Source: Pseudomonadota bacterium
GTDB lineage: Bacteria > Desulfobacterota > Desulfovibrionia > Desulfovibrionales > Desulfovibrionaceae
Length of the DNA: 45,947 nt
Direction: 5' to 3'
Assembly (NCBI GenBank): GCA_018817515.1
Contig: JAHIUD010000079.1
Span: 1-45,947 of the forward strand
The position numbers were made by a program, and so were the translations under genes. The notes beneath the pieces were generated by a model. That model saw only the letters and a list, made by a program, of their open reading frames with translations, searched no databases and was not told the origin of the DNA. Positions 1-45,947 of this stretch are shown piece after piece; position 1 is the stretch's first letter, and each line of letters begins with the position of its first letter.

Positions 1-6
1 ACCCCG

Positions 7-26
7 CCGGGGGCAGCGGCCCCCGG
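7..26. repeat. GC-rich hairpin, partial copy of an intergenic repeat element
   Basis: An 8-bp perfect stem (CCGGGGGC/GCCCCCGG) with loop AGCG is followed by ACCCCCATTT. The hairpin at 5171-5193 has the same CCCCCGG arm followed by a similar ACCCCC..CATTT tail, so both look like members of one dispersed intergenic family. The window edge cuts off whatever lies to the left. Function is unknown. Confidence 0.45.
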
Positions 27-43
27 ACCCCCATTTTACGCCG

Positions 44-81
44 AAAGCTCTGTTTCAGGAGGAACCTGAAACAGAGCTTTT
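44..81. terminator. Perfect 16-bp hairpin, possible bidirectional terminator
   Basis: The arms 44-59 and 65-80 are perfectly complementary (AAAGCTCTGTTTCAGG and its complement) around a 5-nt loop. The stem base is A/T, giving TTTT on the plus side and TTT on the minus side, so it could terminate from either direction. It lies about 220 bp beyond the proB stop and could end the rplU-obgE-proB transcripts. The short T-runs make termination a suggestion only. Confidence 0.45.
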
Positions 82-194
82 GGCTTGTGTGAGGCAGAAG
101 GAGCGTCCGGGACAACATCGGGCTTTGGGCCTTCTTCCAGGTGCACGTGGGTCTGTTTCCAGGCGATGGATTGCGTTCCCTGGCAAGAAGCAAG

Positions 195-248
195 CCGTTT
201 CGAGACCAGGGATAGTACTCTAGCGGTACAGCCCTGGTCTCGAAACGG
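195..248. repeat. Perfect 17-bp inverted repeat with 20-nt loop
   Basis: The arms 195-211 and 232-248 match perfectly (CCGTTTCGAGACCAGGG and its complement). The loop contains two GTAC tetramers that could pair with each other and extend the structure. There is no T-tract on either side. It sits 52 bp downstream of proB (minus strand). It may protect the mRNA 3' end, weakly terminate, or be a mobile dyad element; the sequence does not decide between these. Confidence 0.5.
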
Positions 249-299
249 CGAGCGACGACGTCCAGGGGGCGCAGGACACGCCTCGAAACAGGCCCTACC

Positions 300-1477
300 C
301 TACAGGGCGGCGTCGAGGAGCAGATTGTCGCGGTGCACGGCCTCGGGATATGGTGCGGAACCCAGAACCTCGGCCAGTTCCGAGCTCTTGCGGCCCTGGA
401 TGCGGGTCAGCTCGTCGCCGGAATAGTTGGAAAGGCCCACGCCCACATGGCGGCCGTCCAGGTCCACGATGCGCACCAGCGCGCCGCGCTCGAACCGGCC
501 CTCGACCTTGCGGATGCCCGCGGGCAAAAGGCTCTTGCCGTTCTCGCGCAGGGCCTTGGCAGCCCCGGCGTCCACGCTCACGGTGCCTGCCGGGTCGTCG
601 TGATAGGCCACCCAGAACTTGCGGTGCGACACCAGCCGCCCGCAGGGCAGCACCAGGGTGCCCAGCACCTCCCCGGCGAAGATGCGCGTCAGGGCCAGGG
701 CGCTCTTGCCGGAGACGATGAGCGTGGGCACGCCGAGCTGGGCGGCGCGGCGCGCGGCCCGAAGCTTGGAATACATGCCGCCGGAGCCCACGCTCGTCTT
801 GCCGTCGCACATGGCCTCGATGTCCAGGCTCTCGATGTCCTCGATCATGGGCACGCAGCACGCGTCCGTGTGCTTGTCCGGGTTCTTGTCGAACACGCCG
901 TCGGCGGAGGTCAGGTTCACGAAAAGGTCCGCGCCCACTAGGTCCACGATGAGGCTGGCCAGGGTGTCGTTGTCGCCGAACTTGAGCTCGGCCACGGCCA
1001 CGGTGTCGTTTTCGTTGACGATGGGAATGACGCCCCAGTCCAGCAGCCTGCGGATGGTGTTGCGGGCGTTGCGGAAGCGCGCGCGGCTCTTCAGGTCCTC
1101 GCGGGTCAGCAGGATCTGGGCCACGGTCTTGCCGTAGCGGCTGAAGGCCTCGTCGTACTCGTGCATCAAGCGGCTCTGGCCGATGGCCGAGGCGGCCTGG
1201 CGCGAGGGCAGCTCCGCGAAATCGATGTTGGAGGCGTCGAGCCTGTTCTGGCGGATGCGCATGCGTCCGGCGGCCACGGCCCCGGAACTCACCAGCACCA
1301 CCTCAAGGTTCTGCTCGTGCAGCGCGGCGATCTGGTCCACCAGCCGCCCCACGATGCCGGGGTCCAGGCCCTTGTCAGAGGTCAAAACGGCGCTGCCGAC
1401 CTTGACCACCACGCGCTTGGTGCGGCCCAAAATCTCACGGCGCAGGGCGCCTGCCTCCGGTCGCGCTGCCTCTTGGC

Positions 1478-1481
<4 letters not shown>
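300..1481 (-). CDS. proB: Glutamate 5-kinase
   Basis: The 393-residue protein phosphorylates L-glutamate to glutamyl-5-phosphate, the first committed step of proline synthesis in the cytoplasm. The N-terminal amino-acid-kinase fold shows the phosphate-binding VVKVGSAVL segment (about residues 25-33, Lys27), the NENDTVAV and FGDNDTLA motifs and GSGGM. The last 90 or so residues form a PUA domain (GALVRIVD..), as in the long bacterial form; total length is a little over the usual 370. Its ATG overlaps the obgE stop by ATGA, so the two are translationally coupled. ProA is not in view. ProB is normally feedback-inhibited by proline. Confidence 0.96.
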
Positions 1482-2590
<1,109 letters not shown>

Positions 2591-2613
2591 GGGCTGGTAA
2601 CCGCCTGAACCGA

Positions 2614-2653
2614 AGAAAAACGGGCAGGAGCCGCATGGTGCCGCTCCTGCCCG
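2614..2653 (-). terminator. Rho-independent terminator after rplU-rpmA
   Basis: Read on the minus strand, an 11-bp perfect stem (CGGGCAGGAGC/GCTCCTGCCCG, arms 2643-2653 and 2621-2631) with an 11-nt loop is followed by TTTTT (2616-2620). It lies between rpmA and obgE. It would let the two ribosomal protein genes be made in excess while passing only part of the transcription on to obgE and proB. Confidence 0.8.
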
Positions 2654-2693
2654 CCGTTCGGATCTTAAAGGATTGGGTGCTAGAGCCTTGTGT

Positions 2694-2963
2694 CTAGGCG
2701 CTCACGGGCAGAATGTGCACCCGGGTCTTGACCCTGTTGTTGCGCATGTACTTCTCGTACTTGACCTCTCCGTCCACCAGGGCGAACAGAGTGAAGTCCT
2801 TGCCCAGGCCGACGTTCTTGCCGGGGTGGATGGACGTTCCCACCTGGCGGACGAGAATGTTGCCGGCCAAAACCTTCTGACCACCGTAACGCTTGACGCC
2901 CCGGCGTTGGCCGGCGCTATCGCGGCCGTTTCTGGAGCTGCCGCCCGCTTTCTTGTGAGCCAT
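2694..2963 (-). CDS. rpmA: 50S ribosomal protein L27
   Basis: The 89-residue basic protein begins [16 protein letters not shown], the canonical L27 start without the cleavable N-terminal extension found in Firmicutes. The [11 protein letters not shown] and [10 protein letters not shown] segments are also typical. L27 reaches into the peptidyl-transferase centre with its N-terminal tail. The gene is 21 bp downstream of rplU and shares its transcript. The AGGAG-type ribosome site precedes the ATG. Length matches the family. Confidence 0.98.
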
Positions 2964-2984
2964 ATCAGTTCTCCTTCGGGGGGC

Positions 2985-3296
2985 TTAAGCCTGGATGGCT
3001 TTGACCTTCAGGCTGGTGTAGTCCTGACGGTGTCCGGTCTTCTTGTGGAAGTCGTTGCGGCGCTTCTTCTTGAAGACGAAGATTTTTTCGCCGCGGCCAT
3101 GGCCAAGAACCTCACAGGACACCGTAGCGCCTTCCAGGTAGGGGGCGCCAATCTTGGTGGCGCCGTCAGCGGACACAAGCAGGACCTTGTCCAGGGCCAG
3201 CTCGCTGCCGGCTTCGGCCTGGAGCAACTCCACCTTGAACTCGAGTCCCTGTTCCACGCGGTACTGCTTACCGCCGGTCTCGATGATTGCGAACAT
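2985..3296 (-). CDS. rplU: 50S ribosomal protein L21
   Basis: This 103-residue protein binds 23S rRNA. It opens MFAIIETGGKQYRV, the universal L21 N-terminus, and contains the C-terminal HKKTGHRQDYT motif. A start five codons further upstream is possible in frame. However, GGAGGT sits 7 nt before the ATG at 3296, so that start is chosen. Lead gene of the rplU-rpmA pair, with a plausible promoter at 3327-3356. Confidence 0.97.
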   Translation of the reverse strand: MFAIIETGGKQYRVEQGLEFKVELLQAEAGSELALDKVLLVSADGATKIGAPYLEGATVSCEVLGHGRGEKIFVFKKKRRNDFHKKTGHRQDYTSLKVKAIQA

Positions 3297-3326
3297 TGCG
3301 AATACCTCCATCGCGTAAGAGGGGAT

Positions 3327-3356
3327 TTCTTATCTCCAAGGCCGGGGAAAAGTCAA
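3327..3356 (-). promoter_or_regulatory. Likely sigma-70 promoter of rplU-rpmA
   Basis: On the minus strand TTGACT (3356-3351) and TAAGAA (3332-3327) are 18 bp apart. They lie about 30 bp upstream of the rplU start, in the gap between the ComF gene and rplU. Identification is by pattern only. Confidence 0.5.
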
Positions 3357-3396
3357 GCGCCGCGTGGTGATTATTTTTCACCTCCGCAAACGGACC

Positions 3397-4161
3397 TCAG
3401 GCCCTGGCCAAAACCAGCACGTGCACTTGTGCGGCACCGGCGGCGCGCATCATGCGCGAACATTCTTCCAATGTCGAGCCCGTTGTCATGATGTCGTCCA
3501 CTAAAAGCGCGGTGCGCCCAGCCAGAAATTTGGGGGCACCGGCAAAGGCCCCCCGGATGTTCTCGGCCCGCTCCGAGCGGCCCAGCTCCATCTGCGGAAC
3601 CGTGCGCCGCACGCGCATGAGCGCCTCCTGCCGGATGGGCAGGCCGCGCCGCCGGGCCAAGAGCTTCGCCAGCTCCCGGCTCTGGTTGAAGCCGCGCCAG
3701 GCGAGCCGCCGCACGTGCAGCGGCACCGGCACCACCAGCTCGCAGGCCGCAAGCTCCGGGAACACGTGCGCCTGGCGTTCGAAGGCCGAGGCCAGGCATT
3801 CCTGAAGCTGGCGGCCCACGCCCAGCCGCCCCTGAAACTTGTAGGCCAGGATCAGCTCACGCAAACGCCCCTCATAAGCCCCAAAGGACACCAACCGCCC
3901 CCAGGGGCGCGGCGACTGCCGACAGGCGGCGCAGAGTGCGGACGGTTGCTGCAGAACTTCCGGCTGCGCGTCTTGCCGCTGCCCGCAGCCGGGGCAGGCC
4001 GCGACCTCCTGCGGCGCCAGCGCCAGACGGCAGTCCGGGCACAGGCTGGACTGCCGCCCAGGCCCGGCCTGGGCCACCAGCCCGCAGCCCGCACAGCGCG
4101 CCTCGTCCAGCATGAACGGGCGCGCCAGGCCTTGCAGCAGGGCCAGCCCCCGGTGGATCAT
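3397..4161 (-). CDS. ComF-family phosphoribosyltransferase-like protein
   Basis: The 254-residue protein has two N-terminal zinc-ribbon-like cysteine clusters: CAGCG..CPDC at about residues 23-43 and CPGCG..CAAC at about 56-80. A type I phosphoribosyltransferase fold follows, with the PRPP-binding loop LLVDDIMTTGST near the C-terminus and the family's FNQSRELAKLLA and VPVPLHVRRLAWRGFNQS segments. ComF proteins act in DNA uptake or recombination-linked transformation in some bacteria. In many others, including probably this one, the role is unknown. Its ATG overlaps the stop of the upstream flavoprotein gene (ATGA), so the two are coupled. No other competence gene is in view. Confidence 0.88.
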   Translation of the reverse strand: MIHRGLALLQGLARPFMLDEARCAGCGLVAQAGPGRQSSLCPDCRLALAPQEVAACPGCGQRQDAQPEVLQQPSALCAACRQSPRPWGRLVSFGAYEGRLRELILAYKFQGRLGVGRQLQECLASAFERQAHVFPELAACELVVPVPLHVRRLAWRGFNQSRELAKLLARRRGLPIRQEALMRVRRTVPQMELGRSERAENIRGAFAGAPKFLAGRTALLVDDIMTTGSTLEECSRMMRAAGAAQVHVLVLARA

Positions 4162-4823
4162 TTGAGCGCGCCCTGCGCCGCCGCCCAGGCCTCGCGCCCC
4201 AGGGCCAGGGCGCGGTCCACGGCCAGGGGATCGGCCAAAAGGTCGCCGCGCTCGTCCTTGCCGCGAAAGCCCACGGGCTCGGCCAGGGTCATGGCGAAGT
4301 TCACCAGAAAATACTTGAGGGTCAGGCGCGCGCCGTCAAATAGCTTCTGGCCCATGGGCTGGCCGCCCACCAGACAGGCGAAGCCCTGGCGCTCCGGGTA
4401 CTGAAGCAGCCAGGCGTCGCCTTTGCGACGGGCCTCCCAGAAACGCTGCGAGCGGTCGATCCAGGTCTTGCACAACGACGGCAGCGCATAGAAGTACACC
4501 GGCGAGCAGAAGACCACGCTGGGCGCGGCCAACAGCAGCGCGAACAGCTCCTCGGCCTGGTCCTTCTTGCGCAGCACGCAGGCCGACTTTTTGTCCTTGG
4601 CGCAGGCCCGGCAAGCCAGGCAGGCCAGCACATTGTAATCGCGCAGGGCCACCACACGGGCCTCGCCCCCGGCCTCCCGCACCCCGCGCGCCACCAGCTC
4701 CGCCGCAGCGTCGGAATTGCCGCCAGCCCTGTGGCTGCACTCCAGAATCAGCACGGACCTGCTCAGCTCAACGCTCCATTCAACGCTTGGCTCAACGCTT
4801 GGCTCAACGCTTGGCCCTGGCAT
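4158..4823 (-). CDS. Iron-sulfur flavoprotein (NADPH-dependent FMN reductase family)
   Basis: The 221-residue cytoplasmic protein has a flavodoxin-like fold: the FMN phosphate loop SHRAGGNSD, then PVYFYALPSLCKTWIDR. Between them lies C-x2-C-x2-C-x7-C (CLACRAC..C), the compact cysteine pattern of the Isf-type iron-sulfur flavoproteins, predicted to hold a 4Fe-4S cluster next to FMN. The role is probably low-potential electron transfer or oxidant reduction; the partner is unknown. The start at 4823 is fixed by GGAGG 6 nt upstream. The first 20 or so residues are an odd add-on, three near-identical PSVE units encoded by a 12-bp tandem repeat, absent from the usual fold. Confidence 0.85.
   Translation of the reverse strand: MPGPSVEPSVEPSVEWSVELSRSVLILECSHRAGGNSDAAAELVARGVREAGGEARVVALRDYNVLACLACRACAKDKKSACVLRKKDQAEELFALLLAAPSVVFCSPVYFYALPSLCKTWIDRSQRFWEARRKGDAWLLQYPERQGFACLVGGQPMGQKLFDGARLTLKYFLVNFAMTLAEPVGFRGKDERGDLLADPLAVDRALALGREAWAAAQGALK
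4767..4817. repeat. 12-bp tandem repeat in the flavoprotein N-terminus
   Basis: The 12-bp unit CTCAACGCTTGG (plus strand) occurs about three times in tandem, with a diverged fourth copy. On the coding (minus) strand it gives repeated PSVE. The repeat length is a multiple of three, so copy-number slippage would lengthen or shorten the N-terminus without breaking the frame. Confidence 0.75.
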
Positions 4824-4853
4824 GACGCACCTCCCTTCCGCCCGTTCCCAGGC

Positions 4854-5120
4854 TCATTCCCCGGTCCGATCGTCCGGCGTATTGCGCGGCGCATTACGCG
4901 GAACCTTGCGCGTCACGCGGGCCGCCGCATGCTCGGGATTCTCCGCGTCCGGTTCCCAGCCAAGCAGCCAGTCCCCGGCGATGAACACCGCGTCCTCCAC
5001 GTTGGGCGCCAGGCCCGCACGCACCAGGAACACCAGCTCGTCCTCGCGGCTGAAACGGAGGTGCCACCCGACCTCCATGCCCAGCCCTCAACACTTGTCG
5101 CGCAGATCTATGGTCGCCAT
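4854..5120 (-). CDS. Small conserved-looking protein, candidate selenoprotein (in-frame TGA at 5088-5090)
   Basis: Two readings are possible. The plain one is a 74-residue protein from ATG 5078, preceded by GAGGG 6 nt upstream. The other starts at ATG 5120 behind a good GGAGAGG site. It reads MATIDLRDKC, meets TGA at codon 11, and continues in the same frame (GLGMEVGWHLRF..) for 77 more residues. Three things favour reading the TGA as selenocysteine. The frame continues, a cysteine precedes the TGA directly (Cys-Sec), and a hairpin starts 11 nt after it with a GGU-containing loop, as in bacterial SECIS elements. The body (FLVRAGLAPNVEDAVFIAGDWLLGWEPD) is soluble and acidic, and the tail is Arg/Pro-rich. 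I do not recognise the family. It could also be a short leader peptide coupled to the shorter ORF, or a nonsense mutation. Confidence in the gene is higher than in Sec decoding. Confidence 0.5.
5057..5076 (-). promoter_or_regulatory. SECIS-like hairpin downstream of in-frame TGA
   Basis: On the minus strand, exactly 11 nt after the TGA at 5090-5088, a 6-bp perfect stem GGAGGT/ACCTCC encloses the loop CGGGTGGC, which contains GGU. Spacing, stem and GGU loop resemble the E. coli fdhF element (11 nt, short stem, AGGUCU loop) that SelB reads. The stem also encodes protein, as bacterial SECIS elements do. Chance GC-rich pairing is the main alternative. Confidence 0.45.
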
Positions 5121-5146
5121 GTCGCATCCTCTCCGTATGCCCGCCA

Positions 5147-5314
5147 GGGGCTCCGCCCCCGGCACCCCCGCCGGGGGAAATGATTTCCCCCGGACCCCCT
5201 CATTTGTTCGCTGCGCTTTCCCGCAGCGGTCCCCGCTGCGGGAAAGCGCAGCCCAATGGGGAGTCCAGAGGGCCTCAGGCCCTTTGGCGGGGTTCCAAGG
5301 GGCAGCGCCCCTGG
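5147..5314. repeat. Array of five GC-rich hairpins (REP/BIME-like intergenic element)
   Basis: Five consecutive inverted repeats fill the gap between two minus-strand genes. They are 5147-5159 (GGGGC/GCCCC), 5171-5193 (10-bp stem CCGGGGGAAA, loop TGA), 5210-5252 (20-bp perfect stem GCTGCGCTTTCCCGCAGCGG, loop TCC), 5265-5287 (10-bp stem, loop TCA) and about 5296-5314 (GGGGC/GCCCC with flanking pairs). The hairpin at 7-26 shares the CCCCCGGACCCCC motif. It is non-coding and its role is unknown. It may stabilise mRNA or end the upstream transcript. Confidence 0.7.
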
Positions 5315-5341
5315 CCTGCGGAGCATATTCCTTCTCTCATC

Positions 5342-5968
5342 CTACAGCATGTCGTGCAGGAAGAACGGGTTGTGCGTACGTTCGGAGTCCACGGTGGTCT
5401 CCAGGCCGTGGCCGGAATAGAGCGTGGTATCGCCCGGCAGGGTAAAGATTTTTTCCTGCACGGACTGTTTCAGCGTGGCCGAGCTCCCGCCTGGGAAATC
5501 CGTGCGGCCAACCGAGCGGTAGAAGATGAGGTCGCCCACGAAGGCCGCGCCCGCCTGGGGGAAGTAGTAGGTCAGGCTGCCGGGCGAGTGGCCGGGCGTG
5601 GGCAGGCACTGGCAGTCGAGCCCGGCGAAGGTGGCCGGGCCTTCCGGCGCGGGCGTGCTCTCAAAGGGCTCGATGACCGGGAAGCCGAACATGCCGCCCC
5701 GGCCAAGCTCGGTCTGCAAGAGCGCGGCATCGCCCGCCGGGGTGAGCACGGGCGCGCCGGTGGCGCGGGCGAGCTTGGCGCAGCCGTAGATATGGTCGAA
5801 ATGCAGGTGCGTCACCAGTATGTGCGTGAGGCTGAGCTTGTTGGCGCTCAGGTATTCGAGGACTTCGGCGGGATCGCCGCCGGGGTCCACCACCACGGCC
5901 TGCCCCAGGTGCGAGAGCACGTGGCAGTTGGTTTCAAGCGGGCCGAGGTTGAACGATTCGATGTGCAT
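5342..5968 (-). CDS. MBL-fold metallo-hydrolase, glyoxalase II-like
   Basis: The 208-residue protein has the metallo-beta-lactamase metal site THLHFDH, followed by PTPGHSPGSL, FVGDLIFYRSVGRTDFPGG and a late YSGHG. This is the YcbL/GloB-like layout of a two-metal thioester hydrolase. It lacks the C-terminal substrate domain of true glyoxalase II, so the substrate is uncertain (small thioesters or related compounds). The frame is open further upstream. GGAGG 8 nt before the ATG at 5968 (MHIESFNLG) and the family's usual start support the shorter form. It is cytoplasmic and is transcribed away from the molybdopterin oxidoreductase gene at 6123. Confidence 0.88.
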   Translation of the reverse strand: MHIESFNLGPLETNCHVLSHLGQAVVVDPGGDPAEVLEYLSANKLSLTHILVTHLHFDHIYGCAKLARATGAPVLTPAGDAALLQTELGRGGMFGFPVIEPFESTPAPEGPATFAGLDCQCLPTPGHSPGSLTYYFPQAGAAFVGDLIFYRSVGRTDFPGGSSATLKQSVQEKIFTLPGDTTLYSGHGLETTVDSERTHNPFFLHDML

Positions 5969-6122
5969 TGCGATGGCCTCCACAGGCAGTCGGACGTTGT
6001 TGCCATTTAGAGTAGCCGGGCCCGGTTCGGTTGGCAAGACCACGGCAGAATGCGTCATTGCGCCTGACCCTTCACAAGGCCGCCGCCGGTCTTATTTTAT
6101 GAGGATGCACAAGGAGCCGGAC

Positions 6123-6893
6123 ATGACGAACGCAAACAGACCTCCGCAGACGCCCCACGGGCGCCTCTCCCGCAGGAGCTTTCTCGGGGTGCTGGCCGCC
6201 CTGGCCGCCACTGCCGGTGCCTTCGCCTGGGGGCTCTTGCCCGCGCGGGCCCGCGACGCCGTCGCCAACGTTTCGGCGCGTTTCCGCACGCGCACGGTGG
6301 AGCGCCCGGACTTCCGCTTTGATGCAGCGCGCGGCGAGGTGGTCTGGGCCGACGGCCGCCGAGAGCCCTACGCCCTGACCCTGGACGGACTGGTGCAGGC
6401 CCCGGTGACCCTGAGCTACCAGGACCTGCGCGCCCTGCCCCAGGTCCGGCGCACGCTGGACTTCCACTGCGTGGAGGGCTGGAGCGTCACGGACGCGCCC
6501 TGGGGCGGCGTGGAGTTCCGCGAGCTCTTCGCCCGTGCGGCGCTCCTGCCCACGGCCAGGTACGCGGTGTTCCACTCCCTGGGGCGCACGGAGGACATCG
6601 GCGGGCTCACGCACTACGTGGAGTCCCTGCCCCTGGCCGACCTGCTGAACCCGGCCCTGGGCGCCCTGCTGGCGCTGGACCTGGAGGACGCGCCCCTGCC
6701 GGATGAGCGCGGCGCCCCGGCCCGTGTGGTCAGCCCCTTTGACCTGGCCTACAAGAGCATCAAGTTCGTCCACCGCGTGGAGTTCACCGAGGCCGCAGTG
6801 CCGGGCTGGTGGACCAGAGCCAACCCGGTCTACCCCGTGCGCGCGCCGGTGGAAAAGCAGCGCCTGCGCAGCCCGGACCCGCGCAACAGTTGA
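6123..6893 (+). CDS. Tat-exported molybdopterin-dependent oxidoreductase (sulfite oxidase/MsrP-like)
   Basis: The 256-residue protein starts with a twin-arginine signal (RLSRRSFLG, residues 14-22, then a hydrophobic Ala-rich stretch), so it is exported folded. The remainder is a single sulfite-oxidase-type molybdopterin domain with the molybdenum-ligand cysteine in DFHCVEGWSV (Cys116). SPFDLAYKSIKFVHRVEF is typical of the family. Relatives reduce methionine sulfoxide (MsrP/YedY) or act on unknown periplasmic substrates. The haem partner MsrQ is not adjacent, so the electron donor is unknown. AGGAG 6 nt before ATG 6123 sets the start. The fused TatB-TatC at 17906-19366 would serve its export. 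Confidence 0.87.
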   Translation: MTNANRPPQTPHGRLSRRSFLGVLAALAATAGAFAWGLLPARARDAVANVSARFRTRTVERPDFRFDAARGEVVWADGRREPYALTLDGLVQAPVTLSYQDLRALPQVRRTLDFHCVEGWSVTDAPWGGVEFRELFARAALLPTARYAVFHSLGRTEDIGGLTHYVESLPLADLLNPALGALLALDLEDAPLPDERGAPARVVSPFDLAYKSIKFVHRVEFTEAAVPGWWTRANPVYPVRAPVEKQRLRSPDPRNS

Positions 6894-7078
6894 ACCGCAG
6901 GGCCGTTGAGAGCCTGCTGCACCTTCACGGCCAGCAACAGCGGCCACCCTACAACACTTTGCATATCAGTATTGCCGATGCTCCATTTTTTCTGTTCATG
7001 TAACTTTCCGTGTGCTATTGTGACGGCAAGGCGGCTCCTCCATTTCCGGGGGGTCCGGTCAACCGCCCGCGAGGTCCA

Positions 7079-10000
7079 ATGACGCTGCGCAAGGCAACAC
7101 TCCTCCTCACGGGGCTGGGCACCCTGGCCTTGCTTTTGGTGCTGCTTTTGTCCACCCACGCCATCATCGACACGAGCTTTCTGTTGCTTGAGCAGTCGCA
7201 GACCAGCGAGAACATGGAGCGCGCCAAGAACGCCGTCACGGAGGAGCTTCAGAAGCTCGATGACCTGCTGGTGGACTGGGCCGTGTGGGACGACGCGCAG
7301 CTGTTCATGCAGGGCAGAAGCAAGGATTTCGTCAGCTCCAATCTGAACAACCGCACCCTCTCCTCCCTGCGCCTCTCGGCCATCGTTTTCCTGGACACCA
7401 AGGGGCGGGTTGTTATCAGTCGAGGAATAGACCCGGCCAAGGGCGTCAAGGCGCCGCTGCCCCAGGGGCTGCTGGACCACCTCCAGCCGGGCTCCTCGCT
7501 CCTGGCCGGAAGACTGGCCGAGGACCGCGTCAAGGGTCTGGTGCTCCTGCCCCAAGGCGTTATGCTGCTGGCGGCCAGCCCCATCCTCTCCAGCAATGCC
7601 GATGGCCCGTGCGCAGGCACCCTGGTGATGGTGCGCCCCCTGGACAGCAGGCAGGCCAACATCATCTCCGAGCGCATCCGCATTCCGCTGTCCATGGAGG
7701 CGGCCAACAGCCCGCTTTCGCCGGACCTGGCGCGCCTGGGCAACATTCCCCTGAACAGAACCCGCGTGCTGCCCCTGAACCGGGACATGGTGGCGGGCGC
7801 CTCCATCATGTCGGACATCTGGGGCAAACCCGCCCTGCGGCTCATCGTGCGCGAGCGGCGCGAGATCATGGCCCAGGGCAACCGCGCCCTGGTGCAGAGC
7901 CAGCTTTGGCTCAGCGCCTGCGGGCTGCTCTTCCTGGTGGCCCTGTTCGCCTTTCTGGAGCGCCGGGTGCTCCTGCGCGTCACGCGCCTGCGCGAACAGG
8001 TGGAGGCCGTCAACGCCAGCGGAACGCAGCTTGGCCAGGTGGACATGCCCGGCACGGACGAGCTTTCCGCCCTGGCCGGGCGCATCAACGCCATGCTGGG
8101 CGAGTTGCAGCACTCGCGCCAGGGCCTGGCCACCCAGTGCGCGGCCACCGAGGCCCAGGAGCAGTTCCTCCAGCACATCCTCGACTCCATCCAGGCAGGC
8201 GTCATGCTGGTGGACCCGCAGACCCGCCGCATCATCGATGTCAACGCCTTTGCCGCCGCCCTGGCCGGCCGCACGCGCGAGGAGATCATCGGCCGCATGT
8301 GCCACGGCTTGGTCTGCCCCAACGCCCAGCACCAGTGCCCCATCGTCGACCTGGGGCACGACGGCGAGCAGGCCGTGCGCACGCTGCTGCGAGCAGACGG
8401 CAGCACCTGCGCCATCCTGAAAAGCGTCGCGCGCATCGACCGCGGCGGCAAGACCATCCTGCTTGAGACCTTCATCGACGTGGACGACCTGAACAAGGCC
8501 CAGGAGGCCCTGAAGCGCTCGGAGGAGATCTACCGCACCCTGTTCATGAACACCGGGACGGCCACCGTGCTCATCGAGGAGGACACCACCATCTCCCACG
8601 CCAACCAGGAGTTCGAGAAGCTCTCCGGGCTCCCGAGCGACCAGGTCGTGGGGCGCATGAGCTGGACAGAGTTCTTCACGCCCGAGAGCGTGGAAACGAT
8701 GCTGCGCCACCACGTGAAGCGCCGCGTCTCCCCGGAGCTGGCCCCGCGCAACTACGAAGCCGACTTCGTCAGCCCCGGCGGTGAGCACCGCACGGTCAGG
8801 CTCACGGTGGCCATGCTTCCCGGCACCACCACCAGCGTGGCCGCCATGGAGGACGTCACCGAGCAGAAGCGCGCCGAGGAGCAGCTGCGCCACCAGGCCT
8901 TCCATGACTCCCTCACGGGCCTGCCCAACCGCCTGCTGCTGCACGACCGCCTGGAGCGCTCGCTGGAATCCGCCCGGCGCGACGGGCTCGAACTCGCCGT
9001 ACTGCTCATGGACCTGGACCGCTTCAAGGACGTCAACGACTCCCTGGGCCACTCCGTGGGCGACAAGCTGCTGCGGATGGTGGCCGAACGGCTAAACGCG
9101 GTGGTGCGCCGGCGCGACACCGTGGCCCGCCTGGGCGGCGACGAGTTCGTGGTGGTCATGGACGGCCCCACCAATCCCGAGGCCGTGGCCAGCGTGGCGG
9201 GGCACATCCTGGACACCTTCGCCGCGCCCTTCCTGCTGGAGGGGCACAGCCTGCACATGGGCCTGTCCATCGGCCTGGCCCTGTTCCCGGCCCACGGCCA
9301 AACGCCCGAGGATCTGCTCAAGAGCGCCGACCTGGCCATGTACCGGGCCAAGGAGCGCGGCCGCAACACCTTCGACTTCTTCACCAACGAGCTCAACGAC
9401 CAAGTGGTGCGCAGGCTCATGGTGGCCACCGGGCTGCGTCGCGCGCTGGCCTCGGGCTGCATTGAGGTGCACTACCAGCCCAAGGTGCTGGAACCCGGCG
9501 ACCGCATCACCGGGGCCGAGGCGCTGGTGCGCTGGCGCAGGGAGGACGGCAGCCTGGTCCCGCCGGACGAGTTCATCTCCGTGGCCGAGGACACCGGGCT
9601 CATCATGCCCCTGTCGGACATCGTGCTGCGGCAAGCCTGCCTCCAGGCCCTGGCCTGGCGCCAGGCCGGGCACGAGCGCTTCACCATGGCCGTGAACCTC
9701 TCCCCGCGCCAGTTCCTGCACCCGGACCTGGGCGGGCGCATCCGGGCCATCGTCGAGGAAACGGGCCTGCCCGCCAGCGCGCTGGAGTTCGAGATCACCG
9801 AGACCACGCTCATGAGCAACCTGCCGGAGACTCTGAAGGCGCTGGAGGACCTGACCCGCATGGGCGCTTCCATCGTGCTCGACGACTTCGGCAAGGAATA
9901 CTCGTCGCTGGGCTACATCAAGAAGATGCCCATCGAGGCCATCAAGATCGACCGCTCCTTTGTCAGCGACCTGCCCGACGACGAGGACGACGCGGCCATC

Positions 10001-10249
10001 GTCCAGACCATCCTGACCATGGCCAGGAACCTGGAGCTGCGCGTGGTGGCCGAGGGCGTGGAAACCGCAGGGCAGCTCTGGTTTTTGACCAACCTGGGCT
10101 GCCGGGAGTTCCAGGGCTACTACTTCAGCCGCCCCCTGCCTGCGGAAGAGATGACCGCCCTGCTCGCCTCCCCGGCGCCCTTCGCCAGGTCCAACACCGA
10201 AACCGGCGCCGAACCCACCGCCGGGCTTGACGCAGCCCCCAAGGCGTGA
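7079..10249 (+). CDS. Membrane sensor with CHASE4, HAMP, two PAS, GGDEF and EAL domains
   Basis: This 1056-residue protein probably makes and/or breaks cyclic di-GMP. In order: TM helix (about 7-27), periplasmic CHASE4-like sensor (about 40-265, with DWAVWDDAQ), TM (about 274-294), HAMP, two PAS domains (about 360-465 and 478-597), GGDEF (about 604-767) and EAL (about 780-1025). The active GGDEF motif is intact (LGGDEF), and the inhibitory I-site RRRD lies five residues before it. EAL keeps EALVRW, NLSPRQF, EITETTLM, LDDFG, KIDRSFV and AEGVE. Loop 6 reads DDFGKEYSSL where DDFGTGYSSL is usual. The start at 7079 follows GAGGT; a longer ORF has no such site. No strong promoter is apparent in the 185-bp gap upstream. 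Confidence 0.93.
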   Translation: MTLRKATLLLTGLGTLALLLVLLLSTHAIIDTSFLLLEQSQTSENMERAKNAVTEELQKLDDLLVDWAVWDDAQLFMQGRSKDFVSSNLNNRTLSSLRLSAIVFLDTKGRVVISRGIDPAKGVKAPLPQGLLDHLQPGSSLLAGRLAEDRVKGLVLLPQGVMLLAASPILSSNADGPCAGTLVMVRPLDSRQANIISERIRIPLSMEAANSPLSPDLARLGNIPLNRTRVLPLNRDMVAGASIMSDIWGKPALRLIVRERREIMAQGNRALVQSQLWLSACGLLFLVALFAFLERRVLLRVTRLREQVEAVNASGTQLGQVDMPGTDELSALAGRINAMLGELQHSRQGLATQCAATEAQEQFLQHILDSIQAGVMLVDPQTRRIIDVNAFAAALAGRTREEIIGRMCHGLVCPNAQHQCPIVDLGHDGEQAVRTLLRADGSTCAILKSVARIDRGGKTILLETFIDVDDLNKAQEALKRSEEIYRTLFMNTGTATVLIEEDTTISHANQEFEKLSGLPSDQVVGRMSWTEFFTPESVETMLRHHVKRRVSPELAPRNYEADFVSPGGEHRTVRLTVAMLPGTTTSVAAMEDVTEQKRAEEQLRHQAFHDSLTGLPNRLLLHDRLERSLESARRDGLELAVLLMDLDRFKDVNDSLGHSVGDKLLRMVAERLNAVVRRRDTVARLGGDEFVVVMDGPTNPEAVASVAGHILDTFAAPFLLEGHSLHMGLSIGLALFPAHGQTPEDLLKSADLAMYRAKERGRNTFDFFTNELNDQVVRRLMVATGLRRALASGCIEVHYQPKVLEPGDRITGAEALVRWRREDGSLVPPDEFISVAEDTGLIMPLSDIVLRQACLQALAWRQAGHERFTMAVNLSPRQFLHPDLGGRIRAIVEETGLPASALEFEITETTLMSNLPETLKALEDLTRMGASIVLDDFGKEYSSLGYIKKMPIEAIKIDRSFVSDLPDDEDDAAIVQTILTMARNLELRVVAEGVETAGQLWFLTNLGCREFQGYYFSRPLPAEEMTALLASPAPFARSNTETGAEPTAGLDAAPKA

Positions 10250-10261
10250 TTCACGTCGCCC

Positions 10262-11512
10262 ATGCAGACACCAGCCGACACACACGCCGCCGAACAGCGC
10301 ATCGCCAACAAGCGCACCCCCGAGAAGCAAGCCCCCGAGCAGCGCACCATCCTCGTCACCTGCCCCAAGGCCCTGCCGCCCTTTTTGCGCGCCGAGCTGG
10401 AAGCCCTGGGCCTGCCCGCGCGCGAGCTCACCGCCGGAGTCGAGACCGCAGGCGACATGCATACCGCCATGCGCCTGAACTTAAGCCTGCGCACCGGGCA
10501 CCGCGTGCTCCTTGAGCTGGCCCGCTTCCGCGCCGCGGACCCCACGGCCCTGGGGCGCGAGCTCTTCCGCCTGCCCTGGGAGGACATCGTCCCGGTGGAC
10601 GGGCACCTCACCGTGGACTCCTCGGTGCAGAACGACTTCGTCAACGACAGCCGCTTCGCTAACCAGAAGGCCAAGGACGCCATTGTCGACCGCATCCAGG
10701 AGCAGGAAGGCAGGCGGCCCAACTCCGGGCCGGACCCCATTGGCGCCTGCGTGTTCATCCACTGGCGCGGGTCCGACGTCACCGTGTACCTGGACACCAC
10801 AGGCGCGCCCCTGACCCGCCGGGGCTACCGCAAGATGCCCCACAAGGCCCCCCTGCAGGAGTCCCTGGCCGCCGGGCTCATCCTGGCCTCGCGCTACGAC
10901 GCGGCAACCGAGCATTTCCTCTCGCCCATGTGCGGCAGCGGCACCCTGGCCATCGAGGCCGCGCTGCTGGGCCTTAACCGCGCGCCGGGCCTGCTCAGGC
11001 CCGACTTCGCCTTCCGCCACCTGATCGACTTTGACGAGGAAGCCTACGAGGCCCTGCGCCGCGAGATGCACGCACAGGCCCAAAAAACCCTGCCACGGCG
11101 CATCCTGGCCAGCGACATAGACTCCGAGGCCGTGGAGGCCGCGCGCCAGAACGCCCGCACAGCCGGGGTCGAGGACCACATCGAGTTCTCCGTGGCCGAC
11201 TTCCGCGAAACCGAGGTGCCCGCAGCACCGGACGGCACCGTGGAGCCGGGGGTCTGCATGCTCAACCCGGAGTACGGCGAGCGCATGGGCGACGCCGTGC
11301 AGCTGACCGAGATCTACGCGGCCATCGGCGACTTCTTCAAGAAACGCCTGCCCGGCTGGCGCGGCTACATCATCACGGGCAACAGCGAGCTGGCCAAGCG
11401 CGTGGGCCTCAAGCCCAAGCGGCGCATCCCCTTCTACAACGCCAAGATCGAGTGCCGCCTGCTGGAGTTCGAGCTGTATCAGGGCAGCAGAAGGCCGCCC
11501 AGGGAGCCTTGA
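10262..11512 (+). CDS. THUMP-domain class I methyltransferase, RlmL-like (23S rRNA m2G)
   Basis: The 416-residue protein has an N-terminal ferredoxin-like/THUMP RNA-binding region (about residues 30-185) and a SAM-dependent methyltransferase domain. The SAM loop is SPMCGSGTLAIEAA, and LASDIDSEAVEAARQNA follows. The family (RlmL N-terminal half, YpsC) makes N2-methylguanosine in 23S rRNA. The catalytic motif, normally NPPYGER, reads NPEYGER here. The neighbouring residues (YGERMG) are standard, so it is probably a working variant. The first 25 or so residues are a charged extension. The start codon follows the GGDEF-EAL stop by 12 bp with a weak ribosome site, so translation may be coupled. 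A rho-independent terminator follows at 11640-11671. Confidence 0.88.
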   Translation: MQTPADTHAAEQRIANKRTPEKQAPEQRTILVTCPKALPPFLRAELEALGLPARELTAGVETAGDMHTAMRLNLSLRTGHRVLLELARFRAADPTALGRELFRLPWEDIVPVDGHLTVDSSVQNDFVNDSRFANQKAKDAIVDRIQEQEGRRPNSGPDPIGACVFIHWRGSDVTVYLDTTGAPLTRRGYRKMPHKAPLQESLAAGLILASRYDAATEHFLSPMCGSGTLAIEAALLGLNRAPGLLRPDFAFRHLIDFDEEAYEALRREMHAQAQKTLPRRILASDIDSEAVEAARQNARTAGVEDHIEFSVADFRETEVPAAPDGTVEPGVCMLNPEYGERMGDAVQLTEIYAAIGDFFKKRLPGWRGYIITGNSELAKRVGLKPKRRIPFYNAKIECRLLEFELYQGSRRPPREP

Positions 11513-11551
11513 ACCAAATAAGTGCTTGCCCGCCAATGGGTTACTGACGGC

Positions 11552-11603
11552 ATTCCGCCTCAGGAATCACCATCGGACAGTCGCCATGCGAGAATCGATG
11601 GTG
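11552..11603 (+). other. Two consecutive hairpins in the 3' region of the RlmL-like transcript
   Basis: The hairpins are ATTCC/GGAAT (arms 11552-11556 and 11563-11567) and CACCATCG/CGATGGTG (arms 11568-11575 and 11596-11603). They abut each other and lead into the terminator at 11640. They could be 3' UTR structure or the body of a small RNA ending at the terminator. No promoter for such an RNA was found. Confidence 0.35.
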
Positions 11604-11639
11604 CGCAGTCCCTGCGGCCCGGCCACAGCATCAAAAATC

Positions 11640-11671
11640 AGCCTCCGGATTCCGGTCCGGGGGCTATTTTT
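11640..11671 (+). terminator. Rho-independent terminator
   Basis: A 10-bp stem, AGCCTCCGGA (11640-11649) with TCCGGGGGCT (11656-11665, one G-U pair), has the 6-nt loop TTCCGG and is followed by ATTTTT. It ends the unit containing the GGDEF-EAL and methyltransferase genes, 14 bp before the next promoter. Confidence 0.8.
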
Positions 11672-11684
11672 ACGCCCTGCACCT

Positions 11685-11713
11685 TTGACCAGCGCGGGAC
11701 AAACAGGTAAAGA
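11685..11713 (+). promoter_or_regulatory. Sigma-70 promoter of the RAM-domain/GH3/YciI unit
   Basis: TTGACC (11685-11690) and TAAAGA (11708-11713) are separated by exactly 17 bp, directly after the upstream terminator. The predicted start lies about 15 bp before the ATG at 11735, with GGAGG in between. This is a compact terminator-promoter junction. Confidence 0.65.
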
Positions 11714-11734
11714 CACAAACAACGGAGGATCGTC

Positions 11735-12019
11735 ATGACCAACGCAATCGTACTTTTGCACGTCCAGCCCGACGCCATCAACGTGGTGGCCCAGAAGCTC
11801 GTCGAGATCAGGGGCATCAGCGAAGTCCACTCCGTGGGCGGCCGCTTCGACCTGGTGGCCATCATCCGCGCCCGCGACAACGACGACCTGGCCGCCATCG
11901 TCACGGACCACATGCTCAAGATCCTCGGCATCACCAGTTCGGAGACGCTGATCTCCTACCGGGTCATCTCCAGCTACGACATGGAGAGCACCTTCTCCCT
12001 CGGCGCCGAAGGGGCCTAG
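11735..12019 (+). CDS. Stand-alone Lrp/AsnC ligand-binding (RAM) domain protein
   Basis: The 94-residue protein is a single alpha/beta RAM domain, as in the C-terminal half of Lrp/AsnC regulators: AIVLLHVQPDAINVVAQKL..IRGISEVHSVGGRFDLVAIIRA, then the conserved TLISYRVISSY. There is no helix-turn-helix. Such stand-alone forms form ring oligomers and may sense amino acids or modulate full-length Lrp proteins. Its true role here is unknown. GGAGG lies 6 nt before the ATG. It is the first gene of a three-gene unit with the GH3 lipoprotein (11-bp gap) and the YciI-like gene. Confidence 0.9.
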   Translation: MTNAIVLLHVQPDAINVVAQKLVEIRGISEVHSVGGRFDLVAIIRARDNDDLAAIVTDHMLKILGITSSETLISYRVISSYDMESTFSLGAEGA

Positions 12020-12030
12020 CAGGAAACGGC

Positions 12031-13260
12031 ATGCCCAGCCCCTCGCCTTCCCCGCGTTCGGCCAGCCCCCTGGCCGGACTGCTGGCGCTTTGCCTGCTGC
12101 CTGCCCTGCTTCTGTCGGGCGGCTGCGCCCTCATGCGCCCGCAGGAGCCCTCGCCGGAGCTCCGGCGCATGGCCGGGCAGATGCTGCTGGTGGGCTTTCG
12201 CGGCGCAGAGCCCGGCCCCGGCACGCCAGGCGAGCTGCCCATCCTGGGCCGGATCGCGGCCCTGAACCTGGGCGGGGTCATTCTGTTCGACCGCGACGTG
12301 GCCCTGAAAAGCCCGGACCGCAACATCGAGAGCCCGGCGCAGCTGTCTCGCCTCACCAGCGCCCTGCAAGCCGCAGCCGCTGCCGCCGGTTCGCCGCCGC
12401 TGTTCATCGCCGTGGACCAGGAGGGCGGACGCGTGCAGCGCCTCAAGGCCGCGCGCGGCTTCACCGAGACGCCCGCCGCCGCAGAGCTTTGTCCTATGGG
12501 CCAGGCCGGAGCGCCATCGCAGCCGGACACCGGCCCGGCCCTGGCCGCTGGCGAAACCGTGGGCCGCAGCCTGGCCGAGGTCGGCCTGAACCTGGACTTC
12601 GCGCCCGTGGCCGACGTCAACGTGAACCCGGAAAACCCGGTCATCGGCGGCATCGGCCGCAGCTTCTCCGCCGACCCCAAGGCCGTGGCCGCCTGTGCCG
12701 GGGCCTTTGCGCGCGGGCTCCAGAGCCGGGGCGTGCTCACCGCGGCCAAGCATTTCCCGGGCCACGGCTCAAGCCGCACGGACAGCCACCTGGGCTTCAC
12801 CGACGTCACCGCCACCTGGAGCGAGGCCGAGCTCAGCCCCTTTGCCGAGCTGACGCGCCAGGGCCTGGCGGACATGGTCATGACCGCCCACGTGTTCGAC
12901 GCGCGCCTGGACCCGGAGTATCCGGCCACGCTGTCCAAGGCCGTCATCGACGGCATCCTGCGGAAACGGCTGGGCTTTGAGGGCGTGGTGGTGACCGACG
13001 ACCTGCAGATGCGCGCCGTGGCCGGACGCTATGGCCTGAAGGAATCGGTGCGGCTCATCGTGAACGCCGGGGCCGACGTGCTGCTCATCGGCAACAACCT
13101 TGATTTCGATCCGCTCATTGCGGAAAAGACCCTGAACGCGCTCATGGAACTGGTGGCCGAGGGCAAGGTGAGCCCGGAGCGCATCCGCCAGTCCTGCGCG
13201 CGCGTACTGAAGCTGAAGACGAAACTGACGCCGCCGCGCACCCAGGCTGCGGCGCAATAA
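12031..13260 (+). CDS. GH3 beta-N-acetylhexosaminidase-like lipoprotein (NagZ family)
   Basis: The 409-residue protein belongs to glycoside hydrolase family 3. It shows the substrate/catalytic-loop motif KHFPGHGSSRTDSHLG and the nucleophile region VVVTDDLQMRAV, with VDQEGGRVQRL earlier. NagZ enzymes cut GlcNAc from anhydro-muropeptides during cell-wall recycling. Unlike cytoplasmic E. coli NagZ, this one starts with an apparent lipoprotein signal (LLLSGGC, Cys32), so it probably works in the periplasm on a membrane anchor. The lipobox is imperfect (Ser rather than Leu at -3). AGGA before the ATG and an 11-bp gap to the preceding gene indicate one operon. Confidence 0.9.
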   Translation: MPSPSPSPRSASPLAGLLALCLLPALLLSGGCALMRPQEPSPELRRMAGQMLLVGFRGAEPGPGTPGELPILGRIAALNLGGVILFDRDVALKSPDRNIESPAQLSRLTSALQAAAAAAGSPPLFIAVDQEGGRVQRLKAARGFTETPAAAELCPMGQAGAPSQPDTGPALAAGETVGRSLAEVGLNLDFAPVADVNVNPENPVIGGIGRSFSADPKAVAACAGAFARGLQSRGVLTAAKHFPGHGSSRTDSHLGFTDVTATWSEAELSPFAELTRQGLADMVMTAHVFDARLDPEYPATLSKAVIDGILRKRLGFEGVVVTDDLQMRAVAGRYGLKESVRLIVNAGADVLLIGNNLDFDPLIAEKTLNALMELVAEGKVSPERIRQSCARVLKLKTKLTPPRTQAAAQ

Positions 13261-13277
13261 GCCGACAAGGAGATCCC

Positions 13278-13574
13278 ATGTACCTCGTGCTCGTGAACTA
13301 CGTGAAGCCGCTTTCGGTCATCGACGAACTTCTGCCCGCCCACCGGGAGTTTCTGGAAGCAAACTACCGCGCCGGAATCTTCCTGGTCTCCGGCCCGCGC
13401 GAACCGCGCGACGGCGGCGTCATCCTGGCCCGGGCCGGCACCCGCGAGGAGCTGGCCGGGATCCTGGACCAGGACCCCTTTGTGCGCGAGGGCGCGGCCA
13501 AGTGCGAGATCATCGAGTTCAAGGCCACCCGCGCGGGCAAGGCCCTGGCCATCCTGCTCGACGGCGAGTGCTAG
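13278..13574 (+). CDS. YciI-like protein
   Basis: The 98-residue ferredoxin-like alpha+beta protein begins MYLVLVNYVKPLSVIDELLPAHREFL and contains SGPREPRDGGVILARA and DPFVREGAAKCEIIEF, typical of the YciI/YCII family. The His in AHREFL and the Asp of DPF match the family's presumed active-site pair. Some relatives are hydrolases or dehydrochlorinases, but most have no known substrate. AAGGAG lies 5 nt before the ATG. It is the last gene of the unit and is followed by a GC-rich hairpin. Confidence 0.9.
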   Translation: MYLVLVNYVKPLSVIDELLPAHREFLEANYRAGIFLVSGPREPRDGGVILARAGTREELAGILDQDPFVREGAAKCEIIEFKATRAGKALAILLDGEC

Positions 13575-13604
13575 GGGTCCGCGAAGGACTTCCCACCACA
13601 GTCT

Positions 13605-13625
13605 GACGGCGCGCCGTGCGCCGTC
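13605..13625 (+). terminator. Possible weak terminator after the YciI gene
   Basis: An 8-bp perfect stem GACGGCGC/GCGCCGTC (13605-13612 and 13618-13625) with loop GCCGT is followed by GTTTC. The T-run is short, so termination is uncertain. The rest of 13575-13753 shows no gene. Confidence 0.4.
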
Positions 13626-13753
13626 GTTTCTGCGGGCCGTCGGCTCGGAGCCTCGCGAGATACGGTATGCGGCCCAAGCCAGGCACAGCGCGCACTCATC
13701 GCTGGGCTCCTGTCACACTGCCCCTTCCCGTCTCATTGACGCAGCGCCGCGAC

Positions 13754-13784
13754 AAAAAAAAGGGGGGGCTTACAAGCCCCCTTT
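13754..13784 (-). terminator. Rho-independent terminator of the SulP gene
   Basis: Read on the minus strand, a GGGGGCTT..AAGCCCCC stem is followed by a run of eight to nine Ts (13761-13754). It lies 25 bp beyond the SulP stop. The plus-strand face (CCCCCTTTCTT) could also stop the convergent YciI unit weakly. Confidence 0.8.
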
Positions 13785-13808
13785 CTTGCGTCTTGCGCCC
13801 CGCTTGGC

Positions 13809-15509
13809 TTAGGCCGCAGCCGTGGGCAACCGGCAGGAGGGACAGATGGTCCACAGGTCGCGGACGTTGCTGATGATGTTCTCCCGGCCCACCAGATCCA
13901 GGATGCCACCCTTGCTGAACTTCTCGAACACGTAGGGCGGCAGGTTGCACAAGACCACGCGCTTGTCGTGGGCGTGCATGCGCTTGATGATGTTGCGGAA
14001 GGAGTTGACGCCCGTGGCGTCCACAAAGGGCACGTTGCCGAAGCGCAGCACGATGGTCGTCACCGGCACGTTGATGGACGAGAGCACGCTCTCGATGCGC
14101 TCCGCCGCGCCGAAGAAGAACGGCCCGCTGATGGTGTAGACCATGACGTCCGTCTCGCAGCAGGTGTCGAATGCGGCGATCTCCTCGGGCGTGTGGATGT
14201 GGATGGGCCCGGTGCCCTCCGGCGCGCCGTAGATGAGGCGCGTGGCCGCGTCGTCCTCCACCACCTGCACGCTGTTGGCCATGCGGGCCATGAAGATGAG
14301 CGAGGCCAGGCCCACGCCCACGTTCACCGCCACCACCAGGTCCGTGAACACGGTGAGGCCGAAGGTCATGAGCAGGATGAAGATGTCGGCCTTGGGGCCG
14401 GTGCGCAGGAGGTCCATGAATTGCCGGGCCTCGCACATGTTGTAGGAGACCACGAAGAGGATGGCCGCCAGGGCGCACAGCGGGATGTTCGAGGCCAGGG
14501 GCGCCAGCGCCACCACGGTCAAGAGCACCACAGCCGAATGCACCACGCCGGACAGCGGGCTGGTGGCGCCGTTCTTGATGTTCGTGGCCGTGCGGGCGAT
14601 GGCCCCGGTGGCCGCGAAGCCGCCAAAGAACGGGCAAAGGATGTTGGCGATGCCCTGGCCGATGAGCTCCTGGTTGGAATTGTGGCGGGTGCCGGACATG
14701 CCATCGGCCACCACCGCCGAGAGCAGGGACTCGATGGCCCCAAGGAAGGCGATGGTGAAGGCCGGGCCGATGAGCCGCACCACCTGGCTCAGGCTGGTGT
14801 CGGGCAGGCCGGGCGTGGGCAGGGTGCTGGGGATGCCGCCGAAGGCCGTGCCGATGGTGGCCACGCCCTCGAAGTGGAAGGCCGCCTGCAAGGCCGTGAC
14901 GACCACCATGGCCACCAGGGGCGAGGGGATGCGCTTGAGCACCCTGGGGCTTAAAAGCAGCACAGCCAGGCTTATGAGCGCCAGCATGGTGGTGTGCAGG
15001 CTCAGCTGCGGGAAGGACGCGGCCAGGGACAGGAACTTTTCGTGAAACAGCTCGCCGTGCGGCTTGGGCAGGCCGAAGAAGTCCTTCCACTGGCCCACCC
15101 AGATGATCACCGCGATGCCGCTGGTGAAGCCGACGATGACCGGCCTGGGGATGAACTTGAGCACCGCGCCCAGACGCATGACGCCCAGCAGCACCAGGAT
15201 GACTCCGGCCATGAGGGTGGCGATCATGAGCCCGCTGATGCCGAACTTGGCCGTGATGGCGGCCAGGATGACGATGAACGCGCCGGTGGGCCCGGCGATC
15301 TGCAAGCGGCAGCCGCCAAAGAGGGACACCGCGATGCCGGACACGATGGCCGTGTACAGGCCCTGCTCGGGCTTGGCCCCGGAGGCGATGGCGAAGGCCA
15401 TGGCCAGGGGGATGGCCACCACGCCGACCACGAAGCCGGAGAGGATGTTGTTGGTGATGTTCTTTTTGTTGATGAGTCCGGCCCGTTGGGCCTCGATCCA
15501 GGCGATCAT
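13809..15509 (-). CDS. SulP-family inorganic anion transporter with STAS domain
   Basis: The 566-residue inner-membrane protein has a SulP core of about 12-14 helices (residues about 20-410), with the signature-type stretch ASGAKPEQGLYTAIVSG early in the chain. A cytoplasmic STAS domain follows (about 435-550), with the conserved FVDATGVNSFRNI. SulP proteins carry sulfate, bicarbonate or other anions by symport or exchange. Sulfate uptake is plausible in a sulfate reducer but not proven by sequence. The start at 15509 (MIAWIEAQ) follows GGGGAG; an ORF extension upstream has no such site. The chain ends in an extra CPSC pair (ICPSCRLP) after the STAS domain. Confidence 0.9.
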   Translation of the reverse strand: MIAWIEAQRAGLINKKNITNNILSGFVVGVVAIPLAMAFAIASGAKPEQGLYTAIVSGIAVSLFGGCRLQIAGPTGAFIVILAAITAKFGISGLMIATLMAGVILVLLGVMRLGAVLKFIPRPVIVGFTSGIAVIIWVGQWKDFFGLPKPHGELFHEKFLSLAASFPQLSLHTTMLALISLAVLLLSPRVLKRIPSPLVAMVVVTALQAAFHFEGVATIGTAFGGIPSTLPTPGLPDTSLSQVVRLIGPAFTIAFLGAIESLLSAVVADGMSGTRHNSNQELIGQGIANILCPFFGGFAATGAIARTATNIKNGATSPLSGVVHSAVVLLTVVALAPLASNIPLCALAAILFVVSYNMCEARQFMDLLRTGPKADIFILLMTFGLTVFTDLVVAVNVGVGLASLIFMARMANSVQVVEDDAATRLIYGAPEGTGPIHIHTPEEIAAFDTCCETDVMVYTISGPFFFGAAERIESVLSSINVPVTTIVLRFGNVPFVDATGVNSFRNIIKRMHAHDKRVVLCNLPPYVFEKFSKGGILDLVGRENIISNVRDLWTICPSCRLPTAAA

Positions 15510-15588
15510 GCGCTCTCCCCCTGCCCGGAGGCCGTAGGTCCCGGGGAAACTGGCGTTGAATGGGAGGTTTTCCCCCACCAGGGGCGCA

Positions 15589-15616
15589 TACTTACGCCGA
15601 CTTTTGGCCGTGTCAA
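15589..15616 (-). promoter_or_regulatory. Sigma-70 promoter of the SulP gene
   Basis: On the minus strand a perfect -35 TTGACA (15616-15611) is followed after 16 bp by TAAGTA (15594-15589). The predicted leader is about 70 nt, ending at the ATG at 15509. Confidence 0.6.
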
Positions 15617-15683
15617 TGCGAATTCTGCAAAAATTCGGCGGTAACGGGGCGAACGCTCACCACTCAGGGTCTTTTGGCGCACG

Positions 15684-15706
15684 AAAAAGGGGCCAGCGGC
15701 CCCCTT
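15684..15706 (-). terminator. Rho-independent terminator after hisA
   Basis: On the minus strand AAGGGGGCC, loop GCT, GGCCCCTTT form a 9-bp stem with one G-U pair, followed by Ts (five Ts in total, 15688-15684). It lies 27 bp beyond the hisA stop and marks the end of the long minus-strand run. Confidence 0.75.
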
Positions 15707-15732
15707 CGTTTTCCACAATATGTTCGAAATGG

Positions 15733-16470
15733 CTACGCCGCGCGCAGCTCCTTGGTGTACGACAGGCCGTCGATGAAGTTCAGCGTGCCCGCGTAGATGG
15801 CCCGGCCCGTGATGGCGCCTTGCAGGCCCTTGGCGCACAGCGGGGCCAGATTCTTCAGGTCCTGGAGGTTGGTCACGCCGCCAGCGGCCACCACCGGAAG
15901 GCTGGTCGCCTCGCACAGGGACGTGAGCGCGGGGATGTTCACCCCGGACTGCATGCCGTCGCGGGCGATGTCGGTATAAATGATGAACGCCGCGCCTGCG
16001 GCCTCGATGCGCGGCAGCACGTCGGCCACGCGCATTCCGGCGTCGGTGACCCAGCCCCGGCTTTTGAGCTGGCCGTCCACGGCGTCGAGGGAGACGCCGA
16101 CCTTGCCCGGCAGCGCGGCGCAGAGCTCGGCGAAGAGCTCCGGCTGCTCCAGGGCGATGGTGCCGATGATCAGTCTCGAGACACCGGCCTGGATGTAGGC
16201 CTTGGCCGTGGCCAGATCGCGCACGCCGCCGCCCAGTTGCACCGGCACCTTGGCCTCGGCGCAGATGCGCCCCACCAGGTCGGCGTTGCGCGGCTGCCCG
16301 CTGAAGGCGCCGTCCAGGTCCACGATGTGCAGCCACTCCGCGCCCAGGGCAACCCAGTGCATGGCGCTGGCCGCCGGGTCTTCGCCGAACACCGTGACGG
16401 CGTCGGCGCGGCCCTGTTCCAGGCGCACGCAGCGCCCGTCCTTGATGTCTACAGCGGGGAACAGGATCAC
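15733..16470 (-). CDS. hisA: ProFAR isomerase (histidine biosynthesis)
   Basis: The 245-residue TIM-barrel enzyme converts ProFAR to PRFAR, the fourth step of histidine synthesis. The motifs VDIKDGRCVRL near the start, VQLGGGVRD, SLDAVDG, IYTDIARDG and AAGGV are present, covering both catalytic aspartates and the phosphate-binding loops. The start is GTG 16470, with GGGAG 8 nt upstream, overlapping the upstream lipoprotein stop by GTGA. The frame is open further upstream, but that part lacks homology-like sequence. The partner hisF is not in the window, so the his genes are dispersed or split. Confidence 0.95.
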   Translation of the reverse strand: MILFPAVDIKDGRCVRLEQGRADAVTVFGEDPAASAMHWVALGAEWLHIVDLDGAFSGQPRNADLVGRICAEAKVPVQLGGGVRDLATAKAYIQAGVSRLIIGTIALEQPELFAELCAALPGKVGVSLDAVDGQLKSRGWVTDAGMRVADVLPRIEAAGAAFIIYTDIARDGMQSGVNIPALTSLCEATSLPVVAAGGVTNLQDLKNLAPLCAKGLQGAITGRAIYAGTLNFIDGLSYTKELRAA

Positions 16471-17114
16471 AGACCCATCTCCCTCAACCCCGCCTCGATG
16501 CCTTCCTTGGCCAGCACGTCGGCTCCGACCCACTCGCCCTTGCGGCGCATGAACTTGCCCATGTCCAGCAGGTTTTCCGAGAGCCCCTTCTGGGTCTCGT
16601 CGAAATGGTAGCGGCCAACCATGCGCTCGGCCTTCACGTCCAGCAGGTACAGGTCCATGATCACCGAGGCCGGGTTGCCGCCGCCCTCAAGCTCCTTCCA
16701 GTAGAGCACCTGGGGCACCAGGATGAAGTCCGCGGGCAGGCATTTGCCCACGTTCAGCCAGTAGGCCCAGGCCGACTCGCGGGACTTGCCCGCGCGCTCG
16801 AAGACCACGATCTCCTGGCACTGGCGGGTGGCCGCGGGGGTGGAGGCCACCTTGACTCCGTGGCTGCGCAAGGTCTGGTCCAGGGAGGCGTCCAGCCTGG
16901 CCAGAATCTCCGGTTTCACGCCGCCCTTGCCCTCGGCTGGCAGGTACCCGGCCAAAAGCTCCCAGTTGTTCTGGGGCGCGGTGAAGGCGGCCACGGCGAT
17001 GTTGCCGAGCGGCCTTGGCTGCGGCGTGATGGGCTTGGGCGCGCAGGCCGCAAGCGAGACCAGCGCCAAAACGCAGAGGATCGCAAGAATATTGAGCTTG
17101 GTGCGCTGTTGCAT
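16467..17114 (-). CDS. Lipoprotein of unknown function between hisB and hisA
   Basis: The 215-residue protein has a clear lipoprotein signal (SLAAC, Cys24), so it is a membrane-anchored periplasmic protein. The body is alpha/beta, with GNIAVAAFTAPQNNWELLAGYLP, IVVFERAG, FILVPQVLYWKEL and VIMDLYLLDVKAERMVGRYHFDE. The last two recall lipoproteins that assemble a reported quantity in an outer-membrane or envelope context, but I cannot name a family with confidence. It is locked into the his operon: its ATG overlaps the hisB stop by one base (TGATG), and its stop overlaps the hisA GTG. GGGGAG precedes the start. Confidence 0.8.
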   Translation of the reverse strand: MQQRTKLNILAILCVLALVSLAACAPKPITPQPRPLGNIAVAAFTAPQNNWELLAGYLPAEGKGGVKPEILARLDASLDQTLRSHGVKVASTPAATRQCQEIVVFERAGKSRESAWAYWLNVGKCLPADFILVPQVLYWKELEGGGNPASVIMDLYLLDVKAERMVGRYHFDETQKGLSENLLDMGKFMRRKGEWVGADVLAKEGIEAGLREMGL

Positions 17115-17701
17115 CAGTCTACGCTCCCCTTGGTGCTGGGCGCGCCCGTACGGCAAACCTGGACAGCCTGGCGCAGCGCCAGTCCCAGGGCCTTGAAGGC
17201 GGCCTCCAGCAGATGGTGGCCATTTTTCCCGTATTCATAGCGGATGTGCAGGTTCATACCGGCCCGCTGGGCCAGGGACTTGAAGAATTCACGCCAGACG
17301 TCCTTCTCTTCTCCGGCGATGAGCGCGGGCAGGAGGTCGTCGCAATAGACCAGGTAGGGCCGCCCGGACAGGTCCAGCACCACCTCGGCCAGGGCCTCGT
17401 CCATGGGCACCTTGGCCGACGCCACGCGGGCGATGCCCGCCTTGTCGCCCAGGGCCTCGGCCAAAGCCTGCCCAAGCGCCAGGCCGATGTCCTCCAGGCT
17501 GTGGTGGGCGTCGATGTGCAGGTCGCCCTTGCAGGAGACCGTGAGGTCCAGCCCGGCCCAGAAGCCCATGAGGGTCAGCATGTGGTCGGCGAAACCGATG
17601 CCGGTGTTGATGTCGCACGCACCCGTGCCATCCAGGGCGATGGCCACCCGGATGTCGGTTTCCTTGGTCGTCCGCGTGAGGCTGGACGCGCGTTGTGCCA
17701 C
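17114..17701 (-). CDS. hisB: Imidazoleglycerol-phosphate dehydratase
   Basis: The 195-residue enzyme of histidine synthesis dehydrates IGP to imidazole-acetol phosphate using two manganese ions. Metal-binding motifs are [24 protein letters not shown] and the C-terminal [16 protein letters not shown]. It is the monofunctional form, without the HisB phosphatase domain of enterobacteria. AAGGAG 8 nt before GTG 17701 and the normal family length support that start over the longer ORF. Together with the lipoprotein gene and hisA it forms a tightly overlapping trio. Confidence 0.94.
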
Positions 17702-17834
17702 GATTGATACTCCTTTGCGCCGCAACGAGCCGCAATGCATGCAAAAAACCAGCGACGCTTCCCACCAAGATCAGAGGCGGCGGGCGTTGTCAAGACGCGG
17801 CGCTGGCCGCGCCGGGCAAATCGCCCCTTGGCCA

Positions 17835-17861
17835 GCCCGCCGACTTAACTCATCGGCGGGC
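17835..17861. terminator. Hairpin between tatBC and hisB
   Basis: A 9-bp perfect stem GCCCGCCGA/TCGGCGGGC with a 9-nt loop lies 45 bp past the tatBC stop, in the 204-bp gap before hisB. There is no clear T-run on the minus strand, so it may terminate weakly or protect the upstream mRNA. The rest of the gap shows no gene. Confidence 0.35.
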
Positions 17862-17905
17862 CTGCGGCGTTGTTTAGGCCCCCGACTGCTGGCCCACAAC
17901 CCGGT

Positions 17906-19366
17906 CTAGGCTGCGGCCTCTCCCGGAGGCGTCGCGGCCTCGTCAGCCGGGTCCACCTTCTTCTTCTTGCCGAAGAAATACGCGGCCCAGATGCCCACCT
18001 CGTACAAAATGCACAGCGGCAAAGCCATCATGGTCTGGCTGATGGCGTCCGGCGGGGTCAGCGCCGCAGCCACGATGAAGGCGCCGAGGATGGCGTACTT
18101 GCGCTTGGCCCGCAGGCCCACGTGGCTCACGATGCCGAGCCGGGCCAGGAAGAAGATGAACAGCGGCAGCTCGAACACGATGCCGAAGGCGAACAGGAGC
18201 TTGAGCACGAAGCCCAGGTATTCGTCGAGCTTGGGCGTGAAGAACAGGATGTCGCTGGCGTAGCTGGCAAAGAACTCAAAGCCGAAGGGGAAGACCACGA
18301 AGTAGCCGAACAGCGCGCCAAAGGTGAAGAACAGCGCGGAGCACAGGGCGATGGGGATGATCCAGCGCCGCTCGTGGGAATAAAGCCCCGGCGCCACAAA
18401 GCGCCAGATCTGGAAGAAGATGAACGGGCTGGCCAGGAACATGCCCGCCACAAAGGCGATCCACATCTCGGCGAAGAAGGCCTCGGTGGGCAGGGTGTAG
18501 ATGAAGTGGCTCTGCTTGAGCACCGTGAGCATGGGCTGCATGAGGATCTTCAGCATCTGCCCGGCAAAGGCGTAGCAGACCAGGAAGCCCACCAGGATGG
18601 CCACGAGGCTGCGGGTGACGCCCTTGCGCAGGTCCTGCAGGTGCCCGATGAAGGTCATGCGGGCGCTCTGCCCTTCGCCCACAGCCTCGTCGCCCACGGG
18701 CGGCGGAGGAGGCGGAGGCGGAGGCGGAGGAGGCGGCGCGGCCTCGGCAGGGGCCGCTGCGGGCTCGGCCTCGGCGGGCAGCGTCGCGGCCCCCACAGTC
18801 GCCGGAACGGGCTCGGAAACGGGCGCGGCAGCAGGTGCTGCGGCAACGCTCTCGGCCACGGTTTCGGCAACGGTTTCGGCAACGCTTTCGGCAACGGTTT
18901 CGGCAACGGGCGCGGCTTCCGCAGTTGGCGCAGGCGCTGGCTCGGCGGGGCTTTCGGCCACGGGTGCGGCCACGCTCTCTTCAACGCTTCCGGCAACGCT
19001 TTCGGCAACGGGTTCGGCCACCGTGTCGACAGCGGTCTCCACGGCCTCTTCCACCGGCTGGTCCGCAGTTTCAATCAGCGCTTCGTCGACCGTTTCAATA
19101 GGCGTTTCAATGGGCGTTTCGGGGGGCGCCTCGCCCTCGGCCTGGGCCGCCTTGTCGCCGTAGAGCTGCTCGTGGGCCTCGGCCTTGCGCTTCTCAAAGT
19201 CGGCCATTTCGGCCTCGCGCTCAAAGGTGCGCTTGACGTCGCCGCTCATCTGCTTGAACTCGGCCAACGCCCTGCCCAGGCCCTTCATCAGGTCCGGCAG
19301 CTTCTTGGGGTCCACGACGATGAGCCCCACGATGGCCACGACAAGCAATTCAGTGGTTCCGAGCAT
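17906..19366 (-). CDS. tatC: TatB-TatC fusion, twin-arginine translocase
   Basis: The 486-residue protein joins two Tat components in one chain. Residues 1-60 are TatA/B-like: one short helix, then DPKKLPDLMKGLGRALAEF and an amphipathic helix. Residues about 75-225 are a low-complexity Ala/Glu/Val/Pro linker with repeated ETVAESVA-like units and 13 consecutive prolines (211-223). Residues 237-470 are a complete six-helix TatC with MTFIGHLQDLRKG, FFQIWRFVAPGLYSHERR and FELPLFIFF. TatC forms the receptor for twin-arginine signals, and TatB normally binds it as a separate protein. No ribosome site precedes Met237 and the frame is open throughout, so fusion is favoured over two genes. A sequencing frameshift joining adjacent tatB and tatC cannot be excluded. 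The C-terminal tail is Lys-rich then Ala/Pro-rich. Confidence 0.88.
   Translation of the reverse strand: MLGTTELLVVAIVGLIVVDPKKLPDLMKGLGRALAEFKQMSGDVKRTFEREAEMADFEKRKAEAHEQLYGDKAAQAEGEAPPETPIETPIETVDEALIETADQPVEEAVETAVDTVAEPVAESVAGSVEESVAAPVAESPAEPAPAPTAEAAPVAETVAESVAETVAETVAESVAAAPAAAPVSEPVPATVGAATLPAEAEPAAAPAEAAPPPPPPPPPPPPPVGDEAVGEGQSARMTFIGHLQDLRKGVTRSLVAILVGFLVCYAFAGQMLKILMQPMLTVLKQSHFIYTLPTEAFFAEMWIAFVAGMFLASPFIFFQIWRFVAPGLYSHERRWIIPIALCSALFFTFGALFGYFVVFPFGFEFFASYASDILFFTPKLDEYLGFVLKLLFAFGIVFELPLFIFFLARLGIVSHVGLRAKRKYAILGAFIVAAALTPPDAISQTMMALPLCILYEVGIWAAYFFGKKKKVDPADEAATPPGEAAA
18700..18738. repeat. Poly-proline codon run (GGC/GGA repeat) in tatBC linker
   Basis: The plus strand reads repeated GGCGGA/GGAGGC triplets, encoding 13 prolines on the minus strand. 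It is a trinucleotide-type repeat, so slippage would change linker length without frameshift. Polyproline also slows ribosomes that lack EF-P, possibly pausing synthesis between the TatB-like helix and the TatC core. Confidence 0.75.
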
Positions 19367-19407
19367 ACCCTATATCCCTGTGTAAGAGCGCGAAGCGGCC
19401 ATTGGCG

Positions 19408-20955
19408 CTATTCCCACTCGATGGTGCTGGGCGGCTTGCTGGAGATGTCCAGCACGACGCGGTTGACGCCCTTGACCTCGTTGATGATGCGGTTTGACAT
19501 GCGCGCCAGGATCTCTGTGGGCAGGCGCGACCAGTCAGCGGTCATGGCGTCCAGGCTGTCCACGATGCGCAGGGCGATGACATGCTCATACGTGCGGTCG
19601 TCGCCCATGACGCCGACGGTCTTGAGCGGCAGGAGCACGGCAAAGCCCTGCCAGACCTTGCGGTACCAGTCGCTGGCCACCAGCTCGTGCTGCACGATCC
19701 GGTCCGCCTGGCGCAGGATCTCCAGACGCGCGTCGGTGACCTCGCCCAGGATGCGGATGGCCAGGCCCGGGCCCGGGAAGGGCTGGCGCCAGATGATGTT
19801 CTCGGGCATGCCGAGCTCGTAGGCCACCTTGCGAACCTCGTCCTTGAACAGCTCGCGCAGGGGCTCCACCAGCTTCAGGTTCATCTTCTCGGGCAGGCCG
19901 CCCACGTTGTGGTGGCTCTTGATGACCGCGCTGGGGCCCTTGAAGGACACGGACTCGATGACGTCCGGGTACAGCGTGCCCTGGGCCAGGTACTCCACGC
20001 CTTCGATGGCCTTGGCCTCGCGGTCGAACACCTCGATGAAGGTGTAGCCGATGATCTTGCGCTTCTGCTCAGGGTCTTCAACGCCCTTGAGCTTGTCCAG
20101 GAACTCGCGGCGGGCGTCCACGCACTTGACGTTCAGTTCGAAGTGCTCCTCCAGGAAGCCGATGACTTCCTCGCGCTCGCCCATGCGCAAGAGGCCGTTG
20201 TCCACGAAGATGCAGTACAGGCGCTTGCCGATGGCCCGGTGCAGCAGCACCGCCGCCACGGTGGAGTCGATGCCGCCGGACAGGCCGAGGACCACCTTGC
20301 CCTCGCCCACCTGGTCGCTCATGATCTTGATGCTGGAGTCCACAAAGGAGGCCATGGTCCAGTTGGGGCGGCAGCCCGCCACCTTGAACAGGAAGTTTGC
20401 GAGGATGCGCTCGCCCTGGTCGGTGTGGGCCACCTCGGGGTGGAACTGCACCGCGTAGATCTTGCGCACGGGGTCGCACATGGCGGCGTTTTCCAGGCTG
20501 CCGGTCTTGCCCATGCGGCTGAAGCCCGTGGGCAATTTGCCCACATGGTCGCCGTGGCTCATCCAGACCGTCAGGTTCTCCTTGCCCGGCACGCCGTCAA
20601 AAAGCGGGCTTGCGCCCACGGCCTCGAACTCGGCCCGGCCATACTCGCGGTCCTGCGAGCGGGTCACCTCGCCATCGAGCGTGTGCGCCAGGATCTGCAT
20701 GCCGTAGCAGATGCCCAGGATGGGCAGGCCCCAGGTGAGGTACTCCTTGGGCAGGGGCGGCGCGCCCACGTCGTGTACGCTGCTCGGCCCGCCGGAGAGC
20801 ACCAGGGCTTTGGGGTTCAGGGCCTTGATGGCCGCAGGATCGCTGGTGCAGGGATGGATCTCGGAGTATACCCCGGCCTCGCGGATTCTCCGCGCGATGA
20901 GCTGGGTGACCTGGGACCCGAAGTCGATGATGATGACCTTTTCTTCGTGCTGCAT
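19408..20955 (-). CDS. guaA: GMP synthase (glutamine-hydrolysing)
   Basis: The 515-residue cytoplasmic enzyme aminates XMP to GMP. The N-terminal class I amidotransferase shows the nucleophile GICYGMQ and the His-Glu pair in FHPEVAHT. The ATP-pyrophosphatase domain has the P-loop [10 protein letters not shown]. The C-terminal dimerisation domain ends in [10 protein letters not shown], the usual terminus. Length is normal for a single-chain bacterial enzyme. It lies 22 bp downstream of guaB, so the last two steps of GMP synthesis are one transcription unit, followed 41 bp later by tatBC. Confidence 0.97.
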
Positions 20956-20977
20956 ATGGCTAGCCTGCTTCGCGCTC

Positions 20978-22435
20978 TTAGGATTCCACGCGGTAGTTGG
21001 GAGATTCCTTGGTGATGATGACGTCGTGAACGTGGCTTTCGCGCAGGCCGGCGGCCGAGATCTGCATGAACCGGGCCTTGACCTTGAGTTCCTCGATGGT
21101 GCCGCAGCCGAGGTAGCCCATGCCGGAGCGCAGCCCGCCCACGAGCTGGTGGATGCTCTCCGTCACCTGGCCCCGGAAGGGCACGCGGCCCACGATGCCT
21201 TCGGGCACGAGCTTCTTGCTCTTGTCCTGGAAATAGCGGTCCGAGCTGCCAGCGTTCATGGCGTCGATGGAGCCCATGCCCCGGTAGATCTTGTAGGTGC
21301 GGCCCTGGTACAAAATGGTCTCGCCGGGGCTTTCCTCGGTGCCTGCAAAGAGGCTGCCCATCATGCAGGTGTCGGCCCCGGCGGCCAGGGCTTTCACCAC
21401 GTCGCCGGAGAACTTGATGCCGCCGTCGGCGATGATGCACTTGCCCGCCTCGCGGCAGGCGCGCCCAGCTTCCAGAATGGCGGTGATCTGCGGCACGCCC
21501 ACGCCGGCCACGATGCGCGTGGTGCAGATGGAGCCCGGTCCGATGCCGACCTTGACCGTGTCGACCCCGGCCTCGATGAGGGCCTTGGCGCCCTCGTAGG
21601 TGGCCACGTTGCCGCCGATGAGCTGGGCGTCGGGGAAGGCCTCGCGCAGGACGCGGGTGGCGTCCAGGATGTTCTTGGAGTGCCCGTGGGCCGAGTCGAG
21701 CACCAGGAAGTCGCACCCGGCGCGCAGCAGGGCCTCGGCCCGGGACACGCCGTCCTGGCCCACGCCGACAGCCGCGCCCACGCGCAGGCGGCCCTTGTCG
21801 TCCTTGCAGGCGTTGGGGTATTTCTTGACCTTCTCGATGTCCTTGATGGTGATGAGCCCCATGAGCTTGTCGTCGTCATCCACCACCAAAAGCTTCTCGA
21901 TGCGGTTCTGGTGCAGCTGGCGCTTGGCTTCCTCGTCGCTGATGCCCTCGGGCACGGTGATGAGGTTGCGGCTGGTCATGACCTCGGACACCGGCGTGGC
22001 GGGCTCGGTGACGAAGCGCACGTCGCGGTTGGTGACGATGCCGACGAGCTTGTCGCCGCGCACCACGGGCAGGCCCGAGATGCGGTACTCGCTCATGAGC
22101 GCCAGGACCTTGCCCACGTTGTCGTCCGGGTGCACGGTCACGGGGTCGTGGATCATGCCCGACTCGCTCTTCTTGACCTTGTCCACCTCGCGCACCTGGT
22201 CGCGGATGCTCATGTTCTTGTGGATGACGCCGACACCGCCGTGGCGGGCCATGCTGATGGCCATGCGCGCCTCGGTAACGGTGTCCATGGCGGCGGAGAG
22301 AAGCGGAATGTTCAGCCGGATGGCCGGGGTGAGCATGGTGCCCACGTCCACCGAGTCCGGCAGGACTTCCGAATAGTCGGGCATGAGCAGCACGTCGTCG
22401 AAGGTCAGCGCTTTGCCGATGATTTTGTCCTGCAT
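20978..22435 (-). CDS. guaB: Inosine-5'-monophosphate dehydrogenase
   Basis: The 485-residue enzyme oxidises IMP to XMP with NAD, the rate-limiting step to GMP. It opens with [18 protein letters not shown], carries a tandem CBS pair (about 95-205), the catalytic-cysteine loop GPGSICTTR, and GGIKFSGD and GSLFAGTEE for phosphate binding. The start at 22435 has AGAAGG upstream; a longer ORF lacks family sequence. A CCCGGC/GCCGGG hairpin (22455-22470) sits in the leader just before the ribosome site. It lies between livF and guaA on the same strand. Confidence 0.97.
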
Positions 22436-22454
22436 GGTCCTTCTCTCCATTTTT

Positions 22455-22470
22455 CCCGGCGCTTGCCGGG
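22455..22470 (-). other. Small hairpin in the guaB leader
   Basis: A 6-bp stem CCCGGC/GCCGGG with a 4-nt loop lies 20 bp upstream of the guaB ATG. On the coding strand it is followed by AAAAA rather than T, so it is not a terminator. It may affect mRNA stability or ribosome access. Confidence 0.35.
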
Positions 22471-22493
22471 TTTCGAGTGCGGCTCTATGTCGT

Positions 22494-23201
22494 CTAGAGA
22501 CCCAGATATGCCTTCTTGACCTCGTCGTTGGCAAGGAGCTTGTCACAGGAATCTTCGAGCGTTATGCGCCCGTTCTCCATGACGTAGCCCCGGTGCGCCA
22601 CCTTCAGCGCCTGGTTGGCGTTCTGCTCAACCAGGAAGATGGTGGTGTTGGATTCCCTGTTGATCTTCTTGATGATGTCGAAAATCTGCCGGATGATGAG
22701 CGGGGCCAGGCCCAGGCTCGGCTCGTCGAGCAGCAGCAGCTTTGGCCGGGCCATGAGCGCGCGGCTGATGGCCAGCATCTGCTGCTCGCCGCCGGACAGC
22801 GTGCCGCCCAGCTGCCCGCGCCGCTCCAAGAGGATTGGAAACAGGCCGAAGACCTGGTCCAGGTCGGTCTTGATGCCGTCCTTGTCCGAGCGCAAAAACG
22901 CGCCCATGTCCAGGTTCTCCTGCACGGTCAGGTCCGGGAAGATGAGCCGCCCCTCCGGCACCTGGCAGACGCCGCGCGCCACGACCTTGTCCGGGGAGAC
23001 GCCGGAGAGGCTCTGGCCCTGGAAGAGCACCTCGCCGTTTCTCGGCGGCACCACGCCGCAGATGGTCATGAGCGTGGTGGTCTTGCCCGCGCCGTTGGCC
23101 CCGATGAGGGTGATGATCTCGCCCTCGCCGATGCGGATGTTCACATCGCGCAAGGCCTGGATGTTGCCGTAGAAGGCGTCGATATGTTTCAGCTCAAGCA
23201 T
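22494..23201 (-). CDS. livF: Branched-chain amino-acid ABC transporter ATPase
   Basis: The 235-residue nucleotide-binding subunit has Walker [10 protein letters not shown], signature LSGGEQQM, Walker [14 protein letters not shown] and the switch histidine region. The short LivF form is recognised by [17 protein letters not shown] at the start. With LivG it powers uptake of leucine, isoleucine, valine or related amino acids. Of two ATGs, the one at 23201 is 6 nt after GGGGGAGG; the upstream one (23207) touches it. The start lies inside the livG stop region (8-bp overlap), so the two are coupled. Confidence 0.95.
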
Positions 23202-24036
23202 CGTCATCCTCCCCCAGATAGGCCCGGATGACCTGCGGGTCTTCGCTCACCTCTTTCGGGGTGCCGGTTGAGATGATGCGGCCATATTCCATGACGTAGA
23301 TGCGGTCGGACAGGCTCATGACCATCTTCATGTCGTGTTCGATCAACAGCACGGACACCTTGAACTCCTCGCGGATGCGGATGACCATCTGCTTGAGTTC
23401 CTCGGTCTCCTGCGGGTTCATGCCCGCAGCGGGCTCGTCGAGCAGCAGCAAGAACGGCTCCGTGGCGAGCGCCCGGGCTATCTCCAGCCTGCGCTGCGCG
23501 CCGTAGGGCAGGTTTCGCGAGTACTCGTTGGCCAGCTTCTCCAGGCCGACCTTGGTCAAAAGCTCGTAGCTATTGTCCACCACCTCCTGCTCCTCGCGCC
23601 GGGTGGCCGCGGGGCGCAGCACGGCACCCAGAATGCCGGACTTTGTGCGGCAGTGGCGGCCGATCATGACGTTCTCCAGCGCCGTCATGGACGGGAACAG
23701 GCGGATGTTCTGGAAGGTGCGGGCCATGCCCAGCTCGCACACCAGGTTGGTGCGCATGCCGTTGATGCGCACGCCGTTGGCGCGCTTGCGCTTGCCGGTT
23801 TTGGGATAGGCCGTCACCTCGCCGTCGGTGGGGGTGTAGATGCCGGTGATGCAGTTGAAGAAGGTGGTCTTGCCCGCGCCGTTGGGGCCGATCAGGGCCA
23901 CCACTTCGCCGGGGCGCACTTCCAGGTCGACCTCGGAAAGCGCGCGCAAGCCGCCGAAGTTCATGCTCACGTTGCGCACGGAAAGCACGGGATTGCCGGT
24001 GTTCTGGTTGTTCATGTCGGTGGTGTTCTGCGCCAT
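23194..24036 (-). CDS. livG: Branched-chain amino-acid ABC transporter ATPase
   Basis: The 280-residue partner ATPase has Walker A GPNGAGKTT, signature-region PYGAQRRLEIARAL, Walker B LLLLDEPAAGMNP and switch LIEHDMKMVM. It is longer than LivF, as is usual, owing to the insert after the first beta-sheet (residues about 60-80, Lys/Arg-rich). A second Met eight codons in is an alternative start. It follows livM by 3 bp, so the permease and ATPase genes are one operon. Confidence 0.95.
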   Translation of the reverse strand: MAQNTTDMNNQNTGNPVLSVRNVSMNFGGLRALSEVDLEVRPGEVVALIGPNGAGKTTFFNCITGIYTPTDGEVTAYPKTGKRKRANGVRINGMRTNLVCELGMARTFQNIRLFPSMTALENVMIGRHCRTKSGILGAVLRPAATRREEQEVVDNSYELLTKVGLEKLANEYSRNLPYGAQRRLEIARALATEPFLLLLDEPAAGMNPQETEELKQMVIRIREEFKVSVLLIEHDMKMVMSLSDRIYVMEYGRIISTGTPKEVSEDPQVIRAYLGEDDDA

Positions 24037-24039
24037 GCC

Positions 24040-25272
<1,233 letters not shown>

Positions 25273-25276
25273 GACG

Positions 25277-26179
25277 CTACACCTTCTGCGCCCGCTGCTT
25301 GCCAAGCAGCCCGGCAGGACGGAAAATCAGGATGACCACGAGCAGCAGGAAGGCGAAAACGTCCTCGTAGTCGCTGGAGATGTAGCCCGTGGCGAAGCTC
25401 TCGGTCCAGCCCAGCACCAGCCCGCCCAGCATGGCGCCGGGGATGCTGCCGATGCCGCCCAGCACCGCCGCCGTGAAGGCCTTGATGCCCGCCAAAAAGC
25501 CGATGGCGAAATTGATCTGCCCCACATGCGCGCCGATGAGCACGCCGCCCACAGCCGCCAGGCTCGAACCGATGATGAAGGTCACGCTGATGACCTGGTC
25601 GACGTTGACGCCGACGAGCATGGCCATCTTCCTGTTCTGGGCCGTGGCCCGCATGGCCTTGCCCATGCGCGTGAACTTGATGAACAGGGTCAGCGCGATC
25701 ATGACCACCAGCGAGGTGACGATGATGAACATGTCGGACGTGCCGAGGTAGTTGCTGAAGCGGTCCATGAAGGCCAGCTCGGGGATGAGCCTGGGAAAGG
25801 GCAGGAAATCAGGGGTTTGGGTGAGCATGATGTAGTTCTGGAGCAGGATCGACATGCCGATGGCCGAGATGAGCGGGGCCAGGCGCGGGGCGCTGCGCAG
25901 CGGCTTGTAGGCGATCTTCTCCACCGTGTAGCCGTAGGCTGCGGAATAGAGCACCGCGACAATGAGCGCGATAGCCAGGATGGACAGCGCGGGCCAGCCC
26001 AGGCTTGTCAGCACCCCGGCAACGATGAGGCCCATGAAGGCACCGATCATGTAAATCTCGCCGTGGGCGAAATTGATGAGCTCGATGATGCCGTAGACCA
26101 TGGTGTAGCCGAGCGCAATGAGGGCGTACACGCTGCCACGGCTCAAGCCCCCAAGGAACAGCTGGAGAAAATATTCCAT
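25277..26179 (-). CDS. livH: Branched-chain amino-acid ABC transporter permease
   Basis: The 300-residue membrane subunit has LSRGSVYALIALGYTMVYGIIELINFAHGE at the start and KFTRMGKAMRATAQN (coupling helix) in the middle. The first in-frame ATG with a ribosome-like GGTGG is at 26179; an earlier TTG is possible. It pairs with LivM to form the channel. It lies 123 bp after livK, from which it is separated by a strong hairpin. Confidence 0.94.
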   Translation of the reverse strand: MEYFLQLFLGGLSRGSVYALIALGYTMVYGIIELINFAHGEIYMIGAFMGLIVAGVLTSLGWPALSILAIALIVAVLYSAAYGYTVEKIAYKPLRSAPRLAPLISAIGMSILLQNYIMLTQTPDFLPFPRLIPELAFMDRFSNYLGTSDMFIIVTSLVVMIALTLFIKFTRMGKAMRATAQNRKMAMLVGVNVDQVISVTFIIGSSLAAVGGVLIGAHVGQINFAIGFLAGIKAFTAAVLGGIGSIPGAMLGGLVLGWTESFATGYISSDYEDVFAFLLLVVILIFRPAGLLGKQRAQKV

Positions 26180-26229
26180 TATCAAACCACCCGGCCAGCC
26201 CGGAAAAATCCGGGGGCGGCCTTACAGAA

Positions 26230-26266
26230 CCAGGGGACGGGCGCCTTGACCGCCCCCGCCCCCTGG
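26230..26266 (-). other. Strong hairpin between livK and livH
   Basis: The arms CCAGGGG..CCCCTGG and an inner GGGCG/CGCCC make a long, imperfect GC-rich stem. There is no T-run on the minus strand. In such operons the binding protein is needed in excess. A stem here could protect livK mRNA 3' ends or reduce readthrough to livH. Confidence 0.5.
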
Positions 26267-26302
26267 CAGATTATCGCACACCCGCTCGCCGGGCGGCGGA
26301 GG

Positions 26303-27472
26303 CTACTTCACCAGTACGTACTTGCCGTCTTTCACCTGGTAGACGGAGAAGCTCACGCCCTCGGCATCGCCCTTGGCGTCAAACTTGATCTTGCCCACCG
26401 GGGTCTCGACGTATTCGCTGCGCAGGGCGGCCACGACCTTGTCGTAATCGGTGCTGCCGGCCTTGGCCACGGCGTTCAGCAGGGTCTGGGCAGCGGCGTA
26501 GCCCTGGGCGAAGAACGACCCGGGAGCGGAGCCGAACTCCTTCTCATGCTCGGCGGCGGCCTTCTTGAACACCTCGTTGTCGGCCAGGATCTGCGGGCCG
26601 GTGGCGTACACGCCCTCGGCGTCGACGCCGGCGAGCTTGATGAAGGTGTCGTCCTTCACACCGTCGTCGGTGATGAAGGCGATCTTAAGGCCCTTCTTGT
26701 GCATCTGCACGACGATCTTGGAGGCCTCGGGGTAGTAGCCGCCGAAGAGCACGCAATCAGCGCCGGAGGCCTTGATCTTCTGGATGACGGCGGAATAGTC
26801 CACGCCGCCGGGGGTGATGCCTTCAAACATCACGACCTTGGCGAGCTTGCCTTCCTCGATGGACTTCTGGCCGCTCTCGGCAAAGCCCTTGCCGTAGTCG
26901 CCCTTGTCGTGGATGACGGCGATCTTCTTGACCTTCAGCACGCCAGTGGCGAAATTGGCCGCGGCGTTGCCCTGGATCAAGTCGTAGGAGATGGTGCGGA
27001 AGAAGTTGGGGTAGCTGCCGCTCTGGGTCAGCTCGGTGCTGGTGGCCGAGGGGCTCATGACCACGACCTTGGCGTCCTTGTAAATGGGCAGGGCGGCCTT
27101 GGTGGCGCCGGAGCAGATGTGGCCGATGACGAGGGAGACCTTCTCGCTCACGAGCTTGGTGGCGGCGTTGGTGGCCAATTCAGGCTTGCACTGGTCGTCC
27201 ATGGGCAGCACTTCGACCATCATGCCGTTGACGCCGCCCTTGGCGTTCCACTCTTTGGCCACCAGCTTGGCGGCGTTGACCGAGGGCAGGCCGTAGGAGG
27301 CCAGGTCGCCGGACTGGGCGCCGGCCACGCCGAGCACCAGCTTCTTGGCAGCGGCGGGGGCTTCCTGCTTGGGAGCCTCGGCCTTCTTCTCTTCTTTTTT
27401 CTCGCCACAGCCAACAGCAAGCATGCCCGCCAGGGCGACAGCCAGAACCGTTACGAACCATTTCGCCTTCAT
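26303..27472 (-). CDS. livK: Branched-chain amino-acid binding lipoprotein
   Basis: The 389-residue periplasmic-binding-protein type I begins with a lipoprotein signal (MLAVGC, Cys22) and a Lys/Glu/Ala/Pro tether, so it is held at the membrane. The body has the LivJ/K features: GVAGAQSGDLASYG, MDDQCKPELATNAATKLV and a closing FDAKGDAEG. The C-x-H pattern VIGHICSGA is typical. GGAGG 8 nt before ATG 27472 selects this start over a much longer open frame. Its own promoter lies at 27573-27600. It leads the liv operon, transcribed toward livH. Confidence 0.95.
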   Translation of the reverse strand: MKAKWFVTVLAVALAGMLAVGCGEKKEEKKAEAPKQEAPAAAKKLVLGVAGAQSGDLASYGLPSVNAAKLVAKEWNAKGGVNGMMVEVLPMDDQCKPELATNAATKLVSEKVSLVIGHICSGATKAALPIYKDAKVVVMSPSATSTELTQSGSYPNFFRTISYDLIQGNAAANFATGVLKVKKIAVIHDKGDYGKGFAESGQKSIEEGKLAKVVMFEGITPGGVDYSAVIQKIKASGADCVLFGGYYPEASKIVVQMHKKGLKIAFITDDGVKDDTFIKLAGVDAEGVYATGPQILADNEVFKKAAAEHEKEFGSAPGSFFAQGYAAAQTLLNAVAKAGSTDYDKVVAALRSEYVETPVGKIKFDAKGDAEGVSFSVYQVKDGKYVLVK

Positions 27473-27529
27473 CGCGAATCCCTCCAAATGAGTTCTGTCA
27501 ACAACTTTCACCACATATGACCAAGGCTC

Positions 27530-27546
27530 GGAGATGACGCATCTCC
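27530..27546 (-). other. Hairpin in the livK 5' leader
   Basis: The stem GGAGATG/CATCTCC (7 bp, 3-nt loop) lies about 60 bp upstream of the livK ATG, within the predicted 90-nt leader. It may influence translation or mRNA stability. No known riboswitch motif is seen. Confidence 0.35.
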
Positions 27547-27572
27547 TTGCCGCAATAACCTTGAAGCCGGGT

Positions 27573-27600
27573 ATTTTAGAGAGATATCCGGCCATGTCAA
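27573..27600 (-). promoter_or_regulatory. Strong sigma-70 promoter of the liv operon
   Basis: On the minus strand TTGACA (27600-27595) and TAAAAT (27578-27573) are 16 bp apart, a near-consensus pair. The -35 directly touches the GGCGCC hairpin that ends the ccm-TPR unit. The predicted transcript start lies about 94 bp before the livK ATG. Confidence 0.75.
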
Positions 27601-27618
27601 GGCGCCCTGCACGGCGCC
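27601..27618 (-). terminator. Hairpin at the end of the ccm operon
   Basis: GGCGCC (27601-27606) and GGCGCC (27613-27618) pair around a 6-nt loop, 9 bp past the TPR gene stop. The T-run is only TT, so termination is weak. The TT belongs to the livK -35 box. Confidence 0.45.
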
Positions 27619-27626
27619 AGGACAGT

Positions 27627-28250
27627 CTACTTGGCGCCGCCTGGCACCAGCTCCTTCTCCGCGCCCTTCAGTATCTCCGGGTCGGCCGCGCCGCCCAGCT
27701 GGACCACCTTGCGGAAGTGCGCGTCGCCCTCGGCGGGCTTCTTCATGTAATGTTTGAGCAGGATGCCCATGTTGTAGTGGGCCAGCACGTCGTCCGGCGC
27801 CATCTTGAGCACGACATCAAAGGACTTTTGGGCCAGGGGGTATTCCTTGCGCTCAAAGCGCACCATGCCCATGGCCCGGTGCACCTGGATGTCCTTGGGC
27901 GTGAGCTTGACGGCCTTGTCCAAGAACTCCAGGGCCTTGTCCCAGGCCTGCATCATCATGAAGGTGTTGCCCAGTTCCAGCAGCACCTTGGGGTCGTTGG
28001 GGTTCTTCTCCTGGGCGGTCATGAGCTCGCGCAGGTGCTCCATGTCGATGCCGCCCATGGGGCCGCCCATGCCGCCCTTGCCGGGCGCGCGCTCCTGCTT
28101 GATCTCCACGACAAGGCCGGCGCCCTGCATGCGGTACACGAACGAGCCGATGAACATGGCCAGAAGCGCCGCCAGCAGGGCCACCAGCACCAGCTTCTGC
28201 CCGCTGCTCAGGGGTTTGGACTGGTGGGAAGTACTCATTGTCGCGCTCAC
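27627..28250 (-). CDS. Membrane-anchored TPR protein of the cytochrome c maturation cluster (CcmI-like)
   Basis: The 207-residue protein has one N-terminal helix (about residues 18-40), a Gly/Met-rich stretch (GKGGMGGPMGGIDM), then three or so TPR units (about 70-190) such as PKVLLELGNTFMMMQAWDKALEFLDKAVKLTP. In position and layout it resembles the CcmI/CycH TPR part that holds apocytochrome c for haem attachment. Because CcmH is absent, it may be the only apocytochrome chaperone here. This is inference. GGAG lies 8 nt before GTG 28250, which overlaps the ccmD stop by GTGA; ATG 28238 is an alternative. Confidence 0.8.
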   Translation of the reverse strand: MSATMSTSHQSKPLSSGQKLVLVALLAALLAMFIGSFVYRMQGAGLVVEIKQERAPGKGGMGGPMGGIDMEHLRELMTAQEKNPNDPKVLLELGNTFMMMQAWDKALEFLDKAVKLTPKDIQVHRAMGMVRFERKEYPLAQKSFDVVLKMAPDDVLAHYNMGILLKHYMKKPAEGDAHFRKVVQLGGAADPEILKGAEKELVPGGAK

Positions 28251-28372
28251 TTATGCATCTCCAGTTGTTTGAGGCGTCTCTCCACAGCCTGGCCGCGCAG
28301 AACCAGCCAGGCTCCGTATGCCGCCAGAGAAATCCACACGGCGACATTGGCCGCCACAAGATATCCATTCAT
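28247..28372 (-). CDS. ccmD: CcmD-like small haem-exporter membrane protein
   Basis: The 41-residue protein (MNGYLVAANVAVWISLAAY..) has one hydrophobic helix and a basic tail (RRLKQLEMHK), the usual CcmD layout. CcmD helps release holo-CcmE from the CcmABC complex. It lies 5 bp after ccmC and overlaps the TPR gene. A GGAGG-type site is about 10 nt upstream of the ATG. It was missed by length filters but fits the gene order exactly. Confidence 0.8.
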   Translation of the reverse strand: MNGYLVAANVAVWISLAAYGAWLVLRGQAVERRLKQLEMHK

Positions 28373-28377
28373 CAGCT

Positions 28378-29049
28378 TTACCCCTCCCGGCCTTGCAGCA
28401 ACAGCGCCTGGGCGCGTTCCTCGGCCCGGCCCAGGCCGTAGCGCAGCACCAGCAGCGTCAGCCACAACAGGCCAAAGGCCAGCAGATTCACCAGCACGGT
28501 GTGCCACATCTCCGGCTCCATGCCGCCGCCCTGGCTGGCCAGCACCGCAGGGTGCACGCTGCGCCAGATGCGCGCGGAGTAGAAGACCAGCGGCACGTCG
28601 AGAAAGGCCACCACGCCCAGCACCGCGCAGACCATGGCCCGGCGCTCGCCGGCCAGGCCCGCCCCGCGCAGCACCAGATAGCCTGCGTAGACGAACCACA
28701 TGATCAGCGTGGTGGTGAGCCGGGGGTCCCAGGTCCACCACACGTTCCAGGCAGCACGCCCCCAGATGGAGCCGGAAATCAGCGCCAGGCCGGAAAACAA
28801 GACGCCCAGTTCCGCCGCCGAGCCCGCCAGGATGTCCGAGGCGGCGCTCCGGGTCATGAGATGGCGGATGCTGGCGCAGAACACCACGAAGAAGCTCGCC
28901 AGCGCCCACCAGGCCAGGGGCATGTGGATGTAGAAGATCTTCTGCACCAGGCCCATGGTTTCTTCCAGGGGCGCGTAGGACCAAATGAACCACTGCCCGA
29001 CGGCAAGGGCCAGGGCGGCCAGGGCTGCAAGGATTCGTACGCTCGGCAT
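28378..29049 (-). CDS. ccmC: Haem exporter/handling protein CcmC
   Basis: The 223-residue inner-membrane protein has six helices and the tryptophan-rich periplasmic WWTWDPRLTT motif. The flanking histidines IYIHMPLAWW and IWRSVHPAVL are expected haem ligands. CcmC loads haem onto CcmE. ATG 29049 has GGAG 7 nt upstream and is preferred to the GTG two codons before. It follows ccmB by about 30 bp. Confidence 0.94.
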   Translation of the reverse strand: MPSVRILAALAALALAVGQWFIWSYAPLEETMGLVQKIFYIHMPLAWWALASFFVVFCASIRHLMTRSAASDILAGSAAELGVLFSGLALISGSIWGRAAWNVWWTWDPRLTTTLIMWFVYAGYLVLRGAGLAGERRAMVCAVLGVVAFLDVPLVFYSARIWRSVHPAVLASQGGGMEPEMWHTVLVNLLAFGLLWLTLLVLRYGLGRAEERAQALLLQGREG

Positions 29050-29079
29050 GCTCACACTCCAGACGGCGCTGCTGCGCCG

Positions 29080-29757
29080 CTACTCTTCGCCCGTGTACAG
29101 GAAAGGAAACAAGAACGCGCCCGCTGCGGTGAACACGGCGTCAAAGGCCACGATGATGCCCACCCACAGCCCCTGATCCTGGGCCACCTCGCCGGAGAAT
29201 ACCCCGGCGAAGATGCGGATGCCGCCCAGCAGCACCGGCAAAAGCAGCGGAAACAAGATCACCGAGAACAGCGACTCGCGCGCGCCCTGCCCCTGCGCCA
29301 ACGCGCCAAGCAGCGCGCCCAGGGCCGCCAGGCCCCAGTCCACGCCCACAAGCGCCAGCAGCAGCACGCCCCAGGAGCCCTTCACGTCCTGGCCCAGGAA
29401 CACCGCCGCGGCAGGCAAAAACACGGCCTGCGAGATGACGAGCAGCCCGAACCCGGCCAGGCCCTTGCCCAGCCACACGGCATGCTCCGGCACCGGCGAG
29501 GACAACAAGCCCAGACGGCAGCCCTGGTGCTCCTCCAGGCTGAACAGGTCATTGAACACCAGCACCAGCCCGAAGGCCGAGGCCAGCCAGAAGATGGCCC
29601 CGGCGGCCTGGCCCGAGACCAGCTCGCCCGTGGGCCGCGACAGCGAGAACAGAAAAATCAGCAGCAGCCCCAGCAGCATGGCCTGCACCAGGCCCTGCCC
29701 GCCGCCCACGGACAGCCGCAGGTCCTTGGCCGCCATGTATCCCGCGCGCCTCAGCAC
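29080..29757 (-). CDS. ccmB: Haem exporter permease CcmB
   Basis: The 225-residue membrane protein has six helices, with AKDLRLSVGGGQG early on and FNDLFSLEEHQGCRLGLLSSP and GIRIFAGVF later, typical of CcmB. It partners CcmA in the ABC-type complex that drives haem release from CcmE. The start is GTG 29757 inside the ccmA stop region (7-bp overlap) with a G-rich site upstream; ATG 29736 is the alternative. Confidence 0.93.
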   Translation of the reverse strand: MLRRAGYMAAKDLRLSVGGGQGLVQAMLLGLLLIFLFSLSRPTGELVSGQAAGAIFWLASAFGLVLVFNDLFSLEEHQGCRLGLLSSPVPEHAVWLGKGLAGFGLLVISQAVFLPAAAVFLGQDVKGSWGVLLLALVGVDWGLAALGALLGALAQGQGARESLFSVILFPLLLPVLLGGIRIFAGVFSGEVAQDQGLWVGIIVAFDAVFTAAGAFLFPFLYTGEE

Positions 29758-30482
29758 GTGAGCCCCCCGGCCACGTCGAAGCGGAAGTCTTCCGCCGGAC
29801 CGAAATAGGCCACGCCCGAGTCCTTGAGGTAGAGCACGCTCTCGGCAAAGGGCAGGTCCGCTGTCAGGTGGTGGCTGACCCAGACCACGCCCGCGCCAGA
29901 GGCCTTCAGGGCGACGATCTCGCGGCGCAGCAGGTCCTGCGAGGCCGGGTCCAGGCCGGTGCCCGGCTCGTCCAGGAACACCAGCTTGGGCTGGATCAAA
30001 AACACCCGGGCCAGGTTCAGGCGCTGGGCCATCCCGCGCGAGAAGGTCCCGGCGGGCTCGTCGGCCACGCGCAGGAGCCCCACGCGGTCGAGCACGGCTT
30101 CAAGGTCCGCGCGCGTTGGCGTCTGCCCATACATGCGGCCCCAGAAGGTCAGGTTGGCGCAGGCGGAGAGGCGCGGATACAGGAAGGTGGCGTGCCCCAG
30201 GTAGGCGCAGGCCTCGGGCGCGACGGCGAGTTCGACCTCGCCCGCCGAGGGGCGGCTTAGGCCCGCCATGATCTTGAGCAGGGTGGTCTTGCCCGCGCCG
30301 TTGCCGCCCACCACGAGCAGGGCCTGGCCCGCCCGCACCTGGGCCGAGACGTCGCGCAGCACCAGCTTGGAGCCGAAGAATTTGCCCACGCGCCGGATGT
30401 CGGCCCGAAGGGCGGCTGGCATGCCGTCGGCCAGAAGGCCGGCGGCGGTCCCAGGCGGGGAGTCCTTGGCGCTGGCGCTCAC
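29751..30482 (-). CDS. ccmA: Cytochrome c maturation ATPase CcmA
   Basis: The 243-residue ABC ATPase has Walker A GGNGAGKTTLLK, signature FSRGMAQRLNLAR (the CcmA form in place of LSGGQ) and Walker B LVFLDEPGTGLDP. An N-terminal extension of about 25 residues is uncharged/Ala-rich and of no clear function. It forms the CcmAB(CD) complex that releases holo-CcmE. It lies 3 bp after ccmF. Confidence 0.94.
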   Translation of the reverse strand: MSASAKDSPPGTAAGLLADGMPAALRADIRRVGKFFGSKLVLRDVSAQVRAGQALLVVGGNGAGKTTLLKIMAGLSRPSAGEVELAVAPEACAYLGHATFLYPRLSACANLTFWGRMYGQTPTRADLEAVLDRVGLLRVADEPAGTFSRGMAQRLNLARVFLIQPKLVFLDEPGTGLDPASQDLLRREIVALKASGAGVVWVSHHLTADLPFAESVLYLKDSGVAYFGPAEDFRFDVAGGLTC

Positions 30483-30485
30483 AGG

Positions 30486-32381
<1,896 letters not shown>

Positions 32382-32447
32382 AACGCGATGCTCCGTATTA
32401 CAGGACGCTTGAGGCTATCGGCCGGGAGCGGTCTCCCGGGCCGGGGC

Positions 32448-32861
32448 CTAGCTCCGGTTCTGCTTCTGGTACTTTGAGGGACACTTGGTGATGAGGGTGG
32501 TGGCCTGGAACACGCCGCTTGACGCGTCCATGCCGCCCTCGACGATGACCTCGACCCCGGCCTTGAAGGTGTCGGGCACCGCGCCGCGATAGCTCACGCG
32601 CATGGTCTTGCCCGGCGTCTCCTTGTCCAGGAGCATGAAGCTCACCCCGGGACCCGGCTGCGCGGACTCGATGCCGTCTGCGGCCACGTTGCCGAACAGG
32701 CGGGCCTGCTTGAGCTGGCTGGCGTCGGTGGCCAGGGCCTCGCCCACATTGAGGAAATAGACGCTGTCCTTGGTCACGCCGGAGGCCACGAGGTAGCCCA
32801 CCCCGGCCAGAAACAGCACAAGGGCTGCGATGTAGATGCCTTTTCCACCTTTGGTGGCCAT
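32448..32861 (-). CDS. ccmE: Haem chaperone CcmE, CxxxY variant
   Basis: The 137-residue protein has one membrane helix (about 10-30) and a periplasmic OB-fold. In E. coli the haem binds covalently to His in HxxxY. Here the site is CPSKY, so Cys127 replaces His and Tyr131 is kept. This is the known CxxxY form of Desulfovibrio and some archaea, found with Ccm systems lacking CcmH and CcmG (system I variant). GGGAAG lies directly upstream of ATG 32861. It is the first ccm gene, 58 bp after the CNNM gene on the same strand. Confidence 0.93.
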   Translation of the reverse strand: MATKGGKGIYIAALVLFLAGVGYLVASGVTKDSVYFLNVGEALATDASQLKQARLFGNVAADGIESAQPGPGVSFMLLDKETPGKTMRVSYRGAVPDTFKAGVEVIVEGGMDASSGVFQATTLITKCPSKYQKQNRS

Positions 32862-32919
32862 ATTCTTCCCGCTCTCTTGCGTTGTTGGCTCTTCACTTCC
32901 GTACAACGGCCAGAGACTC

Positions 32920-34062
32920 TTACGTGTTACTGCCCGAATTGTCCACCCGGCCGGAGCCCGGGGCTTCGTCCGAGGCTTTCGCCGGGGCATCGCCAGGCCC
33001 ATCGCCAGGCCCATGGCTTGCGACGGGACGCGCGGCGGGCACCAGTTCGCTACGGCGCATCCTGGCCAGCTCGCGCATGTCCACCACCTGGTCGGTCTCG
33101 TCGACGATCTCGCTGCCGAGCATCTCCTCCAGCACGTCCTCCAGGCTCACCACCCCGGCCATGCCGCCGTACTCGTCAAGCACCACGAAGAGGTGCATGC
33201 GGCTCTCCAGAAATTTGCGCAGCAGGCGGTCCAGGGTCAGGTTCTCCAGAACGAAGCGCACCGGGCGCATGAGTTCGGAGAGGCGCATGTCCAGGTGGTC
33301 GTTGGCCGCGGCCTCGTACACCTGCCTGCGGTAGACCACGCCCACGACCTCCTCGGCGTCCTCACCCTCGTAGACCGGGATGCGCGTGTGCGGCCAGGTC
33401 TTGTTGACCTCCATGGCCTCGCCCACGGTCATGTCCGACGGGAGCGAGAAGACCACCGTGCGCGGGGTCATGACCTCTTCCACGTGCTTGTCGTCCAGCG
33501 CCAGGATGTTGCGGATGGCCGACTCCTCATAGGGCTTGATGGTGCCCTGGCGGCGCGTCAGGGTCAGCAGCGCGCGGATGTCGTCCTCGTCGGCGTCGGG
33601 CTCGGTCTGGCGGCTGCGGATGAGCCGGACCAGCCGGCCGAAGAGCCAGATCACGGGCAGGCTGACCCAGACCATGACCAGAAGCGGCTTGGCCAGGGCC
33701 GGAGCCAGCTGCCGGGCATAGGCCACGCCCGTGGTCTTGGGCACTATCTCGCCCAGGAACAGGATCAAAAGGGTGAAGCCCGCCGTGAACAGCACCAGGT
33801 ACTGGTCGCCGAAGACATGCACGGCGGCGGCGCCCGCCACGGCCGCGCCAGCGGTGGCGGCCACGGTGTTCAGCGTCAGGATGGCGGTGATGGGCTTCTC
33901 CACGTCCATGCGCAGGGCGTAGAGGATTTCGCCTGCCTTCTTGCCCTCCTTGCGCATCCGTTCGATGCGGCTCAAGGGGATGGAATAGAAGGCGGCCTCG
34001 GTGATGGAACAGAGGAAGGACACTGTCGTGGCCAGCGCAACCGCGAGAATGAGTTCGAACAT
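32920..34062 (-). CDS. CNNM/CorC-type membrane protein with CBS pair
   Basis: The 380-residue protein has an N-terminal DUF21/CNNM domain (four helices, LCSITEAAFYSIPLSRIERM, FLGEIVPKTTGV) followed by two CBS domains (about 190-320: MTPRTVVFSLPSDMTVGEAM, HLFVVLDEYGGMAGVVSLEDVLEEMLG). Family members handle magnesium or related cations, with the CBS pair sensing nucleotide. The transporter-associated CorC domain usual at the C-terminus is missing; instead there is a disordered Gly/Pro/Asp/Ala tail. It diverges from the GT9 gene at 34236. Confidence 0.9.
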   Translation of the reverse strand: MFELILAVALATTVSFLCSITEAAFYSIPLSRIERMRKEGKKAGEILYALRMDVEKPITAILTLNTVAATAGAAVAGAAAVHVFGDQYLVLFTAGFTLLILFLGEIVPKTTGVAYARQLAPALAKPLLVMVWVSLPVIWLFGRLVRLIRSRQTEPDADEDDIRALLTLTRRQGTIKPYEESAIRNILALDDKHVEEVMTPRTVVFSLPSDMTVGEAMEVNKTWPHTRIPVYEGEDAEEVVGVVYRRQVYEAAANDHLDMRLSELMRPVRFVLENLTLDRLLRKFLESRMHLFVVLDEYGGMAGVVSLEDVLEEMLGSEIVDETDQVVDMRELARMRRSELVPAARPVASHGPGDGPGDAPAKASDEAPGSGRVDNSGSNT

Positions 34063-34154
34063 AGTTTTTTTGTGGCCGCTTGTGGCTGATACGCCTTGCG
34101 CCGCCCTGGGGATTTCCTACCAGCTTCCTTAGCGCAGCGCAACAGCCATACCCC

Positions 34155-34183
34155 TTGACTTGCCGCGCATTCGCAGCCATTCT
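34155..34183 (+). promoter_or_regulatory. Possible promoter of the GT9 gene
   Basis: TTGACT (34155-34160) and CATTCT (34178-34183) are 17 bp apart, about 53 bp before the ATG. The -10 is poor. Offered as a weak candidate in the divergent gap 34063-34235. Confidence 0.3.
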
Positions 34184-34235
34184 TTGCGATGAGGGCGCTT
34201 GGGCCCAACCTCGGTTTTGCCTGGAGATTTCATAC

Positions 34236-35276
34236 ATGGTCAGGGATTTTCCGGACAGATGGGCGGTGTTTCGCGCCAGCGCCCTTGGCGATGTGACCCT
34301 GACCACAGGCGTGCTGGACTGGTGGCACCGCACAAAGGGCCTGCGCTTCACCTTCATCACCAGAAGCGCCCTGGCCCCCATCCTCGCCGGGCACCCCGCC
34401 GTGGACGAGGTCATCCCCGTGGCCCTGGGCGAGATCGACGGCCGTGACTGGTGGCGCAAGTCCCGCCGCATCGCCGCCGAATGCACGGGCATGGGCTTCA
34501 TCGACCTGCACCGCTCCCTGCGCTCCATGGCCCTGAACATGCACTGGGACGGCCCGGCCAAGGACTACCCCAAGTTCGGCCTGACCAGACGGCTCTATCG
34601 CTACTTCCCCTTCGGCATCCTTGAGCGCCGTCTGTCCACCCTCAACGTGCCCCAGCGCTACGCCCTGGCCATGGACGCAACGCCCCCCCCGGCGGAGGAG
34701 CTGCGGCCCGTGATCTTCCTCTCCGAGTCCGAGACAACGGGCGCGCGTGCGCACCTCTCGCACCTCGGCCTGACCAAACCGTTCGTGGCCCTGCACCCCT
34801 TTGCCACGCACCCGGACAAGGCCTGGCCCATGGGCTACTGGCTCTCGCTTATCCCGCTCATAGAAAGGCAGGGGCTGGACTGGATCATCGTGGGCAAGGA
34901 CCCGGACCACCTGGAGGCCCTGGACGACCCGCGCAACCTCACGGGCCGCACCGACCTGCGCGAGACCTGCGCGCTGCTGGCCCAGGCCAAGGCGCTGGTC
35001 ACGGCCGACTCCGGCCCCATGCACCTGGCCACGGCCGTGGGCACCCCGGTGGTGGCGCTGTTCGGCCCCACCTCAAAGGCCTGGGGCTTCTATCCCAGCG
35101 GGCGGTTCGACACCGTGCTTGAGCAGGACCTGCCCTGCCGCCCCTGCTCCCTGCACGGCACCACCACCTGCAAGCGCGGCCGCGAATGCCTCACGGCCAT
35201 TGAGCCGGATGAGGTGGCCGCCCGGCTCTTCCACACCCTGGAGCGCTCCGCCGGGGCCATCCCCGTCGCCCCGTAA
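34236..35276 (+). CDS. Family 9 glycosyltransferase (heptosyltransferase-like)
   Basis: The 346-residue GT-B protein has the N-terminal RASALGDVTLTTGVLDWW. The C-terminal sugar-nucleotide half has VALHPFATHPDKAWPMGYW, TADSGPMHLATAVGTPVVALFGPTS and a closing CRPCSLHGTTTCKRG. The pattern matches ADP-heptose:LPS heptosyltransferases (WaaC/F/Q), which act at the cytoplasmic face on lipid A-core. Other GT9 acceptors are possible. GGAG lies 9 nt before ATG 34236. It is monocistronic in this window, convergent with the PEP-synthase-like gene. Confidence 0.9.
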   Translation: MVRDFPDRWAVFRASALGDVTLTTGVLDWWHRTKGLRFTFITRSALAPILAGHPAVDEVIPVALGEIDGRDWWRKSRRIAAECTGMGFIDLHRSLRSMALNMHWDGPAKDYPKFGLTRRLYRYFPFGILERRLSTLNVPQRYALAMDATPPPAEELRPVIFLSESETTGARAHLSHLGLTKPFVALHPFATHPDKAWPMGYWLSLIPLIERQGLDWIIVGKDPDHLEALDDPRNLTGRTDLRETCALLAQAKALVTADSGPMHLATAVGTPVVALFGPTSKAWGFYPSGRFDTVLEQDLPCRPCSLHGTTTCKRGRECLTAIEPDEVAARLFHTLERSAGAIPVAP

Positions 35277-35320
35277 GCCCCGGCCCAGCCGTTCAAACCT
35301 CGCCCGCTGGACAAAAGAAT

Positions 35321-35356
35321 AGCGCCACGGCAGGCCCTGTGACCTGTCCCGGCGCT
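35321..35356. terminator. Nested hairpin in a convergent gap
   Basis: AGCGCC (35321-35326) and GGCGCT (35351-35356) enclose CAGG/CCTG, forming a nested stem between two convergent genes (35277-35415). There is no T-run. A bidirectional, factor-independent stop is possible but weak. No gene in this gap. Confidence 0.3.
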
Positions 35357-35415
35357 CCCTCTTTGCGTGCTGAAGCGTGCGTTGCGTGCTGACGCGCGCG
35401 CCTGCTTGCCGCCCC

Positions 35416-38067
35416 CTATTTACCGCCCCTGCCCTTGCCCGTCTGCTCCGTGAGCGGGCAGGAGCCGTCCAGCACGTAGCGCCCGGACAGGAAGCAGTCG
35501 GCCATGGCGCGCACGCTCTGCTCGTCCACCATGAGCATGTCCGTCTGGCGGGTGAACTGCAGCAGCTTGCCCATGAGCCAGAGCTTCTCCAGGGTGACCT
35601 CGGTGTCGCGCTTGTGCAGGCGGCCCACTACGCGGTCGCCCGTGACCTCCACGGAGAAGCCCAGGCCCTCCAGGATGAGTCCGATGGCCCGCGCCCGCCG
35701 GGCCCGCTTCAGGTCGTCGGCAGCGCCGCCCTTGAAGGAAAAGGTGATGTAGTTCTTGCTCTCCGTCCGGCCGCAGTAGCAGTCCAGCACGCCGTAGTGG
35801 TAGCCCACGCGCGAGCTGAAGTTCAGGTACTTGTCGGAGATGATGGCGTAGCTGCGGTCGCCGAAGCGCTGGCCGTCCGCCCCGGGATTATTGATCATCT
35901 GCTGGCCCATGACCGAGAGCAGGCCCTTGACCTGCACGGGGCGCGGCGTGGACATCTGCTCCTCGTCCAGCACCAGCCCGCCGAGCAGCGCGGCAAAAGG
36001 CCGGGAGAGGACGTCCTCGGGCCGCAGCGTGCGCCGCTGGAGCGCCTCCGGCGTCACCCCGCCGCCCAGGTCGATGACGTGGAGGTCGAGCCCGGTCTGG
36101 GCGCGCAGGCGCATGGCCAGGCCGGATTCGCCCGAAGCCATGTCGCTCAGGGTGAACATCTCGCCATAGGAATGTTCGTGCAACAGGCGCATGACATCGT
36201 GCAGGGTGGTGCAGCCGCGCACCCTAAACTCCGGCGACTTGGGGTCCGTAAGGCGCAGGGGCACGATGTGCCGGGCCACGCGGGTGAGCACGTCGAACAC
36301 GGGCGTGCCGGTCATGAGCGTGGTCTTCTCGGCCTTGAAGGCCAAGAGTTCCTCGACCCCCCCGGCGTAGACCTTGCCGGTGTAGGCGTCCACGGTCACC
36401 AGGGTTCCGCTGGCGATGTCGCGGGTGACGCTGCCCAAGCCCAGGATGGTCGGCACCCCGAACTCCCGCGTGAGCGAGGCCATATGTCCGGTGATGCTGC
36501 CGGAGTCGGTGAGGATGGCCTGGGCCTTCTGCATGAGCACCATGAACTTGGGCGAGGAATGCGCCGCCACCAGCACGCCGCCGTCCGGGAAGCCGCTCAG
36601 GTCGTCGTCGCTGACGACCTGGTAGGCCGGGCCGTAACCCACGCCGGGCTGGGCCACCTCGCCGCCCTGGGCCAAAATTTCATGGCCCTCCACCACCGGC
36701 ATGCCCGCAGGCACGCCCTGGGAGCCGGGCACCACACCAAGCGGGCGGGATTGCAGCACCAGGAGCTCGCCGCCCGGCGTCAGCGCCCATTCGATGTCCT
36801 GGGCCACGCCGTAATGCTTTTCCAGGCGCAGGGCATAGCCGGCCAGGGTGCGCACCTGGTCTGCGGCCAGGCAGGGAACGCCCTGCATGTCCTGGGGCAC
36901 GGGCTCATCCACCAGGGTTCCGCCAGGCGCGCAGACAAGGCGCACAGGCTTCTGCGCCACGCGCGACTCCTCCACCGCCAGGCCCTCGCGGCCAACGGAC
37001 AGGCTGTCCGGGGTGATGACCCCGTCCACGGCATAGGGGCCCAGGCCCCAGACCGCGTTGATGAGGATGCGGTCGTCCGCGGCGTGGAAGGGGTGGCGCG
37101 TGTACATGACGCCGCTGGCCACGGAGTCGATCATCTCCAGGCAGGCCACGCTCATGGCCATGTCCTCGTCCACTATGCCCTTGAGGATGCGGTAGGACAT
37201 GGCGCGCGGGGTGTACAGGCTGGCCAGCACGTAACGGTAGTTGGTCAAGAGCCGGGCCCGGGGCACGTTCAGCACCGAGAGGTACTGCCCGGCGTAAGAG
37301 AGCTCGCTGTCTTCACCCAAGGCGCTGGAACGCAGGGCCACGCGCAGAGATTCCGGCGCAGAGCCGCATTCCTGCGCCAGCCTGTCGTGGGCGGCCAGCA
37401 GCTCCTGCTCCAGGTCGGCGGGCACGGGCGCGGCCAGAATGGCCCGCTGGATGTCCTCGCTGGCCTGCTCCAGCGATTCCGCAGCCTCGGGGATGATGCT
37501 GAGCTTGATGCGCTTGATCTCGTCCCAGAGCCCGGCCTGCTCGAAAAGATGCCGGAAGGCGCTGGTGGTGATGGCGAAACCGCGCGGCACAGGCAGCCCC
37601 ACGCGGTTTTTGACCTCGCCCAGGTTGGCGCTCTTGCCCCCCACGGCGTCCACCTGCTCCCGGGTGACCTGGGAGTATTCTAGGATGCGCTCCTGGGCCA
37701 GGGTGTCCTTGCGCGATTCGAGCTCGGCCTTGATGCGCTCCTGGATCTCGTCGACCTTGGCGCGCAGGTTGGGATTTGGCTTTCCCGAAAGGTTCTCGAA
37801 GCTCGCGGCCAGCCGCAGGGCGTGGAAGACGGCCCTCGTGGCCTGGGTGCGCACATAGGACATGCCGAAGAGCTGGCCGCCCTGCAGCTTGAGCTCCAGG
37901 TCCGAGACGATCTTCAAGAGCTCGGCATTGGACTCCAGCAGCTCCTGGAAGTGCTTGTACTTCTTCCGGAAGTGTTCCTGCATGGCCAGGTCGTCCGCGC
38001 TGGTCTGGGCCTTGCGGAAGAGAAAAGCGAACAACTTCTTCAGGCTCTCAAGAATTTCACTCTGCAT
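35416..38067 (-). CDS. PEP-synthase-like protein with non-standard C-terminus
   Basis: The 883-residue protein has a charged coiled-coil-like N-terminal region (about 1-125), absent from PpsA. The PEP-synthase ATP-grasp domain follows (about 140-445: GGKSANLGEV, RSSALGEDS, SGVMYTRHP, DIEWAL..LQSRP). Then comes the phosphohistidine swivel domain (about 470-560: DSGSITGHMASLTREFGVPTI, His528). The C-terminal 320 residues are not the usual PEP/pyruvate TIM barrel: I see no catalytic-cysteine motif, only a mixed region with KSKNYITFSF-type strands. It could phosphorylate His528 from ATP but probably does not make PEP in the standard way. ATG 38067 has GGAG 8 nt upstream. The upstream gap carries TTGCGCAA-type sites. 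Confidence 0.85.
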   Translation of the reverse strand: MQSEILESLKKLFAFLFRKAQTSADDLAMQEHFRKKYKHFQELLESNAELLKIVSDLELKLQGGQLFGMSYVRTQATRAVFHALRLAASFENLSGKPNPNLRAKVDEIQERIKAELESRKDTLAQERILEYSQVTREQVDAVGGKSANLGEVKNRVGLPVPRGFAITTSAFRHLFEQAGLWDEIKRIKLSIIPEAAESLEQASEDIQRAILAAPVPADLEQELLAAHDRLAQECGSAPESLRVALRSSALGEDSELSYAGQYLSVLNVPRARLLTNYRYVLASLYTPRAMSYRILKGIVDEDMAMSVACLEMIDSVASGVMYTRHPFHAADDRILINAVWGLGPYAVDGVITPDSLSVGREGLAVEESRVAQKPVRLVCAPGGTLVDEPVPQDMQGVPCLAADQVRTLAGYALRLEKHYGVAQDIEWALTPGGELLVLQSRPLGVVPGSQGVPAGMPVVEGHEILAQGGEVAQPGVGYGPAYQVVSDDDLSGFPDGGVLVAAHSSPKFMVLMQKAQAILTDSGSITGHMASLTREFGVPTILGLGSVTRDIASGTLVTVDAYTGKVYAGGVEELLAFKAEKTTLMTGTPVFDVLTRVARHIVPLRLTDPKSPEFRVRGCTTLHDVMRLLHEHSYGEMFTLSDMASGESGLAMRLRAQTGLDLHVIDLGGGVTPEALQRRTLRPEDVLSRPFAALLGGLVLDEEQMSTPRPVQVKGLLSVMGQQMINNPGADGQRFGDRSYAIISDKYLNFSSRVGYHYGVLDCYCGRTESKNYITFSFKGGAADDLKRARRARAIGLILEGLGFSVEVTGDRVVGRLHKRDTEVTLEKLWLMGKLLQFTRQTDMLMVDEQSVRAMADCFLSGRYVLDGSCPLTEQTGKGRGGK

Positions 38068-38089
38068 GGCGCACTCTCCCGCACAAACA

Positions 38090-38146
38090 TCGCGCAACCA
38101 CTTGCCAGGGCATCACGCATCGCGAAATTGCGCAACTGTCGCGCAA
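38090..38146. promoter_or_regulatory. Three TTGCGCAA-type sites upstream of the PEP-synthase-like gene
   Basis: The sites are TCGCGCAA (38090-38097), TTGCGCAA (38128-38135, a perfect palindrome) and TCGCGCAA (38139-38146). The last two are 11 bp apart, one helical turn. The same motif clusters before the sigma-54 promoter at 40937. The predicted binder is the sigma-54 activator next door; this is inference. On the minus strand TGGCAAG-TGG-TTGCG is a -24/-12-like sequence but one base short in spacing. Confidence 0.45.
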
Positions 38147-38161
38147 CCGCTTCACGCAAAT

Positions 38162-40789
38162 CTACGAATGCACACTCGAATTTCCTGCCAGGGAATATTG
38201 TGTGGACGGTCCCTTGCCGGACTTCCGCAGCAGACCGTTTTTGACCAGGGTCTGGAGATCATACTGGGCCGTGCGCTGCGAGACATCCGCGCCCAGGGCG
38301 TTCTGGTAGTCCAGGCGCGTGAAGCTGCCGCCAGCGCGGGCCAGTTCCATGGCGATGTCGTGGCGCGGGTTGCCGCCCGTACTCCCTTCTGGTGAAGGCG
38401 AAGGGTGCGCGGTCTGGGGATCCGGCCGCTTTTGCGCAACGTCCCGGGGTGCTTCATCCCGGAGGGCGCGCTTGCGAGCCGAATTTTCCTGGGGGGCCTT
38501 GTCCTGAGGCGCATTGTCCTGGCTCTCAAGCTCCTGTGCCCGGTGCGCGTAGGCCTGGGCGCCGTTGTCCCTGGGGGCCTGCGGCGAGATCATGGCGTCG
38601 TCGAAGACGAGATCCTCGGCGTAGAGCACATCGCCTTCGGCAAAGGCCAGGGCCCGGGTGATGCAGTTCTTGAGTTCGCGCACGTTGCCGGGCCAGTGGT
38701 GGGCCATGAGCTTCTCCAGGGCCCCGCGCGACAGGCCGACCTCGCCGCGGCGCACCGTGAGCGCGGATTCCTTGAGGAAATGGCTGGCCAGCAGCGGGAT
38801 GTCCTCCTTGCGCTGGCGCAACGCCGGGGTCTGGATGGTGATGACCTTGAGGCGGTAGTAGAGGTCCTCGCGGAACTCGCCGCGCTGCACCAGCTCCATC
38901 AGATCCTCGTTGGTGGCCGCGATGACGCGCACGTTGAACTCCACCTCCAGGTCGCTGCCCAGGGGCCGGATGCGACGCACGGACAAGGCCCGCAGCAGCG
39001 CCTTCTGGACCTTGTTCGAGGCCGTGCCGATCTCGTCCAGGAACAGGGTGCCGCCATCCGCCGCCAGAAACGCGCCCTTGCGATCGTTCTGCGCCTCGGT
39101 GAAGGCGCCCTTGACGTGCCCGAACAGGGTGTCCAGGAGAAGGTTCTCGTCCAACCCGCCGCAATTGATGGAGATGAACGGCTTGGTGGAGCGGCTGCTG
39201 AACTTGTGCACGCCCGCTGCCGCGAGTTCCTTGCCGGTGCCGGTCTCGCCCACCACCAGAACATCGGCCTCGCTGCCCGCTGCCTTGCGGATCATGCTCT
39301 GGAGGGAGGCCATGAGCTGGCTCTGGCCGATGAGGTCCGGGATGTCCCCCACCAGCTTCCAGCCCAGGCTCGCCGGGAGCTCGCTGTCAAAGGACACCTT
39401 CTGGCGGCGCGAGACCATCTGGATATGCTCGTCGCGCTGCCGGATCTGCTCCTGCTTGTCCTGAACGGCCATGATCATCTTGTTCAGCGCGTCCTTGAGC
39501 ACCACGGATTCGCGGTCGTAGCTGCCCAGCCGCACCGGGCGCAGGGTCTTTTCATCAAAGATGGCGCTGATCTCCGCCGCCAGGGTCAGCACGGGCCGTG
39601 TGATCACCCGGCTGATGAAGATCACCAGCAGCACGATGAGGGCCACCACCACAAGGGTGATCACCGCCATGACGTCCATGTGCCGGAACTCCGCGGCGTC
39701 GGCCAGGCGGCTGCGGTCCACGTAAGCCAGGCCGCCGATGACCTCGGCGTCCTTGTCCGGCTGGGCGCGGAAGTGCACCGGGGCGTAAACCAGAAAATGC
39801 TGGTCCGTGAGGATGCCTGCCGCCGTGGGCAGGGCCTCGGCCTCCAGGAGCCCCTGCTGCCCGGCCTGGGTCTCGACAATCATGCGCCAGTAAGACTCGT
39901 GCCGGGTGGAGGGCCGGAAGGCCTTGCTGTATTCGGGCAGGCCGTAGTCGCCGGTCATGCCCAGGCGGGCTATCTCGACAGACAGTTCCTTGCTCGGCTC
40001 CTCGTTGTTTTCGGACTGGAAGAGCATCCACCCCTGCTCGTCGAAAAAAAAGCTGAAGCGGTTCTCGCTGGTGCGCGCGAAGGAAAACAATGGTGATTTC
40101 GGTGAGTTGTACAATGACAAAATGTTGCGCAGTGACTCCGAGTTGAGCGCCACAATGAGGTGCCCGCGCAGGCGCGCGTTTTCATCAAACACCGGCGTGA
40201 CCATGCGGAAGACGGCCATGTTGCGGGCGCGCGGGGTGTCGGGGAAGGCCGAGGGCGGGTAGGAAACCTCCGCCAGGCCGGACAGGTGCGTCGCGCCTAG
40301 CCGCAGGTCGCTGACCTTATTGGCCAGGGCCACGGGGCTGTTCTTGATGTACTGGTACTGGTCGTGGCGGATCTCCACCAGCTTGTCGCCCACGGTCACA
40401 AGCAGGAGGGTGTCCGATTCGTTCAGGCCCACAAAGGCCAGCTCCGAAACCACCCCGGGCCGGTACACGGCCCAGTTGGCGTTGGCGGCCACCAGCGTCT
40501 CCCGGCCCACCTGGCCGGACGCCGCCACCACCACAAGCCCCTTGCGGAAGAACTCCAGCAGGGCCTCAAAATCGCGGCCCTGAGCCAGGTTTTGGGTCTG
40601 CGCCGTGCGGTGCAGGGACTGGTTCAGATACTTGGTGGAGTACCAGTTGGTCACAAAGCCGGTGAACGCCAGGATCAGGGCGATGGAGGGGATGAGCGAC
40701 ACCAGGAGCTTTTTCTGCACGCTCCAGGTGGCGAAATAATGCTCTCCGACCTCGTCTTCACCCCTCGCTCGATAGGGAATCCAGGCCAT
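38162..40789 (-). CDS. Membrane-anchored sigma-54-dependent activator
   Basis: In order the 875-residue protein has a TM helix (about 25-48), a large periplasmic sensor (about 50-370, double-Cache-like), a TM helix (about 370-398), HAMP-like linker, sigma-54 AAA+ domain (about 480-720) and a charged Ala/Pro/Asp/Gln-rich linker (about 725-800). It ends in a winged-helix-like segment (LDYQNALGADVSQRTAQYDLQTLVKNGLL). AAA+ motifs are Walker A GETGTGKE and Walker B GGTLFLDEIG; the sigma-54 contact loop is GAFTEA where GAFTGA is usual. It lacks the Fis-type helix-turn-helix of NtrC proteins. It probably senses a periplasmic ligand directly, without a kinase. ATG 40789 follows AGGGGGT. It is divergent from the TSUP operon. 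Confidence 0.9.
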   Translation of the reverse strand: MAWIPYRARGEDEVGEHYFATWSVQKKLLVSLIPSIALILAFTGFVTNWYSTKYLNQSLHRTAQTQNLAQGRDFEALLEFFRKGLVVVAASGQVGRETLVAANANWAVYRPGVVSELAFVGLNESDTLLLVTVGDKLVEIRHDQYQYIKNSPVALANKVSDLRLGATHLSGLAEVSYPPSAFPDTPRARNMAVFRMVTPVFDENARLRGHLIVALNSESLRNILSLYNSPKSPLFSFARTSENRFSFFFDEQGWMLFQSENNEEPSKELSVEIARLGMTGDYGLPEYSKAFRPSTRHESYWRMIVETQAGQQGLLEAEALPTAAGILTDQHFLVYAPVHFRAQPDKDAEVIGGLAYVDRSRLADAAEFRHMDVMAVITLVVVALIVLLVIFISRVITRPVLTLAAEISAIFDEKTLRPVRLGSYDRESVVLKDALNKMIMAVQDKQEQIRQRDEHIQMVSRRQKVSFDSELPASLGWKLVGDIPDLIGQSQLMASLQSMIRKAAGSEADVLVVGETGTGKELAAAGVHKFSSRSTKPFISINCGGLDENLLLDTLFGHVKGAFTEAQNDRKGAFLAADGGTLFLDEIGTASNKVQKALLRALSVRRIRPLGSDLEVEFNVRVIAATNEDLMELVQRGEFREDLYYRLKVITIQTPALRQRKEDIPLLASHFLKESALTVRRGEVGLSRGALEKLMAHHWPGNVRELKNCITRALAFAEGDVLYAEDLVFDDAMISPQAPRDNGAQAYAHRAQELESQDNAPQDKAPQENSARKRALRDEAPRDVAQKRPDPQTAHPSPSPEGSTGGNPRHDIAMELARAGGSFTRLDYQNALGADVSQRTAQYDLQTLVKNGLLRKSGKGPSTQYSLAGNSSVHS

Positions 40790-40821
40790 TACCACCCCCT
40801 GCGGTCCAGACTGGCGCTCAT

Positions 40822-40829
40822 TCGCGCAA
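40822..40829. promoter_or_regulatory. Distal TCGCGCAA site
   Basis: One copy of the motif, 33 bp after the activator start and 115 bp upstream of the sigma-54 -24 element; see the cluster at 40858-40882. Confidence 0.35.
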
Positions 40830-40857
40830 AACAGACGCTTTCAGCCTTCCATTTCCT

Positions 40858-40882
40858 TTGCGCAATCCGCGCAATCGCGCAG
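40858..40882. promoter_or_regulatory. Cluster of TTGCGCAA-type sites (putative enhancer)
   Basis: TTGCGCAA (40858-40865), CCGCGCAA (40867-40874) and TCGCGCAG (40875-40882) stand 55-80 bp upstream of the -24 element. This is the usual position of a sigma-54 activator's enhancer. The match to the sites at 38090-38146 links the two genes flanking the activator. Confidence 0.55.
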
Positions 40883-40884
40883 GA

Positions 40885-40904
40885 TCGTAGTTGCACGACT
40901 ACGA
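40885..40904. promoter_or_regulatory. 20-bp inverted repeat between enhancer and promoter
   Basis: TCGTAGT (40885-40891) and ACTACGA (40898-40904) form a perfect 7-bp dyad with a 6-bp spacer. It is typical of a dimeric operator. The binder is unknown and could be a second regulator or an autoregulatory site for the activator gene. Confidence 0.45.
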
Positions 40905-40936
40905 CATCTCCAATGATTCCGTCAAGCTTTTTCACG

Positions 40937-40952
40937 TGGCACGGGCATTGCT
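40937..40952 (+). promoter_or_regulatory. Sigma-54 promoter (-24/-12) of the TSUP operon
   Basis: TGGCACG (40937-40943), GGCA, TTGCT (40948-40952) exactly match the TGGCACG-N4-TTGCW consensus, with GG and GC 10 bp apart. The predicted transcript start is near 40963, about 107 bp before the first gene at 41070. The orientation and the divergent sigma-54 activator agree. Confidence 0.9.
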
Positions 40953-41069
40953 CAGGGAATAATCACGAAAGGCGGATCAAGCCGGTCGGGTGGGTACGCA
41001 GCAGCACCACGTTGGCCGGAGCAGTGGCAGGGGACATTTCAGACTGTGTATTTTGAGAGGAGGAACCCA

Positions 41070-41366
41070 ATGAAAGCTCGCTTCATCAAGCTGTTCACAT
41101 GGTGCCTGTTTGTTGGCCTTGCTGTGCCGGAGTTCGCACACGCGGCCGCAGCCAAGGTGGCCAACATCGTCATCGTGGCCGACACGCGCAAGTTCACCGG
41201 CTGGGAGGCCTGGTGGACCAACCTGTACAATGAGAGCCACCTGTATTTCGCGCTTCTGACCATGGCCCTCATTCCCACCATTGGCGTGCTCTTCGGCACC
41301 TTCGCCGATTTTCTCATGGGCTTCATCGGCATCGACCTGAAGTCCCGCGATCTGGCGGAACACTAA
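41070..41366 (+). CDS. Small membrane protein, first gene of the sigma-54 operon
   Basis: The 98-residue protein has an N-terminal signal-like helix (IKLFTWCLFVGLAVPEFAHA, probably cleaved or an anchor), a short region with two tryptophan pairs (GWEAWWTNLY) and a second helix (about 62-88). GGAGG lies 6 nt before the ATG. It is 28 bp before the TSUP gene. I do not recognise a family. It is likely a subunit or accessory of the permease. Confidence 0.85.
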   Translation: MKARFIKLFTWCLFVGLAVPEFAHAAAAKVANIVIVADTRKFTGWEAWWTNLYNESHLYFALLTMALIPTIGVLFGTFADFLMGFIGIDLKSRDLAEH

Positions 41367-41394
41367 ACCAGGCCAAACAAGAGGAGAGTGCGAT

Positions 41395-42444
41395 ATGGAA
41401 TGGTTGTACGTACTCATGCCCATCGCGGGCGTGAAAATCTTCTGGCCCGGCCTCATCATCCTGGGCGTGGGCGTGGGCATCATCGGCGGTTTCTTCGGCA
41501 TGGGCGGCGCGTGGATGGTCACCCCCGGCCTGAACATCCTGGGCTTCCCCATGGCCTTTGCCATCGGCACGGACATCGCCCACATGGCGGGCAAGTCCCT
41601 GATCTCCACCATGCGCCACGGCAAGTTCGGAAACGTCGACTATAAGCTCGGCATCGTCATGCTCATCGGCACAGTAGTGGGGTTCGAGATCGGCGCCCAA
41701 GCCGTCATGTACCTGGAACGGCTCGGCAGCGTTGAAAAGGTCGTGCGCTACCTGTACGTGGTCCTGCTCGCCTGCATCGCCTGGATGGTCTTCCACGACA
41801 TCAACGTGAAGAAGCGCAAGGCCGCCGCCTACGCCGCCGCAGGCAAGGGCATCGACCCGCTGGCCACCGGCATCGAATGGCACAAGACCTTCCACGCCAT
41901 CAAGATCCCGCCCATGATGCACTTCAACGAAGCCGGCATCTACTGCTCCATGTGGCTGCCCGTGGCCGTGAGCTTCTTAACCGGCGCGCTGGCCGGCATC
42001 CTGGGCATCGGCGGCGGTCTCATCCGCATGCCTTCGCTCATCTACATCGTCGGCTGCCCGACCCACGTGGCCGTCGGCACCGACCTGTTCGAAGTCGCCA
42101 TCTCCGGCCTGTACGGCGCTGGCACCTACACCTACAAGGGCCGCACCGAACTCGTGGCCGCCATCATCATGCTCATCGGCGCCTCCATGGGCGCGCAGGT
42201 GGGCGCTGTGGCCACCAAGTACATCAAGGGCTACGGCATCCGCTACGCCTTCGGCCTGGCTGTTGTCGGCTGCATGATCTCCATCATTCTCAAGCTCGCG
42301 GCCAAGCAGTTCAATCTCCCCTTCCTGGACGACGTCTCGACCTTCTTCGTCCTGAGTGTCGTGTCCGCGCTGTCGCTGTACATCTTTGTACGCTTCGTCC
42401 AAGGCTGCAAGAAGGAAGTCGCGATGATCGCGGCCAAGGGTTAA
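41395..42444 (+). CDS. TauE/SafE (TSUP) family permease
   Basis: The 349-residue membrane protein has two homologous halves of helices, each with the family glycine motif (GFFGMGGAWMVTPGL and GILGIGGGLIRMPSL). TSUP proteins export or import small sulfur anions or carboxylates such as sulfite, sulfoacetate or taurine products. In this organism a sulfur oxyanion is plausible, not shown. A long loop (about residues 140-175, Lys/Ala-rich then HKTFHAIKIPPMMHF) separates the halves. GGAG precedes the ATG. It is the core gene of the sigma-54 operon. Confidence 0.93.
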   Translation: MEWLYVLMPIAGVKIFWPGLIILGVGVGIIGGFFGMGGAWMVTPGLNILGFPMAFAIGTDIAHMAGKSLISTMRHGKFGNVDYKLGIVMLIGTVVGFEIGAQAVMYLERLGSVEKVVRYLYVVLLACIAWMVFHDINVKKRKAAAYAAAGKGIDPLATGIEWHKTFHAIKIPPMMHFNEAGIYCSMWLPVAVSFLTGALAGILGIGGGLIRMPSLIYIVGCPTHVAVGTDLFEVAISGLYGAGTYTYKGRTELVAAIIMLIGASMGAQVGAVATKYIKGYGIRYAFGLAVVGCMISIILKLAAKQFNLPFLDDVSTFFVLSVVSALSLYIFVRFVQGCKKEVAMIAAKG

Positions 42445-42504
42445 CGCGCACATTCCGCGCCCTGTACACGCATCGCTACTCTGAAACAACGAAGGAGACT
42501 CGAT

Positions 42505-43116
42505 ATGACCGGCAAAAGCATGTGGCGCACCCTCCTTGTGGCCCTGCCCCTGATGCTGCTTCTGGGCTGCACAGACTACGGCAAGGTCGACCAGGGCCGG
42601 GTGGTCAAGTACGACCCCGCGACCAAGACCATGGTGTTCATCCGGGACAAGGCCAACGATACCCAGAACCCGGACTACACCTATCTGCCGCCCATCACCT
42701 ACACGCTGCCGACCAACCCCGACGAGGTCGGTCCTGAGCCCAAGGCCGGCGGCCGCATGAAGATCGACAACAAGAAGAACCAGATCACCATCTTCGACCC
42801 GACCACGCAGAACTTCAAGGTCATCGACTTCGTCATGATCGACTACAAGGAGAACATCGACAGGAACCATCCGCTCGTGTACGACAAGGAAGCGGACAAG
42901 GCCAAGAAGTTCCCCGTGGTGGACAAGGACAAGAAGACCGTGGCCATCTACTCCGGCCGCCAGAAGACCCTCTCGGTCATCCAGCTGCCTGAGGAGTACT
43001 TCACCATGCCCGACAACACCTGGGACGCCGGCGACGAAGTCCGCGTGTACTACAAGGAAGAGGGCAAGTCCCTGCGCTTCATGAACATCAGCAAGACCAA
43101 CATCTTCAAGAAGTAG
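42505..43116 (+). CDS. Lipoprotein, DUF4881-like
   Basis: The 203-residue protein has a lipoprotein signal (LLLGC, Cys22), so it is anchored and periplasmic. The body is hydrophilic, with VVKYDPATKTMVFIRDK, YTYLPPITYTLPTNPDEVGPEP and DNTWDAGDEVRVYYKEEGKSLRFMNI, which resemble beta-strand repeats. From memory this matches the Desulfovibrio family DUF4881; unchecked. Function is unknown. GGAG lies upstream of the ATG and the gene is 60 bp after the permease. Confidence 0.85.
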   Translation: MTGKSMWRTLLVALPLMLLLGCTDYGKVDQGRVVKYDPATKTMVFIRDKANDTQNPDYTYLPPITYTLPTNPDEVGPEPKAGGRMKIDNKKNQITIFDPTTQNFKVIDFVMIDYKENIDRNHPLVYDKEADKAKKFPVVDKDKKTVAIYSGRQKTLSVIQLPEEYFTMPDNTWDAGDEVRVYYKEEGKSLRFMNISKTNIFKK

Positions 43117-43130
43117 CCAAGTGTCGCACA

Positions 43131-43157
43131 GGCGGGCCGGGGCGCTCCCGGCCCGCC
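43131..43157 (+). other. Strong intercistronic hairpin
   Basis: An 11-bp perfect stem, GGCGGGCCGGG (43131-43141) with its complement (43147-43157) around a 5-nt loop, lies 15 bp after the lipoprotein stop. There is no T-run. It may protect the upstream part of the operon mRNA and set gene-specific levels. Confidence 0.5.
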
Positions 43158-43183
43158 ACACCAGAACAGACAAGGAGTACGGC

Positions 43184-43435
43184 ATGAGCTTCTTCCCCGA
43201 GGACAACGAGACCCCCAGAATCAACATGAACGGCCGCCAGAAGCTCTTCATCCTGGCCATCGACATCGCCATCGTCGTCGAGCTGTGCATCGCCATGGCC
43301 AGCGCCGCCGCCAATCCGGAGACCTTCACCCCGTCCTTCGTGAAGCCCTTCTTCAGCATGTTCACGCCCACCATCCTCATCGGCTTCATCGGCTTCCGCA
43401 GGCTGCGCGACCGCGCGGAGAACGCCGCGTCATGA
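43184..43435 (+). CDS. Small two-helix membrane protein
   Basis: The 83-residue protein has two hydrophobic segments (LFILAIDIAIVVELCIAMASA and a C-terminal FSMFTPTILIGFIGF). AAGGAG lies 6 nt before the ATG. Its stop overlaps the next start by ATGA. I do not recognise a family. Its place suggests a partner of the permease or of the following protein. Confidence 0.85.
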   Translation: MSFFPEDNETPRINMNGRQKLFILAIDIAIVVELCIAMASAAANPETFTPSFVKPFFSMFTPTILIGFIGFRRLRDRAENAAS

Positions 43436-44373
43436 GCTACGGCGCCCTCGCCGCCTGGCGCAGGCTCGCGGGCCGCGTCGGCTGCGTCCTCATGCTCCTG
43501 CTCCTGGCCGCCCTGGTGGACGGCATGGTCGCAGGCGGGCTGAAGGACCCCAACCGCCTCGACATCCTGTCCGGGCAGAGCGTAAGCTTGAGCGAGCAGA
43601 TGCCGCGCGGCGCGGAAAAGCTTGAAGACATCGAACTGCGCCCCTCGGACCCGAGGATCACCCTGCGCCTGAAGGAGACCTACTCCGGGTTCTGGATGGG
43701 CGGCTCCATCTGGCGCGCCGAGGCGGAGCTCCCCGCCGACCTGCCCACGGGCGCGTACAGCGTGGCCGTGTATCACCACAACGGCACCGCCGCCGCGCCG
43801 CCCCAGGTCTTTACCATCCACGCGCACCCGGACCTGCGGGCCGTCCAGGCCGCTTCGGGCTCGCTGACCACGCGCACCCTGGGCCTCTCGCCGTACTTCC
43901 TGGCCCTGTGCCTGCTCTGCCTGGCCATCCTGCCCATGGGCGCAAGCTTCGTGCTCACGCGCAAGATCGCCGGGGCCCTCCGGGCGGAAGGCATGGCCGA
44001 GATCTTCCGAGCCATGGCCGCGCCCCGAAGCGCCCCCGAAAAGGCCGCCCAGGCCGAGCCCCAGACCGAGCCCCAGGCCGAGCCCCAGGCCGAGCCCCAG
44101 GCCGAGCCCCAGGCCGAGCCCCAGGCCGAGCCCCAGGCCGAGCCCCAGGCCAGCCCCGAAGCGGGCCCCGAAGGCCAGCGCATCTATTTCTGTCCCGCCC
44201 CTGGGCACATGCCGGCGATGGGCAGCCTGGTGGACGTGCTCGACGAAGACGCCAAGAATGTCCTCGGCGCGGCGCAAGTGACAGAAATAGAGAACAAAAA
44301 TGTGGTCGCCTGCATGCAAAACGGTGTGCAGGTGCGCCCCGGCGCTCTGGTCAAACTGCCGGTGCGCACATAA
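43432..44373 (+). CDS. Membrane protein with AEPQ tandem repeats
   Basis: The 313-residue protein has an N-terminal helix (about 15-37), an extracytoplasmic beta-rich domain (about 40-140, with ITLRLKETYSGFWMGGSIWRAEAEL and YSVAVYHHNG) and a second helix (about 150-170). A cytoplasmic part follows, with eight or so AEPQ repeats (about 206-241) and a final 70-residue domain ending in VVACMQNGVQVRPGALVKL. The repeat is likely a flexible tether between membrane and C-terminal domain. It is the last gene of the sigma-54 operon. I recognise no family. Confidence 0.8.
   Translation: MSYGALAAWRRLAGRVGCVLMLLLLAALVDGMVAGGLKDPNRLDILSGQSVSLSEQMPRGAEKLEDIELRPSDPRITLRLKETYSGFWMGGSIWRAEAELPADLPTGAYSVAVYHHNGTAAAPPQVFTIHAHPDLRAVQAASGSLTTRTLGLSPYFLALCLLCLAILPMGASFVLTRKIAGALRAEGMAEIFRAMAAPRSAPEKAAQAEPQTEPQAEPQAEPQAEPQAEPQAEPQAEPQASPEAGPEGQRIYFCPAPGHMPAMGSLVDVLDEDAKNVLGAAQVTEIENKNVVACMQNGVQVRPGALVKLPVRT
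44047..44154 (+). repeat. 12-bp tandem repeat encoding AEPQ
   Basis: The unit CCCCAGGCCGAG occurs in eight near-perfect tandem copies (44047-44142) plus a diverged ninth copy. The length is a multiple of three, so copy number can vary in frame. Same 12-bp period as the repeat at 4767-4817. Confidence 0.85.
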
Positions 44374-44567
44374 TTTTTCCATTGCCTTCCACTCCCCAGA
44401 AGCCTTACCGTTCCTGAACCGACCCGGATTCCCACAGCCTTTTCCCCACCCCGAGCACTACGCCATTTGGCCCGGATCGGCCCCTGATCCCCTTCCCTTG
44501 AAAATACAATTCGGGTAAAGGGCTCTGTCTTTATAAATTCATCATGTTTTTTGGGGGGTTTCATCAC

Positions 44568-45947
44568 ATGATCGATGTCTACATCGGGCTTCTTGTTCTC
44601 TGGCCAGTGGCCGCTGGACTCGCCTGCCTGGGCCTGCGCGGCCCGGCCATGCGCTCCATGCTGGTCATGGCCACCGCCGCGGTGCTGGCCGCGGCCGCAG
44701 TGGGCCTGGCCACCCAGGCGCCACTCTCGGCAAATCCATCCTTTTTGGCCTCCAGCGGCGCGCTCCACGTGGCGCAGGCGGCGGCCTTCCTCTTCCCGGC
44801 CTACTTCCTGTTCGTGGGCCTGAAGGAGAAACACCCGCTGGTCATCGGCTTCGCCCTGCTGCAACTGGGCCTGGCCGCCTTCGGCGAATTCGGGCTGGCC
44901 GCACCGGCTGCGGTGCAGAGCGCCGTGGTCTGCGATGGCCTGTCCCTGGCGCTGGTGCTGGTGGCGTCCCTGGTGGGCTCGCTCATCAGCATCTTCGCCC
45001 TGCCCTACATGAAGCACCATGAGGAGCACCTGCACCTCACGACCTCGCGCCAGCCGCAGTTCTTCATGATCCTGCTGGCCTTCCTCGGCTTCATGAACGG
45101 CCTGGCCCTGGCCAACGACCTGCACGTGTTCTCGGCCTTCTACGAGGCCACCACCCTGTGCTCCTTCCTGCTCATCGGCCACGACCAGACCGCCGATGCC
45201 AAGAAGAGCGGCCTGCGCGCCCTGTGGATGAACAGCATGGGCGGCGTGTTCCTGCACGCAGGCATCCTGCTCATCCAGAAGCAGCACGGCATCGCCGACA
45301 TCCAGGCGCTGGTCAGCCCGGCCCTGTGGACCGGCATGAGCCTGCTGCCCCTGGCGCTCATCGCCGTGGCCGGTTGCGTCAAGGCCGCCCAGCTGCCCTT
45401 CCAGGCCTGGCTGCTCGGCGCCATGGTCGCGCCCACGCCGGTCTCCGCGCTCTTGCACTCCAGCACCATGGTCAAGGTGGGCGTGTTCGTGTGCCTGCGC
45501 CTGGCCCCGGTGTTCGAGGGCACCACCACCGGACGCATCCTGACCCTGGCCGGCGCCTTCACCTTCCTGGGCGCCAGCGCCCTGGCGCTGGGCCAGAGCA
45601 ACGCCAAGAAGATCCTGGCCTACTCCACCGCCGCCAACCTCGGGCTGATCATCGCCTGCGCAGGCATCGGCACGCCCGTGGCCATCGCCGCGGGCACGAT
45701 GCTGCTGGTCATCCACGCCGCCACCAAGGCGCTCTTGTTCCTCTGCGTGGGCGACATGGAGCAGGCCATCGGCAGCCGCGACCTGGAGGACCTGCGCGGC
45801 ATGATCGCCAAGACCCCGGTGACGGCCCTGGCCGCCAGCGCAGGGTCCATGGCCATGATCCTGCCGCCGCTGGGCATGCTGGCGGGCAAGTGGGCCACCC
45901 TTGAGGCCGCCAGCGCAAGCCCCATGTCCATGGTCATGATGGCCGTG
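44568..45947 (+). CDS. Ech/CooM/NuoL-like membrane subunit, runs off the window
   Basis: The 460 codons visible have no stop before the window end. The many-helix proton-antiporter-type protein shows FYEATTLCSFLLIGHD (conserved Glu), KAAQLPFQAWLLGAMVAPTPVSALLHSSTMVKVGVF and ATKALLFLCVGD. The APTPVSALLHSSTMVK version is typical of energy-converting hydrogenases (EchA, CooM) rather than NADH dehydrogenase. It is probably the first gene of such an operon, but the hydrogenase subunits lie outside, so echA is not asserted. ATG 44568 follows GGGGGG; an in-frame ATG at 44544 has no site. The 194-bp gap upstream (44374-44567) has a TACAAT box (44505-44510) but no convincing -35. Confidence 0.85.
   Translation, partial: MIDVYIGLLVLWPVAAGLACLGLRGPAMRSMLVMATAAVLAAAAVGLATQAPLSANPSFLASSGALHVAQAAAFLFPAYFLFVGLKEKHPLVIGFALLQLGLAAFGEFGLAAPAAVQSAVVCDGLSLALVLVASLVGSLISIFALPYMKHHEEHLHLTTSRQPQFFMILLAFLGFMNGLALANDLHVFSAFYEATTLCSFLLIGHDQTADAKKSGLRALWMNSMGGVFLHAGILLIQKQHGIADIQALVSPALWTGMSLLPLALIAVAGCVKAAQLPFQAWLLGAMVAPTPVSALLHSSTMVKVGVFVCLRLAPVFEGTTTGRILTLAGAFTFLGASALALGQSNAKKILAYSTAANLGLIIACAGIGTPVAIAAGTMLLVIHAATKALLFLCVGDMEQAIGSRDLEDLRGMIAKTPVTALAASAGSMAMILPPLGMLAGKWATLEAASASPMSMVMMAV

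Follow-up and report, generated by a model that had tools for sequence, protein, structure and literature searches.

A reading frame with an in-frame TGA lies between hydrolase and flavoprotein genes

The stretch of DNA analyzed here (45,947 nucleotides, referred to as the window) carries on its reverse strand a short reading frame that opens with an ATG at 5120 behind a GGAGAGG ribosome binding site, meets a TGA at codon 11 immediately after a cysteine codon, and then continues in the same frame for 77 more codons to a TGA stop (Table 1). A preliminary description of this DNA had pointed out these features, together with a later ATG at 5078 that has a GAGGG of its own, and all of them are present in the sequence. 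With the TGA at codon 11 read as selenocysteine (Sec), the predicted product has 88 residues and begins with MATIDLRDK-Cys-Sec.

Table 1. Features of the putative selenoprotein locus and its neighbors in the window
Feature	Position	Strand	Basis or remark
Putative selenoprotein gene, 88 residues, Sec at 11	4854..5120	(-)	Sequence; family alignments A1 and A2
Stop codon TGA of the putative selenoprotein gene	4854-4856	(-)	Sequence
Ribosome binding site GGAGAGG	5128..5134	(-)	Sequence
In-frame TGA, codon 11, read as Sec	5088..5090	(-)	97 distinct homologues; 10/10 of clade 2
Cys codon TGT, codon 10, immediately 5' of the TGA	5091-5093	(-)	Sequence
Alternative ATG start of a plain 74-residue protein, unconserved	5076..5078	(-)	ATG in 27/97 members
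Bacterial SECIS-type hairpin, 6 bp GGAGGU/ACCUCC, 8-nt loop CGGGUGGC	5057..5076	(-)	11 nt past the TGA
Metallo-beta-lactamase-fold hydrolase (glyoxalase II-like), upstream	5342..6058	(-)	Lactamase_B 3.2e-27
FMN_red flavoprotein with CxxCxxCx7C, downstream	4158..4823	(-)	FMN_red 3.7e-15
ComF-like phosphoribosyltransferase, next gene	3397..4161	(-)	Position; counterpart in L160 matches Pribosyltran (1e-7), window copy unscanned

For the product of the upstream hydrolase gene, the best NCBIfam match is GSH_gloB, which at 82.6 bits stays below the cut-off of 200.8. The start of this gene's frame is overlapped by a divergent frame on the forward strand (5820-6893) that matches Oxidored_molyb, a molybdopterin-binding oxidoreductase. 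The intergenic region between the hydrolase and the putative selenoprotein gene (5140-5320) is G+C-rich and shows inverted repeats by eye; a 20-base core of the suspected repeat occurs only once in the genome. Just downstream and on the same strand, where an iron-sulfur flavoprotein gene had been described, we found the FMN_red gene, in whose product the CxxCxxCx7C stretch is presumably the motif of the iron-sulfur flavoprotein type.

The TGA is conserved in a family spread over the Desulfovibrionales

A protein search in which the TGA was translated as X matched 35 of 59 genomes, and an in-frame TGA was found in 33 of 41 among the matches listed. A profile of 29 members (A1) matched 169 of the 348 genomes of the order Desulfovibrionales, in 35 of 59 genera; both counts include the genomes G006, G012, G491, and G492, which hold only paralogues without Sec. 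In a sample of 395 genomes from the phylum, A1 yielded seven matches, six from the window's own taxonomic family and one from outside the order. A search for related loci with A1 did not confirm any relative; the probable cause is that Sec was back-translated as cysteine. A PDB sequence search with the same profile gave no match.

When 105 distinct matches were aligned, TGA occupied the Sec column in 98. One of these (L103, from Flectobacillus) is a chance match of the DNA pattern and was removed, leaving 97 distinct members. Among the loci found by DNA pattern, 52 of 60 match the profile with L103 included, so that 51 are family members; the carriers named from this search are Humidesulfovibrio, Pseudodesulfovibrio, Desulfomicrobium, Solidesulfovibrio, Fundidesulfovibrio, Nitratidesulfovibrio, and Desulfonatronovibrio. 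Within an alignment of 89 of the 97 members (A2, which omits six near-duplicates as well as L071 and L092, both truncated at contig ends), D5, Sec11, and L21 never vary, and conservation is at least 90% at C10, G14, R22, and W51. Sequencing error or the decay of a single gene, considered as sources of the TGA, are excluded by its recurrence in 97 distinct sequences. The residue in front of the TGA is cysteine in 96 of these and glycine in one. The glycine occurs in G610 (L162, position 1530, reverse strand), suggesting either that the vicinal cysteine is not strictly needed or that the G610 copy is decaying.

To describe the neighborhood, we counted same-strand tblastn matches to the window's genes, accepting a hydrolase up to 2 kb upstream and a flavoprotein start up to 400 nt downstream. 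By this measure, the Lactamase_B hydrolase precedes the family gene in 67 of the 90 loci with enough flanking sequence, and the FMN_red gene follows it in 75 of 92. Both neighbors are present in 65 of the 85 loci with both flanks, neither in 16, and the flavoprotein alone in 4. The iron-sulfur-flavoprotein-like neighbor is thereby conserved in 75 of 92 loci. Of the 79 flavoprotein genes that were read, 66 show a CxxCxxC..C stretch. Farther out, locus L160 has a nitroreductase gene upstream and a ComF-like phosphoribosyltransferase gene downstream. In seven loci of the Solidesulfovibrio type, the upstream place is taken instead by a gene from a single cluster, identified as MoeA-PBP in L081, the only one scanned. 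Antisense frames were common among the clusters of next genes, these genomes being rich in G+C, and neighbor families are named only where a representative was scanned.

A hairpin downstream of the TGA is maintained by pairing

The preliminary description had also noted a 6-bp stem exactly 11 nt past the TGA, and this stem is indeed there (GGAGGU-CGGGUGGC-ACCUCC). The SECIS element of Escherichia coli fdhF has, we assume, the same 11-nt spacing and likewise a G/U-bearing apical loop; in contrast to fdhF-type elements, the stem sequence in the present family differs clade by clade and is tied to the encoded protein sequence. The window RNA (51 nt) folds with -23.4 kcal/mol (z -2.47), and 3 of 200 shuffled sequences folded equally well.

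For the comparison between members, we used 86 distinct 45-mers located 3' of the TGA. A perfect 6-bp stem in the window's register is possible in 71 of them, and in 78 if a register shifted by two is accepted as well. Against these 78, resampling of synonymous codons, drawn from the pooled in-frame codons 45 to 180 nt past the TGA, averaged 8.5 perfect stems over 500 trials and never gave more than 19. A subset of 60 hand-chosen sequences (A3), which leaves out most of those in the alternative register as well as near-duplicates, has 94.5% paired cells compared with 87.0% after shuffling (none of 500 shuffles as high) and 37 cells with two-sided changes compared with 6.1. Further pair types number 8 versus 6.4, with 32 of the 500 shuffles also reaching 8. 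Because A3 was chosen by hand, its shuffle test rests on a selected set, whereas the resampling test takes all 86 sequences. The strongest covariation links the first base of a Val/Ile codon with the third base of a His/Tyr codon, the latter being silent in most members. By these measures, the pairing is kept and the hairpin covaries. It also fits the bacterial SECIS model as set out in the accessible part of PMC13188914, with a loop of 8 nt, a UGA-to-loop distance of 17 nt, and -8.6 to -10.1 kcal/mol.

Cysteine counterparts and selenocysteine machinery

The family has at least 19 paralogues that lack Sec (six in A6 and thirteen found later), and all 19 among the matches listed have cysteine where the others have Sec. 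Their motif reads xCG[LMT][VMI]P. L240, which belongs to the thirteen, is gapped in the profile alignment and was placed by this motif and A7. Within these thirteen, the catalytic cysteine is preceded by V, A, T, S, M, or C, which means that the vicinal pair is not necessarily an ancient trait of the fold. Compared by hhalign, the Cys paralogues and the Sec family match with 98.5% (E 2e-15). In a quick tree (84 rows, 81 columns), SecI and CysP require 3 and 2 changes, respectively, and constraining either to a single clade was not rejected; the order in which the Sec and Cys forms arose could not be resolved from this tree. The window's genome itself also holds a Cys-Cys paralogue (G000:C103:25089-25295; L046, L167), with a hypF gene about 2.1 to 4.6 kb upstream of it.

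One ortholog has lost the TGA. In G466, the sequence reads DLRQA-CPC where others have CU and is one codon longer, with the hydrolase and flavoprotein neighbors retained. Neither selA (at 1e-60) nor selB (at 1e-40) was found in this genome, which is 85% complete, while its congeners G465 and G042 have kept the TGA, selA, and selB.

The Sec machinery is present in the window's genome, with selB at 381 bits, selA at 5.1e-173, and tRNA-Sec (selC) at 83.6 bits. Over the family-positive genomes, selA was detected (1e-60) in 157 of 169; among the remaining 12, selB exceeds the cut-off in 8. This leaves G466, G010, G011, and G707 with neither gene. The TGA is kept without selA or selB over the cut-off in the last three, which are drafts with a completeness of 81%, 73%, and 96%, respectively. 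The TGA gene of G707 lies at G707:C27:12698-12916. This genome is a small contradiction, which would most simply be accounted for by a gap in its 220-contig draft.

A second clade in another class of the phylum

The single match outside the order, in G244, led into another class, where 10 of 55 genomes match A2 with E values from 1.6e-11 to 0.005. Every one of the ten matches (clade 2) has a single in-frame TGA. Both this search and a first comparison of A2 with clade 2 (97.7%) are partly circular, as A2 contains a gene of G244 (L044 of the 97 members, identical with L219 of clade 2). A1, which has no clade 2 member, still matches clade 2 in hhalign with 93.4% (E 2.5e-7). All ten share the motif DY-R/Q-x-D-C-U, and their hairpin occupies the same place with a different sequence (e.g., GGACGUAAGUUUACGUCU). 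The clade 2 loci that were read adjoin genes other than the hydrolase and flavoprotein genes of the first group. In one of them, L233, genes for a CbiK cobaltochelatase (L233:6355-7272) and a molybdopterin oxidoreductase (L233:1539-3608) are located nearby.

The predicted fold points to remote kinship with TusA

AlphaFold2, run on A2 with Sec treated as cysteine, as in all models, predicted a domain (pLDDT 91.8) with strands at residues 2-5, 28-34, 51-57, and 64-71 and helices at 13-23 and 35-48. The clade 2 model (pLDDT 95.5) has a first strand of only two residues and places Sec9 at the start of helix 8-21. Foldseek found no PDB match under 0.001 for the model of the window protein. Its lowest E value belonged to SpoVS (9.0e-3, TM 0.42), while a probability of 1.0 was assigned to YeeD/TsuB (TM 0.67), a SirA-like protein (0.63/0.73), and domains of RlmM and PrmA; TusA/YhhP followed at 0.58/0.62 with a probability of 0.97, with Alba proteins of lower TM in between. 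For clade 2, YeeD/TsuB came out on top (E 6.5e-5, TM 0.82), TusA reached a TM of 0.74, and PrmA had a TM of 0.76-0.77 as well, with weaker E values.

Sequence comparisons were less conclusive. In Pfam, the window protein had no match, TusA included, and the TusA family (PF01206) was also absent from the weak matches of the 29 A1 members. With E values up to 1, PF01206 was matched by four of the ten clade 2 members, the best at 1.2e-4 and 22.2 bits, below the cut-off of 28.6; BRCT_2 was also matched by four of ten (best 0.0042). The Pfam cut-off for TusA is met neither by the window protein nor by clade 2. In hhalign, all comparisons with TusA were weak for the Sec family (10.6%), A5 (17.9%), and A6 (12.9%), and only a wider profile of Cys paralogues reached 64.5%, with the carrier cysteine in register. 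The CPxP motif of TusA is absent, its place being taken by CUGLG in the window protein, CUxGF in clade 2, and CG[LMT][VMI]P in the Cys paralogues.

What the models do reproduce is the beta-alpha-beta-alpha-beta-beta order of TusA and a carrier residue that precedes helix 1, and the six residues from the aspartate to Sec equal the distance from aspartate to cysteine in TusA. On the strength of these predicted structures, we consider it highly probable that the protein folds like TusA and that Sec occupies the place of the carrier residue. Remote kinship with TusA is likely, even though formal membership in PF01206 is not reached.

Readings of the TGA

The preliminary description had proposed that a Sec reading would be borne out by relatives that carry Cys-Cys at this position or conserve the leader, by a covarying hairpin, and by selA, selB, and selC in the genome, and that relatives always starting at the later Met without a conserved leader, or a genome without selB, would refute it. 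The comparisons favor Sec on each of the former counts, and neither of the latter applies. They also satisfy what is asked of a bacterial selenoprotein, namely, an in-frame UGA at one alignment position (97 distinct members and 10 of 10 in clade 2), a SECIS hairpin just 3' of the UGA that is conserved by pairing, cysteine homologues at the Sec position, and selA, selB, and selC in the host. Computation thus supports the family, the conservation of its TGA, the Cys/Sec pairs, the hairpin, the Sec machinery, the predicted fold, and the gene order. Insertion of Sec in the cell is inferred, there being no protein or 75Se data; with this reservation, we have hardly any doubt that the frame in the window is a real selenoprotein gene.

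Two readings do without Sec. The ATG at 5078 with its own GAGGG would allow a plain 74-residue protein starting at Met15, with everything upstream due to chance, and the preliminary description had kept this possibility. Only 27 of the 97 members have this later ATG, 67 have no ATG within the 25 codons 3' of the TGA, and 13 have no ATG, GTG, or TTG there; the short product therefore cannot be the conserved one. Moreover, D5, C10, and Sec11 of the supposed chance region are among the most conserved positions, and both the predicted first strand (residues 2 to 5) and Sec11 precede this start. The plain protein, contradicted by start codons and leader alike, was rejected as scarcely credible. Alternatively, the UGA could genuinely terminate a leader peptide of 10 residues, with the hairpin, which in the window lies near the second start, regulating the second frame. 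This would leave unexplained why cysteine stands at the UGA position in all 19 Sec-less paralogues among the matches listed and why the UGA is gone in G466, the genome without selA or selB matches, and it meets the same lack of a nearby ATG in 67 of 97 members. We rejected regulation by a leader peptide on these grounds, and regard it as no more credible than the plain protein.

A possible role of selenium in a sulfur carrier fold

TusA relatives are sulfur carriers. That the product is a selenoprotein with Sec chemistry of a TusA-like kind, the exact reaction being left open, appears probable to us. It is tempting to speculate further that selenium has replaced the sulfur-bearing cysteine of a carrier fold, giving an encoded Se-S relay that was kept across the Desulfovibrionales and in a second class and that is accompanied, over most of the first group, by a hydrolase and a flavoprotein reductase of its own. 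As for the selenoprotein itself, the explanation that we favor is that translation starts at ATG 5120 and that at the UGA (5090-5088) the downstream SECIS hairpin recruits SelB and Sec-tRNA, yielding the 88-residue protein. This protein most probably adopts the TusA/YeeD fold with Sec before helix 1, where TusA has its persulfide-carrying cysteine. The mechanism would then most likely be the following. A donor might supply the selenolate with sulfane sulfur or a different electrophilic S or O, Cys10 might resolve the resulting Se-S bond, the flavoprotein encoded next door might re-reduce the carrier, and the glyoxalase-II-like hydrolase might act on the substrate or the product. The transfer of sulfur or electrons and the identity of the partners, including the redox pair that the preliminary description suggested for the two adjacent genes, are inferred, and we put forward the relay as a whole, and sulfur transfer as its reaction, only tentatively.

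The same selenoprotein could instead use Cys-Sec as a plain redox pair. In a selenenylsulfide cycle, this pair would reduce peroxides, disulfides, or oxidants of the quinone type, the iron-sulfur flavoprotein or a nitroreductase would restore it, and the TusA fold would be mere ancestry. The adjacent Cys-Sec in 96 of 97 members speaks for such a pair, as do the flavoprotein gene downstream in 75 of 92 loci and the nitroreductase-family gene farther upstream in loci such as L160. The residue preceding the catalytic cysteine, which varies between V, T, A, S, M, and C over the 13 Cys paralogues found later, the Gly-Sec of G610, and the sulfur carrier role of TusA relatives speak against it, and we hold a plain redox pair to be possible but rather doubtful; the fold and the carrier position lead us to prefer the sulfur relay. 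Another alternative is that the protein donates selenium or sulfur for the assembly of Sec or the molybdenum cofactor, like YedF or TusA, without a separate pathway. In keeping with this, a link of the TusA-fold protein YedF to selenium metabolism is described in the accessible parts of PMC5322559 and PMC2432076, 7 loci have the MoeA-PBP-cluster gene upstream (confirmed with Pfam for L081), a molybdopterin oxidoreductase gene lies near clade 2 in L233, and Oxidored_molyb is found beside the window's hydrolase gene. However, 278 of the 348 genomes have selA and only 169 have the family, so the family is not needed for making Sec, and the window's genome already has a gene read as YedF-like. Such a donor role therefore seems improbable. 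The sulfur relay remains our preferred, if tentative, proposal.

Comparison with known families

Neither Pfam nor NCBIfam 20.0 gave a convincing match to the Sec family, clade 2, or the Cys paralogues; the best NCBIfam E value was 0.029 over the 89, 10, and 17 members scanned. A table of 119 prokaryotic selenoprotein families from 2026 (PMC13188914) has no TusA, SirA, or YeeD entry in the part accessible to us. In the accessible text of the literature consulted (including PMC9312934, PMC8318568, PMC12013277, PMC1914089, PMC5322559, PMC2432076, and PMC4607533), we found neither a description of this family nor a TusA-type selenoprotein; supplementary files and subscription papers were outside our reach, and GenBank may hold single annotated members. 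A Sec-containing "sulfurtransferase" is listed in PMC8318568, its family not being stated in the main-text passage concerned. None of the sources searched names the family, which is thus uncatalogued in them, with matches in 169 of 348 genomes of this sulfate-reducer order.

We infer that an ordinary gene caller would cut or miss such a gene. According to the passages available from PMC12013277, its authors state that deep-Sep may miss selenoproteins without Cys homologues, and no new gene is reported there for the two Desulfovibrionia genomes analyzed. The present family may exemplify what homology-filtered finders miss, its presence in those two genomes not having been established. Whole-family comparison, with the predicted TusA-like fold, reveals more than is visible from the window alone: what is probably an additional type of selenoprotein in a sulfur-moving fold, in organisms that live on sulfur chemistry. 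With Sec placed in such a fold, the question of why selenium serves sulfur transfer becomes directly testable.

Adjacent Cys-Sec is a trait shared with catalogued CU-motif selenoproteins (KCU-star, SaoC, SaoL, and CopZ-like form 2, as far as the accessible part of PMC13188914 shows); unlike those families, the present one has no NCBIfam 20.0 match better than E 0.029, with the caveat that their inclusion in this release is unverified. With TusA, SirA, and YeeD (TsuB) of PF01206, it shares the predicted fold, the strand order, and the position of the carrier residue six residues past the aspartate of strand 1, but it differs from them in the missing CPxP, in having Sec for cysteine, and in the additional cysteine before Sec. 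The TusA-like fold is also common to YedF, which has an N-terminal TusA-like domain, is tied to selenium metabolism, and is not described as a selenoprotein in the accessible parts of PMC5322559 and PMC2432076. Whereas YedF combines a cysteine in CPxP with a DsrE domain, an architecture absent here, the protein encoded in the window is a single small domain of 88 residues, without a Pfam match, that itself bears the predicted Sec.
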